A stretch of 64,000 nt of DNA from a halophilic archaeon SHRA6 (GTDB lineage Archaea > Halobacteriota > Halobacteria > Halobacteriales > Haloferacaceae), in assembly GCA_005239175.1 (NCBI GenBank), contig SOPS01000001.1, forward strand, positions 806,001-870,000, in the 5' to 3' direction. Positions 1 to 64,000 of this stretch are shown one piece after another. The notes under the pieces were generated by a model that worked only from the letters and a program-made list of their open reading frames with translations, was not told the origin of the DNA and did no database searches. Both the position numbers and the translations under genes were made by a program. Numbering within the stretch: the first letter of the stretch is position 1; the number at the start of each line of letters is the position of its first letter.

Positions 1-261
1 TTTCTCCACTCTCTGCCGTTGTCGAATACTACCTGCGCAGACTGGATTTGGGCCAGCGATCGGTGCAGACATCGTGTCTCGACCTCCACTCGGACCTCGC
101 GATACCGGCACTGACCGGTCGGTGAAGGAGCGACCGACGGAGAGCGATCATCACCGGATTGATTAGAATCCAAGTCGGAAACCCCACGGGTACCATGGAG
201 TGTTGTTAGTTCTGTGCTGGCTGGCGTCTCCTCGTCGTTCGTGATACCCACGAGAATGGGG
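1..261. other. Left-edge stretch with a possible gene tail
   Basis: No recognisable gene. Bases 3-125 on the plus strand are an open frame running in from the left edge and ending in TGA. Its translation (ending in HSDLAIPALTGR) looks protein-like but matches no family I know, so it could be the C-terminus of an unseen gene. The rest is the spacer downstream of the minus-strand lipoprotein gene. Confidence 0.25.
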
Positions 262-759
262 CTATACATAGTTGGCCGTACCCTTCACTACGTAGTAGTC
301 GATCTGGAATTCCTGCTCGCCAAAGGTTACAGCCCACTGCCACGTCTCGTTAGTAGCGAGGCGCTCGTGGCCGGTCTCTTCGCTTGCCGAGTCCAGCAGT
401 TCGTCCTCGGCCTCGTTGCTATCGTGGAGGGTCACCTCGACGACAACGTTCTGGAACGGGCGGTCCCCAGCGTTCGTCGCGTCGCCCGCCACGACGAGCC
501 CTTTCTCGCCCGCCCGCTGGAACGTGAACCCGTCGATGACGAGTTCATCGGACTCCTGTGGTGTGACTGTTCCGTTCGGATCTTCGTAGGGGCCGGGGTT
601 CTCTGGAGCATTGCGTACCAGCGTTACCGAGACGTCCGCGTCGTCATCGTTGGCTACGTCAGTCGTCTCGTCTGTGGCCCTCTGGGGTGCGTTACAGCCT
701 GCGAGGCTGGCAGTTGTCGCTCCAATCCCGATCGTCTGAACGAATTGTCTTCGTTTCAT
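262..759 (-). CDS. Tat-exported lipoprotein, FxLYD-like
   Basis: A 165-residue protein that starts with a short twin-arginine signal (KRRQF) and a lipobox LAGC at about residues 19-22. It is therefore probably exported folded and lipid-anchored on the outer face of the membrane. After an acidic linker there is one small beta domain of about 90 residues (from ESDELVIDGF to QIDYYVV). Its pattern (extended strand, GDATNAGDRPFQNVVVEVTL, then a charged C-terminal strand) is that of the FxLYD / DUF3426-like immunoglobulin folds common in haloarchaeal lipoproteins. The function is unknown. The gene stands alone on the minus strand, upstream of a broken PrsW paralogue. The export call is secure and the domain call is moderate. 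Confidence 0.8.
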   Translation of the reverse strand: MKRRQFVQTIGIGATTASLAGCNAPQRATDETTDVANDDDADVSVTLVRNAPENPGPYEDPNGTVTPQESDELVIDGFTFQRAGEKGLVVAGDATNAGDRPFQNVVVEVTLHDSNEAEDELLDSASEETGHERLATNETWQWAVTFGEQEFQIDYYVVKGTANYV

Positions 760-863
760 TATATTTTACTGATACTGGCTGCGTACTGAGCGCGGTGCTC
801 CCCGGACGGAAAGTGACTGATGAGCAACCGTCGGAACGGCCCGTTACGCAGTCTTGACATCGA

Positions 864-1442
864 TCACTGGATCTTTGCTTTCGGGAGTCTCGTTCGAATG
901 TGCCGCCTAGTAGGCGTTTTTATACCGCTGGTTTGTCCGTAGAGAAGGTAGCCAAAACCCCCAACAGATAGTAACACAAAAATGAAAAAAGCGGGCAGTT
1001 GGGGGAAGCCCGTCACAGCTTGAATGGGCCCACTTCTGATTCCGACTGTAGCGTTGTATGTCGCGTGGATTATCGCAGCGATGATGAGTCCGTTGACGAT
1101 GATCGGATCGCGGTTCCCTGGGTTGAATTTTGCTAACCCGAGGTAGTAGCCCACAAACGACGAATAGATGACATGCCCGGACCCGGCTAACGCGCGGGTC
1201 GCAGTGAGATCACCGCCGATACCGATCGAGGGCACCCTCAGAAGACTGGCACCACCGACGGCGAGGAAGAGTAATAGTGCAAGCAGGACCACGAGAAGCT
1301 GGCCGGTACGAACCGCCACTCGATAGACCGCGACCGAGGCGCTATTGAGGAGAGACCGCCGTTCCCACGATGAGACCCCATAGAAATCCCGCTCGTCGTC
1401 CGCAGCTTCGACAGGACCCGTATCGTCGTCTATGTCTTGCAT
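864..1442 (-). CDS. Internally deleted PrsW-family membrane protein
   Basis: A 192-residue membrane protein with clear similarity to the complete PrsW-type protein at 42236-43258. Residues 18-65 match the start of that protein (WERRSLL against WEERTSL). Residues from about 80 match its last 130 residues (ALAGSGHVIYSSFVGYYLG, FNPGNRDPII, IHATYNATVGI). About 145 residues in between are missing without loss of frame. The missing part contains the EExxK and FxxxE motifs of PrsW proteases; only the two histidine-containing helices remain. By family knowledge the product should lack protease activity. It may be a decaying copy or a non-catalytic membrane partner. It lies in the CGATCG-poor left segment, close to IS scars. 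Confidence 0.75.
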   Translation of the reverse strand: MQDIDDDTGPVEAADDERDFYGVSSWERRSLLNSASVAVYRVAVRTGQLLVVLLALLLFLAVGGASLLRVPSIGIGGDLTATRALAGSGHVIYSSFVGYYLGLAKFNPGNRDPIIVNGLIIAAIIHATYNATVGIRSGPIQAVTGFPQLPAFFIFVLLSVGGFGYLLYGQTSGIKTPTRRHIRTRLPKAKIQ

Positions 1443-1963
1443 GCTGTTTCTGTCAGGGGGAAGTTCGCCCCTCCAGCATAGCCCGGAGCGAACGTATCAA
1501 TCGACGCTTGATTGCCCGGTAGCTGGGTCTACTCTCTGGATGTACGTTAAACAACAGTGTCTCTCAGTTAATCATTGTGAGGCCTAGAGTGACAGGATGA
1601 GGTCGTCGTGGCGAACTCATCCTCTGTATTCAGCAGTCGATACCTATCAGTCTCAGAGGATTTCAACAGAGCCATCGTTCACAATCTGGAGAGAAGCCTC
1701 GCCATTGCATACGAAGGGGGCGAATGTCTGTGATTCCGAGAGAAACGGACTGCTGAATATAGAGTGTGTATGCAGCAGAGCAGAATACTGGTAAAGGGAA
1801 CTGTAGCTAATAGACTGGATCATCTCTGCGCGAAGAACACACCAGTTTCGTCACATACGACCTCGACCTGCTCGACGGCACAACAGGCCGAAAGGAAACG
1901 AAACACTGCAAATAGCCGAATATCACGCTGCCGGAGGCGGATAGACAGCCCAACGTGGAGTGG
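1443..1963. other. Non-coding spacer with insertion-sequence scars
   Basis: I see no convincing gene in this 521-bp stretch. It holds a solo IS end (1622-1673) and an inverted copy of its outer 17 bases at 1748-1764. Together these bound a 143-bp MITE-like unit between the converging lipoprotein and PrsW-like genes. Confidence 0.5.
1622..1764. mobile_element. MITE-like remnant with 17-bp inverted ends
   Basis: The left end CTCTGTATTCAGCAGTC (1622-1638) is repeated inverted at 1748-1764 with one mismatch. Inside the left end, at 1657-1673, is GGATTTCAACAGAGCC. Read on the minus strand this gives GGCTCTGTTGAAATCC, which resembles the terminal repeat of IS6-family elements in haloarchaea (from memory). 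No transposase is encoded, so this is a non-autonomous unit or a scar. Confidence 0.45.
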
Positions 1964-3880
1964 TCAGTTCACCTGTCCCGACAGCTCTGCCCCCGCTTTG
2001 AACTTCACCTCGTTCGACGCGCTGTCGGCGTTCACTAGGTGAAGCACCGGTGCGTCAAGCGCGAGATGCGTGATGATGGGCTCACCATCTCCCTCCTGCG
2101 TCTCGCCCGAGGTTCTCGACTTGTGCTGGTCGTACCCCTTCTTGCCGCCCGCCGTGAGGACGCCTGCTTCGACCAACCCACCAACGGTTCCCGCGTCGAG
2201 TCGTGCACCTCGTAAAGCGCGCTCACCAGAGGCCTCCCGCTCCACAACGGCCATGAGTTCATTCACATCGTTGTCATTCGTATAATCGAAGCAGCACTCG
2301 ATACCGACGACCAGTGCAGAATCAACCAGCGTCAGCATCGTCAACGATGTCTCGTACAGCGCTGCGTCGTCGACGACCCATCCGCCCGAGTAGAGGAGTT
2401 GTCCATCACTTTCTCCACGACCCACGTAGAACAGGGCCGGGAACGGGTGTGGGCATCCCGGTGGCTGGACCTGCACCTGTGCGACGATAGTATCCTGAAT
2501 CCGCCCCTGCCGGTCCATCGCACGGGAGAGATCTCCACCGAGGGTCCCATACCCCTGCAGGTTCTCGGGTTCGTACGCCTCACCCTCAGCAGGACAGACC
2601 AGTATCGACGCACCACCCTCTGCCGTCGGACCTGGACTCGTCACGACGAGCGTCCCGTCGGTCGCTCGAACCGCTTCGAGCGACCCAGCACTCCCGACTG
2701 GCTCCGTGACCTCCGCCACAAAGTGCGGTGAACTCCCACAGACCTTTCCCGGAGAGATGTCTGGGTCGCCATCGTCGCAATCGCCACCGCCGTCGGCAGC
2801 CGCATTGATATTTCCGCCCCACCCGTGGTCAGTCCCTTGTCCTTCACCCGTGAGGTAATCCATAATTCGCTTCGGTGTCACTCCTTCCCTGATGCTCCCG
2901 TTTCCACCGGGCACCTCCGCATCGGGCAGACACACCGTACATCGCTCAGCAACGACCGCCTCCCCGTCGAGATACCGATACAACTCGGCCTGTTCGCCCA
3001 CACTGTACGAATCCGCCGGATCGAAGGTAGCTGGCGGCAGGAAATAATCCCCGAGCAGGAGGTCGTTGTCATCGTCACCACCGAGACCGAACGCGACCCA
3101 CTCCTCGTTCTCCACGTGGGCTCTCGCTCGCAAGAGGTCGGCTTCCCTGTCAGCGACGTTCGCCAGTGCCGCAACACAAACCTCGTCCGTACAGCGCTCC
3201 AACTCGGCTCGAAGCGCCGCGAGCGCCGCGCCCACGTCGTCCAGCGTCTCCGAAGCCTCCTCGTCGAGTTCGGGATTCCGACCCGTCCGGGCACTCCGCT
3301 TCGAGATGGACCGCCACGCCGCCGCAGTCGCCTCCTCCAGTCGAGTATCCAAGCGTAACACGACCTGGTACGTCTCGTCATCCTTCTCGAGTTCGTCGTC
3401 GACGATGTCCGGCGGGCGAACGCCACTCCGATTGCTCCGCGTGTTGTTGTAATTCGCTCGTGCCCCGTCCGTACCGTCGTCCACGCCATCCCCATCGCTA
3501 TCCGGGTCAGTGTCGGACGCCCGAATACCCGACCTGTTACTCCGCGTGTTGTTGTAATTCGCGGCAACAAGAGATGTCGCAGTAGCCCATCCCTCCAACT
3601 CCACCTCCCCGGAGACTCCGCCTGCTCCCCCAGAGATCGTTGGCGTCAACCGGAACACCCGGGGCTCACCAATCGAAACACGACCGCCACCCCCACCGCT
3701 ACCCGCGAACACAGCCGCAGGCGATGCCCCAGTGTTCGTCACCGCCGAAGCCATCCGGTCTAGACAGCCACTCAGTCCACCGAAAACGACGATGCCACCT
3801 GCGGCAAGCACGCTCCGGCGGCTAATCGCTGTATCACCCGAGCTGTCAGCCCTGCTGCCCTGCCGCTGTGTGTTTATCAT
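1964..3880 (-). CDS. Large Tat lipoprotein with Ca- and MopE-like metal-binding motifs (copy A)
   Basis: A 638-residue secreted protein of unknown function, paralogous to the protein at 16787-18622. I start it at ATG 3880, because the Tat signal (SRRSVLAAGGIVVFGG) and lipobox LSGC follow from there; an upstream ATG at 3982 would put 34 extra residues in front of the signal. Recognisable pieces in order: a Gly-rich linker, two copies of NYNNTRSNRSG around a calcium-loop-like DSDGDGVDDGTDG, a helical segment with a CTDEVC pair, YRYLDGEAVVAER, a MopE-type metal-binding motif DCDDGDPDISPG, PPGCPHPFPALFYVGRG, and a C-terminus LDAPVLHL plus ASNEVKFKAGAEL shared with the paralogue. There is no C-terminal membrane anchor. 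I see no CGATCG site in this gene, unlike copy B, which suggests transfer. Confidence 0.8.
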   Translation of the reverse strand: MINTQRQGSRADSSGDTAISRRSVLAAGGIVVFGGLSGCLDRMASAVTNTGASPAAVFAGSGGGGGRVSIGEPRVFRLTPTISGGAGGVSGEVELEGWATATSLVAANYNNTRSNRSGIRASDTDPDSDGDGVDDGTDGARANYNNTRSNRSGVRPPDIVDDELEKDDETYQVVLRLDTRLEEATAAAWRSISKRSARTGRNPELDEEASETLDDVGAALAALRAELERCTDEVCVAALANVADREADLLRARAHVENEEWVAFGLGGDDDNDLLLGDYFLPPATFDPADSYSVGEQAELYRYLDGEAVVAERCTVCLPDAEVPGGNGSIREGVTPKRIMDYLTGEGQGTDHGWGGNINAAADGGGDCDDGDPDISPGKVCGSSPHFVAEVTEPVGSAGSLEAVRATDGTLVVTSPGPTAEGGASILVCPAEGEAYEPENLQGYGTLGGDLSRAMDRQGRIQDTIVAQVQVQPPGCPHPFPALFYVGRGESDGQLLYSGGWVVDDAALYETSLTMLTLVDSALVVGIECCFDYTNDNDVNELMAVVEREASGERALRGARLDAGTVGGLVEAGVLTAGGKKGYDQHKSRTSGETQEGDGEPIITHLALDAPVLHLVNADSASNEVKFKAGAELSGQVN

Positions 3881-4231
3881 TAGGTAGAGGACGCTATACG
3901 TTAGGATAACCTTTCTTATGAGTAACACGTAGTCAGCTCCCCCAGCTCCGAATGGATGGGTGGCTACGTCGGCCTCTGGCATCGAGTTGAAAACAGATGC
4001 CTGACTCGCGCCCTGTATTCAGCAAGACTGCTGAAATCTATCACCGATTGAGGGTTTCAACAAGGCCCCCAGAACTAAATATTGACTTACTCCTCCCTTG
4101 GAAGTTGGGTAGTCTCAGTACTGCAGACCAATCTGCAGCTTCATCCTCTGGCGGTTGACCGGTACACTGTTTCCACATTATTCCATCCTGTCGATTATAA
4201 AAAGTAGTCCGCGCCTGGTGGTAGGATCGGC
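3881..4231. other. Non-coding spacer
   Basis: No gene seen in 351 bases. It contains the promoter region of the large lipoprotein (an AT-rich stretch around 3890-3920 on the minus strand) and a solo IS end at 4010-4067. Confidence 0.5.
4010..4067. mobile_element. Solo end of an IS6-like element
   Basis: GCCCTGTATTCAGCA at the left and GGGTTTCAACAAGGCC at the right match the layout of the scar at 1622-1673 (TGTATTCAGCA, an internal TATCA, then TTTCAACA-GCC). There is no transposase and no partner end nearby, so this is a footprint left by a lost or recombined element. Confidence 0.4.
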
Positions 4232-4477
4232 CTAAAAGTTGTCCTTGAGTCGAACCTCATCGTCGGTTACTGTATGTATGCGGTTATTCTCGAGGGGATA
4301 GTCGTCCTGGTCGGCCTCGCCCCAGCCGAGTTTCGAGCGGATCGTATCAGCGAGGCCCGGGTCCGCATCTACGTACGCGGTACCGGATCTGACCTCCGTG
4401 ATCATCCCGATCTTTTCCCCGTGAGAGTCAACTACTGCTTTGCCTTCGTCGTCATCAGTTACGTGGTCTCGCTCCAT
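4232..4477 (-). CDS. PRC-barrel-like small protein
   Basis: An 81-residue acidic protein. Residues 8-45 (GKAVVDSHGEKIGMITEVRSGTAYVD in type) have the strand-turn pattern of a PRC-barrel domain, as in many short haloarchaeal proteins. The C-terminal half is charged and ends in a second short strand (RIHTVTDDEVRLKDNF). PRC-barrel domains occur in RimM and in photosynthetic reaction centre H subunits and usually mediate protein or RNA contacts. The role of this one is unknown. It is monocistronic. Confidence 0.7.
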   Translation of the reverse strand: MERDHVTDDDEGKAVVDSHGEKIGMITEVRSGTAYVDADPGLADTIRSKLGWGEADQDDYPLENNRIHTVTDDEVRLKDNF

Positions 4478-4732
4478 TGCATTACAAGTTCATTACTCAT
4501 GTGAATATTGTTATAACGGTGATATCTGAAACGGGGGATTGGTAGACCCGCGTTACACTAGTCCAGGTATTCGTATATACCCGTCAACCAACAGATTCGG
4601 ACTGTCGGAGACATTTACGAACGATCGCTCTCTTGGGGTATACTGTGGGGGAGGCGAAGTAATGGTATCGTAGATGGATAGTCACACGAACGCCGGTCCC
4701 AATTCGATGCCATCGCAACGTCTGTGGGGGGA
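4478..4732. other. Non-coding spacer
   Basis: This is the 255-bp gap between the PRC-barrel gene (which starts at 4477 and runs left) and the TraB-like gene (which ends at 4733). I find no small ORF with a good start, only AT-rich sequence at 4500-4530 that probably holds the PRC-barrel gene's promoter. Confidence 0.4.
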
Positions 4733-5557
4733 CTAGTGATCGCGGACGCCGTCGGACGAGGCCGCTTCACCCACCGAATTCAGCCGTTCGACTATCGAGT
4801 CAAGATGATCGATACCGACCACGGCGACTATGTCTCCTTGCTCGCGGAGCTGTAAGAGTCGAGCGGCCATCTCTTCTTCTCTGGCCACATCTTCGAGACG
4901 AGAGGCCTGAGAGCGACTCGCAGTTCGAAACGCCTTCATAAACGAGCGGGAACGACGAACCTGCTTGCGCTCGTCGCGTGCCTGGTCGTCAGGTGCGTCT
5001 GTCCAGTCGATATCGTGTATGGCCGGCGAGTCGACTTCCAGTCGGATCGAGGTGCGTGCGCCGACAGCCGCCGCAGCACGGCAGGTAACCGCGTGTTTCG
5101 ATATTCTGACGGAAGCCGAGATCACGTTTCGAACCGTCTGTAGTGATGGCCGTTCCCGAAGTAGGTTCCGTGCCAACCGTTGGAAGAAGCCGGCGGTCGG
5201 TCGGTCGATGCCGACAGTAGTGTCCGTGGTGGCGGCTTGAATCGCCGCACTCATCTCGCCGCCGAAGACGGGTGGGCATCGGTCGGTGCTCGCGTACTGC
5301 TCGAACAGCGGTATCGAAATCGGCGGCAGTTCCAACGCGAGCACTTCCGGGTTGAGTTCTGTGACTACCTTTCGAACGCGGTACGTACTGGCTGGATGGT
5401 CGTGGACGACGCCGACGAGTGTGAGTAGACCGTCATTACTCGACACCTGGCGTATGTACTCGCCAGTTATCCGTGGATCCGAGTCGATGTCGACAGCCGA
5501 TGAGGGGTCCATTAGGATGGTATTACCATCCCTTAGTATGTGTCTATTTAAATCCAT
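4733..5557 (-). CDS. TraB/PrgY-like domain protein
   Basis: A 274-residue protein with the outline of the TraB/GumN (ChaN-Tiki-related) fold. Near the N-terminus, LTLVGVVHDHPAS is followed by a helix and LNPEVLALELPP; the motif R-x-x-x-MAARLLQLREQGD leads into IVAVVGIDHLDSIVERL at the end. In this fold the GxxH near the N-terminus and the late IDHL histidine are the conserved positions. Typical archaeal TraB proteins carry C-terminal membrane helices, which this short form lacks, so it may be soluble. An in-frame ATG at 5512 (MDPSSAV) is an alternative start. The substrate is unknown. Confidence 0.65.
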   Translation of the reverse strand: MDLNRHILRDGNTILMDPSSAVDIDSDPRITGEYIRQVSSNDGLLTLVGVVHDHPASTYRVRKVVTELNPEVLALELPPISIPLFEQYASTDRCPPVFGGEMSAAIQAATTDTTVGIDRPTAGFFQRLARNLLRERPSLQTVRNVISASVRISKHAVTCRAAAAVGARTSIRLEVDSPAIHDIDWTDAPDDQARDERKQVRRSRSFMKAFRTASRSQASRLEDVAREEEMAARLLQLREQGDIVAVVGIDHLDSIVERLNSVGEAASSDGVRDH

Positions 5558-5831
5558 CCACAGGCCAGGCTGACGTACCTACGCCCGGTCAGTACGTAGA
5601 ACCGTTCCAACGACTAATTCACATTTTATTCGGGAAAATAACGCAGTCTCTGTGCTGACTCCACGCTCTAAGTCGGTCACGCCGCTTCTGACAACACCTG
5701 AACACAGCTCAGCGACCGTGCTGCAACGGGGTGCGGCTCTCTCTTCTCTGGGCAGGTAACTAACTGGCGAACTCTGGAGTATGGATCGATAACGCCACCT
5801 ATATGCTGTCGAACCCTATTGGTGACCAGTT

Positions 5832-6002
5832 ATGTTCAGTATGACAGCCGAACTCAGCGACGGTACCACAATCGGAGACGTACAGGAAGTCGTCGAAGGT
5901 TCAAACGGCGTGCACTTGAAAAAGGAGGTCGAAGGGGGAGACGTGAAACGAGTGGCGTACATCCCCTATCCCCAACTCGCCTACGTGTCACCTGACAATT
6001 AA
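5832..6002 (+). CDS. Small protein of unknown function (56 aa)
   Basis: A short frame running from ATG 5832 to TAA 6002, with a second ATG three codons in. The product (MFSMTAELSDGTTIGDVQE, then KKEVEGGDVKRVAYIPY) has regular hydrophobic spacing, acidic composition and codons typical of haloarchaea. This suggests a real folded mini-protein rather than chance. I do not recognise a family. It stands alone between the TraB-like gene and deoC. Confidence 0.5.
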   Translation: MFSMTAELSDGTTIGDVQEVVEGSNGVHLKKEVEGGDVKRVAYIPYPQLAYVSPDN

Positions 6003-6059
6003 CCACGAGTCAAACACAGTCACCTCACGAGCGAGAACCAATCCCTACTGCACGTATCC

Positions 6060-6124
6060 GTTGTATTCACCAGTCACCTCCAACAGTTATCAATTCAAAA
6101 GAATTTGAACAGAGCTGAATATCC
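6060..6124. mobile_element. Degenerate solo IS end
   Basis: GTTGTATTCACCAGT at the left and AATTTGAACAGAGCTGAATAT at the right follow the same plan as the scars at 1622 and 4010, with more mismatches. The scar lies just upstream of deoC, at the edge of the CGATCG-poor left segment. Confidence 0.3.
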
Positions 6125-6189
6125 TGCCCGGAGGACGATCTGTCTTACCGAAGGAAAACGGCTATGACGCTCCCCACAGAGGCTCTCGT

Positions 6190-6849
6190 ATGGATCGCGC
6201 GACGCTCGCGGGGAAGATCGACCACACCGTATTGGGACCGAAGACGACGATCGCCGACGTCGAATCCGTCCTCTCGGATGCGGAAACGTACGGCATGAAC
6301 GCCTGTATTCCGCCGTGTTACGTCGCTGAAGCGGCCGAGATGGCCCCGGATGTCACGATCGCAACCGTGATCGGATTTCCACACGGCCAAGACAGCATCG
6401 AGGCCAAACGCGAGGCCGCCGAACTCGCGTGGAAAGCAGGGGCGGACGAACTGGACATGGTGATCAACGTTGGCCGAGTCAAGGCCGGCGAAGACGACTT
6501 CGTGGAAACCGAGATCTGTGAACTCGTCGCGGCGGTCCCGATCCCGGTGAAAGTCATCATCGAGACGGCCTACCTCACCGACGAAGAGAAACACCGCGCC
6601 TGTGAGGCCGCCGTGAACGCGGATGCTGCGATGGTGAAGACCTCGACGGGCTTTGCAGATATCGAGGATCTCGACGTTGAGACGGCTGGTGCGACTGTCG
6701 AGGACGTTGCGCTCATGGCCGAGTATCTCCCGGTGAAAGCAAGCGGTGGGATCGGCGACTACGAGGCGGCGATGGCGATGATCGACGCCGGTGCCGAACG
6801 GATCGGCGCGTCCAGCGGCGTGACAATCCTCGAAGGGGCACCAGCATAA
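6190..6849 (+). CDS. deoC: Deoxyribose-phosphate aldolase
   Basis: A 219-residue class I aldolase, full length for archaeal DeoC. It reversibly cleaves 2-deoxy-D-ribose 5-phosphate into glyceraldehyde 3-phosphate and acetaldehyde in deoxynucleoside salvage. It shows the TIM-barrel landmarks of the family: KIDHTVLGP at the start, the GFPHGQ loop, ELDMVINVG, the Schiff-base lysine in MVKTSTGF, and the phosphate-binding VKASGGIGD and RIGASSG loops. The start ATG 6190 gives the usual N-terminus. The last codons and the stop (6826-6856) are duplicated in tandem immediately downstream. It is monocistronic in this window. Confidence 0.95.
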
Positions 6850-6887
6850 CAACACGATCCTCGAAGGGGCACCAGCGTAACAACTCG
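6826..6887. repeat. Two-copy 31-bp repeat over the deoC stop codon
   Basis: Unit 1 (6826-6856) includes the last eight deoC codons and the stop. Unit 2 (6857-6887) repeats it with only a couple of changes, including a second in-phase GCG TAA. It looks like a recent tandem duplication of the gene's 3' end. Confidence 0.85.
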
Positions 6888-6994
6888 ATCGTCGTCTGGA
6901 CCGATTCTTGTCGACAGAGCGGTAGATCGACGGCTCATCGGCTCGCTCATCGATATCGCACAGTTTCTTAAGATACACCTGTATACCGGCAGGT

Positions 6995-7299
6995 ATGAAT
7001 CGTGACGACGAGGCCGAGACCGATACCCCACTCGCGCAGGTGCCCGTACCGATCGCCAACGAGGCGGACGGACTGGCGACGGCACAGGCAGTTGAACCGC
7101 ACCGCTCAGAGCAGGTCACGGCGCTGCACGTCGTCGGAGCACTCTTTGGTGCCAGCGTCGGGATCGCTGCGAGCGCGATCGCATCTAGACCCCGACCCAG
7201 CGGTCGCCTCAAGCGATCTCTCGCCGGGGCGTGGTCGATGCAGTCGCGCCCGAACGCACCAATTCCGAAATCCTCAGTTATGAAGCCAGGAGGAGCGGT
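6995..7299 (+). pseudogene. Possible decayed UspA-like gene
   Basis: From ATG 6995 the plus strand encodes a stretch that resembles the start of a universal stress domain (PLAQVPVPIANEADGLATA, then QVTALHVVG). After that it drifts into alanine- and proline-rich sequence with no domain, and the better-looking frame appears to shift. The next gene, the permease, carries two UspA domains, so a degenerate UspA copy here is plausible. Alternatively it may be a non-coding leader. The call rests on weak similarity only. Confidence 0.3.
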
Positions 7300-9567
7300 A
7301 TGAGCGAGGAAGAACTCGCCAAGGACCTCGGGCTCGTCTCGGCGATGACGATCGGAATCGGGACGATGATCGGCGCAGGGATCTTCGTCCTTCCGGGGGT
7401 TGCGGCCAACGCTGCCGGACCGATCGTTGTCGTCTCGTTCGTCGTCGGCGGAGTGATCGCGATGGTCAACGCCCTGTCGGTTTCAGAACTCGGCACGGCG
7501 ATGCCGAAAGCCGGCGGCGGTTACTACTACATCAACAAATCGCTTGGACCGATGTTTGGGTCGATTGCCGGCATGGGCGATTGGATGGGATTAGCGTTCG
7601 CCTCCGCGTTTTACTGTATCGGCTTCGGGCAGTACCTCGTCGTCTTCGTCGGGTTGCCCTCGATCGCGTTCCTCAATCCGATCCAGATCGGCGCGCTCAT
7701 CGCGGGGCTCGTCTTTGTGGGAGTCAACTACATCGGGGCGAAAGAGACCGGCGGCGTCCAGACGGTTATTGTCTTCTTGTTGCTCTCGATTCTCACTGCC
7801 TTCGCAGTCGCTGGATTCTTCTCGTTCGATTACGCCACGCTCGCCGGCACCGACGGACTCACGCCGTACGGGACCGGAGCGATTCTCCCGGCGACAGCGC
7901 TCGTGTTCGTGTCGTTTCTCGGCTACGCGAAAATCGCAACCGTCGCAGAGGAACTGAAAAACCCTGGCCGAAACCTCCCGATCGCGATCATCGGGAGCGT
8001 GGCGATCGTGACGGTCATTTACGCGATCTTGGTCACGACGATGCTCGGGGTGATCCCGTGGGCCGAACTGAGTCAAGATGCGCCGGTCGCACAGGCCGCC
8101 GAGGTTGCGTTTCCGTCGTCAATCGGCCCCATCGGGGGAGTCGCCGCTGCTGCTGCGGGCGTGATGACGCTAGGTGCACTGCTTGCGACCGCCTCCTCGG
8201 CGAACGCGTCGATTCTCGCGTCCGCACGGATCAATTTCGCGATGGGTCGCGACAAGATCGTCACCAACTGGCTCAACGAAATTCACCCCAACTACGCGAC
8301 GCCGTACCGATCGATCATCGTGACTGGCGGGCTCATTATCGTCTTTATCGCGGCGTTGGGCCAAGAGATCGAGGTGCTTGCGAAGGCGGCGAGCGTCCTC
8401 CACCTCATCGTGTACGCGCTGATGAACGTCGGGCTGATCGTGTTTCGTGAGGCCGACGTCCCCGAGTACGATCCAGAGTTCACGGTTCCGCTGTATCCAA
8501 TTACGCCGATTCTCGGTGCGGTGTTGTCGCTCGGATTAGTCGCGTTTATGGACGGCTTCGAAATCGCGCTCTCGGCGGCGTTCGTCCTCGCTGCGGTCGC
8601 GTGGTATTTCATCTACGCCCGAAGCAACACCGACAAACAGGGCGTCCTCTCTGAGTATATCCGCCGCCGCGAGGAGGAACTGCCCGATCAACTCGTCGAC
8701 GCCGCTGACGCGGTCGCACCGACCGGAGTGAACGAAGCAGACGGACCGACCATCATGGTCGCGGTGTCGAACCCACGAACCGAGAGCGCGCTCATCACGC
8801 TCGCCGGCGCGATCGCCAAACACGAAGGCGGTCGCGTGCTCGCAACGCACATCGTCACGGTGCCCGACCAGACGGCGCTTTCGACCGCCGCTGAACACAG
8901 AGAGGGCATCGACGCCTCCTCGGAGCTGCTTCTCGACGCGGCAAAAGCCGACGCCGAGGCGTTCGGCGTGCCGATCGAGACCAAGACGATCCTTTCACAC
9001 CGTGGCGTCGAGGAGGTATTCGACGCTGCCCGAACGAACGACGCGGACACGGTCGTGATGGGCTACAGCGGCGCTCAGTTCGCCGGGGGGCGCGCAGAGG
9101 GTTCGCTGGACGAACTGACACACGATCTTCCGTGTGACTTCCTCGTGTTGGACGGCCAGGAACTCGATCTCTCCGACATCCTCGTGCCGACCGCGGGCGG
9201 CCCCTCCTCGGACCTCTCTGCAGAGGTTGCTCGATCGCTTCGAGAGACGATCGGCGTCGATGTGTCACTCCTGCACATCGTCGAACCCGGCGAAGAAGAC
9301 GAGGGGCGCGCCTTCCTCCGCGAGTGGGCCGCCGGCCACCAGCTTGCGGACGCGGAGTTGCGCATCGAAACAGGCGACGTAGAGGCGACCATCACTCGTC
9401 TCGGTGCGGACTACAGCCTGGTGATCGTCGGCGCAACCGAGCGTGGATTGCTCTCGCGGATCATCCGCGGTTCGCTGGTATTCGACACGATCAAAAACCT
9501 CGACACCCCCGTGCTCCTGGCCGAACGGCCGTCCTCACGATCGCTGTGGGAGCGGCTGTTCGGGTGA
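7300..9567 (+). CDS. APC-family amino-acid permease with two C-terminal UspA domains
   Basis: A 755-residue secondary transporter. Residues 1-440 carry about 12 hydrophobic helices, beginning with the APC signature GIGTMIGAGIFVLPG. Two universal-stress domains follow (about 484-620 and 625-740). The second has the nucleotide-loop-like pattern GATERGLLSRIIRGSLV. This APC-Usp fusion is common in haloarchaea and is thought to move amino acids or related compounds, with the Usp part as a cytoplasmic sensor (family knowledge; the substrate is not readable here). I place the start at ATG 7300 because GGAGG lies at 7289-7293 and the product then begins MSEEELAKDLGL as in relatives. An in-frame GTG at 7231 would add 23 unlikely residues. 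trkA and trkH follow. Confidence 0.9.
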   Translation: MSEEELAKDLGLVSAMTIGIGTMIGAGIFVLPGVAANAAGPIVVVSFVVGGVIAMVNALSVSELGTAMPKAGGGYYYINKSLGPMFGSIAGMGDWMGLAFASAFYCIGFGQYLVVFVGLPSIAFLNPIQIGALIAGLVFVGVNYIGAKETGGVQTVIVFLLLSILTAFAVAGFFSFDYATLAGTDGLTPYGTGAILPATALVFVSFLGYAKIATVAEELKNPGRNLPIAIIGSVAIVTVIYAILVTTMLGVIPWAELSQDAPVAQAAEVAFPSSIGPIGGVAAAAAGVMTLGALLATASSANASILASARINFAMGRDKIVTNWLNEIHPNYATPYRSIIVTGGLIIVFIAALGQEIEVLAKAASVLHLIVYALMNVGLIVFREADVPEYDPEFTVPLYPITPILGAVLSLGLVAFMDGFEIALSAAFVLAAVAWYFIYARSNTDKQGVLSEYIRRREEELPDQLVDAADAVAPTGVNEADGPTIMVAVSNPRTESALITLAGAIAKHEGGRVLATHIVTVPDQTALSTAAEHREGIDASSELLLDAAKADAEAFGVPIETKTILSHRGVEEVFDAARTNDADTVVMGYSGAQFAGGRAEGSLDELTHDLPCDFLVLDGQELDLSDILVPTAGGPSSDLSAEVARSLRETIGVDVSLLHIVEPGEEDEGRAFLREWAAGHQLADAELRIETGDVEATITRLGADYSLVIVGATERGLLSRIIRGSLVFDTIKNLDTPVLLAERPSSRSLWERLFG

Positions 9568-9662
9568 GCACCGCGGGACACGATTACCAGCACCGATCGG
9601 TTCGTGGCAATGACCCGACAACCAGTGCGATTTTTGCGCGGGGAGTGTGACTCACGGCGTAC

Positions 9663-10343
9663 ATGTACATTATTGTCGTCGGAGCGGGCGACATCGGGAC
9701 ACCCCTCGTTGAAATCGCGATTCAGTCGGAAAACGAGGTTGTCGTGATCGAACGCGAGGAGGCCAGAGCCGACCGGATCGCGAGCGAATACGACTGTCTG
9801 GTGCTCAACGCGGACGCGACTGCCAAAGGAGTCTTGACCGACGCGGGTGCCGAGCAGGCGGATGCGATCATCTCCACGACCGATCAGGACGCGACGAATG
9901 TCATGGTCTGTCTCCTCGCGACAGAACTCGAGATCCCGATGATCGTCTCTGTCGTTCCCAACCCCGAACACATGGACCTGTATCGGCGAATCGGCGTCAA
10001 CACAATGGAAAACCCGCAGCGACTCATCGCGGAGTACCTCTATCGGTCGGTCGCTCGCCCGGCGATCGTCGATTATCTGCAAGTCGGTGACGAGGCAGCG
10101 GTGTTCGAGATTACAATAACCGAAGATGCACCGATCCGCGGGAAAACAATAGAACAGGCGGCCCAAGACGGGCTCATCCCAGAGGATGTGTTAATTATCG
10201 CAGTAGAACGGGATGGAGAGGGTCCACCGATCACACCCCGCGGAGACACCGAAATCAATGCTGGCGATCTTGTGACCGTCTACTCAGCGTTCGGACCAGC
10301 TCCGGATTTGACAGACCTGTTCGGACACGACGAGGATCACTGA
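9663..10343 (+). CDS. trkA: TrkA potassium-uptake regulatory subunit
   Basis: A 226-residue cytoplasmic ring protein that gates TrkH potassium channels in response to nucleotides. The N-terminal Rossmann domain (about 1-130) starts MYIIVVGAGDIGTPLVEIA and has the acidic residue at the end of strand 2 (VVVIERE), as in NAD-binding RCK domains. The C-terminal RCK_C domain (about 140-220) runs from VFEITITEDAPIRG to INAGDLVTVYS. The gene lies 28 bp upstream of trkH and is almost certainly co-transcribed with it. High potassium uptake supports the salt-in strategy of haloarchaea. Confidence 0.93.
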   Translation: MYIIVVGAGDIGTPLVEIAIQSENEVVVIEREEARADRIASEYDCLVLNADATAKGVLTDAGAEQADAIISTTDQDATNVMVCLLATELEIPMIVSVVPNPEHMDLYRRIGVNTMENPQRLIAEYLYRSVARPAIVDYLQVGDEAAVFEITITEDAPIRGKTIEQAAQDGLIPEDVLIIAVERDGEGPPITPRGDTEINAGDLVTVYSAFGPAPDLTDLFGHDEDH

Positions 10344-10371
10344 GTCAGTACACCGCCTGAACCTTCAAATC

Positions 10372-11919
10372 ATGAGAGCGAATATCGGAGCGATTGGACG
10401 GGACGTCGGACGTATCCTCCAGGCCGTCTCGATCATGTTGGCCGCCTCGATCGTTGTCGCGGTTCTCAACGCGGAGTACTACGCGGTGCCGGCGTTCGGG
10501 GCGGCGGCGCTCGTCTTCGCTGGGGTGGGTACGGGGTTATCGACCGTCTACGAGGACGCGGGTGCGCCGCGAAAGCTTGAGGCGATGATCACCGCCGCGA
10601 GCGCATGGGGTGTCACTGGGCTGCTCGGATCATTGCCGTTCGTGTTGATCGCGTGGACGATGGCTCTCGATCCGTTCCCAGCCTGGGCACAGACACCGGC
10701 GATGAACGAGACGATGGCCGTGTTTCTCTCCCCGCTGGATTCGGTGTTCGAAAGCATGAGCGGGTTTACCGGAACTGGGCTGACGATGGCCGCCGTCGAA
10801 GAGGACCTCCCGCGATCGATTCACTGGTGGCGCTCGTTCACCGAATGGATCGGTGGCGTCGGCGTGATCGTGTTGACAGTTGCGATCCTCGCCCGCCCCG
10901 GCAGCGGCTCGTTCACGCTCTACGAGAGCGAAGCCCGATCCGAACGAATCCATCCAAGCATCGTTTCGACCGTCCAGGAGATCTGGAAGATCTACCTCGG
11001 ATTGACACTGGGTTCGATTCTGTTGTTTTTCGCGGTCGGGATGCCCCCGTGGGACGCGATTAACCACGGAATGACCGGCATTGCAACCGGCGGATTTTCG
11101 GTGCACGCAGACTCGATCGCACACTACAATAGCCCGCTCATCGAGTACGCCGTCGTCCCCGTGATGATCGCCGGTAGCATCGCGTTTCCCGTGCACTACC
11201 TCGTATTCAAAGGCGAGATCAAAAACCTGTACACGGATCTGCAGACGCGGTGGGTGTTCGGGTGGTTTGCGATCGGATCGATCGGGTTGACTGGGCTCCT
11301 CTATGCGAATGGCCAGTACGGATCGCTCGAAGAGACGTTCCGGATCGCGCTGTTTCAGTTCGTCTCGGCGACCTCGAACGCCGGCTTCGGGACGGCGACA
11401 GTAGGGGACGGAACGGGGCAGGTCTGGAGCGCGGGTGCGACGCTGCTTATGTGTCTCGGCATGTTGACCGGCGCTGCCGCCGGCTCGACGGTGAGCGGCA
11501 TCAAACTCATCCGCGTCATAACGATCCTCAAAGGAACCGCGTGGCACATCCGGGGCGTCTTTGTCCCCGAGCGTGCGGTCCGGTATCTGCAAATCGGCGA
11601 TCGCCGCCTCAGCGAACAACAGGTCGAACGCGAATACACCGAGGCGACGGTCGTGTTCATCCTCTGGGTGGCGTTTCTCTGTCTCGGTGTTGCGGTGTTC
11701 CTGTACGCCTTACCCTCGGAGTATCCGCTGGAGTACGTTATTTTCGACGTGATGAGCGCGCAGAGCAATGTCGGACTCGACGCGGGAATCACCGGGCCTG
11801 AGATGCCGTCGATCACCAAGGCGATGTTGATCCTCAATATGTGGGTCGGTCGACTCGAGATCATCCCGATTGCGGTGCTCCTTGGGGCGATCCTCGGTCG
11901 GCTCAATCTGTACAAGTGA
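10372..11919 (+). CDS. trkH: TrkH potassium channel subunit
   Basis: A 515-residue integral membrane protein of the TrkH/KtrB superfamily, full length. Hydrophobic helices alternate with the four pore loops typical of the family: SMSGFTGTGLT (loop 1), GMTGIATGGFSV (loop 2), SATSNAGFGTATVG (loop 3) and SAQSNVGLDAG (loop 4). These loops provide the selectivity-filter glycines. It forms the potassium-conducting pore that the TrkA ring binds. It is the last gene of the permease-trkA-trkH run and is followed by a 41-bp repeat array. Confidence 0.94.
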   Translation: MRANIGAIGRDVGRILQAVSIMLAASIVVAVLNAEYYAVPAFGAAALVFAGVGTGLSTVYEDAGAPRKLEAMITAASAWGVTGLLGSLPFVLIAWTMALDPFPAWAQTPAMNETMAVFLSPLDSVFESMSGFTGTGLTMAAVEEDLPRSIHWWRSFTEWIGGVGVIVLTVAILARPGSGSFTLYESEARSERIHPSIVSTVQEIWKIYLGLTLGSILLFFAVGMPPWDAINHGMTGIATGGFSVHADSIAHYNSPLIEYAVVPVMIAGSIAFPVHYLVFKGEIKNLYTDLQTRWVFGWFAIGSIGLTGLLYANGQYGSLEETFRIALFQFVSATSNAGFGTATVGDGTGQVWSAGATLLMCLGMLTGAAAGSTVSGIKLIRVITILKGTAWHIRGVFVPERAVRYLQIGDRRLSEQQVEREYTEATVVFILWVAFLCLGVAVFLYALPSEYPLEYVIFDVMSAQSNVGLDAGITGPEMPSITKAMLILNMWVGRLEIIPIAVLLGAILGRLNLYK

Positions 11920-11969
11920 TGCGACGCGTGGGCGGGACTTGCGATCGTCCGGGTTTCGACCACGCGGCC

Positions 11970-12092
11970 GCGATCAGCGCTGCCTCGTCAGGATATTCAT
12001 CTACGCGAGCGTCACCAGCGCCGCTTCGTCAGTATCTTCGTCGGCGCGATCGCGATTAGCGCCGCCTCATCAGGGTCCTCGTCGACGCGAGC
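11970..12092. repeat. 41-bp tandem repeat, 3 copies
   Basis: The units are 11970-12010, 12011-12051 and 12052-12092, with about 75-80% identity between copies (core GCGAT-AGCG-TGCC-TCGTC). The array lies between trkH and the methylthiotransferase gene and has no spacer structure. Confidence 0.85.
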
Positions 12093-12208
12093 ACCAGCAC
12101 GTTCGGTGGATTGCTCAACGTGAAACGGGAGACGAACGCATCGATGACCGCAAACCGGCGGTCGATCGTCGTCCTTTTGCCCGATCGGACGTAATCGAAG
12201 ATAATCGA

Positions 12209-13462
12209 ATGGCCACGTATCACATCGAGACGTACGGGTGTACGTCCAACCAAGGGGAGGGCCAACAGATCGAGCAGGCGCTCCGGGAGGGCGGCCACTA
12301 CCCAGCGCCGTCGGTCGAGGCCGCCGACGTCGCGATCCTCAACACCTGTACCGTGGTCGAAAAGACTGAACGGAACATGCTCTCGCGGGCCAAAGAGCTT
12401 GAAGCCGAGACCGCGGACCTCATCGTCACCGGCTGTATGGCGCTCGCACAGGGCGAGGAGTTCGAAGACGCCGGTGTCGACGCACAGGTACTGCACTGGG
12501 ATGAGGTGCCCACCGCCGTGCTCAACGGCGAGTGTCCGACAGTCACCCCCGATACCGAACCCATCTTAGACGGGATGATCGGCATCCTCCCGATCGCTCG
12601 CGGCTGTATGTCGAACTGCTCGTACTGCATCACCAAGTTTGCGACCGGGCGGGTCGACTCACCGCCCGTCGAAGAGAACGTCCAGAAGGCTCGTGCGCTG
12701 GTACACGCCGGCGCGAAGGAGATCCGGATCACCGGCCAGGACACCGGCGTCTACGGCTGGGACACCGGCGATCGAAAGCTTCCCGAACTGCTGGATCGGA
12801 TCTGTACGGAGATCGACGGCGACTTTCGCGTGCGGGTCGGGATGGCCAACCCCGGCGGGGTTCACGGCATCCGTGAAGAACTCGCGGACGTGTTCGCCCG
12901 CCACGAGAAGCTGTACAACTTCATCCACCTGCCCGTCCAATCGGGGAGCGACGCGGTCCTCGAAGACATGCGCCGGCAACACCGCGTCGAACAGTTCGTC
13001 GAGATCGTCGAAACGTTTGACACGACACTCGACCACTGGACACTGTCGACGGACTTCATCGTCGGCTTCCCGACCGAGACCGACGCTGATCACGAACAGT
13101 CCATGCAGCTCCTCGAATCTGTCCGCCCAGAAAAGATCAACGTGACCCGCTTTTCGAAGCGTCCGGGCACCGACGCCGCCGACATGAAGGGCCTCGGCGG
13201 GACGAAAAAGAAGGAGCGATCGAAGGCGATGTCGGAACTGAAGATGGACGTCGTCGGAGCCGCCTATGAGTCGATGGTCGGCACGACCCGAGAGGTGCTC
13301 GTCGTCCAGGAGGGCGTCGGCGACTCGGTGAAGTGTCGCGACGGTGCCTACCGGCAAATCATCGTCCAGAACGCGTCCGAACACGGCCTCGAGCCCGGTG
13401 ATTTCGCGACTGTCGAGGTGACGGGCCACCAGACGGTGTACGCGTTCGCCAGGCCCGTCTGA
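12209..13462 (+). CDS. tRNA t6A37 methylthiotransferase (MtaB/CDKAL1 type)
   Basis: A 417-residue radical-SAM enzyme that adds a methylthio group at position 37 of ANN-decoding tRNAs. The UPF0004 domain comes first, with cysteines in ETYGCTSNQG (C11), LNTCTVV and VTGCMA for the auxiliary cluster. The radical-SAM cluster motif is GCMSNCSYC (C133, C137, C140) and is followed by the TIM-barrel segments ITGQDTGVYGWD and IHLPVQSGSD. A C-terminal TRAM domain (about 355-415) binds RNA. ATG 12209 is the correct start; the upstream in-frame extension reads through repeats. Archaeal members belong to the CDKAL1-like branch. Confidence 0.9.
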   Translation: MATYHIETYGCTSNQGEGQQIEQALREGGHYPAPSVEAADVAILNTCTVVEKTERNMLSRAKELEAETADLIVTGCMALAQGEEFEDAGVDAQVLHWDEVPTAVLNGECPTVTPDTEPILDGMIGILPIARGCMSNCSYCITKFATGRVDSPPVEENVQKARALVHAGAKEIRITGQDTGVYGWDTGDRKLPELLDRICTEIDGDFRVRVGMANPGGVHGIREELADVFARHEKLYNFIHLPVQSGSDAVLEDMRRQHRVEQFVEIVETFDTTLDHWTLSTDFIVGFPTETDADHEQSMQLLESVRPEKINVTRFSKRPGTDAADMKGLGGTKKKERSKAMSELKMDVVGAAYESMVGTTREVLVVQEGVGDSVKCRDGAYRQIIVQNASEHGLEPGDFATVEVTGHQTVYAFARPV

Positions 13463-13467
13463 GTTGG

Positions 13468-13680
13468 CTGCTCTGGTTGTTCTGGCTGGTCTGGCTGCGC
13501 TAGCTGCTCTGGTTCTTCTGGCTGGTCTGGCTGCGCTAGCTGCTCTGGTTGTTCTGGCTGGTCTGGCTGCGCTAGCTGCTCTGGTTGTTCTGGCTGGTCT
13601 GGCTGCGCTAGCTGCTCTGGTTGTTCTGGCTGGTCTGGCTGCGCTAGCTGCTCTGGCTCTTTTGGCTGCGCTGGCCGGCC
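13468..13680. repeat. 36-bp tandem repeat, 5 full copies plus a partial
   Basis: Units start at 13468, 13504, 13540, 13576 and 13612 and are nearly identical (CTGCTCTGGTTGTTCTGG plus CTGGTCTGGCTGCGCTAG). A degenerate sixth copy runs to about 13680. Because 36 is a multiple of 3, both strands stay open: one would encode QPDQPEQPEQLA repeats, the other leucine/alanine/valine repeats. The array begins 6 bp after the methylthiotransferase stop codon. Confidence 0.95.
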
Positions 13681-13737
13681 GTTTTGATCGGTTCGATCGA
13701 GCAATCGAGTTTTGCGTCCGCGGCCCGTTGTGCGGGT

Positions 13738-14166
13738 ATGGGTCGCCGTTCACTCGCTGTCGACGTTCTCGGACCGATCGGGGTCGTCGTCCTCCTCGCG
13801 GCTGTGCTCGTACTCGCAGCCGGGATGTGGCCGCCGATGGTCGCCGTCGAGAGCGGAAGCATGGAGCCACACGCCGAGGCGGGTGATCTGATCGTCGTAT
13901 CTACGACCGATCGATTCGCCGGCCCGAACGCCCAAGACGGCATCGTTACCGCCGAAGAGGCGGAGACGAGCGGATACGGACGAATCGGCGGGCAAGGCGA
14001 CGTGATCGTGTTTTCGCCACCCGATCGAGAAGGATCGCCGATCTTCCACCGGGCTGCGTTTTACGTGACAGAGGGCGAAGATTGGACCGACAGGGCCGAT
14101 CACGATCGGGTGGGTGGGACACACTGTGCACTGATCGACAACTGTCCGGCTCCACACTCGGGGTAG
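13738..14166 (+). pseudogene. Type I signal peptidase (Sec11-like), 5' part, cut by an insertion sequence
   Basis: The first 142 codons of an archaeal S26B signal peptidase. It has one N-terminal membrane helix (about 10-32), the catalytic-serine box VESGSMEPH, a hydrophobic beta core (DVIVFSPPDREG) and the histidine box PIFHRAAFYV. Translation ends at a TAG (14164-14166) inside the inserted DNA, right after NCPAPHSG. The missing continuation, with the GDDN-type catalytic aspartate box, lies at 16161-16364 on the far side of the element. The protein normally removes Sec signal peptides at the membrane. This fragment lacks the acidic residue of the Ser-His-Asp set and should be inactive. The start ATG 13738 gives the usual N-terminus. 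Confidence 0.85.
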
Positions 14167-14258
14167 CGTAACTGCTACGAAAAACAGCAGCGAACAGCAG
14201 TCTTTCCATACAACTGAATCCGAATCTTTATGTTTATTCGAGGTTTAAACATGACTAT

Positions 14259-14411
14259 ATGGCTGAGTTCACATTCGAGGGACGGGAAGCCCTCGAAAAA
14301 GAAGCAACCAAGATTGGTCACGGCGCACACGTCCTCGTACCAAAAGCATGGCTTGGTGAGAAAGTCGCCGTCATCCGCCTCGAACAACAAGAAACAGCAA
14401 CCGACGAGTAA
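14259..14411 (+). CDS. DUF2080-family transposase-associated protein
   Basis: A 50-residue protein (MAEFTFEGREALEKEATKIG, then GAHVLVPKAWLGEKVAVIRL) immediately upstream of tnpB. Small DUF2080 proteins with exactly this VLVPK-W-GK-V pattern accompany tnpB in haloarchaeal IS1341-type elements. The fold resembles AbrB/SpoVT swapped-hairpin DNA-binding proteins, so it may regulate or assist the element (inference). The stop is 6 bp before the tnpB start, which implies translational coupling. Confidence 0.85.
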   Translation: MAEFTFEGREALEKEATKIGHGAHVLVPKAWLGEKVAVIRLEQQETATDE

Positions 14412-14417
14412 CACAGT

Positions 14418-16160
14418 ATGGCATCCACTCACCTCTCACTCCCGATTCGCCTCCCGTTCAAGCAGCGAGAGCGCCACAACCGATTAGACACACTCATGGC
14501 TCGCGTGGCCAATACGCTTATTAAGCGATACTGGACGCCCGAACATCTTGAAGGGATTGACGACTACCCATACCAAGCGTGGAAATACTTTGACGAAGCC
14601 GAAGCGTTCGCAAGCGTTGACCTGTACCTTCCAAGTCGGTACAAACGCTGTCTCATGCAGAAAGTCGGGGAAACACTGCGGAGTCACGCTGACAAACGCG
14701 AAGCGTTCCAATCCATCAAACCGATTCTCCCCAATCATAAAATTCGACGCATCGACACCCGACGAATCAAGGAACGACTCTGGGACGCTGACGAGTACAT
14801 CAAATCAGGGTACGTTGACCTGCTCATCGGACAACTCAACTCGTATTACAACTGTCACGGTCGCTTTCCCAAGTCGTATTTCGAGATGCAGGACTGCCCG
14901 ACGTACTCGAAAGGCGTTCTCCCGTACTCCGCAGACGACGGTCCGACGAGTGGGCAGGCTGTCAAATACAGATACGACGAAGACACACAGACACTTACGG
15001 TCAAACTCAAAACCCCTGATTCGGTCGAACCAGATTCTCGGGGGGATTGGACGTGGACAGAACACGAACTGGAAGAATACGAAGCGTTCCACGAACTTCT
15101 CGAACACGGAGACCTCTCCGCCCCCTCGTTCCACCCCACACAAACCAAAACAGGGAACGAATACCACGAACTCTCATTCCCCGTCGAAGTCGAACACGCA
15201 GAGAAAGCAGACGACGTTGAAACCGTCTTGGCGATTGACGGTGGCCTCCGAAAAGACGCGACTGCCGTTGTCGTGAACGAGGACGGAGAGCAACTCTCTG
15301 TGCCGTATTTCATCCAGAACACGGAACGAGAGCGGATGCGGAATCTCGCGCGTGAACGCAACGAACTCAACTCGAAACTCGCATACCTGCGTCGAGAAGG
15401 TCGTGACCACACAGACTCGTTCAAGCGCATCCAAGCAGAGTACGGGCGTGTGAACAACAAGATTCGTCACAAGCGCGAACAACTCGTCCACGACGTAGCC
15501 AATCAAGTTCTTGCACTCGCTTTAGTGTACGATGTGGATGCGATTGTTCACGAAGACTTGCGGAGTCTCAGCCCGCCTCGCGGCGAAGGACAACTCTCAT
15601 GGGAACTCTCGTCGTGGGCGCGTCGTGAAATCATCTCGAAAATCACGTATCGAGCGGACATTGCCGGACTGCACGTCAAGCGGGTGCGTCCGGGCAACAC
15701 GTCTCGAGAATGTCCTCGGTGTGGTGCGACGGGCCACACGACGAAGTCCCCCGACCATTTCCACGAAGTGTGGCACGGCGGGCACTTCCGCTGTGACAAC
15801 ACTCGGTGTGGGTTCGAAGCCGACCGTGACTACGTTGGTGCGGTCAACGTGGCTCGTGTGTTCTTCAGCGAGTCGGCAACGCTAGACCACGATTTCACGT
15901 CTTCCTATACGGGAGACTTTAAAATCGTGCCAGCTAGCCGTTCCGCTGGCTCGCGTCTCGCGTTCGGTGACGCACCTATCGCGTTTACTGAACAGTCGGA
16001 GCAAGATGTGACTGCTGGTGGCGGGTCGTGCTTCATAGCGCCCGCTGTCACCCCGACAGAGACGATAAATGATAGCAGTAAACCCAATACCGTGTCAAGC
16101 CCAGCGACACACAGCACCTCTCGCTTCACGAGAGCGACTGCTGTTTACTGCCGAAAATAG
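14418..16160 (+). CDS. tnpB: TnpB RNA-guided nuclease (IS1341 type)
   Basis: A 580-residue protein with the TnpB/Cas12 layout. The N-terminal wedge/REC-like region covers about 1-260. The RuvC domain has aspartate in VLAIDGGLRKDAT (D274), glutamate in IVHEDLRSL (E379) and the final aspartate in EADRDYVGAVNVAR (around D469-471). The zinc ribbon has CPRCG and CDNTRCGF. TnpB cuts DNA guided by an omega RNA made from the element's right end, which favours retention of the element. The roughly 90 residues after the last RuvC motif run through the presumed omega-RNA region to the IS edge. All catalytic residues are present, so it looks intact. Confidence 0.92.
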   Translation: MASTHLSLPIRLPFKQRERHNRLDTLMARVANTLIKRYWTPEHLEGIDDYPYQAWKYFDEAEAFASVDLYLPSRYKRCLMQKVGETLRSHADKREAFQSIKPILPNHKIRRIDTRRIKERLWDADEYIKSGYVDLLIGQLNSYYNCHGRFPKSYFEMQDCPTYSKGVLPYSADDGPTSGQAVKYRYDEDTQTLTVKLKTPDSVEPDSRGDWTWTEHELEEYEAFHELLEHGDLSAPSFHPTQTKTGNEYHELSFPVEVEHAEKADDVETVLAIDGGLRKDATAVVVNEDGEQLSVPYFIQNTERERMRNLARERNELNSKLAYLRREGRDHTDSFKRIQAEYGRVNNKIRHKREQLVHDVANQVLALALVYDVDAIVHEDLRSLSPPRGEGQLSWELSSWARREIISKITYRADIAGLHVKRVRPGNTSRECPRCGATGHTTKSPDHFHEVWHGGHFRCDNTRCGFEADRDYVGAVNVARVFFSESATLDHDFTSSYTGDFKIVPASRSAGSRLAFGDAPIAFTEQSEQDVTAGGGSCFIAPAVTPTETINDSSKPNTVSSPATHSTSRFTRATAVYCRK

Positions 16161-16180
16161 GAACGGTACATTACCTACGG
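15950..16180 (+). ncRNA. Predicted omega RNA of TnpB (scaffold plus guide)
   Basis: By family knowledge the omega RNA overlaps the 3' end of tnpB, ends at the right IS border and carries the flanking host sequence as its guide. Here the border is at about 16160, so the guide would start GAACGGTACATTACC (16161 onward). The start of the RNA is not visible. The hairpin CTCTCG-CTTCA-CGAGAG near 16120-16136 would be part of the scaffold. Confidence 0.4.
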
Positions 16181-16364
16181 CGACGACAACCCCTACTATG
16201 ATCAGGTCGCCGGGACCGCCCCGCCGGTCAAACCAGAGTGGATCGAGGCCAAAGGACAGTTCCGGGTGCCGAACGCCGGGTGGGTCAGGCTAGCACTCAC
16301 GTGGGCCGATTGGACCGGCCCGATCGCTTATGAGCCTATGGGTGCTACGGTGTACCATGTCTGA
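16161..16364 (+). pseudogene. Type I signal peptidase, 3' part, after the insertion
   Basis: Sixty-seven codons plus a stop, continuing the signal peptidase: ERYITYGDDNPYYDQVAG, then PPVKPEWIEAKGQFRVPNAG and WVRLALTWADWTGP to the TGA at 16362-16364. The GDDN...YDQ box holds the catalytic acidic residue of archaeal signal peptidases, and the rest is the last beta strand and tail. It has no start codon of its own. Its stop codon overlaps the ATG of the DoxX-like gene by 8 bases, so the intact ancestor was probably in one operon with that gene. Confidence 0.85.
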
Positions 16365-16746
16365 CGAGACTGAACACAGCAGTAGCGTATCGACGATCGG
16401 CCGGGTACTCCTTGGACTGGGGTTGGCGTTGCAAGCCTCGGAGGATTTCCGGGATATGGAGGATACGATCGAGTATGCCGACTCCGCCGGCGTCCCGATG
16501 CCCGATCTGCTCGCGCCGATGGCGTCGGGCATGATGCTCGTTGCGGGATTCGGGATCGCTCTGTGGCGGCTCCCGCGGGTCTCGACGGGCGCGGCGGCGG
16601 CGTTTCTCACGGTTGTGACGACGACGATGCACGACTTCTGGAACGCCGACGAGGACAGTGCCTCCGGCGAGCGGCTCGCCTTTTTCGGCAATATGGCGAT
16701 GCTCGGTGGGGTGCTCGTGTTCCTGCGGAAGGCCTACAACGGGTAA
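16357..16746 (+). CDS. DoxX-family membrane protein
   Basis: A 129-residue protein with four hydrophobic helices and the DoxX arrangement: STIGRVLLGLGLALQASEDF at the start, LLAPMASGMMLVAGFGIALW, AAAAFLTVVTTTMHDFW, and LAFFGNMAMLGGVLVFLRKAYN at the end. DoxX proteins are small membrane subunits linked to respiratory or redox functions, often with an unknown partner. ATG 16357 is chosen because it overlaps the signal peptidase stop; this is typical operon spacing and leaves a clean first helix. Confidence 0.8.
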   Translation: MSDETEHSSSVSTIGRVLLGLGLALQASEDFRDMEDTIEYADSAGVPMPDLLAPMASGMMLVAGFGIALWRLPRVSTGAAAAFLTVVTTTMHDFWNADEDSASGERLAFFGNMAMLGGVLVFLRKAYNG

Positions 16747-16786
16747 CTGGCTGATTTATCTCTTCACGTGACATACACGAGTGCAG

Positions 16787-18622
16787 ATGAATACGAATAG
16801 TTACACGAATATCGAACCGGTTGAGATCGCTGATCGCCCGGCTGTAACGACAAGACGAGCAGTTCTCACAGCCGGAGGCATCGTTGCGCTCGGGAGCCTC
16901 GCTGGCTGTACGACCGTCGACGGATTGGTCGACCGCGCCGGCGAACAAGTCGTCGGAACCACCGCGGCATTGCCGGCTGGCTTCTACGACGGATCGGCGA
17001 GCACCTCAGCCGGTGGTGGTGGTGGAAGGATCGCGCTTCACCGGAGCGACCCGATCGATGTCAGATATGTACCGCCGAGTCTGCAGGCCGCCTCACAGGA
17101 GATTGAGATCGACGGCTGGAGTACCAGCGCACCCACAAAAGCCCAAGACTACAACTCGTCGCGCTCGAATAAGCCCAGCACGATCTGGTGGCCCGGTCCA
17201 GATGATGACGACGATACCGACGCTGACAATGACACCGGGGTACTCGTGACGGTTCTGGACATCGAACGAGCGCTCTTGGTCTACGCTGACGCTGCCATCG
17301 CGGCCGTTGACGATCGAGCAAGCGACGACGCAAAGGTCGCTCTCGACGCGTTCATCAACGCGACGACCACGGTGCGAGCGGAACTCGACGGCTGTCCCTC
17401 CGAACCTTGCGTCACCGTCGCCGAGAACGCCGACAGCCGTCATGGCCTCGCCCAGGACGCGAGCGACGCCGTCGACGCCGGCGAGTGGGACAGCGCGAAA
17501 AGACACCTACAGGAAGCCCGTCGCATCGTCCAGGGAGATATCGATCGCATCTTCGACGACCTCGACAGCGACGACGACGGGGTCGTAGACGAAGCGGAAC
17601 CGCTCTACGAGTACCTCGACGGAGAGCCGACGATCGGCGAGCGCTTCGTTGTCTCTCTGCCGGACGCTCGCGTGCGGGGAGATGGCCCGGCACTGGCCGA
17701 GGAACTCACACCGCAGCGCGTTCTAGAGTACTTTATTGGCGAACGAGATGCCGAACGTTGCGGCGAGAGCGACAGGAGTGTCGCGATTCATCGAGACCTC
17801 GCGTGCCGGACCCTCCTCACCGCAGCGCTCACACTCGGGGCCGATGTTGGTCTCACTCAACTTCGAGACATCGACAAAAAAGACATCCGCCGCGGTGTCG
17901 CCGCGTTCGAGACCGACGGTGGGATTGTCGTCACCGGCGCATCGCCGGCGGCCGAGGTCACCAAACCGATGTTGCTCGTCTCCGAGGACGGCTCCGCGAG
18001 GGTTCCCGAGGATCTGCGCTCGTGGGGCGAGGAGACGACCGCCGGAAACGCTGCCGTGACCGCTACGTTTGTCGTGCCTGTGGCGGCGACACCCCCCGGC
18101 TGCCCGTCACCGATGCCCGCGCTGTTGTACATGCGACGGATCCGCCACGAGGAACAGCTCCTGTACGTCGGCGGCTGGGTGATCGACGACGGCGCCCTCT
18201 ACGAGGACGCCGCGACGCTTCTCGTCGGTGACGGCCCGACTGTCGTCGCAGGGGTGAGTCGGTCGGATATTGAAGAAGGGGGCGTCGATCTCCGATCACG
18301 CGTCACGGGACGGAAAAAGCCCGGTCGGACCACGTACGGGAACATGACCCTCAGTGCGCCGTACGATCCGAACGCGGAGTACCTTCCGGCCGGCGCGCAT
18401 TCGGTGTGTAGAGACGACGGACACGTCTACTGTTGGGGAGTTCAATCGCGGGAATCATTTGCAAACCATCCCAGTGATTGCGACGATCGAGACAGCGATG
18501 TCACCCCGTCGAGTGTCGTCACAGCGCTGGATGCGCCGGTGCTCCACCTCAGTGGGGTTGCAGATGCCTCGAACGAGGTGAAATTCAAAGCCGGCGCAGA
18601 ACTGTCAAAAGCAGTCAACTAA
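16787..18622 (+). CDS. Large Tat lipoprotein with Ca- and metal-binding motifs (copy B)
   Basis: A 611-residue paralogue of the protein at 1964-3880. Order: Tat signal TTRRAVLTAGGIVALG, lipobox LAGC, Gly-rich linker (GGGGGRIALHR), one NYN-type motif DYNSSRSNKP (copy A has two), a helical region with CPSEPC, a dockerin- or EF-like loop DSDDDGVVDEAE, YEYLDGEPTIGERF, PPGCPSPMPALLYMRR, a MopE-like DCDDRDSDVTPSS near the C-terminus, and LDAPVLHL then ASNEVKFKAGAEL. Identity is concentrated in the signal, the YLDGE block, the PPGCP block and the C-terminus. It is probably anchored on the cell surface and binds metal ions through its acidic loops (inference). I use ATG 16787; GTG 16781 is in frame just upstream. 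Confidence 0.82.
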   Translation: MNTNSYTNIEPVEIADRPAVTTRRAVLTAGGIVALGSLAGCTTVDGLVDRAGEQVVGTTAALPAGFYDGSASTSAGGGGGRIALHRSDPIDVRYVPPSLQAASQEIEIDGWSTSAPTKAQDYNSSRSNKPSTIWWPGPDDDDDTDADNDTGVLVTVLDIERALLVYADAAIAAVDDRASDDAKVALDAFINATTTVRAELDGCPSEPCVTVAENADSRHGLAQDASDAVDAGEWDSAKRHLQEARRIVQGDIDRIFDDLDSDDDGVVDEAEPLYEYLDGEPTIGERFVVSLPDARVRGDGPALAEELTPQRVLEYFIGERDAERCGESDRSVAIHRDLACRTLLTAALTLGADVGLTQLRDIDKKDIRRGVAAFETDGGIVVTGASPAAEVTKPMLLVSEDGSARVPEDLRSWGEETTAGNAAVTATFVVPVAATPPGCPSPMPALLYMRRIRHEEQLLYVGGWVIDDGALYEDAATLLVGDGPTVVAGVSRSDIEEGGVDLRSRVTGRKKPGRTTYGNMTLSAPYDPNAEYLPAGAHSVCRDDGHVYCWGVQSRESFANHPSDCDDRDSDVTPSSVVTALDAPVLHLSGVADASNEVKFKAGAELSKAVN

Positions 18623-18689
18623 GAATAAAGATAGGTGCTACGGTGGTCGCACAGTGGATCGAACTCCATATCCGGGGTATTTCGGCTGT

Positions 18690-18986
18690 TCAGCTCCGAT
18701 CGGACCGAACCGTCGACTCCTCGGCCGGCCCGTCGGCGTCGGATCGATCGCCGTTGTTTCCTCGCTTGAGCCGCTCGGGCAACAACCCAGCAAAGAGCCG
18801 CTTGGCAATCGTTCGTGGATCTAACACGTACTGCGGCACCACAACCATCGCGATCGCGACAACAATCATCCCGACGCCCATTGCCGTCTCGCCGGCCAAC
18901 AGTTGACTGACACCGAAGTTTCCGACGGGGATCGCAAAGATCAACGAGGCCCCGAGAGTGAGCATGTCGAAGATCCCGAGTTTCAT
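18690..18986 (-). CDS. Small two-helix membrane protein
   Basis: A 98-residue protein. Helix 1 (about 5-30, GIFDMLTLGASLIFAIPVGN) and helix 2 (about 33-55, GETAMGVGMIVVAIAMVVVP) are followed by a basic and then acidic soluble tail. It belongs to a short haloarchaeal family of unknown function (DUF7533, from memory). It is monocistronic on the minus strand, convergent with the lipoprotein gene. Confidence 0.7.
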   Translation of the reverse strand: MKLGIFDMLTLGASLIFAIPVGNFGVSQLLAGETAMGVGMIVVAIAMVVVPQYVLDPRTIAKRLFAGLLPERLKRGNNGDRSDADGPAEESTVRSDRS

Positions 18987-19023
18987 TGTCGGCCAATACC
19001 TCGCCGAACGGCAAAAGCCGTGC

Positions 19024-19086
19024 GACCGATCGCTCCGCCTCCAAGACCGATCGCTCCGCCTCCAAGACCGATCGCTCCGTCTCTAG
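19024..19086. repeat. 21-bp tandem repeat, 3 copies
   Basis: Units at 19024-19044, 19045-19065 and 19066-19086 (GACCGATCGCTCCGCCTCCAA type); the third has three changes. The array lies between the divergent membrane-protein gene and riboflavin synthase. Confidence 0.9.
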
Positions 19087-19190
19087 GACCAACGTCAAAT
19101 CGAGTGAGACTGATCGAACAGCGCCGAGCGACCGACACGCGGCTCCGCAGAGTCGCAACGCGTTTTGGCCGCGGCGTCCAACAATTGGAT

Positions 19191-19787
19191 ATGTTCACCG
19201 GCATCGTGGAAACCGCAGGCGAGATCGAGGACGTGACCGACGACGAGGGGGGGCGGCGGCTCCGGATCGCCGCCGAAGGACTCGACGATCTCCACCACGG
19301 TCAGTCGATCGCCGTCAGCGGCGTCTGTCTCACCGTCGAGACCTTCGGCGACGACTGGTTCACGATCTTTTTGGCCGAAGAGACGGTCGAAAAGACCTAC
19401 CTCGGCGCCGTCGAGGCCGGCGACGCAGTCAACATCGAACGGGCGATGCCTGCGGACGGCCGGTTCGATGGCCACGTCGTCCAGGGCCACGTCGACACCA
19501 CTGCCGAGATCCGTTCGATCGACCGCGTCGGCGACGACTGGCGCTTTGGGTTCGAACTCCCTGCAGACCACGCGGCGTACGTCGTCGAGAAGGGCTCGAT
19601 CTGTCTGGACGGCATCTCTTTGACCGTGGCGTCGATCGACCGCGAGGCCGGGACGTTCGAGGTCGCGATCATCCCAACGACCTACGAGGTGACAAACTTC
19701 GAAGGAAAGTCCGTCGGCGATCCGGTCCACGTCGAGGTCGATGTGATCGCAAAGTACGTCGAAAACATGCTCGGCGATCGGGTGTAG
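19191..19787 (+). CDS. ribE: Riboflavin synthase alpha subunit
   Basis: A 198-residue enzyme that converts two 6,7-dimethyl-8-ribityllumazine molecules into riboflavin plus a pyrimidinedione. It has the internal duplication of the bacterial-type synthase: lumazine-binding repeat 1 (about 1-92, MFTGIVE, SIAVSGVCLTV) and repeat 2 (about 95-190, FDGHVVQGHVDTTAEI, SICLDGISLTV, IIPTTYEVTN). The MFTGIVE N-terminus fixes the start at ATG 19191. Haloarchaea use this bacterial type, whereas methanogens use an unrelated RibC-type enzyme. It is followed by a 23-bp repeat array and uvrA. Confidence 0.94.
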   Translation: MFTGIVETAGEIEDVTDDEGGRRLRIAAEGLDDLHHGQSIAVSGVCLTVETFGDDWFTIFLAEETVEKTYLGAVEAGDAVNIERAMPADGRFDGHVVQGHVDTTAEIRSIDRVGDDWRFGFELPADHAAYVVEKGSICLDGISLTVASIDREAGTFEVAIIPTTYEVTNFEGKSVGDPVHVEVDVIAKYVENMLGDRV

Positions 19788-19815
19788 CCGAGCCAGCCAG
19801 TCGGAATTGGAGTCC

Positions 19816-19884
19816 GTCCGATCGGCGCGAACGGTCCGGTCCGATCAACGCGAATGGGCGGGTCCGATCGGCGCGAACGGGCGG
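19816..19884. repeat. 23-bp tandem repeat, 3 copies
   Basis: Units at 19816-19838, 19839-19861 and 19862-19884 (GTCCGATCGGCGCGAACGGG type). The array begins 28 bp after the riboflavin synthase stop codon. Confidence 0.88.
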
Positions 19885-19991
19885 GTTAAGTTCCTCGCGC
19901 CCGTGTGCACGTACATGTACGCGATCGGCGATCGAACCGACGAAACACAGTTTTCACGGGACTCCCGCGCCGAGGAGGGGTCGATTGGTCG

Positions 19992-22940
19992 ATGACGGAT
20001 GACGTCATCTCCGTCCGTGGCGCGGAGGAACACAACCTCAAAGAACTCGACGTTGAGATCCCGCGCGACAAATTCACTGTCGTGACCGGGCTGTCCGGCT
20101 CTGGAAAGTCCTCGCTCGCGTTCGACACGGTCTACGCTGAGGGCCAGCGGCGCTACATCGAGTCGCTGTCGGCGTACGCGCGGAACTTCCTCGGGCAGAT
20201 GGACAAACCGCAGGTCGAGGCCGTCGAGGGGCTGTCGCCGGCGATCTCGATCGACCAGAAAAACGGCGCGAACAACCCCCGATCGACCGTCGGGACCGTC
20301 ACCGAACTCCACGACTACCTCCGGCTGTTGTACGCGCGGGTCGGCGTCCAACACGACCCGATCACCGGCGAACCGGTCGGCGAGCAGAGCGCCCAGGATA
20401 TGGTTTCACAGCTGTTGTCGTTGCCTGCGGGGACGAAAGCGATGATCGCCGCGCCGATCGTCCGCGACCAGAAGGGTGCCTTCGAGGACCTTTTCGACGA
20501 CCTCGTCGCCGACGGCTACGCCCGCGTCGAGGTCGACGGCGAGCAGTACGATCTCACGCTGGAGAAACCAGAGTTGGATAAAAACTACGACCACACGATC
20601 GACGTGATCGTCGACCGGGTCGTGCTCTCTGCGGACGCGAAATCACGGATTACAGACAGCGTCGAAACCGCGCTCGAAGAGACCAACGGCCTGCTCAAGG
20701 TCATCATCCCCGATCCGCCGGCAGACCTCGACATCGGCTCGAACACCCGATCGACGGGCGATCTGGCCGGCGAGGGCGACGATCGGCTCACGCTCGAGTT
20801 CTCTGAGTCGCTCGGCAACCCCAACAGCGACTTTCAGTTTTCAGAGATCGAGACCCGATCGTTCTCGTTTAACAGCCCATACGGGGCGTGTCCTGAGTGT
20901 GAGGGAATCGGCCAGAGCAAAGAAGTCGACAAGGATCTCATCGTCGTTGATCCAACGAAGCCGCTGCGGGACGTCTTCGAGGCGTGGAGCTACAACCGAT
21001 CGTACTACCGAACCCGGATCGACTCGGTGGCAAAGCACTTCGGTGTGAGTGTCAACACCCCGTGGGAGGAACTGGACGAGGAGATTCAACGGCAGTTCCT
21101 CTACGGCACCGACGAGGAGGTCGTCTTCGAGCGGACGACCCGAAACGGCACGCGCCGAAAAACCAAACGCTTCGAGGGGGTCATCCCGAACCTCCAGCGC
21201 CGCCACGTCGAAACCGACTCACAGGGCACGAGAGAGCACATCGAGGAGTACATGGCAACCACGACGTGTCCGTCCTGTGATGGCACCCGGCTGCGCGAAC
21301 AATCTCGGCACGTCCTCGTCGCAGACACTGCGATCACCGAGGTCAACCGAATGAGTATCGGCGAGGCCCGCGAGCACTTCGAGGGCATGGAGGCAGGGAT
21401 GTCCGATCGCGATCGGACGATTGCCGAAGAGATCCTCAAGGAGATTCGCGCCCGGCTCGGCTTCATGGAGGAGGTCGGCTTAGAGTATCTCACGCTCGAT
21501 CGAGAGGCCTCGACGCTGTCCGGCGGGGAGAGCCAGCGGATTCGACTCGCAACCCAGGTCGGCTCCGGGCTCGTTGGCGTGTTGTACGTCCTCGATGAGC
21601 CCTCAATTGGATTGCACCAGCGGGACAACGATCGGCTCCTCGACACGCTGTGTGGCCTTCGCGATCTCGGAAACACCCTCGTCGTCGTCGAACACGACGA
21701 GGAGACGATGCGGCGCGCGGATCACATCATCGACATGGGCCCCGGCCCCGGCAAGCGTGGCGGCGACGTCGTCGCAGAAGGAACGTTTGACGAGATTGTC
21801 GACGCCGAAGACTCCGTCACTGCCGAGTACCTTTCGGGCCGCAAGGAAATCCCGGTCCCTGAGACCCGCCGCGACCCCGACGGCGAACTCGTCGTCCGCG
21901 GGGCGCGCCAACACAACCTCCGCGATCTGGACGTGGAGTTCCCGCTTGGGGTGTTCACCGCCGTCACCGGCGTCTCCGGCTCCGGGAAGTCGACGCTCAT
22001 GCACGACATCCTCTACAAGGGGCTCGCGCGAACGATGAACGACAACACCTCGGTCGATCCGGGTGAGCACGACGCGATCGAGGGAATCGACGAGATCGAC
22101 ACGGTTCGGCTCATCGACCAGAGCCCGATCGGCCGGACGCCGCGATCGAACCCCGCGACGTACACGAACGTCTTCGACTACGTCCGCGAGCTGTTCGCCG
22201 AGACGAAACTCGCCAAACAGCGCGGCTACAAGAAGGGCCGATTTTCCTTCAATGTCAAGGGCGGCCGCTGTGAGGAGTGTGGCGGACAAGGCACCGTCAA
22301 GATTGAGATGAACTTCCTCTCGGACGTGTACGTCCCCTGCGAGCAGTGCGACGGCGCGCGGTACAACGACGAGACGCTCGAGGTGACCTACAAGGGCAAG
22401 ACGATCGCAGACGTCCTCGACATGGAGGTCTCAGAAGCCCTCGCGTTCTTTGAGGCAAACAGCCAGATTCGCCGTCGGCTGCAACTGCTCGAGGATGTCG
22501 GGCTCGGGTACATGACGCTCGGACAGCCCTCGACGACGCTCTCGGGTGGGGAAGCCCAGCGGATCAAACTCGCCGAAGAGCTCGGCAAACGCGACACTGG
22601 CGATACCCTCTACCTGCTTGACGAGCCGACGACTGGACTCCACAAAGAGGACGAGCGGAAGCTGATCGACGTGCTCCACCGTCTCGTCGACAACGGCAAC
22701 AGCGTCGTCGTCATCGAACACGAGCTCGATCTCGTGAAAAACGCCGATCGCGTGATCGACCTCGGTCCCGAGGGCGGCGAAAACGGCGGGGATCTGGTCG
22801 CCTACGGCACGCCTGAAGCGATCGCTCGCCAAGAGGGAACCTACACCGGAAAATACCTCCGCGACGAGCTACCTGCCGTCGAGATCGACGGCCCGCGAAG
22901 CGATCGCCGAAAGCCTGCGAAGGCGGCGAGCGACGACTGA
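19992..22940 (+). CDS. uvrA: UvrABC system protein A
   Basis: A 982-residue DNA-damage sensor ATPase of nucleotide excision repair, full length. The two ABC units are visible: Walker [14 protein letters not shown] (about 33-45) and [13 protein letters not shown] (about 658-670); signature [12 protein letters not shown] and [12 protein letters not shown]; Walker B VLDEPS and LLDEPT. Zinc modules are CPECEGIG and CPSCDGT in the first half and CEECGGQG with CEQCDGA in the second. ATG 19992 yields the canonical start ([19 protein letters not shown]); an upstream extension would be unusual. No uvrB or uvrC is in the window. Confidence 0.97.
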
Positions 22941-23005
22941 CCGCATCGCGGATTACACGCCGTTACCCCCGATCGTTTTTATCCACACCGCGCGCAACGG
23001 TACCT

Positions 23006-24004
23006 ATGACCACACTTCACGTGGCGATGACGGCTGGCCTCCTCACAGTTGACTCCGAGGGCCAGACGGGCCGCGCCCTGGACGGACACCGACTGGAGTG
23101 CGTCGAGGTTCACCCAGAGCGTCCAGACCGCGTGTTCGTCGGAACCTTCGAGCACGGCCTGCAGCGATCGAGCGACAGCGGCGAGACGTTCGAGCGGGTC
23201 GGTGCAGACGCGATCGCGCCGGAAGCGGTCACCGCTGTGGCCGTGGCCCCAGACGATCCCGAGCTGGTGTGGGTTGGCACGGAGCCGAGCCGCGTGTACC
23301 AGTCAACCGACGGCGGCGAGAGCTGGGCCGAGCGAGCGGGCCTTACCGACCTGCCGTCTGCGAGTGAGTGGTCGTTTCCGCCGCGGCCGCACACCCACCA
23401 CGTTCGGTGGATCGAACCGCATCCAACCGATCCCGATCGACTCTACGTCGCCGTCGAGGCCGGCGCGCTGGTGCGGACGGCCGATGGTGGGCAGACGTGG
23501 CAGGATCGCGTGCCGAGCGGGCGGCTCGACACCCACTCGATCGCGACACACCTCGCCGAGCCCGAACGCGCTTACGCCGCCGCCGGGGATGGCTACGCCG
23601 AAACGACAGACGGCGGTACGACGTGGACGTGCCCACAGGAGGGGCTCGCCCACCGGTACTGCTGGAGTGTCGCCGTCGATCGCGACGACCCAGACACTGT
23701 CTTGGTGTCGGCTGCCCACAGCGCTCGCGAGGCGCACACGGCCGATCGCGCCGACACGTACGTCTATCGCAAACGAAACGGTGAGCCGTGGGAGCGCCTG
23801 GACGATCGCGGCCTCCCCGTCGGTGAGGGCGTCGTCCGGGCAGTCCTCACGAACGGATCGGCCCGAGGAGTCTTCTACGCGGTGACGAATCGAGGGCTGT
23901 TTCGGTCGGTCGACTTCGGCTCCTCGTGGATGCCGATTGGGGTGGAGTGGCCCACAGCGTTCGAGACGCAGACGCCGAGGGGCCTGTGTGCGATCGCGGA
24001 CTGA
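23006..24004 (+). CDS. BNR/Asp-box beta-propeller protein
   Basis: A 332-residue protein made of repeated Asp boxes (S/D-x-D-G-G-x-S/T-W): DGGESWAERAG, DGGQTWQDRV, DGGTTWTCPQ and DFGSSWMPIG, spaced about 45-60 residues apart. This predicts a five- to seven-bladed beta-propeller related to sialidase/BNR and photosystem stability factor Ycf48 folds. There is no signal peptide, so it is probably cytoplasmic. The catalytic residues of sialidases are not evident, and haloarchaeal relatives are usually annotated only as exo-alpha-sialidase or WD40/YVTN-like. The function is unknown. Confidence 0.75.
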   Translation: MTTLHVAMTAGLLTVDSEGQTGRALDGHRLECVEVHPERPDRVFVGTFEHGLQRSSDSGETFERVGADAIAPEAVTAVAVAPDDPELVWVGTEPSRVYQSTDGGESWAERAGLTDLPSASEWSFPPRPHTHHVRWIEPHPTDPDRLYVAVEAGALVRTADGGQTWQDRVPSGRLDTHSIATHLAEPERAYAAAGDGYAETTDGGTTWTCPQEGLAHRYCWSVAVDRDDPDTVLVSAAHSAREAHTADRADTYVYRKRNGEPWERLDDRGLPVGEGVVRAVLTNGSARGVFYAVTNRGLFRSVDFGSSWMPIGVEWPTAFETQTPRGLCAIAD

Positions 24005-24094
24005 GCGAGATCCGCCGCGCGGAGCATCGGCGCGGCGCGTAGCTGCCAGCATCCCTGAGCAACATATTTCCCGTTCGCGGTGATATCTGCTGGT

Positions 24095-24523
24095 ATGACC
24101 CTCCATCGCCGAGTGAAAATCGCCGCCGTAACTGTCGCCTCGATATTTTTGCTATTGTTGGCGTTCGCGGTCGGTTCGGGGATGGTCTGGGGCGTATACG
24201 GCTTTCTTGCTGGCTTACTGCCCTTCGCCTTCCTCGCGGCGCTTTTGTTGTTGTCGGTCCCGCTCATCCCGATCGCCCTCGTGTGGTACGGCGCGACTCG
24301 AGTGCTCGAAAAGCGATCGACCGACCGCACCAAGTCCGAGCCAGCACCCCTCGATCCGTGGTCGATCGATGAGGTCGACGCGCTCAAAGCCGCGTACGCC
24401 CGAGACGAGATCTCCGAGGAAGCCTTCGAAATCCGGCTCGAACAGCTTCTCGACGCTGAGGATCGCCGCGATCGCTGGCGTGACCGTCCCGCAGAGTTCG
24501 AACGCTTCGAGCTCAGGCGGTAA
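24095..24523 (+). CDS. SHOCT-domain membrane protein
   Basis: A 142-residue protein with two membrane helices (about 9-32 and 36-66). It ends in a SHOCT domain (about 88-120: IDEVDALKAAYARDEISEEAFEIRLEQLL), a short C-terminal helical pair found in many membrane proteins and thought to mediate oligomerisation. ATG 24095 gives MTLHRRVKIAAVT, a good first helix. The function is unknown. Confidence 0.8.
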   Translation: MTLHRRVKIAAVTVASIFLLLLAFAVGSGMVWGVYGFLAGLLPFAFLAALLLLSVPLIPIALVWYGATRVLEKRSTDRTKSEPAPLDPWSIDEVDALKAAYARDEISEEAFEIRLEQLLDAEDRRDRWRDRPAEFERFELRR

Positions 24524-24619
24524 CAGCCGTTCGATCGGCGCCAAGGATCTGTCTCTGGGCAGTCTGTGAGACGATCGCGGACTGACACCTTCTTTAGCTT
24601 CGGATCGGTACAAACGGGT

Positions 24620-25711
24620 ATGTACGACTTCATCGTCGTCGGTGTCGGCCCCGCTGGCGCTCGCTTTGCTCGTCGAGCGGCAGAAGCCGGCCACGATGTG
24701 CTTGCCCTCGAAAAGGGCGAGATTGGCACGCCGCTGGCCTGCTCTGGACACGTGAGCACGGACATCTGGGATTACGTTCCTGACGCCGCCAGGGATCGGC
24801 TGTTTCAAAACCGGATCTACGGCGCACACTTCCACGTGGGCGGGCCCGACGACGATCCACACCTGTTTTATAAAACCGAGGAGGTATCGAACGTAATCGA
24901 CCGCGTCGAACTCGATCGCACACTCGCAGACTGCGCCCGACGTGCTGGGGCGGACGTTCGCGAGGGCCACACCGTTACGGCCGTTGACGAACAGGCCGAT
25001 CGCGTCGTTGTGACCGCAAAACGGGCCGAAACCGGTGAGACACGTACGTTCGAGACCCGAATGGTCGCCGGATGTGACGGACCGATCTCGCGGGTCCGCC
25101 GCGCAGTCGATCTCCCAGAGCCAGACGAGACGCTGCACGGCGTGCTCGCATTCACCGACGAAGACGATCACGGCGATTACGTGGACGTCCACCTCACCGC
25201 CCCGACGTTCTTTGCATGGCGAATTCCTCGGGGTGAGGCAGGGGTCGAGTACGGCCTCGCGGCACCGCCTGGCACCGAAGTCACTGAGCTCTTCGAGCAA
25301 CTCACCACGCAGTACGGCGTCGAAACCGATCGGTTCTGCTCGGGGGCGATCCCGATCGGCCCACCTAATCGGGTAACGACCGATCGAGTCTTTCTCATCG
25401 GCGACGCCGCCGCACAGACCAAGCCGTTCACCGGCGGCGGGATCCTCTACGGGATGACGGCCGCGGACTGTGCAGCCAGGCACATCCAGCCCGATCGGCC
25501 CGAGTCGTTGGCGATCTATGAAGACACCTGGCGGCGGGCGCTGTCGGCCGAAATTCGGCTTGGAAAGCTCATCAGACGCGCATACTCGCTCCCTGAACCG
25601 GTCCAGCGGGCCGGCCTTACGGCCTTGTCCGGGGAGATCGGCGTCCACATGGACAAACCGACCTCGTTTTTTTCAGCTGCCCATCTCAAACGACTCGTTG
25701 GTCGTTCGTGA
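24620..25711 (+). CDS. Geranylgeranyl reductase family FAD enzyme
   Basis: A 363-residue flavoprotein of the family that saturates geranylgeranyl chains of archaeal ether lipids. It has the FAD-binding Rossmann motif VVGVGPAGARFARRAAEAG at residues 5-23 with the acidic end LALEKG, the family substrate motif PLACSGHVS (about 38-46), the central GCDGPISRVRRA, and the second FAD motif FLIGDAAAQTKPFTGGGI (about 255-272). Haloarchaea hold several paralogues, and which chain this one reduces cannot be read from the sequence. The start ATG 24620 places the Rossmann strand at once. Confidence 0.88.
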   Translation: MYDFIVVGVGPAGARFARRAAEAGHDVLALEKGEIGTPLACSGHVSTDIWDYVPDAARDRLFQNRIYGAHFHVGGPDDDPHLFYKTEEVSNVIDRVELDRTLADCARRAGADVREGHTVTAVDEQADRVVVTAKRAETGETRTFETRMVAGCDGPISRVRRAVDLPEPDETLHGVLAFTDEDDHGDYVDVHLTAPTFFAWRIPRGEAGVEYGLAAPPGTEVTELFEQLTTQYGVETDRFCSGAIPIGPPNRVTTDRVFLIGDAAAQTKPFTGGGILYGMTAADCAARHIQPDRPESLAIYEDTWRRALSAEIRLGKLIRRAYSLPEPVQRAGLTALSGEIGVHMDKPTSFFSAAHLKRLVGRS

Positions 25712-25804
25712 GGCGCGTCGATCGCCGACCTGAACAATTCTTTGCGCAGCGGACGGAGAGCGAAGCGAGTCGATCGGACCTGAGTGGATAGCGACCGAAC
25801 TGTT

Positions 25805-25819
25805 AAGACTGTCAGTCTT
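25805..25819. promoter_or_regulatory. Perfect palindrome upstream of relBE
   Basis: AAGACTG-T-CAGTCTT, a perfect 7+1+7 inverted repeat ending 18 bp before the antitoxin ATG. Position and symmetry fit an operator for RelB or RelB-RelE autorepression (inference). Confidence 0.65.
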
Positions 25820-25836
25820 GTACATCCGTGTAGCCC

Positions 25837-26031
25837 ATGTCGGCTGACAAACGCATCCCGGTGACCGAACAAACACGGAAAGAACTCCACGATCTGAAAG
25901 AGCCCGGTCAGACCTACGACGAGCTCCTTCAGGAACTTGCCCAGCAGCGTCGACGGCAGGATCTCGAGCAACGGTTCCAAGAGTTAGAGGACGCCGACCG
26001 AGAAGAGTTGACGGCGCTCTCGGATGTCTGA
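25837..26031 (+). CDS. relB: RelB-like antitoxin
   Basis: A 64-residue acidic protein: a short N-terminal strand (KRIPVTEQTRKELHDLK) of the kind seen in ribbon-helix-helix antitoxins, then a long helix rich in Glu, Gln and Arg. It should bind and neutralise the RelE-like product of the next gene and repress the operon. Its last codons overlap the toxin start by 8 bases (ATGTCTGA). Confidence 0.85.
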   Translation: MSADKRIPVTEQTRKELHDLKEPGQTYDELLQELAQQRRRQDLEQRFQELEDADREELTALSDV

Positions 26032-26317
26032 GTACGACGTCCTACTCGGCGAGGAAGCGATCGAGTTCCTCAAGATCGTCGATGAGAAAACTGAACGAAT
26101 CTGTAAGGAGAAACTCGGCTATCTCGCAGCGAATCCGTATCCAGGCCGTGGCCGAGGAGACAAAGAAAAGCTCCCAATCGACGGCCGTCGAGATCGGTTT
26201 CGCATGCATGTCTCTCGGAGTTATACTGCGATTTACACCGTGTTAGAAGATAAAAAAGAGGTGCGGGTCCTGGAGATCGTTCCGATCGACGAAGCGCACA
26301 AACGATACGGCTTCTGA
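26024..26317 (+). CDS. relE: RelE/ParE-family toxin
   Basis: A 97-residue protein with the RelE fold pattern: YDVLLGEEAIEFLKIVDEK (first strand and helix), a Pro/Gly-rich turn, RDRFRMHVSRSYTAIYTV (the central strands with basic residues), and VRVLEIVPIDEAHKRYGF, the usual C-terminal strand with a late basic-aromatic pair. RelE toxins cleave mRNA in the ribosomal A site. It is translationally coupled to the antitoxin. Confidence 0.88.
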   Translation: MSEYDVLLGEEAIEFLKIVDEKTERICKEKLGYLAANPYPGRGRGDKEKLPIDGRRDRFRMHVSRSYTAIYTVLEDKKEVRVLEIVPIDEAHKRYGF

Positions 26318-26451
26318 GCGGCTCGCGCGCAAAGAACGATCGTGTCAATCCACGCTGAGAGACACGCCACGGCCGGGCGAGAACTGCTTACGACGCCAGT
26401 CACCCTGTTTTGAACACCAGTAACCCGATCGCGTTATTATGTCGTGTCCAT

Positions 26452-27531
26452 CTAGCGCGGACAGCGATCGGATTGGCGCCCACCAAAGACGAAGGGAAGC
26501 GCGGTAACCGTTCCCTCGACCGTGGACGTGTTTGATTCAATCGTGACCGTCTCAAGATCTACGTCGTAGGGGACGTAACCGAACGCCAGGTGGGATTCAA
26601 CCGTCGGCCCGTATGCCGATCGGGTGATCTCGCCGATCGTCTCGTCGCTGTCGACAATCGCTGCACCGGCGTCGACCGGTTCCGCAGACTGGAGGCCGAT
26701 GAGTCGACGGCTCGGCTGGCCCCGGTTTTCGACCTTCGAGACCACCTCCTGACCGATGAAACAGCCCTTCTCGAAGTCGATCGCGTTTGGAACACCGGTC
26801 GTGTTCGGGAGTCGGTCGCGCAGTTCAGTCCCAAAGAGCGGGGTACCCGCCTCAAGCGTCAGCGCGTCCCATGTGTCGTATCCGAACGGTGCGGCGTTCA
26901 TCCCGCGGGTCATGAGCGTCTCGAAGAGGGCTGCGGCGTCCTCGGCTGCACAGATGACCTCGTAGCCCTCCTCGCCGATCGGGTTGTCGCCCGCGATCAC
27001 CGTCACGCCGACATCACCCATCGTCCCGCGATCGAACGTGAGTTCGGGTTCGGGCGCGCCTGCACCGTTGAGGACGCTCGCAACCTTTTCGGTCGATTGC
27101 GGCCCGTGGACGCCGAAGACCGCAAGCTCCGCGGAGGCGTCTTCGATCGTCACGTCCTGGATGAACATCTTCGATCGCCACTCCTCAACGAGCGCGTCGG
27201 TCGTCTCCGGCGGGGTAAATAACAACAGCCGCTCGCCGGCGTTGTAGACGTACATATCGGTCTCGATCCGACCGTTTGGATCCAAAACGAACGCGTACAC
27301 GCCGTGGCCATCCGTGGTTGGAACCCGGTTCGAGACGATGTTGTCGACATAGTCGAGGCGGTCATCCCCGGTAATGCGGACGATTCCGTAGCCGTGTTCG
27401 ATGACGCCAACGCCGTTTCGGACTGCTCGGCCCACTCGTTCGGGGCGGCCGTAGTTCGCGACGACCGACGTGCCGCCGCGATCGGCGAACGTCGCGCCGT
27501 ATTCCGTGTGGAGTTCACCGACAAGAGTCAT
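26452..27531 (-). CDS. YgfZ/GcvT-like folate-binding protein
   Basis: A 359-residue member of the aminomethyltransferase superfamily. GcvT itself contributes to the glycine cleavage system, but this protein carries the YgfZ signature KGCFIGQEVVSK (around residue 235) and the N-terminal GVGVIEHGYGIVRITGDDRLDY. This points to the YgfZ/IBA57 branch, which uses tetrahydrofolate to help maintain iron-sulfur enzymes. The C-terminal barrel ends with VTALPF. It lies alone on the minus strand with no glycine-cleavage genes near. Confidence 0.87.
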   Translation of the reverse strand: MTLVGELHTEYGATFADRGGTSVVANYGRPERVGRAVRNGVGVIEHGYGIVRITGDDRLDYVDNIVSNRVPTTDGHGVYAFVLDPNGRIETDMYVYNAGERLLLFTPPETTDALVEEWRSKMFIQDVTIEDASAELAVFGVHGPQSTEKVASVLNGAGAPEPELTFDRGTMGDVGVTVIAGDNPIGEEGYEVICAAEDAAALFETLMTRGMNAAPFGYDTWDALTLEAGTPLFGTELRDRLPNTTGVPNAIDFEKGCFIGQEVVSKVENRGQPSRRLIGLQSAEPVDAGAAIVDSDETIGEITRSAYGPTVESHLAFGYVPYDVDLETVTIESNTSTVEGTVTALPFVFGGRQSDRCPR

Positions 27532-27636
27532 ACGCTTCGATTAGACGCGCGCCAGTAAAACAACGCCGTCTCGGGCGGCTCGAGACGGGGTAGTTCGATA
27601 CCACCTATTCGGTATGGTCGATCGACGAATCGCCTC

Positions 27637-27936
27637 TCACAACCCCAACCGATCGCGGACACTGTCAAGTATCCCCGACTCGTCGGGCTCTGTTTCGATT
27701 ACGTCGGGGACGACCCGCTCTGCAGGGTAGATCTTGAGGCGGCTTGCGTTTTCTTCGACTGTGATCAGCCGATCGTCTTTGAGCTCTGAGAGCCCGGACT
27801 CGATCCGATCGATATCGTGGTCGACCACCGCCCGGAGTTCGAGCACGGTCATGCCCTCTTCGTTCCGATCGACGAGCGCGTCCAAGATCTCGACCTGCAC
27901 GTCCGATCGGTTGCGGAACTCCCGCTTCGCTCCCAT
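27637..27936 (-). CDS. Winged-helix protein, haloarchaeal small family
   Basis: A 99-residue protein with a winged helix-turn-helix (about 9-70: SDVQVEILDALVDRNEEGMT, ELRAVVDHDIDRIESGLSEL, DDRLITVEENASRLKIYP) and a short acidic tail. It is probably a DNA-binding regulator, of a family labelled DUF6432 in haloarchaea (from memory). The start ATG 27936 (MGAKREF) is preferred over the upstream 27981, because the latter overlaps the likely promoter. Confidence 0.75.
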   Translation of the reverse strand: MGAKREFRNRSDVQVEILDALVDRNEEGMTVLELRAVVDHDIDRIESGLSELKDDRLITVEENASRLKIYPAERVVPDVIETEPDESGILDSVRDRLGL

Positions 27937-28087
27937 GGCTATACCTATGGACGGGTACCGGTAAACGTGTACCGGCCACAATCGTCTCGGTTGCCGTTCT
28001 CGAAGCCCTCATCTGTGGGCGAGCGTCTGACGGGCGGCGGACCCAAGAGGGGGTACTTTTTAGTTGCGGAACTCGGAATGTCGGCTA

Positions 28088-29098
28088 ATGGGACTCAAGT
28101 GTCTGCTCGGGCACGACTTCGGCGATCCCGAGCTCAAACGCGAACGGGAGGAACGGGGCGACGAAATGGTTGTCACGGTCCGGGAGGTCACGACCTGCAC
28201 GCGCTGTGGAACCGAGCGGATTGTCAGCGAGAACAAAGAGGTCACCTCGATCGAACAGCTCTCGCGGGCAGCAGCCGACGAGCCGGAGCCAGCCGGGCAA
28301 GCGGCTGCGCCGGACGTCGGAACAGCCCCGGAGGAGACGCCGGCTCATGGCTCCCACGCTTCCGAGGGTTTCGATCACGGGGACACGTCGATCGACTCAT
28401 CGACGGACACCTCCCCGGACCCGAGCGCCACACAGGAGCCCGAAGTGACCGACGACGCCGAGATTATTACGGCTGGGCCGACCTCAACAGAGGACGACGA
28501 GCCATCCAGCAGTGACGATCAGACACAGCCAGCCGAGTCGCCCGGGACCTATGATCCCGATGAGGACGCGGCTGATGAACCGATCGAAGAGCCCCCAGCG
28601 GGCGAAGACGACGGAGTCATCCTCTCGGATACCGACACGGACGCCGAGCAGCCGTCTACTCGTGCGCCCGGTGAGTGGCCCGATCACGACGACGTGGCTC
28701 CCGAGGCCGTCGACAACGAGCCGACCCCGTGGCCCGAGCAAGCTGGTGACGACGAAGGGTTTGATGCCGCAGGACCCACCGAAGGCGCCCCCGATGACGT
28801 GACGTTCGGCGGAAGTATTTCTCCTGAGCAATCCCCCGAATCGTACGACGGATCCGACGAGTCCGAGGAGTCCGACGAATCCGACGATCTGCTTGAGCCT
28901 GACGACGGGTTTACCCGCGTTGATGAAACCGGCGTGTCCTTCGAGCGGATAGAAGATGACATCCGAACAGAGTTTTTCTGTCCCGAGTGTGGGCTCACCC
29001 GACAAGCGGGCCAATCGTCGATGCGAGCGGGCGATATTTGTCCAGAGTGCCGACGGGGGTATATTTCGGAGCGACCGCTCGATGATCCCGCGCCGTGA
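28088..29098 (+). CDS. Haloarchaeal zinc-ribbon protein with long acidic linker
   Basis: A 336-residue protein with conserved ends and a disordered middle. The N-terminus MGLKCLLGHDFGDPELKRE, plus TCTRCGTERIVSENKE, forms one half zinc site. The C-terminus FFCPECGLTRQAG and DICPECRRGYI forms a full CxxC...CxxC ribbon. The roughly 200 residues between are almost all Asp, Glu, Ser, Pro and Thr. Known as DUF7093 in haloarchaea (from memory); the function is unknown. Its stop codon lies inside the first unit of a 26-bp repeat array. Confidence 0.8.
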   Translation: MGLKCLLGHDFGDPELKREREERGDEMVVTVREVTTCTRCGTERIVSENKEVTSIEQLSRAAADEPEPAGQAAAPDVGTAPEETPAHGSHASEGFDHGDTSIDSSTDTSPDPSATQEPEVTDDAEIITAGPTSTEDDEPSSSDDQTQPAESPGTYDPDEDAADEPIEEPPAGEDDGVILSDTDTDAEQPSTRAPGEWPDHDDVAPEAVDNEPTPWPEQAGDDEGFDAAGPTEGAPDDVTFGGSISPEQSPESYDGSDESEESDESDDLLEPDDGFTRVDETGVSFERIEDDIRTEFFCPECGLTRQAGQSSMRAGDICPECRRGYISERPLDDPAP

Positions 29099-29224
29099 GG
29101 TGAGCTGTTGATTATTTGACGTGAGGCGATCTATTGATTCTTCGACGTGAGACGATCTATCGATTCCTCACTGTAAGGCGATCTGTTGATTCCTCCTCGT
29201 GAAGCGATCTGTTGATTCCTCCCC
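29095..29224. repeat. 26-bp tandem repeat, 5 copies plus a partial
   Basis: Units start at 29095, 29121, 29147, 29173 and 29199, with a partial at 29225 (GTGAGGCGATCTGTTGATTC type). The first overlaps the stop codon of the zinc-ribbon gene. Copies differ at 3-7 positions. Confidence 0.9.
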
Positions 29225-29333
29225 GTGGGGCGGTCGTAGATAACTCGCCGTCTTCAGCTCGCGATTCGCTGACACACGCCGCAACGACGAAACGACGAAA
29301 CAGGTAAACCATCCGCTTGCTAACGCATCTTCC

Positions 29334-29717
29334 ATGAAGGAGTACAAAATGCGCCGTGGCGAGCATCTGGAGGAACGAATCCCCGATATGAAAGCGACGA
29401 TCGAGGAGTACTTCGGCCCGGTGGCCGGCACCGAAGAACACAACGGTCACGAGCTGTACGTCGTCGAGGAACCAACCAACCCCGTGTTCGAGCGGATTCT
29501 CGCCGGCGCAGCGTCGTACAGCGGTAAAAAGGACAAGCTCGCCGTCCACTTCAAGGAGCGACCGGCCGAGGATGTCATCGCCGAGGGCAACGCAGACGCC
29601 GCCGCGGATGCGGTCAGCGCAAAAAACGAGTTTCTCCTGAAGGCGACCGGCCGCGACGCAAAGTCGCGCCGCGAGTCGCTGAAGCGATCGGTCGAAGACG
29701 ACGCACCAGACGTCTGA
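29334..29717 (+). CDS. DUF5611 family protein
   Basis: A 127-residue soluble protein (MKEYKMRRGEHLEERIPDM, then FGPVAGTEEHNGHELYVVE, LAVHFKERPAEDVI, AVSAKNEFLLKATGRDAKSR). This is the pattern of the archaeal DUF5611 family. It has alternating strands and helices with a basic C-terminus. No biochemical function is known. It is flanked on both sides by tandem-repeat arrays. Confidence 0.82.
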   Translation: MKEYKMRRGEHLEERIPDMKATIEEYFGPVAGTEEHNGHELYVVEEPTNPVFERILAGAASYSGKKDKLAVHFKERPAEDVIAEGNADAAADAVSAKNEFLLKATGRDAKSRRESLKRSVEDDAPDV

Positions 29718-29733
29718 ACACACTACCGACCCC

Positions 29734-29856
29734 GATCGGGGAGTGTTATTCCGGGTGTTGAGTGGTAGCCCGGTTGTTGACTGGTGAGTGTTAGCCCGGT
29801 TGTTGATCGGGAGTGCTAGCTCGGTTGTTGATCGGGAGTGTTAGCCCGGTGATTGT
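29734..29856. repeat. 25-26-bp degenerate tandem repeat, about 5 copies
   Basis: Units (TCGGGAGTGTTAGCCCGGTT type, each ending in GTTGA) run at 29734-29761, 29762-29780 (short), 29781-29806, 29807-29831 and 29832-29856. The array starts 17 bp after the DUF5611 stop codon. Confidence 0.85.
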
Positions 29857-30062
29857 CGGCTTGATTAGCAATCGGCAGTTTGGTTGATCAAGCACTCTCA
29901 GCCTGGTCGATAGAGCAGTGTATCCGCGCACGCCCATCTTGGACTCTACGCCACGACTGCGGTGGCTGCATTCTATGTGCCGAGTTACCACCCGATCATC
30001 GAGAAATGATAACACATAGAAATAACACGAATTATTTATTCGTCTCCGAGTAAAAATTCCGC

Positions 30063-30070
30063 TATTTTTA
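30063..30070 (+). promoter_or_regulatory. TATA box of the UspA gene
   Basis: TATTTTTA about 27-34 bases upstream of ATG 30097, inside a strongly AT-rich stretch in a high-GC genome. The spacing predicts transcription starting at or near the start codon (leaderless mRNA), which is usual in haloarchaea. Confidence 0.6.
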
Positions 30071-30096
30071 AGTACGCTGCCGCCCAATATAGTATC

Positions 30097-30555
30097 ATGG
30101 CAATCAATACGATCCTCCTGGCCGTCGGGCCAAGCGATGCAGACAGAATCGAGCGGTTAGCAGAAGAGACGACGGACGTGGCCGGACCCACCGGTTCGAC
30201 AGTGGTCCTCGCACACGTGTTCACCCAATCGGAGTACGACGAAGCCATCGAAAACCTCGCGTTTGATCGGACACGTGACGAAGTGGATCCGGACACGGTC
30301 GCGAACCGTCACTCGTCGATCCGCACGCTTGCGAGGACGCTCAACGAAGCCGACATTGAGTATGAGATCCGCGGCGCGGTCGGCTCACACGGCGAGCAGA
30401 TCGTCGAACTCGCCAAAGCCACCGACGCCGATCGAGTCATCGTCGGCGGACGGCGGCGATCGCCGGCTGGGAAGGCCGTCTTCGGGAGCACGGCCCAGGA
30501 GGTCATGCTCTCGGCACCGTGTCCGGTAACGTTTGTCCGTTCGGACACAAAGTAA
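30097..30555 (+). CDS. Universal stress protein (UspA family)
   Basis: A 152-residue single-domain Usp. It begins AINTILLAVGPSDADRIERL and ends with the ATP-loop pattern GGRRRSPAGKAVFGSTAQEV, then CPVTFVR, matching G-2x-G-9x-G-S/T. It probably binds ATP and acts as a dimeric stress-response protein in the cytoplasm. Confidence 0.92.
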   Translation: MAINTILLAVGPSDADRIERLAEETTDVAGPTGSTVVLAHVFTQSEYDEAIENLAFDRTRDEVDPDTVANRHSSIRTLARTLNEADIEYEIRGAVGSHGEQIVELAKATDADRVIVGGRRRSPAGKAVFGSTAQEVMLSAPCPVTFVRSDTK

Positions 30556-30619
30556 CCCACCGGCGTACACGACGAAAAAAACGGCTTAATTAAGTGGAAT
30601 CGGGTATCTCATTTTGGTA

Positions 30620-31588
30620 ATGGCCTACTACGTTGGCGTCGACCTCGGGGCGACAAACGTCCGGTCGGTCGTCGCAGACGAGTCGGCGACAGTTCTCGGC
30701 AACGCGTACGATCACACGCCACGCGGGCCCACGGGCATCGCCGTCACTGAGGCAGTGCTTCGCGTCGTCCGGGAGGCGTGTGAGAACGCAGGAATCAACC
30801 CAACCGACGCGGTTGCGTGCGGAATTGGCTCGATCGGTCCGCTCGACCTCGCAGAGGGTGCGATCGAAAACCCCGCAAACCTGCCGGACACGATCGATCG
30901 AATCCCACTTACCGGGCCGATCTCGAAGCTCCTCGATACTGAGGAAGTGTACCTCCACAACGACACCAACGCCGGCGTGATCGGTGAACGATTCCACTCG
31001 GAGCGAAACCCCGCAGATATGGTGTACGTGACAATTTCGTCGGGCGTTGGCGCAGGCGTCTGTGTCGACGGAAACGTCCTGGCAGGGTGGGACGGCAACG
31101 CCGGCGAGGTCGGCCACATGACGCTCGACCCCAACGGATTCATGACCTGTGGGTGCGGCCACGAGGGCCACTGGGAAGCGTACTGTTCTGGCAACAACAT
31201 CCCGCGGTACGCCGAGCGGCTCCACGCGGAGGATCCGATCGACACGGCACTCCCGCTCGAAGACCCCGACTTCTCGGCAGTCGACGTGTTCGAACACGCC
31301 GGCTCCGACGACTTTGCGACACACGTCGTCGATCAACTCGGCCACTGGAACGCGATGGGGATCGCCAACATCATCCACGCGTACGCCCCGCTCATCGTCA
31401 AAGTCGGCGGCGCAGTCGCATTGAACAATCCCGAACAGATCCTCGAGCCGATTCGCGAGAAACTCGAGGAGATGGTGTTCATCAACATCCCGCAACTCGA
31501 ACTCACGTCGCTCGGCGACGACGTGGTCGTGAAAGGCGCGGTCGCGAGCGCGATGACCGGCGGCACCGGCGATCGATCGAAGCTGTGA
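30620..31588 (+). CDS. ROK-family sugar kinase
   Basis: A 322-residue kinase of the ROK family, most likely a glucokinase or related hexokinase. The phosphate-1 motif YYVGVDLGATNVRSV is at the start. The catalytic aspartate lies in LHNDTNAGVIGE (about 115-126). The ROK zinc motif GHMTLDPNGFMTCGCGHEGH has its cysteines and histidines, and AYCSGN follows. Haloarchaeal relatives phosphorylate glucose with ATP, although here the substrate is inferred only. ATG 30620 is used; a TTG two codons upstream is in frame. Confidence 0.88.
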   Translation: MAYYVGVDLGATNVRSVVADESATVLGNAYDHTPRGPTGIAVTEAVLRVVREACENAGINPTDAVACGIGSIGPLDLAEGAIENPANLPDTIDRIPLTGPISKLLDTEEVYLHNDTNAGVIGERFHSERNPADMVYVTISSGVGAGVCVDGNVLAGWDGNAGEVGHMTLDPNGFMTCGCGHEGHWEAYCSGNNIPRYAERLHAEDPIDTALPLEDPDFSAVDVFEHAGSDDFATHVVDQLGHWNAMGIANIIHAYAPLIVKVGGAVALNNPEQILEPIREKLEEMVFINIPQLELTSLGDDVVVKGAVASAMTGGTGDRSKL

Positions 31589-31716
31589 GTGTTACGTTCC
31601 GGTCCCGGTGACACCTCACGCGATCGACCCTGAATTATCGTGTGATACTTTCTCACGGGATTTCGTCGATGGAGAAAACCACAACTTACCCATAGCTGCG
31701 CCGCCAAAGGCAGGTA

Positions 31717-32043
31717 ATGACTGACGAGAGCCTCAAATCGCGGATCGAGACGTGGATGGTCAAACAGATGCCGATCATTCAGATGCACGGGGGCACGAGC
31801 GTCGTCCGAGAAGCAAATCCAGAGACTGGACAGGTCGTCGTCGAACTCGGCGGGACCTGCTCGGGCTGTGGTATCTCGAACATCACCGCCGAGAATATTC
31901 AACGCGATATGTACTTCGAGTTCGAGGAAGTGACAGATGTCCAGGTCAAGGTCCCCTCGACCGGCGACATGGGTTCAGACACCGTCGAAGGCGGTCGTGG
32001 CGGGGAGCTACAGTACTCGACAGAGTCTGCCGAGCACTTCTGA
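31717..32043 (+). CDS. NifU C-terminal-domain Fe-S scaffold protein
   Basis: A 108-residue protein built around the NifU/Nfu domain: [17 protein letters not shown], then [20 protein letters not shown] with the CxxC pair that holds a transferable [4Fe-4S] cluster. It probably carries clusters to apo-proteins in the cytoplasm. It is convergent with the FAU-1-like gene, with only 4 bp between them. Confidence 0.88.
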
Positions 32044-32047
32044 GATT

Positions 32048-33511
32048 TTACGACTTCAGCGCCCGCTCGATCGACGCCGCGACCGATCGGGCCTTCTCTG
32101 CGATTTCTTCGCTCAGTTTCTCCGCGGTCACTGCCTCGTCGAGTTCGTCGTCGTCGACCCGCTCGACGCGTCCGTCGGCGTGTTTGATGACGTCGACGTG
32201 GAGGTCGATATACCGGACCGCGTCCGGGAAACACTCCACGGGCGTACAGACGTTCACGTACGTCCCTTTCAGGTCACCGTCGGCGCTTCGATACACGGTT
32301 GGGTACCACCACCGCCCCTCCCGAACGGTTGTCGTGGCAATGTCGCCCGCAACCCGATCGATCCCCAGCGCGTCGTACGTTCCGCCGCCGGTCATCTCTC
32401 GCTCGATCGTGAGCGTTCCGTCTGCGGTCCGTTCGGTTACCGTCCCCGTTCCAAGCGCAAACGCGCGCCCGTCGGGTTTGCCGTGTTCGATCGCGACCCG
32501 ATCGCCCGTCGTCGGGCCGAACTGGTCTGTCACGACGTCGAATGGAAAGTCCGCCTCGCTGTCGAGCGCACACAGCGCCTCGACGAAATCTACGCCGGCG
32601 CTTGCGCGGTTGGTCCCGGCTTTGATGCGGTGGTGTCCCGTCATGGTGGTCGTGACCGATCGCCGAATCTCGTCCAGTTCGAACCGCGACTCGCGGCCGA
32701 ACCACGCGTGTCGCGCCGCGCGGTCGCTCACGAGCACCCGAGGCTCGTCTCCCGCGGCATCCGTGCCGCCCTCAATCGATCCGGGGAGCCGCTCTGCGAT
32801 CGTCTCGGCGCGATCGGTCGCCACGGCCAGCGACGCTGACAGCTCGTCCATCCCGGCCTTCGTCGCCGCGTGCGACCACTGCAGTCCCCATCCATCCGGT
32901 GGAGTCGTCCCGAGTAACTCCGTCATCCCGACCAGTTCCCGGCCGGCGGCCTCATCACGCGTGTCAACGGTGACGCCGTCACCGCCGGGGATGAGCCTCG
33001 CAAGGCCCGCGTCGACCGCGATCGACCCGCGCAGACGCGGGCGACTGTCTCCCCACGGCGCAGCCCCCGATTCGACCTGCACGCGAACTACGTCGCCCGT
33101 GTCGATCCGATCGTCGACCGCAGCAAAGGGCAGATAGCCGGTCCCGTCGCCGGGACCATCGATCGACTCGAGCCCGAGATCGACGATCGCCCCGCCGCCC
33201 ACCGTCCGTTCGACCCGTCCGTCAGCGATCGTCCCCGGCACAAGCGCGTCCCGCCAGACGAACGTGTCGATTCCGACCGACCCGATCGCGTCGCAGACGT
33301 CCGCGACGGCATCGGGATGACCGGTGATCGAGACCCCCTGACGATCTGTGGTTGTCTCGACTACCGCGTCTGCTGCAGTTGTCGGGAACGACGGCTCGAA
33401 GCGCCGCTCGATCGGCTCGGACGCCTGGACAACTGTAAGAGCTTTGTTAAGAAGGAGTCGGGTAAGCGCGGTCGTGTAGATGCCCCGAACCCGAACAGCA
33501 GTTTCAGACAT
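32048..33511 (-). CDS. FAU-1/AU-1-like RNA-binding protein with DUF402 domain
   Basis: A 487-residue protein similar to archaeal FAU-1 (AU-rich RNA-binding, RNase E/G-like N-terminal part). The N-terminal part has an S1-like strand set (VPGTIADGRVERTVGGGAIVDLG, GTGYLPF, IDTGDVVRVQV). The C-terminal 180 residues form a DUF402 barrel (WWYPTVYRSADGDLKGTYVN, YIDLHVDVIKHADGRVERVD). FAU-1 takes part in 5S rRNA maturation (family knowledge). ATG 33511 is used; a GTG at 33517 overlaps the upstream stop (GTGA) and is an alternative. It forms an operon with the gene at 33514-33888. Confidence 0.85.
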   Translation of the reverse strand: MSETAVRVRGIYTTALTRLLLNKALTVVQASEPIERRFEPSFPTTAADAVVETTTDRQGVSITGHPDAVADVCDAIGSVGIDTFVWRDALVPGTIADGRVERTVGGGAIVDLGLESIDGPGDGTGYLPFAAVDDRIDTGDVVRVQVESGAAPWGDSRPRLRGSIAVDAGLARLIPGGDGVTVDTRDEAAGRELVGMTELLGTTPPDGWGLQWSHAATKAGMDELSASLAVATDRAETIAERLPGSIEGGTDAAGDEPRVLVSDRAARHAWFGRESRFELDEIRRSVTTTMTGHHRIKAGTNRASAGVDFVEALCALDSEADFPFDVVTDQFGPTTGDRVAIEHGKPDGRAFALGTGTVTERTADGTLTIEREMTGGGTYDALGIDRVAGDIATTTVREGRWWYPTVYRSADGDLKGTYVNVCTPVECFPDAVRYIDLHVDVIKHADGRVERVDDDELDEAVTAEKLSEEIAEKARSVAASIERALKS

Positions 33512-33513
33512 GC

Positions 33514-33888
33514 TCACAGCTCGTCTCGATCGTGTGCGAACCGGACGCGGCCGTCGACGGTCGGTCCGAGCGTCAGTTCGACCACGTCATCGTTCAGTAT
33601 GCGACCGCCCTCGATCGGCACGCCCCAGGTGTCGAACCGAAGGTACCCGCGAAGCTCGGCCCCGTGAGTGTACAGGTCCACGTGATCGACGGTGTGCTCG
33701 TGGATCGAAGCTGTGCTGTGCGCCAGTTCCATATCGGAGTAGACGGTTCCGCCGCCATCAAAAAAGGCTGCGATCCGGTCGGCGTCGGCCCGCACTGCCT
33801 CCGTGACGCGATCGGATGCCTCCCGAATTTCCTCGCGGTCCAGCCCGACGGCTTCGAGCGCCGCCTGTGTCCGCCTGTCGAAGTGCAT
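33514..33888 (-). CDS. Conserved haloarchaeal protein (DUF7532-like)
   Basis: A 124-residue protein: an N-terminal helical part (MHFDRRTQAALEAVGLDREE, RADADRIAAFFDGG) followed by a beta part (VYSDMELAHSTASIHEHTVDHVDLY, ELRGYLRFDTWGVPIEGG, DDVVELTLGPTVDGRVRF). This is a haloarchaea-only family (DUF7532, from memory). It overlaps or abuts the FAU-1-like gene, which suggests a linked RNA-related role. ATG 33888 is the family start. Confidence 0.75.
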   Translation of the reverse strand: MHFDRRTQAALEAVGLDREEIREASDRVTEAVRADADRIAAFFDGGGTVYSDMELAHSTASIHEHTVDHVDLYTHGAELRGYLRFDTWGVPIEGGRILNDDVVELTLGPTVDGRVRFAHDRDEL

Positions 33889-33991
33889 ACGCTCCGTTCG
33901 CCGTCGATCCTTTTGAACCTCTCCGATCTGTGAGAACCGTCTCGAACACTTATGTGTCCGGCTGACCGATACGTTGGAAAATGGCGGTGAC

Positions 33992-36220
33992 ATGAATACA
34001 CGCTCAGACACGATCTATCTCCTTCACGTGGATGATGATCCTGATTTCGTCGAGATGGCCGCGACGTTCCTCGAACGCGAGAGCGATCGCTTCGTCATCG
34101 AAACGGCAACAAGCGCAAGCGAAGGGCTGGATTACGTCGCTGCCAATCATATCGACTGTATCATCTCTGACTACGATATGCCCGGGAGGAACGGTATCGA
34201 GTTCCTTGCGTGCATCCGCGAGGACTATCCCGAGCTGCCGTTCATCCTGTTTACCGGCAAGGGCTCCGAAGCGGTCGCCAGTGATGCAATCTCAGCCGGC
34301 GTTACCGACTATCTCCAGAAGGAATCTGCCACCAGCCAGTACGCCGTGTTGGCCAACCGGATACGCAATGCGGTCGAGGGCTTCACCGCCCAGCGTGAAC
34401 GGCAGCGACAGCTCGACGCGATCGAAACCGCACAGGAGGGAATCAGCATCCTCAACGACGGGCGGTTCATCTACGTAAACGAGGCCTACGCGGACCTGTA
34501 CAGGTACGAACCTGCGGCGATGATCGGCGAACACTGGGAGCTAATCTATCCCGACGAGGAGGTAGCCGAGGCCCGCGATGAGATCCTCCCGACGGTAAAA
34601 AAGACAGGGAGCTGGCACGGACGGACAACCGGGCTCCGATCGGACGGCACTACGTTCGTCGAAGATCATACGCTTTCGATGACCGACACAGGTGAACTCG
34701 TCTGTACGGTTCGAGACATCACCGAGAAGGAGCAGCGGCAAAAGCGGCTCGAACGAACCACGACCCGTCTCGAACTCGCGGTCGAAGGGGCAAACCTCGG
34801 GGTCTGGGACTGGGACATGCGTACCGACGAGGTACAGTTCAATAAAAAGTGGGCCGAGATGCTCGGCTACACAGTAGATGAGATCGAACCGCATCTCGAC
34901 GCGTGGGAAAGCCGCGTTCATCCAGCCGACATCGAGGCCGTTGAAGCGGCGTTACAGGCCCACATCGACGGGGAGACAACGTATTACGACACTGAACACC
35001 GGATGCAAACGGCGGACGACGACTGGCGGTGGATACGCGACATCGGCAAGATCGTCGAACGGAACGAGGCGGGCGAACCAGTCCGCGCAGTCGGGATCCA
35101 TCTCGACGTCACCGATCGGAAAGAACACGAGCAGGAACTCGACCAGCGCACCGAAGAGCTGGAAGAGCTGACTACCCAACTCGAAGAACAGTACCAATAT
35201 CTCTTCGAGCAGGCACCGGTTATGGCGGTCGTGACACGGTCGGATAACGGCACACCGATCATTGAGGACTGTAACCGGCTGTTCGTCGACACGCTGGGGT
35301 ATGAAAAAGAAGCCGTCCTCGAACAGGAGCTTGCCGCATTCTATACACCCGAATCACGACAGGAGCTCCTGAGTCAAGGCGGCTACGACCGGGCCTTGCG
35401 CGGCGAGTTCGTCCGTGAGGATCGACAGCTCGTGACCGCCGATGGTGAGACTATCGAAACATTGGTGCGGGCAGTTCCTCGGTATGATGCTCGCACAGAT
35501 ATCGTCGGAACGCTCGCCCTCTTTATCGACATTAGCGAGCGAAAGGCGCTCGAACAGGAGAAACAACGGCTCCAAGAGTTCGCCAGTGTCATCTCTCACG
35601 ACCTGCGCAACCCGCTGAACGTCGCCGCTGGGCGAGTGGAACTGGCTCAAGAGGAGTGCGACAGCGATCATCTCGGCAACGCGGCGGACGCACTCGATCG
35701 GATGGACGAGTTGATCGATGGGCTCTTGCGCCTCGCACAGAGCGGCGACCACCTCGATGACGTGGTTTCGATCGATCTTGAGACTGTTGTCGGAGACTGC
35801 TGGCAGAACGTCGAAACCCCCGGTGCGACGATCGTGACCGAAACGACGCAGACGATCAGGGGCGATCCAAGTCGGGTGCGGCAACTGTTCGAGAACCTGT
35901 TTCGGAACAGCGTGGAACACGGTTCCACGGGCAGCCAGGTTCCGCCCGGCGACGCGGTCGAACACGGCGGGACGGACGTGACTGTTACCGTCGGAGCGCT
36001 CGAAAACGGATTCTACGTCGAAGACGACGGCCCGGGGATCCCCGAAGACGAGCGAGTCGACGTGTTCGAGCCCGGCTACTCAAACGCCACCAGAGGGACT
36101 GGCTTCGGTCTCTCGATCGTTCGGCAGGTCGCTGAAGCCCACGACTGGACGATCCAGATTACTGAGGGTACCGACGGAGGTGCGCGATTCGAGATCACTG
36201 GTGTCACGCGTGATGCGTGA
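33992..36220 (+). CDS. Hybrid sensor histidine kinase (receiver-PAS-PAS-PAS-HisKA-HATPase)
   Basis: A 742-residue soluble signalling protein. The receiver domain is at residues 8-120 (acidic pocket HVDDDPDF, phospho-acceptor D60 in IISDYDMPG, lysine in YLQKES). Three PAS domains occupy about 130-250, 260-385 and 400-520, ending in the usual DIT/DVT/DIS-E motifs. HisKA has H536 in VISHDLRNPLN. The ATPase domain has the N box NLFRNSVEHG, DDGPGIP, and GTGFGLSIVRQV. There are no membrane helices, so the signal must be cytoplasmic. Receiver-first kinases of this type are common in haloarchaea. ATG 33974 is an alternative start six codons upstream. Confidence 0.9.
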   Translation: MNTRSDTIYLLHVDDDPDFVEMAATFLERESDRFVIETATSASEGLDYVAANHIDCIISDYDMPGRNGIEFLACIREDYPELPFILFTGKGSEAVASDAISAGVTDYLQKESATSQYAVLANRIRNAVEGFTAQRERQRQLDAIETAQEGISILNDGRFIYVNEAYADLYRYEPAAMIGEHWELIYPDEEVAEARDEILPTVKKTGSWHGRTTGLRSDGTTFVEDHTLSMTDTGELVCTVRDITEKEQRQKRLERTTTRLELAVEGANLGVWDWDMRTDEVQFNKKWAEMLGYTVDEIEPHLDAWESRVHPADIEAVEAALQAHIDGETTYYDTEHRMQTADDDWRWIRDIGKIVERNEAGEPVRAVGIHLDVTDRKEHEQELDQRTEELEELTTQLEEQYQYLFEQAPVMAVVTRSDNGTPIIEDCNRLFVDTLGYEKEAVLEQELAAFYTPESRQELLSQGGYDRALRGEFVREDRQLVTADGETIETLVRAVPRYDARTDIVGTLALFIDISERKALEQEKQRLQEFASVISHDLRNPLNVAAGRVELAQEECDSDHLGNAADALDRMDELIDGLLRLAQSGDHLDDVVSIDLETVVGDCWQNVETPGATIVTETTQTIRGDPSRVRQLFENLFRNSVEHGSTGSQVPPGDAVEHGGTDVTVTVGALENGFYVEDDGPGIPEDERVDVFEPGYSNATRGTGFGLSIVRQVAEAHDWTIQITEGTDGGARFEITGVTRDA

Positions 36221-36246
36221 CTAGCAGCGAGGAACGACCGCAGCGA

Positions 36247-38679
36247 TCAATCGTCAGCAGTTGCAGGATGTGGTTGTTCGACGGGTTCGATCGGTTCCGG
36301 CTCCTCGTCGATCGCCGTCCATTCAAGCTCTTTTTCATACTGCAGCGCCCGGCCGTCCTGTTGGGGGTCAATGACCGTCAGCGAGAGCCAGCCGTTGTCG
36401 AGTAGTTCGGCGACTTCGGGGTGGTCGGCCAGAATGTCGGTGACGCGATCGACCGGCGCGTGGACGATCGTCGAGAGCCGCAGCGGCTGGTGATACGGCT
36501 CATTGTCGGCCGCCATCGTCGACTGCAGCGGGAGCCCGGTCATCAGGTCGCCGCCGTTGCCCTGATACACCCCGATATTTCCGACCGGGTTGTGTGTCAC
36601 CTTCGAGCCGCTGCCGTAGGCCGCGTTGTCCACCGTGGAAAAGTAGTACTGGGTGTTGATCCACTGGGTGACGACCATCGGCCCGGCCAAAATCGCCTCG
36701 AGTGCCGAGCCGTCCGAATCAGTCCGCCAGTCGTAGGAGTGCAGGAAGGCCCGTCCGTCGAGATCGAGTCCCGCGGTGAGTGCCCGTGGGCCGATGACGA
36801 ATCCCGCGTTGCCCGCGAGCCCCCACTCGGGACGGGTCTCTGCCCAGTCAGCCGCGCGGCGTTCAGTTTCGCGAACGCCCTCCGAGGGGTCTGCGCCCAT
36901 GTCCCCTGCGCGTTCGCTCGTCGCGCGCTCGCGTGCAGTCGAGAGATCGGCCTGGAGTTCGGCGATATCGTCTGCGTGGGTTTCAGGGACAGGATTGGTG
37001 TACAGCGTGACTTTGTCAGTTGTCGTCGTGTGTTCGCCGGCGACAAAGACGGTGTCGTCTGGGATCTCGATCCCGCGATCGGCGAGTGCCGCCTGCACTG
37101 CCTCGTCGTTGCAGATCGCCGCGAGTACCCGAGCGTTCGGCCCGCCGGGGTTGCCCGCACAGGCGCCACAGTCGAGGCTGGATTCGAACGGATTGTTCGC
37201 CGTCTCGCTGGCGTGGCCGACGAACGCGACGACCCGGGCAAGCTGCTCGATTCCCATGAGTTCGAACGCCGTTGCGGCGTACTCGACCCGCTGTTCGAGC
37301 GTGAGCCCGGTCGGCAACTCATCTGGTGCGTGGTCGTGCTCATGTTCGATCGACGGCGCACAAAACTCGTGGTCGTCGGGCCCGCGGTTGCCGGCTTTCT
37401 GGAGCGCGTTCGCGAACCGACTCGGGGCGATCGTCCGTCCGGCTAACGCGGCCGCGTACCCGATCCCGGCGCTCTCGACGAAGCTGAACGCGGTCGCGGC
37501 GTTGGATTTCAGCGACTGCAGCGCAGCTGTGAGCGCATCCGTGACCGCATGCCAGCGATCGTAGCGGCTCCGTTCACCCGCTGCAGCCTCGGTTGGCCGA
37601 TCGGTGATGTGGTGTTGGGCCTCGAGGATCGGCGGACAGGCGTCGACACTCACGTCCGAGTCGTACCCCTCGTAGCGCATCGGAATCCCGAAGAATCCGG
37701 CGTAGCCGTGGGTCTCGTACGCGCCGGTAGACTCGATGTGCCGGCGGATGATCTCCGATCGGGTGTCAATGCAGAACACCAACTGCGCGGCCGGCCGCTC
37801 GGCCGTCGCAGCGTCTGCCCCCGTCGACCCAGAGGCGTCGGCGATCGACGAGACGAGTGCTCTCCGATACGTGTCTTCCCACGCGGACAGCCAGACCTCT
37901 TCGAGCGGGATCTCGTCTCCGTGCGGCTGAGACGTCGTGAACGCCTCCGGCGGGGCGATCGGCGCGTCGAACCCGTCCGCAAGCGCTAGCCGAACCGCCA
38001 GATACCCCGCCAGCGTGATCGGGGACGCCGACTGCCACGACCCGTTGTCGGCCGCACGCTGTTTGATGAGTCCCGTCCACCCCGGCAGCGCCGCGAGGTG
38101 GAACTCGAAGACATCCTGCCAGCTCCCGACTGCCCGATCGGAGAGCATCGTCCGAATCGCCGCAGTCGGCTCGGCAGGGAGGGCGGCGATCGCCGCTGCG
38201 TTGGGAATGTCGCTGTCGTGGGGTGCCATCGCGCGGAACGCGGCGTAAAAGCCTGCCTTCCGGTCTGGCATCGGCCATTCGGCGCGGCCCTGATCCAGAA
38301 ACGCCGCGAGCCACTTTGTCACGACCGCGTCGACACGCTCGGTCGCTGTCGACTTCTCGGGAGACGGTCCCACCGACTCGTTGTCTGCGAGACGATCGAG
38401 TGACGCCTCGAGATCCGTCTCGTAGCCGTGTTCGGCCAGCCGTCCGCGGAGGAGGTCGGCGTCGATCGCTTCCGACTCCAGGGCCTGCCCGAACACGGCT
38501 GCGGTCGGGTAGCCTCGCCCGCCAAGGACTGATTCGGCGTCTGCGACTGCCTTGTGGAACGGTTGATCCTCAAAGCCAGCCAGTGGGTTGGCCGTCACGA
38601 ACGAGTGGAGTGGCCAGACGGTTCCGACCGCGTCAGCGGCCGCGGCGATGCTCCGTTCGATCGCGTGCTCACTGCTCAT
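36247..38679 (-). CDS. dabA: DabA inorganic-carbon transporter subunit
   Basis: An 810-residue DUF2309 protein. The four residues known to form the beta-carbonic-anhydrase-like zinc site in bacterial DabA are conserved: C303 and D305 in LVFCIDTRSE, H489 in VVAFVGHASETANNP, and C504 in SSLDCGACAGNPGG. DabA with DabB forms an energy-coupled, vectorial carbonic anhydrase that accumulates bicarbonate (established for bacterial DAB). It starts 11 bp inside the end of dabB, so the two are translated together. In a haloarchaeon this may supply bicarbonate to anaplerotic carboxylases or pH control (inference). Confidence 0.92.
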   Translation of the reverse strand: MSSEHAIERSIAAAADAVGTVWPLHSFVTANPLAGFEDQPFHKAVADAESVLGGRGYPTAAVFGQALESEAIDADLLRGRLAEHGYETDLEASLDRLADNESVGPSPEKSTATERVDAVVTKWLAAFLDQGRAEWPMPDRKAGFYAAFRAMAPHDSDIPNAAAIAALPAEPTAAIRTMLSDRAVGSWQDVFEFHLAALPGWTGLIKQRAADNGSWQSASPITLAGYLAVRLALADGFDAPIAPPEAFTTSQPHGDEIPLEEVWLSAWEDTYRRALVSSIADASGSTGADAATAERPAAQLVFCIDTRSEIIRRHIESTGAYETHGYAGFFGIPMRYEGYDSDVSVDACPPILEAQHHITDRPTEAAAGERSRYDRWHAVTDALTAALQSLKSNAATAFSFVESAGIGYAAALAGRTIAPSRFANALQKAGNRGPDDHEFCAPSIEHEHDHAPDELPTGLTLEQRVEYAATAFELMGIEQLARVVAFVGHASETANNPFESSLDCGACAGNPGGPNARVLAAICNDEAVQAALADRGIEIPDDTVFVAGEHTTTTDKVTLYTNPVPETHADDIAELQADLSTARERATSERAGDMGADPSEGVRETERRAADWAETRPEWGLAGNAGFVIGPRALTAGLDLDGRAFLHSYDWRTDSDGSALEAILAGPMVVTQWINTQYYFSTVDNAAYGSGSKVTHNPVGNIGVYQGNGGDLMTGLPLQSTMAADNEPYHQPLRLSTIVHAPVDRVTDILADHPEVAELLDNGWLSLTVIDPQQDGRALQYEKELEWTAIDEEPEPIEPVEQPHPATADD

Positions 38680-40171
38680 TGTATTCCTCCGTGGTGAATA
38701 ACAGCGTATTCGATGGTGGCTGCGTCGCGTTCACCAACGCGACGTACAGCCGGCGACTGCGGCGGTAGACCCCGGTCTCAACAGCGATGTATGCGATGAT
38801 AAACGCCGCCGCGATCAGGATGTGTACCGCCGTCAACGATGCCGGTTCGCCAACAGCGGGGAGCGCTGCGAGCCGGCTGGAGACGAGTTGATACACCCCG
38901 GCGTAGACCGCGATCGCCGGCAGGGCGACGAGCGGCACGGCGCCGTAGCGAACCGACGCGGGAATGCCACTCGAGCGGACGACATCCCGAGACGCGTGCA
39001 GGACAGTCACCACGACGAGCAGCGTCAACACGAGCCCGCTGTCGAGGGACGTCCCTTTGCCAGTCAGCCAGGCGAACAACGCCCCGCCCGCGAGGCCTGT
39101 CGCGGCGATCGCGACGAATCCACCCAGTCCGGTCGATTTGGTCGGTTCGGCCGTTGCCGTTTTATCGTGGCCCGGTGCGGTGTGTTCGATCGCACTCCCC
39201 GCTGAGAGGAACTGGTAGGCCTTGTAGAAGCCGTGGACAATCAGGTGTGCCACCGCGGCGGCAAAGAAGCCAAGCCCGACCTGCATGAGCATAAAGCCCA
39301 TCTGCCCGACCGTCGAGCAGCCAAGCGCCCGCTTCGCGTCGGTCGTGACGGTCTTCAGGAGCTTCCCGCCCAGCGCGCTCGTCGCGCCGACGAGCACGAT
39401 TGCCGCCATGATCGCAGGTTCGGCTGCCACAATCGGCGCGAACCGAACGAGCAAGATACCGCCCGCATTGACGAATCCTGCGTGCATGAGCGCCGACGCA
39501 GGGGTTGGGGCGGTCATCGACGAGAGCAACCACGTGTGAAACGGTAATAGCGCGGACTGGATCGTCGCCGCAATCACCAGCGCCGCGGCGATCGCCACGA
39601 GAACGGGCCGGGGCAGCGACGCGATCGCCGCCTCGACGCCCGAAACCGACGTAATGTCGCCGAACCACCAGAGGCCGGTAACCGCGACAGCCAGCGAGAG
39701 GCCGCCAGCCAAAAAGTACCGCCGGGCGAGTGCGGCGGCCGCCTGTGCCTGCGGCCACTTGCTGTTGTGTCCGATCAACGACGCCATCACGAGCCCCATC
39801 GCGATCCACGCGGCCACGAACAGCGCCAGGCTGTCGGCGGCGACGAGGACCATCACGACCAGCGTAAACGCGAACACCCGAGCGAAGAACTGGTCGATCG
39901 TCTGGCTACCAGCGAGATACCGTTTCGAGTAGCTCGCGACGATCGCAGCGAAGAACCCAACTGCCGTCCACATGACGGCGGTGAGCCCGTCCACGACGAC
40001 GATACCAGGGATTTCCCACGGGCCGCCGCCTCGGATGTGCGCGGCGAGAACCCTGAGGCCCACAATCCACAGGAGCCAACAGAGGGTCGTCACCGCGTTC
40101 GGCACGTGTGACGCCGCGGTGGATACGGTCGGAAGCTGTCCAACAGTCGGTTTCGGTTCGTGCTCGGTCAT
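38669..40171 (-). CDS. dabB: DabB membrane subunit (NuoL/MrpA-like)
   Basis: A 500-residue membrane protein of the proton-conducting NADH-quinone oxidoreductase family, with about 13 helices. Family markers include the lysine-bearing helix around HNSKWPQAQAAAALARRYFL, the broken helix LPFHTWLLSSMTAPTPASALMHAGFVNAGG, and KRALGCSTVGQMGFM. It is not part of a complex I cluster; its partner is dabA, immediately downstream. In DAB systems this subunit provides the cation gradient coupling. The C-terminal codons overlap dabA by 11 bp. Confidence 0.92.
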   Translation of the reverse strand: MTEHEPKPTVGQLPTVSTAASHVPNAVTTLCWLLWIVGLRVLAAHIRGGGPWEIPGIVVVDGLTAVMWTAVGFFAAIVASYSKRYLAGSQTIDQFFARVFAFTLVVMVLVAADSLALFVAAWIAMGLVMASLIGHNSKWPQAQAAAALARRYFLAGGLSLAVAVTGLWWFGDITSVSGVEAAIASLPRPVLVAIAAALVIAATIQSALLPFHTWLLSSMTAPTPASALMHAGFVNAGGILLVRFAPIVAAEPAIMAAIVLVGATSALGGKLLKTVTTDAKRALGCSTVGQMGFMLMQVGLGFFAAAVAHLIVHGFYKAYQFLSAGSAIEHTAPGHDKTATAEPTKSTGLGGFVAIAATGLAGGALFAWLTGKGTSLDSGLVLTLLVVVTVLHASRDVVRSSGIPASVRYGAVPLVALPAIAVYAGVYQLVSSRLAALPAVGEPASLTAVHILIAAAFIIAYIAVETGVYRRSRRLYVALVNATQPPSNTLLFTTEEYNEQ

Positions 40172-40258
40172 CGATTGGTCCGACGATAGTCGATCGCGCC
40201 GGGCGGCCAGCCCGCGTACGACCGCGATCGATCGTCTCTGTCGATTAAACGAACAGAT

Positions 40259-40285
40259 TATCTATTAAATCTAACTATATTCCCA
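40259..40285 (-). promoter_or_regulatory. Probable dabB-dabA promoter
   Basis: On the minus strand this reads ATAGTTAGATTTAATAGATA, a run of TATA-like elements about 90-110 bases upstream of the dabB ATG. It is the only AT-rich stretch in the gap next to dabB. A leader of roughly 65-80 bases would result. Confidence 0.45.
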
Positions 40286-40310
40286 AATCGTTCGATTAGA
40301 ACCACATTAT

Positions 40311-40325
40311 AGAACATTATGTTCT
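40311..40325. promoter_or_regulatory. Perfect palindrome upstream of the dabBA promoter
   Basis: AGAACAT-T-ATGTTCT, a 7+1+7 perfect inverted repeat located about 25-40 bases upstream of the TATA-like region of dabB. The placement suits a binding site for an activator (inference). No regulator gene with an assigned link is adjacent. Confidence 0.55.
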
Positions 40326-40365
40326 TGGGAAGTCACCGGGCATCGAGGCCACCCATCAGGTACTA

Positions 40366-40517
40366 GCCACCGCGACAAAGCATCAGCGTCGGCTACCGCG
40401 ACAACTCATCAAGCACCGGCCATCGCGACAAAGCATCGGCGCCGGCTACCGCGACAACCTATCAAGCACCGGCCATCGCGACAAAGCATCAGCGTCGGCC
40501 ACCGCAACAACCCATCC
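40366..40517. repeat. 53-bp tandem repeat, almost 3 copies
   Basis: Units at 40366-40418, 40419-40471 and 40472-40517 (truncated). Each 53-bp unit is itself two diverged halves of 26-27 bp (GCCATCGCGACAAAGCATC and GCTACCGCGACAACTCATC). The array therefore grew by duplication of an earlier duplication. Confidence 0.9.
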
Positions 40518-40658
40518 TGTTTGCACCTGTCAGCGTTCAGTTCGCGAGGAACGGCTGTGTGGAGTGCAACGAGTCGATCGTTTGGAGCCGAAAAATTACC
40601 ATCTCGTTCGATGGCGCCAAACACACACGTATTTCGGGATCGAGTGCCGATCGATCCC

Positions 40659-41672
40659 ATGGAACTGGATGGAACCGTCCTTTGTGGCCAATCGTTCGAT
40701 CCGATCCGCGGGCGTGTCGTGATCGAAGACGGGCGGATCGAGGCGGTCGAGGAAACCGAAACGGCGTCGACGGACATCATTCTCCCCGCGTTCGTCAACG
40801 CCCACACGCACCTCGGCGACTCGGTAACGAAAGACGCCGCAGTCGGACTCGGCCTCGAGGAGGCGGTTGCGCCGCCCGACAGCGTGAAACACCGAGCGCT
40901 CGCGGCAGCCGATCGCGACGAACTCGTGACTGCCATGCGACGGACGCTCCGGTACATGCAACAAACCGGAACCATGGGCTGTATCGACTTTCGCGAGTCG
41001 GGGCCGCCAGGCGCCCGTGCGCTCCGTGCAGCCGCAGACGGCGTCGATCTCGACGTCTTCATCCTCGGTAGCGGCGACACCGCGGTCCTCGATATCGCCG
41101 ACGGCTACGGTGCTAGCGGCGCGAACGACGACGACTTCGCCACCGAGCGGGACGCCTGCGACGCTGCTGGGGTTCCCTTCGCGATCCACGCGGGCGAGCC
41201 CGACCCGACAGACATCTTTCCGGCGCTCGAGTTGGACCCGGATCTTCTCGTCCACATGGTCCACGCGGTCACCGAGCATCTCGAGGTGGTCGCGAATCGA
41301 TCGATCCCGATCGCAGTCTGTCCACGCGCGAACGCCACGCTCGGCGTCGGCCGGCCGCCGATCCGAGAGCTGCTCGATCACACGACCGTCGCGCTTGGGA
41401 CGGACAACGTCATGCTCAACCCGCCGTCGATGTTCCGCGAAATGGCCTTCACCGCCGCCGGGTTCGACGTCACTGACAGAGAGGTGCTTCGGATGGCGAC
41501 GACGGCTGGCGCGGAGATCGCCGGATTCGACAGCGGCGTCATCGAACCGGGTCGGCGTGCGGCGCTCACCGTGCTTGATGGCGACTCGGACAACCTCTCG
41601 GGCACGGTCAATCCGGTCAGTGCCGTCGTTCGGCGGGCCACAGGAACAGACGTTAAACGGGTGCTGTGTTAG
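40659..41672 (+). CDS. Amidohydrolase (cytosine deaminase/chlorohydrolase type)
   Basis: A 337-residue metal-dependent hydrolase of the TIM-barrel amidohydrolase superfamily. Metal-site motifs in order: FVNAHTHLGDS (HxH), FAIHAGEPDP, HMVHAVTEH, and LGTDNVMLNPP with the catalytic aspartate. A small beta domain built from both ends surrounds it. The arrangement fits the cytosine deaminase/guanine deaminase/SAH deaminase cluster, but the substrate is not decidable from this sequence. ATG 40659 gives a good first strand (LDGTVLCGQ); longer upstream frames run through repeats. The 3' end overlaps the Lrp gene by 4 bp, convergently. Confidence 0.82.
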   Translation: MELDGTVLCGQSFDPIRGRVVIEDGRIEAVEETETASTDIILPAFVNAHTHLGDSVTKDAAVGLGLEEAVAPPDSVKHRALAAADRDELVTAMRRTLRYMQQTGTMGCIDFRESGPPGARALRAAADGVDLDVFILGSGDTAVLDIADGYGASGANDDDFATERDACDAAGVPFAIHAGEPDPTDIFPALELDPDLLVHMVHAVTEHLEVVANRSIPIAVCPRANATLGVGRPPIRELLDHTTVALGTDNVMLNPPSMFREMAFTAAGFDVTDREVLRMATTAGAEIAGFDSGVIEPGRRAALTVLDGDSDNLSGTVNPVSAVVRRATGTDVKRVLC

Positions 41673-42148
41673 TCGTGGTCTTCGCTGGGACGATCGAACC
41701 CATTGAACGGCTGGGTTTCGTGGCTCCGCACAAGCACCTCGTCGGCGACAGTAATCCCCAGTTCCAACAGCGCCTGAGCGATCGGCGTGATGTCGCTGTC
41801 TGACTCGCCAACAGCGGTCACAAGCAGGTTCTTTTCGCCCGTGACAAGCTCCTGGACGGAGACGACCCCGTCGATGTCGAGAATGTCCGGGACGAGGCCG
41901 CCGCGCTCTGGGATCGACGCTGTACAGTACAACAACATCCTGAGTGGATAACCCGATTGCTGGTAGTCGACCATCGCAGTGTATCCCTTGATCACGCCCG
42001 TCGACTCGAGCCGCTGGATCCGTTTTCTGACCGTGCTGTCGGAGGTGCCGGTCCGTTCAGCGATATCTCCCGAGGAGATGTTTCGTGCGTCCTTTTGCAG
42101 CGCGTGCAGGATGGTCTTATCCACTTCGTCGATCTCAGCGTCTGTCAT
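41669..42148 (-). CDS. Lrp/AsnC-family transcriptional regulator
   Basis: A 159-residue regulator. The N-terminal helix-turn-helix is DEVDKTILHALQKDARNISS, then IAERTGTSDSTVRKRIQRLESTGVI. The C-terminal ligand-binding RAM/ACT-like domain has IDGVVSVQELVTGEKNLLVTAVG. It probably forms octamers that respond to an amino acid. Its target is unknown; the divergent neighbour is the PrsW gene at 42236, 87 bp away. Confidence 0.92.
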   Translation of the reverse strand: MTDAEIDEVDKTILHALQKDARNISSGDIAERTGTSDSTVRKRIQRLESTGVIKGYTAMVDYQQSGYPLRMLLYCTASIPERGGLVPDILDIDGVVSVQELVTGEKNLLVTAVGESDSDITPIAQALLELGITVADEVLVRSHETQPFNGFDRPSEDHD

Positions 42149-42235
42149 ACCAGTAGATGGGACCGCCGACCTCAAGGTCGTTTGTGTGCGCTGCGGTAAC
42201 AACTGTTAGGTGATCGCTCGCCGAACGTACCCCTA

Positions 42236-43258
42236 ATGGCTGAGCGACGGGATCCGATCGAATCTGCCAGCGACGGACAACGAGACCTCTACGACATCGC
42301 CACCTGGGAGGAACGTACCTCTCTGGATGGCCTCTCGGTGGCGCTGTATTGGCTGTTGACTCGCAGTGCAAAGGCGATCGTGCTTGCGATTGCGCTGTTG
42401 ATCTTGCTCTCGATCCTCGGTGCGGTCGGGCTCGGGGCGATTTTGAACCCGGCGCTTGGGCTTTTGACCCTGCTGTCGGTTGTTCCCGCCCTCGGGCTCG
42501 CCGGGTACGTCTACTACTCGGACGTGAACGCCCGAGAACCGCTCTCGCTTCTCATCGCGACATTTTTGTTGTCGATTCTGACGGCGACGTTCGCGGCGAT
42601 CGTCAACACCGAACTTCGAGGGTTTTTCGAGCCGCTCGGCTTCGTTGGACTAATACTGTTTTTCTTCTTGATCGTCGGCCCCGGCGAGGAGACAGTGAAG
42701 TTGCTCGCCGTTCGGCTGTACGCGTACAACGATCGACGCTTCGACTCCGTGCTCGACGGGGCAGTGTACGGCGCGATCGCCGGGTTGGGCTTCGCATTCA
42801 TCGAAAACCTCCTGTACATCATCCAGAACCTCCAGAGCTCGGGCATGCTGTCTGATCTCTCATTGGGTGTGAGTGCCTTCGCTGCCGGTGGTGAGATCGC
42901 CGCAATCCGCGCGCTCGCTGGGCCAGGCCACGTCGTCTACTCGGCGTTTGCGGGGTACTACCTCGGGCTCGCGAAGTTCAACCCCGAAAACCGTGGACCA
43001 ATCATCCTCAAGGGGTTGCTCATTGCCGCGGTGATCCACGCGACGTACAACTCGACTGTCGGGATCGGCTCTGCAGTCATCCGTGGACTCACCGGACTCC
43101 CCGAGTTCGCCTCCTTCGTCACCTACGTTGGGCTATTTATGGGCGTGTTCGGGCTGGTGCTGTTTAGAAAGTTGTGGCGCTACCAGCAGACCTACCACGA
43201 GGTCTACGAGGAGATCGACGCCGATCGCTCTCCGGACCTCACCGAGTTCGAGCGGTAG
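42236..43258 (+). CDS. prsW: PrsW-family intramembrane protease, full length
   Basis: A 340-residue membrane protein with about eight helices. All four PrsW motif blocks are visible: EETVK in GPGEETVKLLAVRLY, FxxxE in FAFIENLLYII, GHVVYSAFAGYYLG, and IHATYNSTVG. In bacteria, PrsW cleaves anti-sigma factors; the archaeal substrate is unknown. A shorter paralogue lacking the first two motifs is at 864-1442. The N-terminus is acidic and cytoplasmic (LYDIATWEERTSLDG). Confidence 0.88.
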   Translation: MAERRDPIESASDGQRDLYDIATWEERTSLDGLSVALYWLLTRSAKAIVLAIALLILLSILGAVGLGAILNPALGLLTLLSVVPALGLAGYVYYSDVNAREPLSLLIATFLLSILTATFAAIVNTELRGFFEPLGFVGLILFFFLIVGPGEETVKLLAVRLYAYNDRRFDSVLDGAVYGAIAGLGFAFIENLLYIIQNLQSSGMLSDLSLGVSAFAAGGEIAAIRALAGPGHVVYSAFAGYYLGLAKFNPENRGPIILKGLLIAAVIHATYNSTVGIGSAVIRGLTGLPEFASFVTYVGLFMGVFGLVLFRKLWRYQQTYHEVYEEIDADRSPDLTEFER

Positions 43259-43294
43259 TCGTCGATCGGGCTCACTCCCGCGACGACCCACCGA

Positions 43295-43648
43295 TCAGTT
43301 CAGCTTTTTCCGCGAGACGCCAATCCCGGTCGGCGTGATAATCAGCTGATCGTCGCCCTTCTGGACGATATCGCCGTCGACCTCGTCGGCGACCTGTCGG
43401 AGTTCGTCGATGATGTGCTCGATTGTTCGATCGCTCGTGCTGTGGCGAGTGATGTCTGCGATAACGAGGTCGCCGTCGTACACCGCGTCTTTGATCGAGA
43501 TGACGTCCTGTTTGTCGCCGATCTCGGCGATCCGAACGCTGAGTCCGGGGCCGGCGCTCGCCGCATCGAAGTCGTCCATGTCCAATTCGACGTAGTCTTC
43601 TGTCGATCGCTCCCCACCGCCGCCAAGGATCTTGCTCATGATGCCCAT
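43295..43648 (-). CDS. sepF: SepF cell-division protein
   Basis: A 117-residue archaeal SepF. It has a short amphipathic membrane-targeting N-terminus (MGIMSKILGGGG), an acidic linker, and the SepF core with LSVRIAEIGDKQDVISIKDAV, then RTIEHIIDELRQVADEVDGDIVQKGDDQLIITPTGI. In haloarchaea SepF anchors FtsZ1/FtsZ2 to the membrane at mid-cell and is essential (family knowledge). MSKIL at 43639 is an alternative start. Confidence 0.92.
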   Translation of the reverse strand: MGIMSKILGGGGERSTEDYVELDMDDFDAASAGPGLSVRIAEIGDKQDVISIKDAVYDGDLVIADITRHSTSDRTIEHIIDELRQVADEVDGDIVQKGDDQLIITPTGIGVSRKKLN

Positions 43649-43808
43649 ACACGCTACAACGACGCTCGGAGGTTAGTTCTTACGTCAGACGCACGCTGTC
43701 AGCTCCCGGCCATTCACCTCGCGGTGCACTGCGCGCATCCAGACGCTAGTTTCCGGTCGATCGGGCCGCCACACCGGACTTTTTGTCACTGCCCGAGAAA
43801 TATCGCCC

Positions 43809-44519
43809 ATGACCTTCAGCATCTGCGTTCGAGAGCCCTACACGGACGACGACGGCGACTCCCAGCTTCGGTTCGGCGTCGCGGTGACAACTCGGCTGCC
43901 CGGCGTTGGAACGCTCTGTCCGTTCGCCTCCGAACACGGCGCGATCGCCACGCAGAGTCTCGTCAATGTCGAACTCGGGGAAAAAGGCCAAGCGTACCTC
44001 GCTGACGGACTTGCGATCGACGACGCGCTGGAAGCGCTGTTGAATGCCGATGACGGGCGTGAAAACCGCCAGCTCCACGGCGTTGACGCCGAGACGACGT
44101 TCGCGTTTTCGGGCACTGAGTGTAAAGACTGGTACGGGCACACGACCGGTGAGAACTTCACCGTCGCAGGGAACCTCCTCACCGGCGAGGCGGTTATTGA
44201 CGCGACCGCTGCCGCCTACGAGTCCGCGGCGTTTGGCGAGGAGCCGCTTGCCTCGCGGCTCATCGACGCGCTCGCAGCGGGTCACGCCAAGGGCGGCGAT
44301 AAGCGCGAAGACCTCCCGATTCAGAGCGCTGCGCTGCAGGTCGCCTCGACCGAGGAGTTCGCCTACTCGCGGTTTTACAACGACCTCCGTGTCGACGCGA
44401 CCGAAACGCCGATCGACGACCTGCGGACGACCTACGAGGCCGCGCTGCGCGGCTATGAAACCACCGTCGAAAAGTACGCCGACGCCTACGAGGACGACGA
44501 CATCGACGCTGCCGAGTAG
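43809..44519 (+). CDS. DUF1028 family protein (Ntn-hydrolase-like)
   Basis: A 236-residue protein of the DUF1028 family: MTFSICVREPYTDDDGDSQL, RFGVAVTTRLPGVGTLCPFASEHGAIATQSLVN, and the Gly/His-rich ECKDWYGHTTGENFTVAGNLLTG. The family has an Ntn-hydrolase-like four-layer fold and the residues lie where an N-terminal nucleophile would be, but the activity is unknown. It is monocistronic. Confidence 0.88.
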   Translation: MTFSICVREPYTDDDGDSQLRFGVAVTTRLPGVGTLCPFASEHGAIATQSLVNVELGEKGQAYLADGLAIDDALEALLNADDGRENRQLHGVDAETTFAFSGTECKDWYGHTTGENFTVAGNLLTGEAVIDATAAAYESAAFGEEPLASRLIDALAAGHAKGGDKREDLPIQSAALQVASTEEFAYSRFYNDLRVDATETPIDDLRTTYEAALRGYETTVEKYADAYEDDDIDAAE

Positions 44520-44548
44520 TCCCCTGCCTGCCTACGGCAGCCACGCGG

Positions 44549-45028
44549 TTAGATCGAGAGGTCGTATAGCTCGTCGCCCACGTGGTGGATCGACTCGACG
44601 ACTTTTCCGGAGTCACCGACCATCTCATCGCCATCGACGAGCGCGCGGCCGATCGCCAACACCTTCCCGTGTGTTTCCTCTGCGATCGCCACGAGGTCGC
44701 CCGCCTCGATCGACTCGTCGGCGTCGGTGATGCCCGGTCGCATCACGTCGGCGCCGTTGGAGACAAACGAGATTGCGCCGGCGTCGACGGTGACGATGCC
44801 GGATTCAGGTGGGTGTTCGTTCGCGCCGCGGACGGTCAGAAACGGCTCGTCGTCGGTGTAAAACACGAACGGCTCTCCATCCACAAGGACGATGTCGAAC
44901 GCGGCATCTGCAAGCTCGACGAGCTCGAAGCTATCGCCGTCGATCGAGACGCCGAGTCCTGAGTCGACAGCGTCCTGTAGCTTCGCGATCGCGTCGCTTC
45001 GTAGATGGTGGCGGGATTTGACTTCCAT
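44549..45028 (-). CDS. PUA-domain RNA-binding protein
   Basis: A 159-residue protein with an N-terminal pre-PUA domain (MEVKSRHHLRSDAIAKLQDAV) and a C-terminal PUA domain (about 75-150: GIVTVDAGAISFVSNGADVMRPGITDAD, then GDLVAIAEETHGKVLAIGRAL). The layout is that of archaeal MCT-1/Tma20-like proteins, which act in translation reinitiation or ribosome recycling. ATG 45028 is the family start. Confidence 0.88.
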   Translation of the reverse strand: MEVKSRHHLRSDAIAKLQDAVDSGLGVSIDGDSFELVELADAAFDIVLVDGEPFVFYTDDEPFLTVRGANEHPPESGIVTVDAGAISFVSNGADVMRPGITDADESIEAGDLVAIAEETHGKVLAIGRALVDGDEMVGDSGKVVESIHHVGDELYDLSI

Positions 45029-45130
45029 ACGCGAGTCATCGATCGAGAGCCGAATAAAACGCGCGTTCTTCAGTTGGGTGAATCCAGCGCACGGATAAAC
45101 GCTAAGTCGAATGCCCACGAAGGAGACTCC

Positions 45131-45427
45131 ATGTGGGGCTCCCGCGGAGGTCGGGACAAAAACACCGTCGTCTGTATCGCCTGTGGAGACTCGGTGCCGC
45201 GAGCGGATGCACGCGAGTACGACAAGGAAGGAAACCGGTGGGAACGACACGACAAGGCGTTCGAGTACCTCTGTAAGCCGTGTTTCAAGGACATCTCCCA
45301 CCAGCCGCGAACCGAACTTGAAGCGCTCATCTGTGAGGTCGAAGCCGACGGACTCAGCCAAGCGGAGTTTTTGCGCCGGTACGTCGATCGCATGGAAGAG
45401 GAGTACGGCCCGATCGAAGAGTCCTAA
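45131..45427 (+). CDS. Haloarchaeal zinc-finger small protein (DUF7562-like)
   Basis: A 98-residue protein with a CxxC...CxxC zinc site (VVCIACGDSVPRADAREYDK, then YLCKPCFKDISHQPR) and a C-terminal acidic helix (EADGLSQAEFLRRYVDRMEEEY). It is a family of unknown function restricted to haloarchaea (DUF7562, from memory). AGGAG at 45121-45125 supports the start at ATG 45131. A 25-bp repeat array begins 5 bp after its stop. Confidence 0.8.
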   Translation: MWGSRGGRDKNTVVCIACGDSVPRADAREYDKEGNRWERHDKAFEYLCKPCFKDISHQPRTELEALICEVEADGLSQAEFLRRYVDRMEEEYGPIEES

Positions 45428-45431
45428 CAAC

Positions 45432-45606
45432 GGCTCGATCGAAGCATCCTGACTGCGGATCGATCGAAGCGCCCTGACTGCGGATCGATCGAAGCGCCCT
45501 GACTGCGGATCGATCGAATCGTCCTGCCTGCGAATCGATCAAAGCATCAGAGCGCCAGCCCGATCGAAGCATTCTGACTCCGGATCGATCGAAATATTCT
45601 GACTCG
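45432..45606. repeat. 25-bp tandem repeat, 7 copies
   Basis: Units start at 45432, 45457, 45482, 45507, 45532, 45557 and 45582 (GGATCGATCGAAGCGCCCTG type). Copies 2 and 3 are identical and the outer ones more diverged, as in arrays that grow from the middle. It lies directly after the zinc-finger gene. Confidence 0.95.
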
Positions 45607-45692
45607 GATCGTTGCACACGAGACCGTGGTGTCGGTATCCAGTCACGAAACCAACCCCAACGTTTTCGCCGATCGGTCACGACGGCGCGCAC

Positions 45693-46511
45693 ATGCTGTT
45701 CCCTCCGCGTGCGATCGCCCCCGCACAGTTCGGTGGCATCCCGTCTGTCGCAGTTGTCTTTGGCCTCCTCGCGTTGGTCGGCGCGGCGTTGATCGTCTAC
45801 GGATTCTCACACTCGGTGACCGCGATCCGTATCCTTCGTTTGCGGCCGACTGACGGGCTCTCGATCGCCGACGACGAGTCCCGCGTCTGCGTTCAGGGCC
45901 CTGTTCGTCCAGTAGACGAGACGCTTCCAGCACCGTTCACCGACGACGAAACGCTGGTCGTCGAGTACGAGGTCGAAGAGCGCCGACAGCAGGGCAAAAC
46001 CCGATCGTGGGTAACGATCGACGAGGGAGCCGCAGGGGTACCATTCGTCGTCGACGCTGGCAGCGCGGACGTCCGAATCGATCCGACAGCCGCGCGGTAC
46101 TCGTTGGCCCGCGATTACCGTCTCGTCGTCGACGGCGGGGAGACCCCACCCGACCCGATCCAGCGCTTCATCGACCACACCGACGATGTGGATTCCGAGG
46201 AGACGTCGCTGTCGATCGGCCCGATCGAGATCGGAACCGGTCGTCGCCGCCGGTATACCCAGCGACACCTCATGGCCGGCGACGAGGCCACCGTCGTCGG
46301 GGCGACGAGTCCGAATCCGAACGCGGGGGTCGGCGAGGCGAAGGCGGCGATTCTCGACGGCTCGCCGTTCGTCGTCTCCGATACGTCGGTCCGTCGCACC
46401 GCGCTTCGGCTGTTCGGTATGTCGCTTGTGCCGATCGCGATCGGCGCGGTTACGATCACGCTCGGGTGGGTCATCGGCGGCCAGTACTGGGTCGCGTCAC
46501 TGCCCGTTTGA
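45693..46511 (+). CDS. GIDE-domain-like membrane protein
   Basis: A 272-residue protein with an N-terminal helix (about 13-38: GGIPSVAVVFGLLALVGAALIVYGF), a large beta-rich soluble part, and a C-terminal helix (about 240-262). The middle (RVCVQGPVRPVDETLPAPFTDDETLVVEYEVEERR, in pieces, then FVVDAGSADVRIDPTAA and RHLMAGDEATVVG) matches the GIDE domain of MUL1-type membrane proteins. There is no RING finger. The archaeal function is unknown. Confidence 0.78.
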   Translation: MLFPPRAIAPAQFGGIPSVAVVFGLLALVGAALIVYGFSHSVTAIRILRLRPTDGLSIADDESRVCVQGPVRPVDETLPAPFTDDETLVVEYEVEERRQQGKTRSWVTIDEGAAGVPFVVDAGSADVRIDPTAARYSLARDYRLVVDGGETPPDPIQRFIDHTDDVDSEETSLSIGPIEIGTGRRRRYTQRHLMAGDEATVVGATSPNPNAGVGEAKAAILDGSPFVVSDTSVRRTALRLFGMSLVPIAIGAVTITLGWVIGGQYWVASLPV

Positions 46512-46575
46512 GCCGTCAAATTGGCGGGGCGCTCGCCCCGACACGCCTTTTTACCCGACCCTCGTTGTAAGCGGT

Positions 46576-47874
46576 ATGACTGACGAACAGGCCTACGCCG
46601 GTACGGCCGAGGGCCAGGGCCCCGTGAAAATCACCGAGGAGATGGCCGAGCGCCTCGAGGCCAAACGCGAGGAGCTCTTCGAAGAGTTCGAGATCCGCGA
46701 TTCATTCCCCTCCGACGTACTCGTCGAGGCTCGAAAGCGAACCGAGGACGTGACCGCCGAGATCGACGCCGAACTCGACGATCGCGCGGATCTCAGGGAT
46801 CTTACCACGTGGACGACCGATCCGATCGACGCCCAGGACTTCGACGACGCGATCAGTATCGCCGAACACGAAGAGACCTACACCCTGTGGGTCCACATCG
46901 CCGACGTGAGCCACTACGTCCACCCGGACTCAGACATGTGGGCGGAGGCAGTCAAGCGATGTAACACGGTGTACCTGCCGTCGTACACGGTGCATATGCT
47001 GCCACCGGTACTCGCCGAGACAGTCTGTTCTCTCGTCCCAAACGAGGATCGACTCGCGCACACCGTCGAGATGGAGATCGACAAAGAGACGCTGTCGTTC
47101 GATGAACTCGACATCTACAAATCCGTCATCCACAGCGACGAGCGGCTCACGTACAGCGAAACCGAAGCCCGGATCGACGCCGAGGGCGAACCGCTTGCCG
47201 CCGAGTGTGCGCTCGTCTACGAGTTGGCCGACCAGATGCACGAACAGCGGAAGGCCGACGGCTCGCTGGTATTGAATCCCTCGCGCGATCGCGCGCACAC
47301 GATCGTCGAAGAGTGTATGCTGAAGGCGAACAAGGCGGTCACCCACGAGCTGATGTGGAACCGCGGCGTCGAGGCGATGTACCGCGTCCATCCTCAGCCG
47401 ACCCCCGACCAGTGGAACAAAGCGCTTCGAGAGATCCAGGAACTCGACGGCGTCTCGATTCCAGGGGCGTCGTGGGACGATCCACGAAAGGCAGTCAACG
47501 CCGCGCTCGAGGAGTCACCTGGGCGATCGCTCAATAAGATCCAGCGGGCCGTCCTGAAGGTGATGCCACGAGCAAAGTACATGAACGATCCCTTCGGCGG
47601 CCACCACGCGCTGAACTTCGACATCTACGGACACTTCACCAGTCCGATCCGGCGGCTCTCGGACCTCGTCAACCACTGGATCGTCCACGAGAACGATGTC
47701 CCCGAGAACCTTATCGAACTGGCCGATCGCGCCTCCGACAAACAAAAAGACGGCGAGACCGCTGAACGGCTCTACAAACAATACCTCCAGGAGGTCGGCC
47801 TCGATCCCTACGCGGTGAACAACCGTGGGATCGAGGTTGTCGACGATCCCGAAGAAGCGACACACGAGGTCTGA
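46576..47874 (+). CDS. RNB-domain exoribonuclease (RNase II/R-like)
   Basis: A 432-residue protein that is essentially just the catalytic RNB domain. The active-site motif DPIDAQDFDDAISI (about 85-98) carries the metal-binding aspartates. Further family segments are LWVHIADVSHYV, YLPSYTVHMLPPVLAE and HALNFDIYGHFTSPIRRLSDL. The cold-shock and S1 RNA-binding domains of bacterial RNase R are absent, as in other haloarchaeal RNR homologues. It degrades RNA 3' to 5'. ATG 46576 is the natural start. Confidence 0.92.
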   Translation: MTDEQAYAGTAEGQGPVKITEEMAERLEAKREELFEEFEIRDSFPSDVLVEARKRTEDVTAEIDAELDDRADLRDLTTWTTDPIDAQDFDDAISIAEHEETYTLWVHIADVSHYVHPDSDMWAEAVKRCNTVYLPSYTVHMLPPVLAETVCSLVPNEDRLAHTVEMEIDKETLSFDELDIYKSVIHSDERLTYSETEARIDAEGEPLAAECALVYELADQMHEQRKADGSLVLNPSRDRAHTIVEECMLKANKAVTHELMWNRGVEAMYRVHPQPTPDQWNKALREIQELDGVSIPGASWDDPRKAVNAALEESPGRSLNKIQRAVLKVMPRAKYMNDPFGGHHALNFDIYGHFTSPIRRLSDLVNHWIVHENDVPENLIELADRASDKQKDGETAERLYKQYLQEVGLDPYAVNNRGIEVVDDPEEATHEV

Positions 47875-47989
47875 GACACCACTCGTCTCGCCTTCGACGA
47901 TACGAACACTGTTTATCGCTGTGACAACGTGACTGACACTCTCGAAAGCCTGCGACACCCATATGCGTGTGTGTCACCTACAATACTTG

Positions 47990-49579
47990 ATGCGACGATT
48001 GGTCCTCCTAGCGGTGCTCGTGCTGTTCGCAACATCGGCGATCGCGGTCGCGGCAGCCGTTCCAGACGCACGGCTCACAGTCACCGAGGCGACACCAACC
48101 ACCGAGACGGTCGTCACCGGCGAGCCGACAACGATCGACGTGACGGTTGCCCTCGACGGTGCGAGCCAGACCGCCGTGGAACTTGATTCAGTTCGGATTG
48201 AAACGACCGACGGCGAGGAACTCGCGAGCGCGGACTCACTTGGTTCACTCAGTCCGGGCGGGAGCCTCACTGTGCCCGTAACAACTACGTTCGAGGAGCC
48301 CGGCGAGCGATCGCTCCGCGTCGTTGCTGAAACCACTGACGAGGACGGCGACACAACGACCGCAACTCGTCCGCTTTCGGTTGTCGTCGAGCAGGCACCG
48401 CCGCTCGTCGACGTTGAGTCAGTTGAAACCGTCGCGGGGACCGAAACCACACTCGCACTGAACGTGAGCAATCCAACAAACGAGCAACTCAGGAACGTTG
48501 TCCTCTCGGTCTCTGGGACGAACCTTCGAGCGGAGACCGATCAGCGATCGATCGCCTCGCTCGCCCCCGGTGAGACGGTCGAACGATCGCTGACAGTTGT
48601 GCCGCAGGTGGCCGGCAACGCGACGGCCCAAATTTCGGTCACCTACACCACCTCGAGCGGTGCAACAGCAACATTCGATCGGACCGTCGAATACACGGCC
48701 GAGCCCCTCGTGGCCGATCTTGGTCTCAGCGCCGCTGTGGCCTCGAGTGACGAAGCTACCTCGAACGACGGGGTAAGCGTATCGCCCGACGGCGGGATCG
48801 GCGGCCTGGATGGGCTCCTCGGGGGGCAGGGTGGGACCAACGATGACGATACTGATGAGAGTGAGTCGATGGGGGGCGTCCGTCTCACAGTGACAAACTT
48901 CGGAAATGCGCCGGCGGAGGCGATCGTTGTCACGCCGATTGTTGACGGTGAGGAACTCCCAAGAGCGACTGTTTCAGGCCCGATCGCTCCCGGTGAGTCG
49001 GCCACGACGACGGTCGATCTCAGCCGCGTGCCCGCTGGCACAGTGCGGTTCGACGTAGCCTACGAAACGGGCGATCGCGCTCAGGAGACGGCACTGCAGT
49101 ACGAGCATCGCCCTGACGCCGGTGACGTGACGCTTACTGGGGCAAACATCCAGCGATCCGGTGACACCCTCACGCTGACGGGCAACCTCGGGAACCCAGC
49201 GGGCGGAACCGTCTCCGGCGTCGTCGTCACGGTCAACGAGACCGAACACGTCGCACCGACGTACCCACAGCGAGACTACTTTGTCGGGACGCTCGAACCC
49301 GGTGAGTTTGCGCCGTTCGATCTCACCGCGACTGTCGACGAAACCAACGCGACGACCGTGCCCGTCGAGGTGACGTTCCGTGTCGACGGCGAACAGCGAA
49401 CCGAACAGTTCGAGTTGCCGTACGACGATGCCCACGCCCGCAGTCAAGGCGCTGACGGTGGGTCGACTCGCGGTGCACTCCCCGGAATGAGCACCCCACT
49501 CTCAGTGATATCAGCACTCTCGGTGATCGGAGCGGTGCTCATCGGCGCTGGTGCGATCGTCTATCGCCGCCGACAATGA
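47990..49579 (+). CDS. Exported CARDB/NEW3-type surface protein linked to an ABC exporter
   Basis: A 529-residue secreted protein: a Sec signal peptide (MRRLVLLAVLVLFATSAIAVAAA), about three to four immunoglobulin-like CARDB/NEW3 beta domains (LNVSNPTNEQLRNVVLSVSG; LTVTNFGNAPAEAIVVTPIV; LTGNLGNPAGGTVSGVVVTV), an acidic low-complexity break (GGLDGLLGGQGGTNDDDTDE), and a C-terminal membrane anchor (about 500-525) ending YRRRQ. Its stop codon overlaps the ATG of the ABC ATPase (ATGA), so the three genes form one unit resembling COG1361-MacB systems. It probably serves as an extracytoplasmic partner of the ABC complex (inference). ATG 47990 puts the signal peptide first. Confidence 0.85.
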   Translation: MRRLVLLAVLVLFATSAIAVAAAVPDARLTVTEATPTTETVVTGEPTTIDVTVALDGASQTAVELDSVRIETTDGEELASADSLGSLSPGGSLTVPVTTTFEEPGERSLRVVAETTDEDGDTTTATRPLSVVVEQAPPLVDVESVETVAGTETTLALNVSNPTNEQLRNVVLSVSGTNLRAETDQRSIASLAPGETVERSLTVVPQVAGNATAQISVTYTTSSGATATFDRTVEYTAEPLVADLGLSAAVASSDEATSNDGVSVSPDGGIGGLDGLLGGQGGTNDDDTDESESMGGVRLTVTNFGNAPAEAIVVTPIVDGEELPRATVSGPIAPGESATTTVDLSRVPAGTVRFDVAYETGDRAQETALQYEHRPDAGDVTLTGANIQRSGDTLTLTGNLGNPAGGTVSGVVVTVNETEHVAPTYPQRDYFVGTLEPGEFAPFDLTATVDETNATTVPVEVTFRVDGEQRTEQFELPYDDAHARSQGADGGSTRGALPGMSTPLSVISALSVIGAVLIGAGAIVYRRRQ

Positions 49580-50295
49580 ACGGAACTGACAGCCCCCGTG
49601 CAGTGGTCGAGTTGGCCCGTGCTAAAGACACCGCGATCGCACTCGAGTCGGTCACCAAACAATACGAAACCGGCGGGGTTACGGTTGAAGCGCTGGCAGG
49701 CGTCGACCTGGCTGTCGAGACAGGGGAGTTCCTCTCGATTATCGGGCCGAGTGGCAGCGGCAAAAGCACGATGTTGAACCTCCTGGGTCTGCTCGATGTG
49801 CCGACGAGCGGGACGGTCCGGTTGCAGGGTCGTGACGTGACCGAACTCGGCGATCGCGAGCGAACCCGTGCCAGAAAGGAGTCGATCGGCTTCGTCTTTC
49901 AGGATTTTTATCTCCTGCCGACGCTCACCGCCGTCGAAAACGTCACCGTTCCGACAATGTTCGACCGTGATCGCGACGCGACCAACCGGGCAGTCGAACT
50001 ACTCTCGCGGGTCGGCCTTGCGGATCGGACCGACCACACCCCGAACGAACTCTCGGGTGGACAAAAACAGCGAGTCGCAATCGCGCGATCGCTCATCAAC
50101 GAGCCGCGGATCGTGCTCGCTGACGAGCCGACAGGTAACCTCGATCAGGATACTGGTGCAACGATTCTCGAGGAGTTTCGCCGGATCTGCGACGACGGCG
50201 TGAGCGTGATCGCGGTCACGCACGACGAACTGGTGACGGAGTACGCCGATCGGACGGTCGAACTCATCGATGGGGTGATTGATCGTGTCGGATGA
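49576..50295 (+). CDS. ABC transporter ATP-binding protein (MacB/LolD type)
   Basis: A 239-residue ATPase with Walker [18 protein letters not shown]-loop [12 protein letters not shown], signature [15 protein letters not shown], Walker [13 protein letters not shown] and H-loop VIAVTHDE. This is the subfamily that drives mechanotransmission-type FtsX/MacB permeases rather than substrate channels. It overlaps both neighbours. Confidence 0.94.
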
Positions 50296-51454
50296 GCCCG
50301 TACAGGCCAGACTCCGGCGGAACCTCGATCGGTCGGTCCCAGCGATCCGAATGGCGACCCGCAACCTCGGTCGCAACCGGGTTCGCACTGCGCTTGCGGC
50401 CCTCGGCGTGCTCATCGGCGTGTTTGCGATCGCGTCGCTCGGTATCTTCGGAAATGTCCTCGCGCTCTCGGCGGAGGCAGAACTTGGTGGGATCGGCGAT
50501 CAGGTGATCGTCACACCGAATCAGGATGCTGGCTCGAATGCGCTCACTGTCAGAGACGTCGATGCGATCGCCCGCGCGACTGGCAGCGACGGGACTGCAG
50601 TCGCTTTGCGTTCGGACAACGGGCTTATCACCGCGAGCGGCGGCCAAACGTTCGGGCAGGTCTACGCCACTGAAACACCGGGCGTACTCTTTACCGCGGC
50701 TGCAGGAACGATTCCTGATCGACACAGACAGGGTGCGATCGTTGGCGCGGAGATCGCCGATGAGCTCAGTCTCGAAGTCGGTAGCGCGATCGAGGTCGCC
50801 GGCGCACGTTATCGCGTGATCGCAGTCCTCGAATCCGAGGAGATGATCTCACCGGTCTCGCCGAACAACGCCGTTGTCCTGCCCGAGTCAGCGATTGGTG
50901 GGCGGACGTACGATCAGGTCGTCGTTCAGGCCGACTCTGGGGCGGCAGCGACGGCCATCGCCGATCGGGTTCGCGCACAGCTCAACGCCCGTGAGGAGCG
51001 GGTGTCTGTGTTTGAGCTGTCGAGCCTGCTCGAGACGATCAACGAGTTCTTCTCGCTGTTGAACCGGTTCCTCCTGGGCATTGCCGGGATCTCACTTGTC
51101 GTCGCCGGCGTGAGTATCTTCAACGTGATGCTCATGAGCACCAACGAGCGCAAACAGGAGATTGGTGTCCTCCGCGCGGTCGGGATTCACAAAGCCGACG
51201 TGCTCAGAGTGCTCTTAGCGGAGGCCGCACTCCTCGGTGTTGTTGGTGGCTTTTTTGGCGCGATTCTCGCTGGAGTGGCGGCGATCGGACTGGTGTTTGT
51301 CTCGCCGATCGGCTTCGATGTGGTGTTCGTCGCCTCGAACGGCCTGTATCTGCTCGGTGCGTTCGTGTTTGGCGTTTTCATCTGTCTCATCTCTGGCGCG
51401 TACCCGGCATACAAGGCCGCAACGCTCCGGCCTGTCGACGCGTTGCGAGGGTAA
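50285..51454 (+). CDS. FtsX/MacB-type ABC permease
   Basis: A 389-residue permease. Helix 1 (NRVRTALAALGVLIGVFAIASLGIFG) is followed by a roughly 215-residue extracytoplasmic MacB_PCD domain and three C-terminal helices (FLLGIAGISLVVAGVSIFNVML; LLGVVGGFFGAILAGVAAIGLV; GAFVFGVFICLISGAYPAYKAA). The coupling motif TNERKQEIGVLRAVG contacts the ATPase. I use GTG 50285, which overlaps the end of the ATPase gene; a TTG at 50279 is in frame. Confidence 0.92.
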   Translation: MSDEPVQARLRRNLDRSVPAIRMATRNLGRNRVRTALAALGVLIGVFAIASLGIFGNVLALSAEAELGGIGDQVIVTPNQDAGSNALTVRDVDAIARATGSDGTAVALRSDNGLITASGGQTFGQVYATETPGVLFTAAAGTIPDRHRQGAIVGAEIADELSLEVGSAIEVAGARYRVIAVLESEEMISPVSPNNAVVLPESAIGGRTYDQVVVQADSGAAATAIADRVRAQLNAREERVSVFELSSLLETINEFFSLLNRFLLGIAGISLVVAGVSIFNVMLMSTNERKQEIGVLRAVGIHKADVLRVLLAEAALLGVVGGFFGAILAGVAAIGLVFVSPIGFDVVFVASNGLYLLGAFVFGVFICLISGAYPAYKAATLRPVDALRG

Positions 51455-51537
51455 CCAATTCTCAGAACCGATACTGTCTGACAAAGGTTTAATTTCTGCC
51501 GTTTGGATAGCTCATACATCATGGGTGTTTCCGTATA

Positions 51538-52494
51538 ATGGTCGCGTCGAATCCCAACCCCTCCAACCACGACGAGAGCTCTCAGGAGGGACCGGCTCGC
51601 GACGCCGGTCACTCATCGGTTTTGCTCCCCTCGATCGACGCGGTCATTGACGTCCAACCGGACACCGACCCGTCCGCGTATCGATCCACCGACGCAGCCA
51701 CCGGTGCGAGTCGGGGCGCCGATCACGAGCGCACCGGCGATCCGGAGCCGTTGTCAGCCGTCGAGTACGTCAACAAGATTTACGATCTAGTCTTCACCGA
51801 CGTGTCGGCTGCGGGCGATCGGATCGGTGATCTGCTCGTTCTGTTGGAAAGTGGATCGATCGACCAGTCGCTTCACCGACGGGCCGCCGAAGCGATCGAG
51901 TGGATCGGGATCCGCCGACCCCGTGAGCTCGTGGTGTGGAGCGAGGGGTTTCGAACGATCGCCCGGTCAGACGACCCGGAGTTGGCGTTCGTCGGGCTCC
52001 GCTCGCTCGCCCAACTGGCGGCCGTAAACGAGCGCGCCGCGGCGAAAGGGATCGATCCTGCGCTCTCACGGCTCGATAGCACCGACCCCGACGTCCGGGT
52101 CAGCGCGCTCTCGTTGCTCGCGGAAGTCGGTCCCAGAGACACCGAGCGCGTGAGCCACGGCGATCGCTCGATCGCGCGTGCGACCCGTGCGAGCGACCCA
52201 CGCGTCCGAACCGCGGCAGCGATCGCCGCTGGAAACCTCCTCGGCGCGGATCCCCAGCGATTCCCACAGACCTCGATGCGGCTGTTCGACCTGCTCGGAG
52301 ACTCCAATGAGGGGGTAACCACCTACGGGCACATCGCGTTGGTCCACTTCGCTTCCGAGCATCCGGACGTGGTGCCGAACAAGACAACAGCGATCGATCA
52401 CCTCGAGACTGTTTCTGACGATGAGCTTGGACTCCAACCGGGATCTGTTGCCGAGGCCGTCGCCGCGGTTGCGAAGACTGGCTTCTGTCGGTGA
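51538..52494 (+). CDS. HEAT-like repeat protein
   Basis: A 318-residue soluble protein. Residues 1-65 are acidic and disordered. From about 75 on there are paired helices of HEAT type (SAVEYVNKIYDLVFTD; RRAAEAIEWIGIRRPREL; LAFVGLRSLAQLAAVNERAA; VRVSALSLLAEVGPRDTERV; VRTAAAIAAGNLLGADPQRF; GVTTYGHIALVHFASEHPDV). Such solenoids bind proteins; the partner is unknown. The gene stands between the ABC operon and the pilin gene. Confidence 0.7.
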   Translation: MVASNPNPSNHDESSQEGPARDAGHSSVLLPSIDAVIDVQPDTDPSAYRSTDAATGASRGADHERTGDPEPLSAVEYVNKIYDLVFTDVSAAGDRIGDLLVLLESGSIDQSLHRRAAEAIEWIGIRRPRELVVWSEGFRTIARSDDPELAFVGLRSLAQLAAVNERAAAKGIDPALSRLDSTDPDVRVSALSLLAEVGPRDTERVSHGDRSIARATRASDPRVRTAAAIAAGNLLGADPQRFPQTSMRLFDLLGDSNEGVTTYGHIALVHFASEHPDVVPNKTTAIDHLETVSDDELGLQPGSVAEAVAAVAKTGFCR

Positions 52495-52588
52495 CACGGC
52501 TGTCGATCAGATCTGGATTCGAGAGGGCTACGTCGTTCACCGGAGTGTACGTCGCGATCGGCACTAAATCGGGGATAAAGAGGCGGGT

Positions 52589-52640
52589 TTTATATACCGT
52601 AGGTTTCATACATGATAATTTGAGGCGATATTTTATATAT
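52589..52640 (+). promoter_or_regulatory. AT-rich promoter region of the pilin gene
   Basis: Two TATA-like blocks, TTTTATATA (52589-52597) and ATTTTATATAT (52630-52640), stand in otherwise GC-rich DNA about 100-150 bases before ATG 52742. They predict a leader of 75 bases or more, or two start sites. Confidence 0.45.
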
Positions 52641-52741
52641 GTGTCCAGGATATTCACGGATAACGGCAGGTGACTTGCCCGGAGGCGCCCACGATGTGGG
52701 TTGCGAGTCTCCCACTGGTGCACTGTCGACAAAGAGCAATC

Positions 52742-53182
52742 ATGACATTCAAAAAGCTACTCACAGAGGAACGCGCCGTTTCACCCGTCATAGGAGTCAT
52801 ACTCATGGTCGCGATCACCGTAATTTTGGCTGCGGTGATCGGGACCTTCGTGATCGGACTGGGTGATGGAGTTGGGGATACAGCGCCGCAGGCATCGGTT
52901 GATGTGGATTCCGGTAACGATAGCAGTATTAATTTCACCCACAGAAGTGGTGACAGTATCCCAGCAGATGAGGCGTTCATTGTTGGGAATAGTTCGAGTC
53001 TAGCACCTAATAGCACTGGCGTTAGTGTTAACGAAGACGGCAGAATTCAATTAGATGATGATCTCTCAGCGGGGGATTCAATCACGGTTGTATTTAATGA
53101 GAGTTCCTCTGGAGATACAATTAGTTTGGTCTATGATGACGGTGATCAATCAGCTACGTTAAAGAGTGGAGAAGTCGAATAA
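52742..53182 (+). CDS. Type IV pilin (archaeal Pilin_N/DUF1628)
   Basis: A 146-residue pilin subunit. The class III signal is a short charged leader followed by the prepilin peptidase site and the hydrophobic stalk EERAVSPVIGVILMVAIT, TVILAAVIGTFVIG. The remaining about 105 residues are an acidic, Ser/Asn/Asp-rich exposed domain with several N-x-S/T sequons, which are possible N-glycosylation sites. It should be cleaved by PibD and assembled into adhesion pili or a pseudopilus. The second half has visibly lower GC than neighbours, as is common for variable surface domains. No assembly ATPase is near. Confidence 0.9.
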   Translation: MTFKKLLTEERAVSPVIGVILMVAITVILAAVIGTFVIGLGDGVGDTAPQASVDVDSGNDSSINFTHRSGDSIPADEAFIVGNSSSLAPNSTGVSVNEDGRIQLDDDLSAGDSITVVFNESSSGDTISLVYDDGDQSATLKSGEVE

Positions 53183-53454
53183 AAAAGACTCCCGGTACCG
53201 GTAGCTACTTTCAATTGATGTCCGGTATCGAAGCCCAAGTACGGAGCTATTAAATCGCTGAATGGTACTCGGATCGAGATCGCCGCGCACCTTCTCAAGA
53301 TTATTTTTCGATTCGATCAAGCGTGTGAGAGCAGCATCAAGAACGACTGATGTCAGAGGATCGTTATCGGGACCGCTCGCGACGATCGCACTCACCCGAT
53401 CGAAGAGCAACTGTCGCTCCTCACTAAGTCGAATCGTGGTTCACTGGCCCCCAT
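53159..53454 (-). pseudogene. DUF7386-like small protein, broken or unusual start
   Basis: The minus strand encodes a protein-like stretch TTIRLSEERQLLFDRVSA, DNDPLTSVVLDAALTRLIES, SVLGLRYRTSIESSYR. It resembles a haloarchaeal ribbon-helix-helix-like family (DUF7386, from memory). An ATG at 53454 lies one frame off: reading MGAS then shifting one base would join the conserved part. A TGA stands in the conserved frame just upstream. Either it starts internally at TTG 53410, losing the first strand, or it is frameshifted. The 3' end overlaps the pilin stop by 24 bp. Confidence 0.5.
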
Positions 53455-53845
53455 TTTATCCCTCGATGTATGAGCGATCGGTGGCGATCGGCCGGCTATC
53501 GAGGCGACGACACTCACACAAACGATGCCAATGAGACCAAAGAAACCGCACTGGAACAGGCAGCGATCGATTAAGAGCTACGGGAATATCATCGAAGCGA
53601 GACAAATTGACTCGCCGGGACTGAGCGAAACCGAAGGTTTCGCGAAGGTCGGCGAGTCCACGAACGACTGACGGAGCGAAGCGACCGAAGAAAGTGAGTG
53701 GACTCGCCGGGATTCCGTTACGCTACTTCAAAAAATCCGTTAATCCCCGTGCTTTCAGGCGATTAGTCCGCCAGTCGTTGTGGTAATGCAACAGACAGTA
53801 GTGACGCCGGACCATGAATTCTATGCTTCTCTCGGGTTCCCTCGC
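53455..53845. other. Non-coding spacer with tRNA-derived core copies
   Basis: No gene seen in 391 bases. It contains GACTCGCCGGGA at 53609-53620, an inverted GGCGAGTCCA at 53651-53660, and the 17-bp att-like core at 53698-53714. This marks the left edge of the tRNA-Ala integration region. Confidence 0.5.
53698..53714 (-). repeat. att-like copy of the tRNA-Ala 3' end (left)
   Basis: GTGGACTCGCCGGGATT is identical to 59246-59262, the 3' end of the tRNA-Ala gene. The bases to its right (CCGTTACGCTACTTCAAA) match those right of the middle copy (CCGGAACGCTGCTTCAAA), as expected for arms of related integrated elements. Confidence 0.8.
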
Positions 53846-54388
53846 TCACCCGAGTTGTGACTCCATGTATTCAATTGCCGTCCAAATATCGATGACGCGG
53901 ATGCGTCCTTCGTAGTATGAGTTCTCGATGACGCCAGTGATCGCTCGTTCAGCGTTTCGGTCGTCCATCAGAATCCCGACGGAGTCGTGTGGCGTAGAGC
54001 CGAGAAGCATCACCCCGACTGCCGGCAGTTCCGAGTCCGTCTTTCGCAGCTCGTCGGGGTTCGTCTGTTCGAACGCTGCCAACCGCTCGTGAACCCGATC
54101 CATGACTTCGCCGGCACGCGGTCCATCGTGTACTCGGACCCCTAGTTGGAGTTCACCTGCGAGAGTGATCCACTCCGTCGTGTCCGCTCGGTCCACCCAA
54201 TCGACGCTGATGTAGCCACGCTGTTCGGTGAGTTCTTCGACGACACCACTACTCAGGTACAGCTCTCGGTCTTCGGCCTGGACGTACTGGACGAACGTCT
54301 GGTAGGGCTCACTTCCCGCCCCACCGATCGTCCGGAGAAAGCTCGTATCGAGGACGAGCGCAGTCGGAAACGGCGACGGATGCGGCTC
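53846..54388 (-). CDS. PIN-domain toxin-like protein, start codon unresolved
   Basis: The minus strand encodes a full PIN domain: TALVLDTSFLRTIGG (first catalytic Asp), SSGVVEELTEQRGY (Glu), and HDSVGILMDDRNAERAI with the later aspartates. It ends at VIDIWTAIEYMESQLG. The open frame begins right at the stop of the upstream regulator gene (GAG at 54388), but no ATG, GTG or TTG lies in frame before the first Asp. A GTG overlapping that stop (GTGA) is one base out of frame. Either a single-base frameshift has broken it or the start is non-canonical. A GTG at 54196 would give only the second half. PIN toxins cut RNA, and the gene pair is a probable toxin-antitoxin or regulator-nuclease module. 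Confidence 0.6.
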   Translation of the reverse strand, partial: EPHPSPFPTALVLDTSFLRTIGGAGSEPYQTFVQYVQAEDRELYLSSGVVEELTEQRGYISVDWVDRADTTEWITLAGELQLGVRVHDGPRAGEVMDRVHERLAAFEQTNPDELRKTDSELPAVGVMLLGSTPHDSVGILMDDRNAERAITGVIENSYYEGRIRVIDIWTAIEYMESQLG

Positions 54389-55016
54389 ACTCTTCGCTGC
54401 GCTGGTACGGTGCCTGCTCGATCGCCCGGTCGTGGACGTCTACGTCGAACGTGACGTCCTCGAGCGTCGGATCGTGGTCTTTCACCACGGCGATGATCCG
54501 CTCAATCGCCTGTGTAACTGCGATGGCCTCTACAGCAGGGACGTCAAGGTCATCCGCGACGCCGCGGCGTGTCGTGTTGCCTTTCAGGTAGTCGATCGTC
54601 GCCGTGACGGCGGGGGCGAGTGCTGCCTTCCCGTGACGGTCAACGAACAGTTCGAGGTCATCATCGACGCTGGTGGCCCCGTAGACGGCGATGATAACTG
54701 GACCGAGTTCGAGCGTCGTTTCGTCCGTCCAGTTGCCGCTCACAGGGTCGGCACGCCAGAGAGCCGATCCGTCCTCGTATTCGTCGAGTTCAGTTGCGAC
54801 TCCCAACTCGGCCAGCGTGTTGGCATACTTGTACGCAGTGCTTTTCGAGAATCTCTGGCGCTCACGGGCCGCGGTGACCACCGTCGGGGAGTTGATCAGC
54901 AGATCTGTGTAGAACCGGGCGAGTTCGGGAGTTCCCAACAGTTCCTGGAAGACAAAAAACCGGCGAGCAGTGTGTGCCGCGTCCGGTGAGTGCGTGATAG
55001 GTGGAGCGTCAGACAT
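54387..55016 (-). CDS. HTH regulator/antitoxin of the DUF7437 type
   Basis: A 209-residue protein. The N-terminal winged helix-turn-helix (about 15-75) includes RFFVFQELLGTPELARFYTD, AARERQRFSKSTAYKYANTL and AELGVATELDEYEDG. The middle helical part (ATSVDDDLELFVDRHGKAAL, then ATIDYLKGNTTRRGVADDL) and C-terminal part are of unknown role. In haloarchaea this family (DUF7437, from memory) is often followed by a PIN-domain gene, as here, so it probably represses the operon and may neutralise the nuclease. A palindrome sits directly before its start. Confidence 0.78.
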   Translation of the reverse strand: MSDAPPITHSPDAAHTARRFFVFQELLGTPELARFYTDLLINSPTVVTAARERQRFSKSTAYKYANTLAELGVATELDEYEDGSALWRADPVSGNWTDETTLELGPVIIAVYGATSVDDDLELFVDRHGKAALAPAVTATIDYLKGNTTRRGVADDLDVPAVEAIAVTQAIERIIAVVKDHDPTLEDVTFDVDVHDRAIEQAPYQRSEE

Positions 55017-55019
55017 AGT

Positions 55020-55039
55020 TTATAGTACGCGAACTATAA
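55020..55039. promoter_or_regulatory. Operator-like palindrome upstream of the DUF7437-type gene
   Basis: TTATAGT-N6-ACTATAA, perfect 7-bp arms, beginning 4 bases upstream of ATG 55016. It overlaps the likely TATA/initiator region, which is the usual place for autorepression in toxin-antitoxin operons. Confidence 0.65.
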
Positions 55040-55140
55040 TCTAAAGCGTTTTGGAGATTACCACTTCCGACCCATTCGGAGTGCTTGTCAGTCTGTCCCG
55101 TTGACCGAGTGATTATTTTGACTGTCTCCGAGTCGAAGAC

Positions 55141-55280
55141 TGCGAATCCAGGCCAGCGATGACCCCCGTCACGACTCGTAACGAATTCTCACCGAATCAG
55201 TAATGACATACTCAGTGGACGGTAGAGAACCTGAATATCCCGAAAATAGCGGATAAGGCAAAAGTGGACTCGCCGGGATT
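55141..55280. repeat. 140-bp direct repeat arm ending in the att-like core (middle copy)
   Basis: The stretch aligns without gaps to 59123-59262, with clearly related sequence throughout (shared blocks CGTAACGAATTCTCACCGAA and GCGGATAAGG). It ends in the 17-bp core GTGGACTCGCCGGGATT at 55264-55280. Right of the core it resembles the left att-like site instead, so this copy is a hybrid junction. Confidence 0.85.
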
Positions 55281-55446
55281 CCGGAACGCTGCTTCAAAGA
55301 ATCCGTTTAATGACCGTGGTGTCCAGCGGTTTGTGTGACCGCTGGTTACGTTGATACTACAGACGTCACCGGCACATGACAGAAGTCATATTCAGCGAAA
55401 CGGTCGCCTGCCCCCACGCTATCAAGCGGAAGGGCCCCACGAGTCG

Positions 55447-55908
55447 CTACTCGACGCGAATCGTTCCGACCATCCCGATATCGGCGTGCGGGATGCATAC
55501 GTAGGTGTACTGGCCCGCTACATCGAAGGTGTGTTCGTACGTCTCCCCCCGTGAGACGAGTGTCACCTCCGGATCCTGTTCGGGGCCGTAACTGCCGAAC
55601 GGCTCGGCGTCTTCGGGCAACACCACACCATCGTTGTTTTCTGGCCGACCGGAGACGTTGTGGCCCGCCTCGGCGAACCCCCATCGCACCGTGTCGCCGG
55701 CCGATACCGTCAGTTCGTCCGGCTGGAAGATGGACTCGCCGTCCGGAGCCACAATCACGTCGGCATCCGGGAACGACGGATCGTCGAGGATACCGGACGT
55801 ACAACCGGCGAGACTCGCTGTGACGCCAGCGAGCACTGCCCGCCGGCCGAAGCGACGGATCTCAGATCCCGGGCTACCTTGATCCCGTGTCGATTCTGAG
55901 TCGTGCAT
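55447..55908 (-). CDS. Halocyanin-type blue copper lipoprotein
   Basis: A 153-residue electron carrier. A Tat-type signal (RRFGRRAVLAGVTASLAG) ends in lipobox LAGC (C36). The plastocyanin fold follows, with copper ligands H83 (AGHNVSG), C138 (YVCIPH), H141 and M146. It is anchored outside the membrane and shuttles electrons between membrane complexes or serves an oxidoreductase. It lies 3 bp downstream of a membrane-protein gene in an operon within the tRNA-flanked element. Confidence 0.93.
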   Translation of the reverse strand: MHDSESTRDQGSPGSEIRRFGRRAVLAGVTASLAGCTSGILDDPSFPDADVIVAPDGESIFQPDELTVSAGDTVRWGFAEAGHNVSGRPENNDGVVLPEDAEPFGSYGPEQDPEVTLVSRGETYEHTFDVAGQYTYVCIPHADIGMVGTIRVE

Positions 55909-55911
55909 CTG

Positions 55912-56532
55912 TCAGGCAACCGTCTCCGTGGATTCGGTCTGTTCAGTTGGGTCGCTGTCCGTCCAGAGGAGTACCCCGACGGCAACCAGCGAAAGCCCGA
56001 CCAGCCCGTTGTTGACGACCGTCACCCACTCCGGTCCCCCGACGTCGCCAAACAGGAGTGCTTTCACGATGACGAAAAACAGTCCCAAAGCCGTCAGTAG
56101 CAGGAACCCGCCGACGCGCCGGGAGTACGCCCCCGTCCAGAGCGTCGTAGCGCCGAACATCGTCATGGTCAGCGCGCTCCCTAGTACTCCCATCGACACG
56201 GTCACCGCGAAGAGTGACCGAGACATCAACGAGGGGATGAGACCCACACCGAAGGTCAGCACGATCTCCACTCCGACAACCAGGACCAACACCTGGCAGA
56301 CGCGTCCCAATCGTGGCGCACGCTCTATGAGCCGGGGGGAGAGTCCGAGCAGCCCCATATAGACCACCAGCATAAGTCCGAGGTGAACGAGCGGGGACAG
56401 ATCCATCCCCGTATTCGCCGCCATTATGAACCCGGCGTTGATCGTGATGAGGACGAATACGACGCCGGGGGCGAGGAACGCTACCGACCGCCAGCGTTCG
56501 AGCGTTCCCAACACGCCGGTGTTATCGGTCAT
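55912..56532 (-). CDS. Six-helix membrane protein (element copy 1)
   Basis: A 206-residue membrane protein with about six helices. It is paralogous to 58280-58909: both start with LE-W-S-AFLA-G, share GLLGL-PRL after helix 2, a GA-SR-VG-FLL block, and NGLV--SL---G--L-T near the C-terminus. I do not recognise the family. As it is co-transcribed with a halocyanin (3-bp gap) it may be its membrane redox partner (inference). Confidence 0.75.
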   Translation of the reverse strand: MTDNTGVLGTLERWRSVAFLAPGVVFVLITINAGFIMAANTGMDLSPLVHLGLMLVVYMGLLGLSPRLIERAPRLGRVCQVLVLVVGVEIVLTFGVGLIPSLMSRSLFAVTVSMGVLGSALTMTMFGATTLWTGAYSRRVGGFLLLTALGLFFVIVKALLFGDVGGPEWVTVVNNGLVGLSLVAVGVLLWTDSDPTEQTESTETVA

Positions 56533-56622
56533 CGACGGGACCCTCCGGAACCGTGTCGTTCGTCGGGCTGAGCAGTTTCGGTTTCGACGCGTGCGGTTGT
56601 TGCGTTGTGGTGTGAATCATCG

Positions 56623-57081
56623 TTATTGTTGGAATACATTTGGCTGCGTCCGTTTCGGGAATTCCTCGGGGACAGCGTCGAGCTGCGTGAGGAGCCCGAG
56701 GCCGTCCGGAAGCGACCAGATCTCGGCGATTTGGTCGTGCTCGATGCGGAAGAACCACGCGCAGGCGATCTCGAACGACCGCCCGGTCGGCGCGAGATCC
56801 ATCAACGATTCCTGGTGGGTGCCGGTCACTCGCCCGCGTACCGCGACACGGTTGTCGGTCGCTACCACGTCTTCGACATGCAGATCAACGTCGGCGCTGG
56901 CGAGCGCCTGCCACCCCAACTCCGTCAGCGTCCCTTGACGCTGAGCACCCTCGAACACGAGATGGTGATCTTCGACCTCGGCCGTGAGGAACTCCGCCAC
57001 GGCGTTCGTGTCTCCGCACGCAACGACGTCCGTGAGGAACCGCCGGACGAGCGCCGCGTTCTCGCGTGATGATGGTGCCAT
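56623..57081 (-). CDS. SnoaL-like polyketide-cyclase-fold protein
   Basis: A 152-residue soluble protein with the SnoaL/NTF2 cone fold: an N-terminal helix (ENAALVRRFLTDVVACGD), DHHLVFEG, DLHVEDVVATDNRVAVRGRVTGTHQES, and FEIACAWFFRIEHDQIAEIWSLPDGLGLLTQL. Members bind or turn over small hydrophobic ligands; many act as regulators with no known substrate. It lies 90 bp upstream of the membrane protein and halocyanin in the same direction, probably one operon. Confidence 0.85.
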   Translation of the reverse strand: MAPSSRENAALVRRFLTDVVACGDTNAVAEFLTAEVEDHHLVFEGAQRQGTLTELGWQALASADVDLHVEDVVATDNRVAVRGRVTGTHQESLMDLAPTGRSFEIACAWFFRIEHDQIAEIWSLPDGLGLLTQLDAVPEEFPKRTQPNVFQQ

Positions 57082-57088
57082 GGTGGTT

Positions 57089-57180
57089 TCTGTCCCTTGA
57101 ATCGGTCTCGCGTGGTCGCAGAGGGACAGAACAGTCGTGGGGACGGGAGACGATAAATATCATTTTTATGATTATAAAAC
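57089..57180 (-). promoter_or_regulatory. Promoter and hairpin leader of the SnoaL-membrane-halocyanin operon
   Basis: TATAATC and AAAAATG type AT-rich DNA at 57155-57180 gives a probable TATA box on the minus strand. Between it and the SnoaL ATG, TCTGTCCCT (57089-57097) and AGGGACAGA (57122-57130) are perfect 9-base complements around a 24-base loop, so the leader RNA can fold. Confidence 0.5.
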
Positions 57181-57269
57181 AAGCTCGCTGACATGTAGTT
57201 ACCTCGGTACAATCTGCATCGAGCGGTTCGGGTCACGGTCGAAAAGGAGAGCGAGTCGTCGGCCGGGTC

Positions 57270-58274
57270 CTATCGATTGACGCTGACGATGCTCGCCGTC
57301 TCGTCAAGCATAACGCGGATATCATCGCCGTCGATCGAGGCAGTGACGGCAACACGGAGCGGGTCCTCGGAGACGAGTTCTTCCCCGTGGTCGGTCATGA
57401 GGTCGAAGATGTGCCTCGCACTTTCCGGGTCTTCGGTGTGAACGCGCGTCGAAATGCCGTGTTCCTCGTAGAAGGCGGTCACCGCCGGATGGAACAGCGG
57501 GAGCTTTTTCGGGTCCTCGATGGCGTAGTCTTCGCAGGTCCGACACTGGAAGTATGCGAGGAGATCCAACAGCCACCCGCAGTTGTCACAACCGCCGCGC
57601 GGGTCGTGGTCTCTGCAGTACTCCAGCCGGCCCTCGACCGGCCCCGAGCAGGTCGGACAGACCCCGTTGAACATGCTTCGCACCTTCTGGTGCTTCGCAA
57701 CCTTGCTCGCGGCTCGCAGTTGCGCGGGCCTCCGGGCGGCGACGCCGGCCGGTTCGAACTGTGTCAGATCCAGTACCCCTTCCATATGATCTTTCACCGC
57801 ACCCCACTCCGAGACGCCCGGTGCGACGCCGTCACACTCGGTGCAGGTCCACAGCACCACGCCATCCTGGTAGTTAATCGTCGTGGGAGCGTCACAGATC
57901 GGACACGATTCGTCGATCTCGACGTCGTTGACCGATACGTCGTCGATTCCGATTCCGGCGATGATCGACCGAACGACCTTCAGACCGGCGGTCCGGAGTT
58001 CGTACCCGCCTCGCTCGGTGTGTTGCGTGACGAACGACCCCTCCAGCTTTTCCAGGTGGTAGCTGAAGTTCCCCCGGTTGTCGTAGTCCACCCGGTCGAG
58101 CAGTCGGGAGAACGGCACGTTGTGGTCCGGAAGGGGTTCGTGTTCCTCCCACAGTGCCAGCAGGATCGCCAGGCGCGTCTCGTCGGCGAGGAGTTTGAAG
58201 GCCTCGGCCGTGTCGGAGCTGACCGTTTGGGCGGCCGCCTCCAGCGGCGATTCGGTCGGTTTTACCTCTTCCAT
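57270..58274 (-). CDS. HTH regulator with zinc-ribbon sensor domains (DUF7351-like)
   Basis: A 334-residue protein with an ArsR-like winged helix at about 15-100 (AEAFKLLADETRLAILLALW, SRLLDRVDYDNRGNFSYHLEKL, TERGGYELRTAGLKVVRSI). Two zinc ribbons follow (CPICDAPT and CTECDG; CPTCSGPVEGRLEYC and CDNCGWLLD), plus a single CRTC. The C-terminal part is a mixed alpha/beta domain ending in RVMLDETASIVSV. It resembles haloarchaeal HTH-DUF7351 regulators. It lies 5 bp after the paralogous membrane gene and may control the element's genes in response to a metal or redox signal (inference). Confidence 0.85.
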   Translation of the reverse strand: MEEVKPTESPLEAAAQTVSSDTAEAFKLLADETRLAILLALWEEHEPLPDHNVPFSRLLDRVDYDNRGNFSYHLEKLEGSFVTQHTERGGYELRTAGLKVVRSIIAGIGIDDVSVNDVEIDESCPICDAPTTINYQDGVVLWTCTECDGVAPGVSEWGAVKDHMEGVLDLTQFEPAGVAARRPAQLRAASKVAKHQKVRSMFNGVCPTCSGPVEGRLEYCRDHDPRGGCDNCGWLLDLLAYFQCRTCEDYAIEDPKKLPLFHPAVTAFYEEHGISTRVHTEDPESARHIFDLMTDHGEELVSEDPLRVAVTASIDGDDIRVMLDETASIVSVNR

Positions 58275-58279
58275 GGATT

Positions 58280-58909
58280 TCAACTCGCGGTGACGTCGCC
58301 GGTCGAGTCCGGGGCTTCGGTCGGGACGTCCGCGGTTCGAAGCACGTAGCCGATGGATCCCAAGGACGTCGCAACGAGCCCGTTGGCGACGGGCGACATC
58401 CACACGGGGGTTGAGTGAGCGTACACCAGTAAGGCAACAATCATGAATGACACCCCTGCGGCCATCACCAGCAGGAAGCGGCCGACGTGACGCGAATGAG
58501 CCCCTGTCCGGAGACTGGCGATGCCGAACGTCGTGACGGTCAACGTGGATCCGACCGCCACGGTGACGACGATCGCTAAAGCGGTTGCCTCCCCGACGGC
58601 TAACCCCGTTGAGGGCACGAATACCCCGATGGCCGGAAGTATTGTCACTGTTGTCAGTGCAAGCAGTCCGACGCCACCCTTCGCCAGCGTGGAGTCGTGT
58701 TCGGCGAGTCGCGGATACAATCCGAGCAGCCCAATAAAAACGACTAACATGAACACGAAAATGGCAGCGGGTGACACCGCGATCTCCGCACCTGTCACAG
58801 CCTGCAATCCAGAGGCGACTTCGGGAAGCGTGAAGAGTCCCCCTGCGGCAAGAAATGCTATCGGACTCCACTGCTCAAGCGTTACCCAAATTGTGTTACC
58901 ATATAACAT
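58280..58909 (-). CDS. Six-helix membrane protein (element copy 2)
   Basis: A 209-residue paralogue of 55912-56532 with the same helix plan and shared blocks (WSPIAFLAAGGLF, FIGLLGLYPRLAEHD, GAHSRHVGRFLL, NGLVATSLGSIGYVLRTA). It starts at ATG 58909 and is the first gene of a two-gene unit with the HTH/zinc-ribbon regulator. Function unknown. Confidence 0.75.
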   Translation of the reverse strand: MLYGNTIWVTLEQWSPIAFLAAGGLFTLPEVASGLQAVTGAEIAVSPAAIFVFMLVVFIGLLGLYPRLAEHDSTLAKGGVGLLALTTVTILPAIGVFVPSTGLAVGEATALAIVVTVAVGSTLTVTTFGIASLRTGAHSRHVGRFLLVMAAGVSFMIVALLVYAHSTPVWMSPVANGLVATSLGSIGYVLRTADVPTEAPDSTGDVTAS

Positions 58910-59246
58910 ACACCGATATTGGGAACTGTCTACAAAATACTTGGGGAGAATACGACAAGCCGTCCTGCAGTGCTTGTGCCCTATATTCAGCAGCGTGTCG
59001 GAAATAAATCATAACTTTCGGGAGACAGAGCCACCGGGGACACATAGGACTGCGTGACATCAACCAGTTCGTACCGTGGTCAATAGCCGATTGATTAACT
59101 CGTCCCGCTCCGTGTCACGGAATGCGAATCTGGACCAGCGATAACCCACGTCACGACCCGTAACGAATTCTCACCGAATCAGTAATGTCACACTCAGTCG
59201 GCGATAGAGGTCCTAATGGACCCGAAAATGGCGGATAAGGTAAAAG
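58910..59246. other. Spacer with IS scar and right direct-repeat arm
   Basis: A 337-bp gap with no gene. It holds a solo IS end at 58978-59031 and the right copy of the 140-bp arm (59123-59262), which runs into the tRNA gene. Confidence 0.6.
58978..59031. mobile_element. Solo IS end (degenerate)
   Basis: GCCCTATATTCAGCAGC at the left and GACAGAGCC at the right follow the plan of the scars at 1622 and 4010. It lies inside the tRNA-bounded element. Confidence 0.35.
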
Positions 59247-59262
59247 TGGACTCGCCGGGATT
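59123..59262. repeat. 140-bp direct repeat arm ending in the tRNA 3' end (right copy)
   Basis: It aligns gap-free with 55141-55280. Its last 17 bases (59246-59262) are the 3' end of tRNA-Ala and the presumed recombination core. The distance between arms is 3,982 bp, the size of the second element. Confidence 0.85.
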
Positions 59263-59318
59263 TGAACCCGGGGCCTCTTCCTTGCGAAGGAAGCGATCTG
59301 CCACTGATCTACGAGCCC
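59247..59318 (-). tRNA. tRNA-Ala (anticodon CGC)
   Basis: On the minus strand a 72-base cloverleaf. The acceptor GGGCTCG pairs with CGAGTCC, the anticodon stem CTTCC/GGAAG frames the loop TTCGCAA (anticodon CGC, decoding GCG), and the T arm GGGTTCAAATC closes with CCCGG/CCGGG pairing. The discriminator base is A, and the CCA end is not encoded. TTTT follows a few bases downstream as a likely terminator. Its 3' end is the target for integrated elements on its left side. Confidence 0.97.
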
Positions 59319-59359
59319 TCACAAAAACAGAGCCGACGTCAATACTTGTAGCTTCTGTT

Positions 59360-59965
59360 TTAGCCGTCGTATGCGGTGCTGTGTCCCGATCGCCGCACGT
59401 CTAACAGCCCAACGCGCCCAGCGACCAATCCGAGCAGCAACCCCGTAAAGTGCGCGATCAGTGCAACCCCCGGCTGGCCCGTGGCGATCGTCACACCTAG
59501 TGCCACAACCGCAAACAGCGCGAGCTGGGCACGTCCAGACAGCTCGATCGATCGGAACACCGTCCGCGAGACCGTATTCCCCGCGAGCAGGTACCCCAGC
59601 AGCCCGAAGATCGCGCCACTGGCGCCGAGCACTGCCACGGGCCCGCGGAGGAGCCCGCCGATCGTCACCTCCGCGATACCGGCGATCATCCCGACCGTGA
59701 GAAAGAACACGTGAAAGCGAACCCGCGTCGTTCGCCGCTCGACGAGCAGCCCAAACACCAACAGCGCAACCATGTTCGCGACGTAGTGGCCGAGCCCTGC
59801 GTGGGCGTACACGCTCGTCACGATCGCCAGTGGGTTGACCGCCACGGGGCCGGTCAGCGCAAACAGTCCCGTCGCGATCGGAGAACTGAACAGCCCGAGT
59901 ATCGATTGGACGACGAAGACGACCGTACAAACAACAAGCACCTCGATCGTCGGGCTGCGAGCCAT
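59360..59965 (-). CDS. Rhomboid-family intramembrane serine protease
   Basis: A 201-residue protein with six helices. The catalytic serine is S116 in VLGASGAIFGLLGYL and the histidine is H172 in VALIAHFTGLLLG. The HxxxN pair (H60, N64 in GLGHYVANMVALLVF) stabilises the oxyanion hole. It cleaves membrane proteins within helix tops; in haloarchaea one rhomboid has been tied to S-layer glycosylation. The short tail has no extra domain. Confidence 0.9.
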   Translation of the reverse strand: MARSPTIEVLVVCTVVFVVQSILGLFSSPIATGLFALTGPVAVNPLAIVTSVYAHAGLGHYVANMVALLVFGLLVERRTTRVRFHVFFLTVGMIAGIAEVTIGGLLRGPVAVLGASGAIFGLLGYLLAGNTVSRTVFRSIELSGRAQLALFAVVALGVTIATGQPGVALIAHFTGLLLGLVAGRVGLLDVRRSGHSTAYDG

Positions 59966-60143
59966 ACAACACGTAGGATGTGTATCCAGTAAAAGCGATC
60001 GCCGGGGCCCTCGGCTGCATGTATCCCAAACACGCCCGTGCCCGAGGAGTGTCCAACGGCGAGCGCTATCGCGGTCGCTCCGAGCCTAAAAGAAAAGAAA
60101 TCGAAGCGAGGTGTGATACACCTTAGCGCCGTGTGAGCCGAGC

Positions 60144-60452
60144 TCAGTCTTCGAGGACGATCTCGATGCTCACGTCGTTCGGCACCTGGATACGCATGAG
60201 CTGTCTGAGCGCGCGTTCGTCCGCGTCGATGTCGACGAGACGCTTGTGAACGCGCATCTCCCAGTGCTCCCACGTCGCGGTCCCTTCGCCGTCGGGTGAC
60301 TTGCGCGCAGGGATCTCCAGCGTCTTCGTCGGCAGCGGGATCGGCCCGCTCAGGCTGACGCCTGTCTTCTCGGCGATCTCGCGCACATCGTCGCAGATGT
60401 TGTCGAGGTCCTCGGGGCTGGTTCCCGCGAGGCGAACGCGTGCTTGCTGCAT
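60144..60452 (-). CDS. rpsJ: Ribosomal protein uS10
   Basis: A 102-residue small-subunit protein: [56 protein letters not shown], then [17 protein letters not shown]. Its ATG follows the EF-1alpha stop directly (TAAATG), the usual archaeal tuf-rps10 pair. Confidence 0.97.
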
Positions 60453-61715
60453 TTATCGCTCGTTGACTTCGAGCACTTTGCCGGCTGCGATGGTCTGACC
60501 CATGTCACGGACAGCGAAGCTGCCGAGCTCTGGGATCTCGCCGGACGGCTCGATGCTGAGCGGTTTCTGCGGTCGCACGGTGACGATCGCGGCGTCGCCG
60601 GACTGGATGAAGTCCGGGTTCTCTTCGGCGACCTCGCCGGAGGCGGGGTCGAGCTTCTGATCGATCGACTCGATCGTACACGCGACCTGTGCGGTGTGCG
60701 CGTGGAAGACCGGCGTGTAGCCGGCGGTGATGACGCTTGGGTGCTGCATCACAACGAGCTGGGCCGTGAAGGTCTCGGCGACCTTTGGCGGGTTGTCGGC
60801 GGGACCACAGACGTCACCGCGACGGATGTCGTCCTTGCCGATCCCGCGGACGTTGAACCCGACGTTGTCGCCGGGGCCGGCCTGCGGAACCTCCTCGTGG
60901 TGCATCTCGACCGTCTTGACCTCGCCGCCGACGTCCGACGGCTGGAAGGAGACGTTGTCGCCTGGGCTCATCGTCCCAGTCTCGATCCGGCCGACAGGGA
61001 CGGTCCCGATGCCCGAGATCGTGTAGACGTCCTGGATCGGCAGCCGAAGCGGCGCGTCCGTCGGCGGCTCGACCTCTGGCAGGTCATTGAGGGCGTCGAG
61101 CAGGGTTGGCCCGTCGTACCAGCTGGTGTTCTCCGAGCGCTCGGAGATGTTGTCGCCTTCGAACGCCGAGATCGGGATGAAGGTGGTCTCGTCGCTGAAG
61201 CGAACCTGCTTGAGGAGCTGGTTGACCTCATCCTTGACGTCCTCGAAGGTGTCCTCGCTGTAGTCGACGAGGTCCATCTTGTTGACGCCGATGACGAGCT
61301 CGTTGATACCGAGCGTCCGTGCCAGGAAGACGTGCTCGCGGGTCTGCGGCGCGACACCGTCGTCTGCGGCGACGACGAGGACCGCGTTGTCTGCCTGGGA
61401 GGCACCCGTAATCATGTTCTTCACGAAGTCACGGTGGCCCGGACAGTCGACGATCGTGAAGTAGTATGTGTCAGTGTCGAACTCCTGGTGGGCGATGTCG
61501 ATCGTGACACCACGCTCTCGCTCTTCCGCCAGGTTGTCCATCACGTACGCGAATTCGAAGCCGCCTTTGCCCTTCTCTTCGGCTTCTTCGCGGTGCTGTT
61601 CAATTACGTGCTCGGGGACCGATCCTGTCTCGAAGAGGAGTCGGCCCACGAGCGTACTCTTGCCGTGGTCAACGTGGCCGATAATGGCCAAGTTTTGGTG
61701 TGGTTTGTCGCTCAT
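60453..61715 (-). CDS. tuf: Translation elongation factor EF-1alpha
   Basis: A 420-residue GTPase that brings aminoacyl-tRNA to the ribosome, full length. G1 is [16 protein letters not shown]2 lies around [12 protein letters not shown]3 is [12 protein letters not shown], and G4 is NKMDLVDYS. Domains 2 and 3 follow ([33 protein letters not shown]). Archaeal EF-1alpha-specific features include [20 protein letters not shown]. It is the first gene of the operon with S10. Confidence 0.97.
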
Positions 61716-61916
61716 GGGTAAGTCACGCGCTAAGGCGCTCTGTGGGGATCTTTCGGCTGTTTACCCTAAAACCATTTCGATACGACCCACCGATCACCCG
61801 CCCGCCGTCTTGCGGTTTGTGGACTGTTGTCGCGTGCGAGAGTAACACACAATCGAGAATCAGCGTGGACAGTTCGGGTCGATACAGCGACAAAACAGAG
61901 GGCCGACCTCCCAGCC

Positions 61917-62870
61917 TCAAAGCAGCCGACCGACGTCAGAAAGCACCGCTGTTGCGGTTTCTGGACCGCCGGCACCGCGGCCGCTGATGTTCAGCTGTCC
62001 GGCGTGCTCGGTTTCAAGTTGGACGATATTTTGGGTTCCACTCACCGCGAGCGTCCCGTTTTCGGGGATCAGCCGCGGCCCGACACGGACTTCCCCCGGA
62101 GAAGCTTCACCAACAAGCCGGACAGTCCGGCCGGACTCCGCGGCCAACTCAAGCGCGCTGCCGGGGACGTTCGTGATCCCCTCGACAGTCGCATCCGAGA
62201 GCGTGAACTCCCGATCGCCCTGGCTCAACACGTTCGCCAAAATAACACACTTGAGCGCGGCGTCTGTCCCTTCGACGTCAAAGGTCGGATCGGCCTCTGC
62301 GACGCCCAGATCCTGTGCTTCCGCGAGGACGTGTTCATAGTCGAGTCCCTCCGCAGCCATTCGCGTCAGAATGAAGTTCGCCGTGCCATTGAGGACGCCA
62401 CGGGCAGCCGTGATGTTTGTTGCGCCAACGTCTTCGATCGTCGAGAGCGCCGGAATCGCGCCCCCGACTGTCGCTTCAAACCGAATATCGCCCTCGCTGG
62501 CATCGACGAGCTCCATGAGGTCGCCGTAGCGCTCTGCGACAGGGCCTTTATTCGCCAACACGGCGTGACGATCGCGTTCGAGCGCCGCCGCGACGTGTGA
62601 AAACCCGGGTTCGGCGTCCCCGAGCGTTGTCGGTGTCGCCTCGATGAGAACGTCGTATGCTGCGTCCAACGCCGCCTCAGGCGTCTCATTCCCAACGCTC
62701 CCTGTTTCATCTTTCCGGTCGAGCACAGCCGCAGCCTCGAGTCCATCGCTGTCGATCGCCGCACTCGAGGAGTCAGCAACGGCGGTCACTGCGTAGCCGT
62801 ACTCACCGGCAAGTTCGACGACCGAGCGCCCGACCGCGCCAGCGCCAATCACCGCGAGCCGGGCGGTCAT
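61917..62870 (-). CDS. hom: Homoserine dehydrogenase
   Basis: A 317-residue NAD(P)-dependent enzyme reducing aspartate semialdehyde to homoserine on the way to threonine and methionine. The Rossmann motif LAVIGAGAVGRSVVEL is at the N-terminus. Substrate and catalytic blocks are ANKGPVAERYGDLM, FEATVGGAIPALSTIEDV, RGVLNGTANFILTRM and AEADPTFDVEGTDAALKC. The usual C-terminal ACT domain is absent; a separate ACT protein is encoded just upstream with a 4-bp overlap. Confidence 0.95.
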   Translation of the reverse strand: MTARLAVIGAGAVGRSVVELAGEYGYAVTAVADSSSAAIDSDGLEAAAVLDRKDETGSVGNETPEAALDAAYDVLIEATPTTLGDAEPGFSHVAAALERDRHAVLANKGPVAERYGDLMELVDASEGDIRFEATVGGAIPALSTIEDVGATNITAARGVLNGTANFILTRMAAEGLDYEHVLAEAQDLGVAEADPTFDVEGTDAALKCVILANVLSQGDREFTLSDATVEGITNVPGSALELAAESGRTVRLVGEASPGEVRVGPRLIPENGTLAVSGTQNIVQLETEHAGQLNISGRGAGGPETATAVLSDVGRLL

Positions 62871-63403
62871 CGGCTCCCCTCCGTGAGCGGCTCAACTACA
62901 TGCAGGTCTTTCCCGTCAGCGATCGACCGAAGCGTCGACAGCGTCTCTTCGGTGGTTCCCGATCGAGCGGCCAACCGCAACAGCGCACTCGAGGCCTCTT
63001 CGGTCCCCTTCGGGGCAGACAACGAGAGGTCCTTCAGCGACGCGTTCGCGCAAGCCTCGATCTTTTGGAGGGTATCCGAGAGATCGGTATCGACGAGATG
63101 GCCGACGAGCAACACCGTGAGCTCCTCGTCGTACCGCTCGGTCCCTGCCTGGATCACGTTCACGCCCTCGCCGCGCAGGGCATCGACGATCGTCTCGAAC
63201 TGGTGGGGCGCACACGAGAAGTCGATCTCAACCGGAATGTGTCCCCGTGGGGTAAGGTTCCCCCGCTCGTGGTAGATCGACATGAGGTTGCCGCCGTTTT
63301 CGGAGATTGGTTTCAGCGCCCGCAACAGCTCGCCGGGTTCGTCGACGAGTTCGAGCCGAACGGTGTGCGTCTGGGTCGTGGTCCGGTCCGGACTGGCAGT
63401 CAT
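62867..63403 (-). CDS. ACT-domain regulatory protein, partner of homoserine dehydrogenase
   Basis: A 178-residue protein. One ACT domain (about 12-90: TVRLELVDEPGELLRALKPI, NGGNLMSIYHERGNL, VEIDFSCAPHQFETIVDALRG) is followed by a helical C-terminal part. The overlap with hom (ATGA) and the lack of an ACT domain in Hom suggest that this is the detached allosteric subunit sensing threonine or another amino acid (inference). ATG 63403 is used; an upstream start at 63457 is less likely. Confidence 0.85.
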   Translation of the reverse strand: MTASPDRTTTQTHTVRLELVDEPGELLRALKPISENGGNLMSIYHERGNLTPRGHIPVEIDFSCAPHQFETIVDALRGEGVNVIQAGTERYDEELTVLLVGHLVDTDLSDTLQKIEACANASLKDLSLSAPKGTEEASSALLRLAARSGTTEETLSTLRSIADGKDLHVVEPLTEGSR

Positions 63404-63796
63404 CGGCGCACCTCCGTCGACGATCGCCGCGGTGTTGTGGATCCCGACGCGTCGCATGAAAGCTCAAGCTCGGTACGTCGGGTGGCGGTTCGTAGCTGCC
63501 TCCACATATACTATGATTGTGTATCTTCGTCGGCTATAAGACTTCGTCGAAGGCCAATTGTGCTGCGAAAAGACCGATCAGCGAATCTGACCCGATCGAA
63601 GAAACCAACCAATCAGCAAACCGAATCCGATCGAAGAAACCAACCAATCAGCAAACCGAATCCGATCGAAGAAACCAACAATTAGCGAACCGGGCCCAAT
63701 CAAAGAAACCAACAATTAGCGAACCGGGCCCAATCAAAGAAACCAACCGATCCGGCGATTGAGTACCGTCTCGTCGTGGCTGCTCGCGCGGGCTAC
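63404..63796. other. Spacer with promoter and repeat array
   Basis: The 393-bp gap between the ACT gene and EF-2 contains AT-rich sequence at 63505-63540 (probable promoter of the ACT-hom operon on the minus strand) and the 34-35-bp repeat array. I see no gene. Confidence 0.55.
63577..63748. repeat. 34-35-bp tandem repeat, 5 copies
   Basis: Units at 63577-63611, 63612-63646, 63647-63680, 63681-63714 and 63715-63748 (CCGATCGAAGAAACCAACCA core). Neighbouring copies are most alike (1-2 by type, 2-3, 4-5), showing stepwise duplication. The array begins 48 bp downstream of the EF-2 stop codon. Confidence 0.92.
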
Positions 63797-64000
63797 TTAG
63801 ATGTAGTCGACCGACGGCGGCAGTTCGAGCTTCATGCCCTTGCGCTCTCTGATCTCGGTGATCTTGTCCGTCTGGAGGTTGTCGGACATGACGCGGAATC
63901 CGGCGTTCTCGGTGTTCCACGACGCACGACCCTCAGTCGCAGAGCGGACGTCCGAGGAGAACCCGATCATCTCTTCGACCGGGGCGATCCCTTCGATCAC
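63797..64000 (-). CDS. fusA: Translation elongation factor EF-2, C-terminal part
   Basis: The last 67 residues of archaeal EF-2, cut by the window edge: [46 protein letters not shown] and the usual SVDYI-type end. EF-2 drives ribosome translocation by GTP hydrolysis; the GTPase part lies beyond the window. The gene reads leftward and ends 48 bp before the repeat array. Confidence 0.93.

What the first reader, a model, noticed from the sequence alone, without database searches (positions are those of the whole stretch)
13738..16364. Signal peptidase gene split by a TnpB-only insertion sequence
Codons up to NCPAPHSG (ending at about 14163) and from ERYITYGDDN (16161) are two halves of one Sec11-type signal peptidase. 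The 1,997 bp between are an IS1341-type element. The serine and histidine boxes are in the 5' half and the GDDN acidic box in the 3' half, so neither half can work alone. Signal peptidase is essential, so another copy must exist or this one was specialised. The 3' half still overlaps the DoxX gene start, which shows that the insertion is recent enough to leave the frame clean.
Basis: seen in the sequence. Interest (0 to 1): 0.65.

Follow-up and report, generated by a model that had tools for sequence, protein, structure and literature searches.

The report
Accessory signal peptidase broken by IS607-type element
In this salt-loving archaeon a 2-kb mobile element carrying an RNA-guided nuclease has jumped into, and almost certainly inactivated, a spare signal-peptidase gene; the main signal-peptidase gene is intact elsewhere, so this is an ordinary gene disruption, with a more precise identity for the element than first proposed.

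Summary
The split gene is real. Codons 13738-14163 and 16167-16364 are two parts of one Sec11/S26-type signal peptidase. The same-genus genome G001 (Halalkalirubrum salinum) carries it uninterrupted at the same locus, 93% identical, reading PHSG|YITYGDDN.

GAACGG, which gave the 'ER' of ERYITY, is the conserved right end of the element, so the insert is about 14164-16166 (2,003 bp).

The insert is not IS1341/IS605. It is a tnpA-less derivative of an IS607-family element. Its ends, tnpB and guide-RNA region are shared with complete elements encoding an IS607 serine transposase, one of them in this genome. All 15 left ends have GGG, 24 of 25 right ends are followed by T, and two empty sites fit a GG crossover without target duplication. 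It carries DUF2080 and a TnpB with the RuvC residues present, plus a covarying RNA at its 3' end.

Essentiality is no paradox. The gene belongs to an accessory clade. The orc1/DP1-flanked homologue, in the neighbourhood I recall for essential Haloferax Sec11b (HVO_0002), is intact, and four more S26 genes exist. The overlap with DoxX is ancestral, not evidence of age. Verdict: well-resolved but ordinary.

The parts
13738..14163 (+). 5' part of the disrupted accessory Sec11-type signal peptidase (142 codons: N-terminal TM, Ser box SGSMEPH, candidate catalytic His in FHRA); runs into TAG at 14164, the first codon of the element
14162..14163 (+). inferred left GG crossover dinucleotide (with a preceding G: GGG, the likely TAM)
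   Evidence: 15 left ends all carry GGG; empty sites in G001
14164..16166 (+). IS607-lineage, tnpA-less mobile element (2,003 bp), no target-site duplication
   Evidence: shared ends with complete IS607 elements, empty site
14259..14411 (+). DUF2080 family transposase-associated protein, 50 aa
   Evidence: NF033496 E 2.9e-13, above cut-off; PF09853 E 6.8e-4, just below cut-off
14418..16160 (+). tnpB, 580 aa, RNA-guided nuclease of the TnpB/Cas12f type; RuvC motifs AIDGG (272), HEDL (378), DRDY (467) and Zn ribbon CPRCG...CDNTRCG present
16007..16167 (+). predicted guide-RNA (omegaRNA/reRNA) scaffold overlapping the 3' end of tnpB; helices at 16007-16151, conserved GAAAATAGGAACGG at its end
   Evidence: 10-sequence alignment: 12 pairs with compensatory changes, 93.6% of cells paired against 87.4% in shuffles
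16165..16166 (+). inferred right GG crossover dinucleotide, followed by the fixed right-flank T (16167)
   Evidence: 24 of 25 right ends followed by T
16167..16187 (+). sec11 sequence that would serve as guide (TACATTACCTACGGCGACGAC); the 21-base string 16165-16185 has no other match within 3 mismatches in the genome
   Evidence: guide role inferred
16167..16364 (+). 3' part of the disrupted signal peptidase gene (YITYGDDN..., stop 16362-16364)
   Evidence: alignment with the uninterrupted locus in G001
16357..16746 (+). DoxX-family membrane protein; start overlaps the sec11 stop by 8 bp, an arrangement shared with the uninterrupted relative
   Evidence: PF07681 E 1.4e-9

Best explanation
An accessory Sec11-type signal peptidase gene (mtaB-sec11-doxX locus) was inactivated by a transposon of the IS607 lineage that kept tnpB and a DUF2080 gene but not the serine transposase. 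A serine TnpA supplied in trans (one such gene lies at C1:48557 in this genome) most likely recombined the circular element into GGGG|TACATT at a GG dinucleotide, without duplicating the target. The gene now ends at a TAG that is the first codon of the element; Ser and His boxes are separated from the GDDN box, so no catalytic peptidase can be made from either part. TnpB with an RNA read from the element's right end into sec11 would cut uninterrupted alleles next to GGG and so help the element stay in a polyploid genome. Viability is explained by the intact orc1-flanked Sec11b-type homologue and other S26 genes. Shown by sequence: gene split, exact boundary, element class, intact homologues. 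Inferred: mobilisation in trans, nuclease activity, loss of peptidase function.
For: Uninterrupted orthologue at the same locus in G001/H. salinum. Same mtaB-sec11 order in Natronocalculus amylovorans. Element relatives with the same ends, some with an IS607 serine transposase. One IS607 TnpA over cut-off in the own genome (223 against 110 bits). Two empty sites fit a GG crossover: this one and, exactly, a second own copy at C2:560568. IS607 GG crossover, fixed right-flank base and GGG TAM are published for ISXfa1 (PMC10711439). Structured 3' RNA. Tree puts the broken gene in an accessory clade. Intact S26-type genes elsewhere in the genome.
Against: The G001 empty site reads GGGATAC, not GGGGTAC, so the exact pre-insertion base is inferred (a silent third-position difference). 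The genome also carries Y1 transposases of IS200/IS605, so mobilisation by another enzyme is not formally excluded. No expression or activity data.
Confidence: 0.93

Rival explanations
1. IS1341-type (IS200/IS605-derived) TnpB-only element, moved by a Y1 HUH transposase.
For: TnpB-only layout; Y1 transposases exist in the genome; TnpB families are shared between IS605 and IS607.
Against: Ends and tnpB are shared (77-83% DNA identity) with elements that carry an IS607 serine transposase; GG crossover with a fixed right-flank base is the IS607 rule, whereas the IS605 right flank is variable. No element with these ends and a Y1 gene was seen among the loci examined.
Confidence: 0.04
2. The halves remain functional: the two polypeptides assemble, or the element is removed from the RNA, as for an IStron.
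For: Both halves are open and still show low dN/dS against G001 (0.16 and 0.23).
Against: The 3' half has no in-frame ATG before its last ten codons; no Rfam intron match in the element; low dN/dS is equally expected for a recent insertion.
Confidence: 0.02
3. The gene was already dispensable or dead before the insertion, for instance because of the 36-bp tandem repeat array in its upstream region.
For: The array (13467-13675) lies between mtaB and sec11 here and is absent from G001, whose intergenic stretch is about 190 bp shorter.
Against: Coding parts show no frameshift or other stop and are under purifying selection; promoter effect unknown.
Confidence: 0.1
4. The break is an assembly or mixed-population artefact.
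For: The element has several similar copies in the genome, a known source of misjoins.
Against: The other own copies are only 79-83% identical to this one, too different to be confused; the junctions match the element's end consensus and the syntenic relative on both sides.
Confidence: 0.02

Closest known systems
IS607 family (serine transposase TnpA + TnpB), e.g. ISXfa1
   Same: GG crossover, no target duplication, GGG at the left flank, fixed right-flank base, TnpB with a structured RNA at the right end (PMC10711439)
   Different: this copy lacks tnpA and has a DUF2080 gene in its place; TnpB is 580 aa
IS1341-type TnpB-only elements of haloarchaea (sotRNA/omegaRNA elements)
   Same: TnpB-only layout with an RNA overlapping the 3' end of tnpB (PMC12558985)
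   Different: ends belong to IS607-type elements; no match to the Rfam sotRNA families
Haloferax volcanii Sec11a/Sec11b (MEROPS S26B)
   Same: Ser/His/Asp-type archaeal signal peptidase I (PMC4343526)
   Different: the broken gene is a short (~207 aa) accessory paralogue; the homologue in the orc1/DP1 neighbourhood that I recall for Sec11b (HVO_0002) is a different, intact gene

Membership tests
IS607 | serine-recombinase TnpA in the element | tested here: not met
   absent from this copy; present in elements with the same ends, so it is filed as a tnpA-less derivative, not as a complete IS607 element
IS607 | insertion at a GG dinucleotide without target duplication | tested here: met
   15/15 left ends GGG, 24/25 right ends GG(or GA)-T; two empty sites
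IS607 | ends shared with a complete IS607 element | tested here: met
   left TNNCGTAACTGCTAC, right CCGAAAATAGGAACGG
IS1341 / IS200-IS605 | Y1 TnpA or ends of Y1-mobilised elements | tested here: not met
   no Y1 gene in the element; no related copy with one was seen
TnpB (OMEGA nuclease) | RuvC D-E-D residues and Zn ribbon | tested here: met
   motifs at 272, 378, 467; CPRCG/CDNTRCG; PF07282 E 2.2e-14; NF040570 84 bits, below its cut-off of 100
TnpB (OMEGA nuclease) | RNA-guided cleavage | not testable with these tools
   structure of the RNA covaries, activity not measured
Sec11 / S26B signal peptidase | Ser, His and Asp boxes with N-terminal TM in one chain | tested here: met
   met by the uninterrupted orthologue and by the two parts taken together; not by either part alone. 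TM assigned by eye

The most novel reading that the evidence does not exclude
In a haloarchaeal IS607 lineage the transposase gene and a small DUF2080 gene are alternative partners of tnpB behind the same ends; the DUF2080 form could be a non-autonomous nuclease element that persists mainly by RNA-guided cutting of empty alleles in polyploid cells, with DUF2080 controlling TnpB or its RNA.
Probability: 0.25. Interest if true: 0.5.

Novelty: new member of a known kind. Interest (0 to 1): 0.25.

Why it matters
It gives a clean natural knock-out of an accessory archaeal signal peptidase with an uninterrupted sister species for comparison, and base-exact junctions that assign a haloarchaeal TnpB-only element to the IS607 lineage, with a predicted GGG TAM and guide that can be tested in a haloarchaeal laboratory strain.

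Tried and rejected
Rfam gave no credible RNA family for the element. A GG core at 16160-61 was considered first and rejected when searches showed that AACGG is common to other copies. TnpB's frame happens to be the frame of the sec11 3' part, so a read-through fusion is conceivable, but nothing supports it. The idea that the insertion hit an essential gene was rejected from the tree and copy count. No paper in the held library joins IS607, tnpB and haloarchaea.

Full report
Setting. The window is C1:806001-870000 of a 3.36-Mb, 5-contig haloarchaeal genome. Its same-genus relative G001 has the matching gene at the same contig coordinates as Halalkalirubrum salinum N1521 (L085), so the two are taken to be the same genome and the window's genus to be Halalkalirubrum.

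The gene is one gene, split. The 5' part (13738-14163) hits Peptidase_S26 (E 1.4e-5) and TIGR02228 (E 5e-9, below its cut-off as expected for a fragment). In G001 the gene is uninterrupted between the same neighbours. The alignment runs to CACTCGGG at the left and resumes at TACAT at the right, reading PHSG-YITYGDDN, 93% identity over the whole protein. About 30 homologues were read and all run on through this point; none ends at PHSG. Catalytic residues are therefore separated by the insert.

Exact boundary. The string GGAACGG ends other copies of the element at unrelated loci and is absent from the empty site. So E and R belong to the element and the 3' half begins at Y (TAC, 16167). Joining 14163 to 16167 restores the frame (207 codons plus stop). 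A second own-genome copy (C2:560568) has an empty counterpart in G001 that reads GGGAGGG|TTACTG, exactly as a GG crossover predicts. In G001 the site of the present insertion reads GGGATAC; the pre-insertion sequence here was presumably GGGGTAC, a silent difference.

The element is of the IS607 lineage. Five places in the own genome match it; two of them (C1:48471-50898) are the parts of one element with the same ends that carries a serine recombinase with an HTH domain, scoring 223 bits against the NCBIfam IS607 transposase model (cut-off 110). Relatives in other haloarchaea, including a Halorubrum plasmid annotated 'IS607 family transposase', have the same layout. All 15 left ends show GGG at the junction, and 24 of 25 right ends are followed by T. 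For IS607 the literature gives GG crossover, a fixed right-flank nucleotide that is part of the RNA scaffold, and a GGG TAM for ISXfa1 (PMC10711439). The genome also has Y1 transposases, but no element with these ends and a Y1 gene was seen.

Cargo. A 50-aa DUF2080 protein and a 580-aa TnpB with RuvC and zinc-ribbon motifs in place. Across the family the slot before tnpB holds either the serine transposase or DUF2080. The last ~160 bp, which overlap the tnpB end, fold with compensatory changes in 12 of 39 pairs; 93.6% of cells pair against 87.4% in shuffles and at most 56% when slid. This supports a guide-RNA scaffold whose guide would be sec11 sequence from 16167 on. The 21-base string GG + TACATTACCTACGGCGACG occurs nowhere else in the genome within 3 mismatches, so no uninterrupted target remains in the assembly. 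Nuclease activity is inferred.

Essentiality. The own genome keeps an intact homologue at C1:1121766, 41% identical, flanked, as judged by eye from the translations, by orc1 and a DP1-like (DNA polymerase D small subunit) gene, plus four TIGR02228 genes above cut-off. In Haloferax volcanii the essential enzyme is Sec11b, listed as HVO_0002 (PMC4343526). That HVO_0002 lies next to orc1 is my own knowledge; the same orc1-sec11-DP1 order is seen in G031. In the tree the broken gene groups with G001 and G008 (100/100) in an accessory set apart from the clade that holds the orc1-flanked copies. Relatives close to the accessory gene were found in Natronocalculus, Halorubrum and Halobellus.

Age. The sec11/doxX overlap is present in G001 too, so it does not date the insertion. 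Both parts show low dN/dS against G001 (0.16 and 0.23), and no further stop or frameshift is seen, so the insertion is recent compared with the species split; counts are small.

Conclusion. An accessory signal peptidase gene inactivated by a tnpA-less IS607-lineage TnpB element: solid, ordinary, with a corrected class and boundary.

Noticed in passing
13467-13675: Array of 5.8 copies of a 36-bp repeat (itself built of 9-bp units) between mtaB and the sec11 start; absent from the same place in G001.
   Followed up: partly
14259-14411; L005 1599; L051 3098; L053 3002; L058 1594: DUF2080 and the IS607 serine transposase occupy the same slot before tnpB in elements with the same ends, as if exchangeable. 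A DUF2080 protein has been reported as an antitoxin in another setting (PMC10440598).
   Followed up: partly
14418-16364: tnpB lies in the same reading frame as the 3' part of sec11, separated only by tnpB's TAG stop and the element's last two codons.
   Followed up: no
G000:C3:368953 (L008): A lone right end of the same element family (31 bp match); whether a tnpB of another type lies upstream was not examined.
   Followed up: no
G000:C2:210708-211053: A Y1 transposase gene broken by stops, in a genome with three other Y1 transposase genes (IS200/IS605).
   Followed up: no
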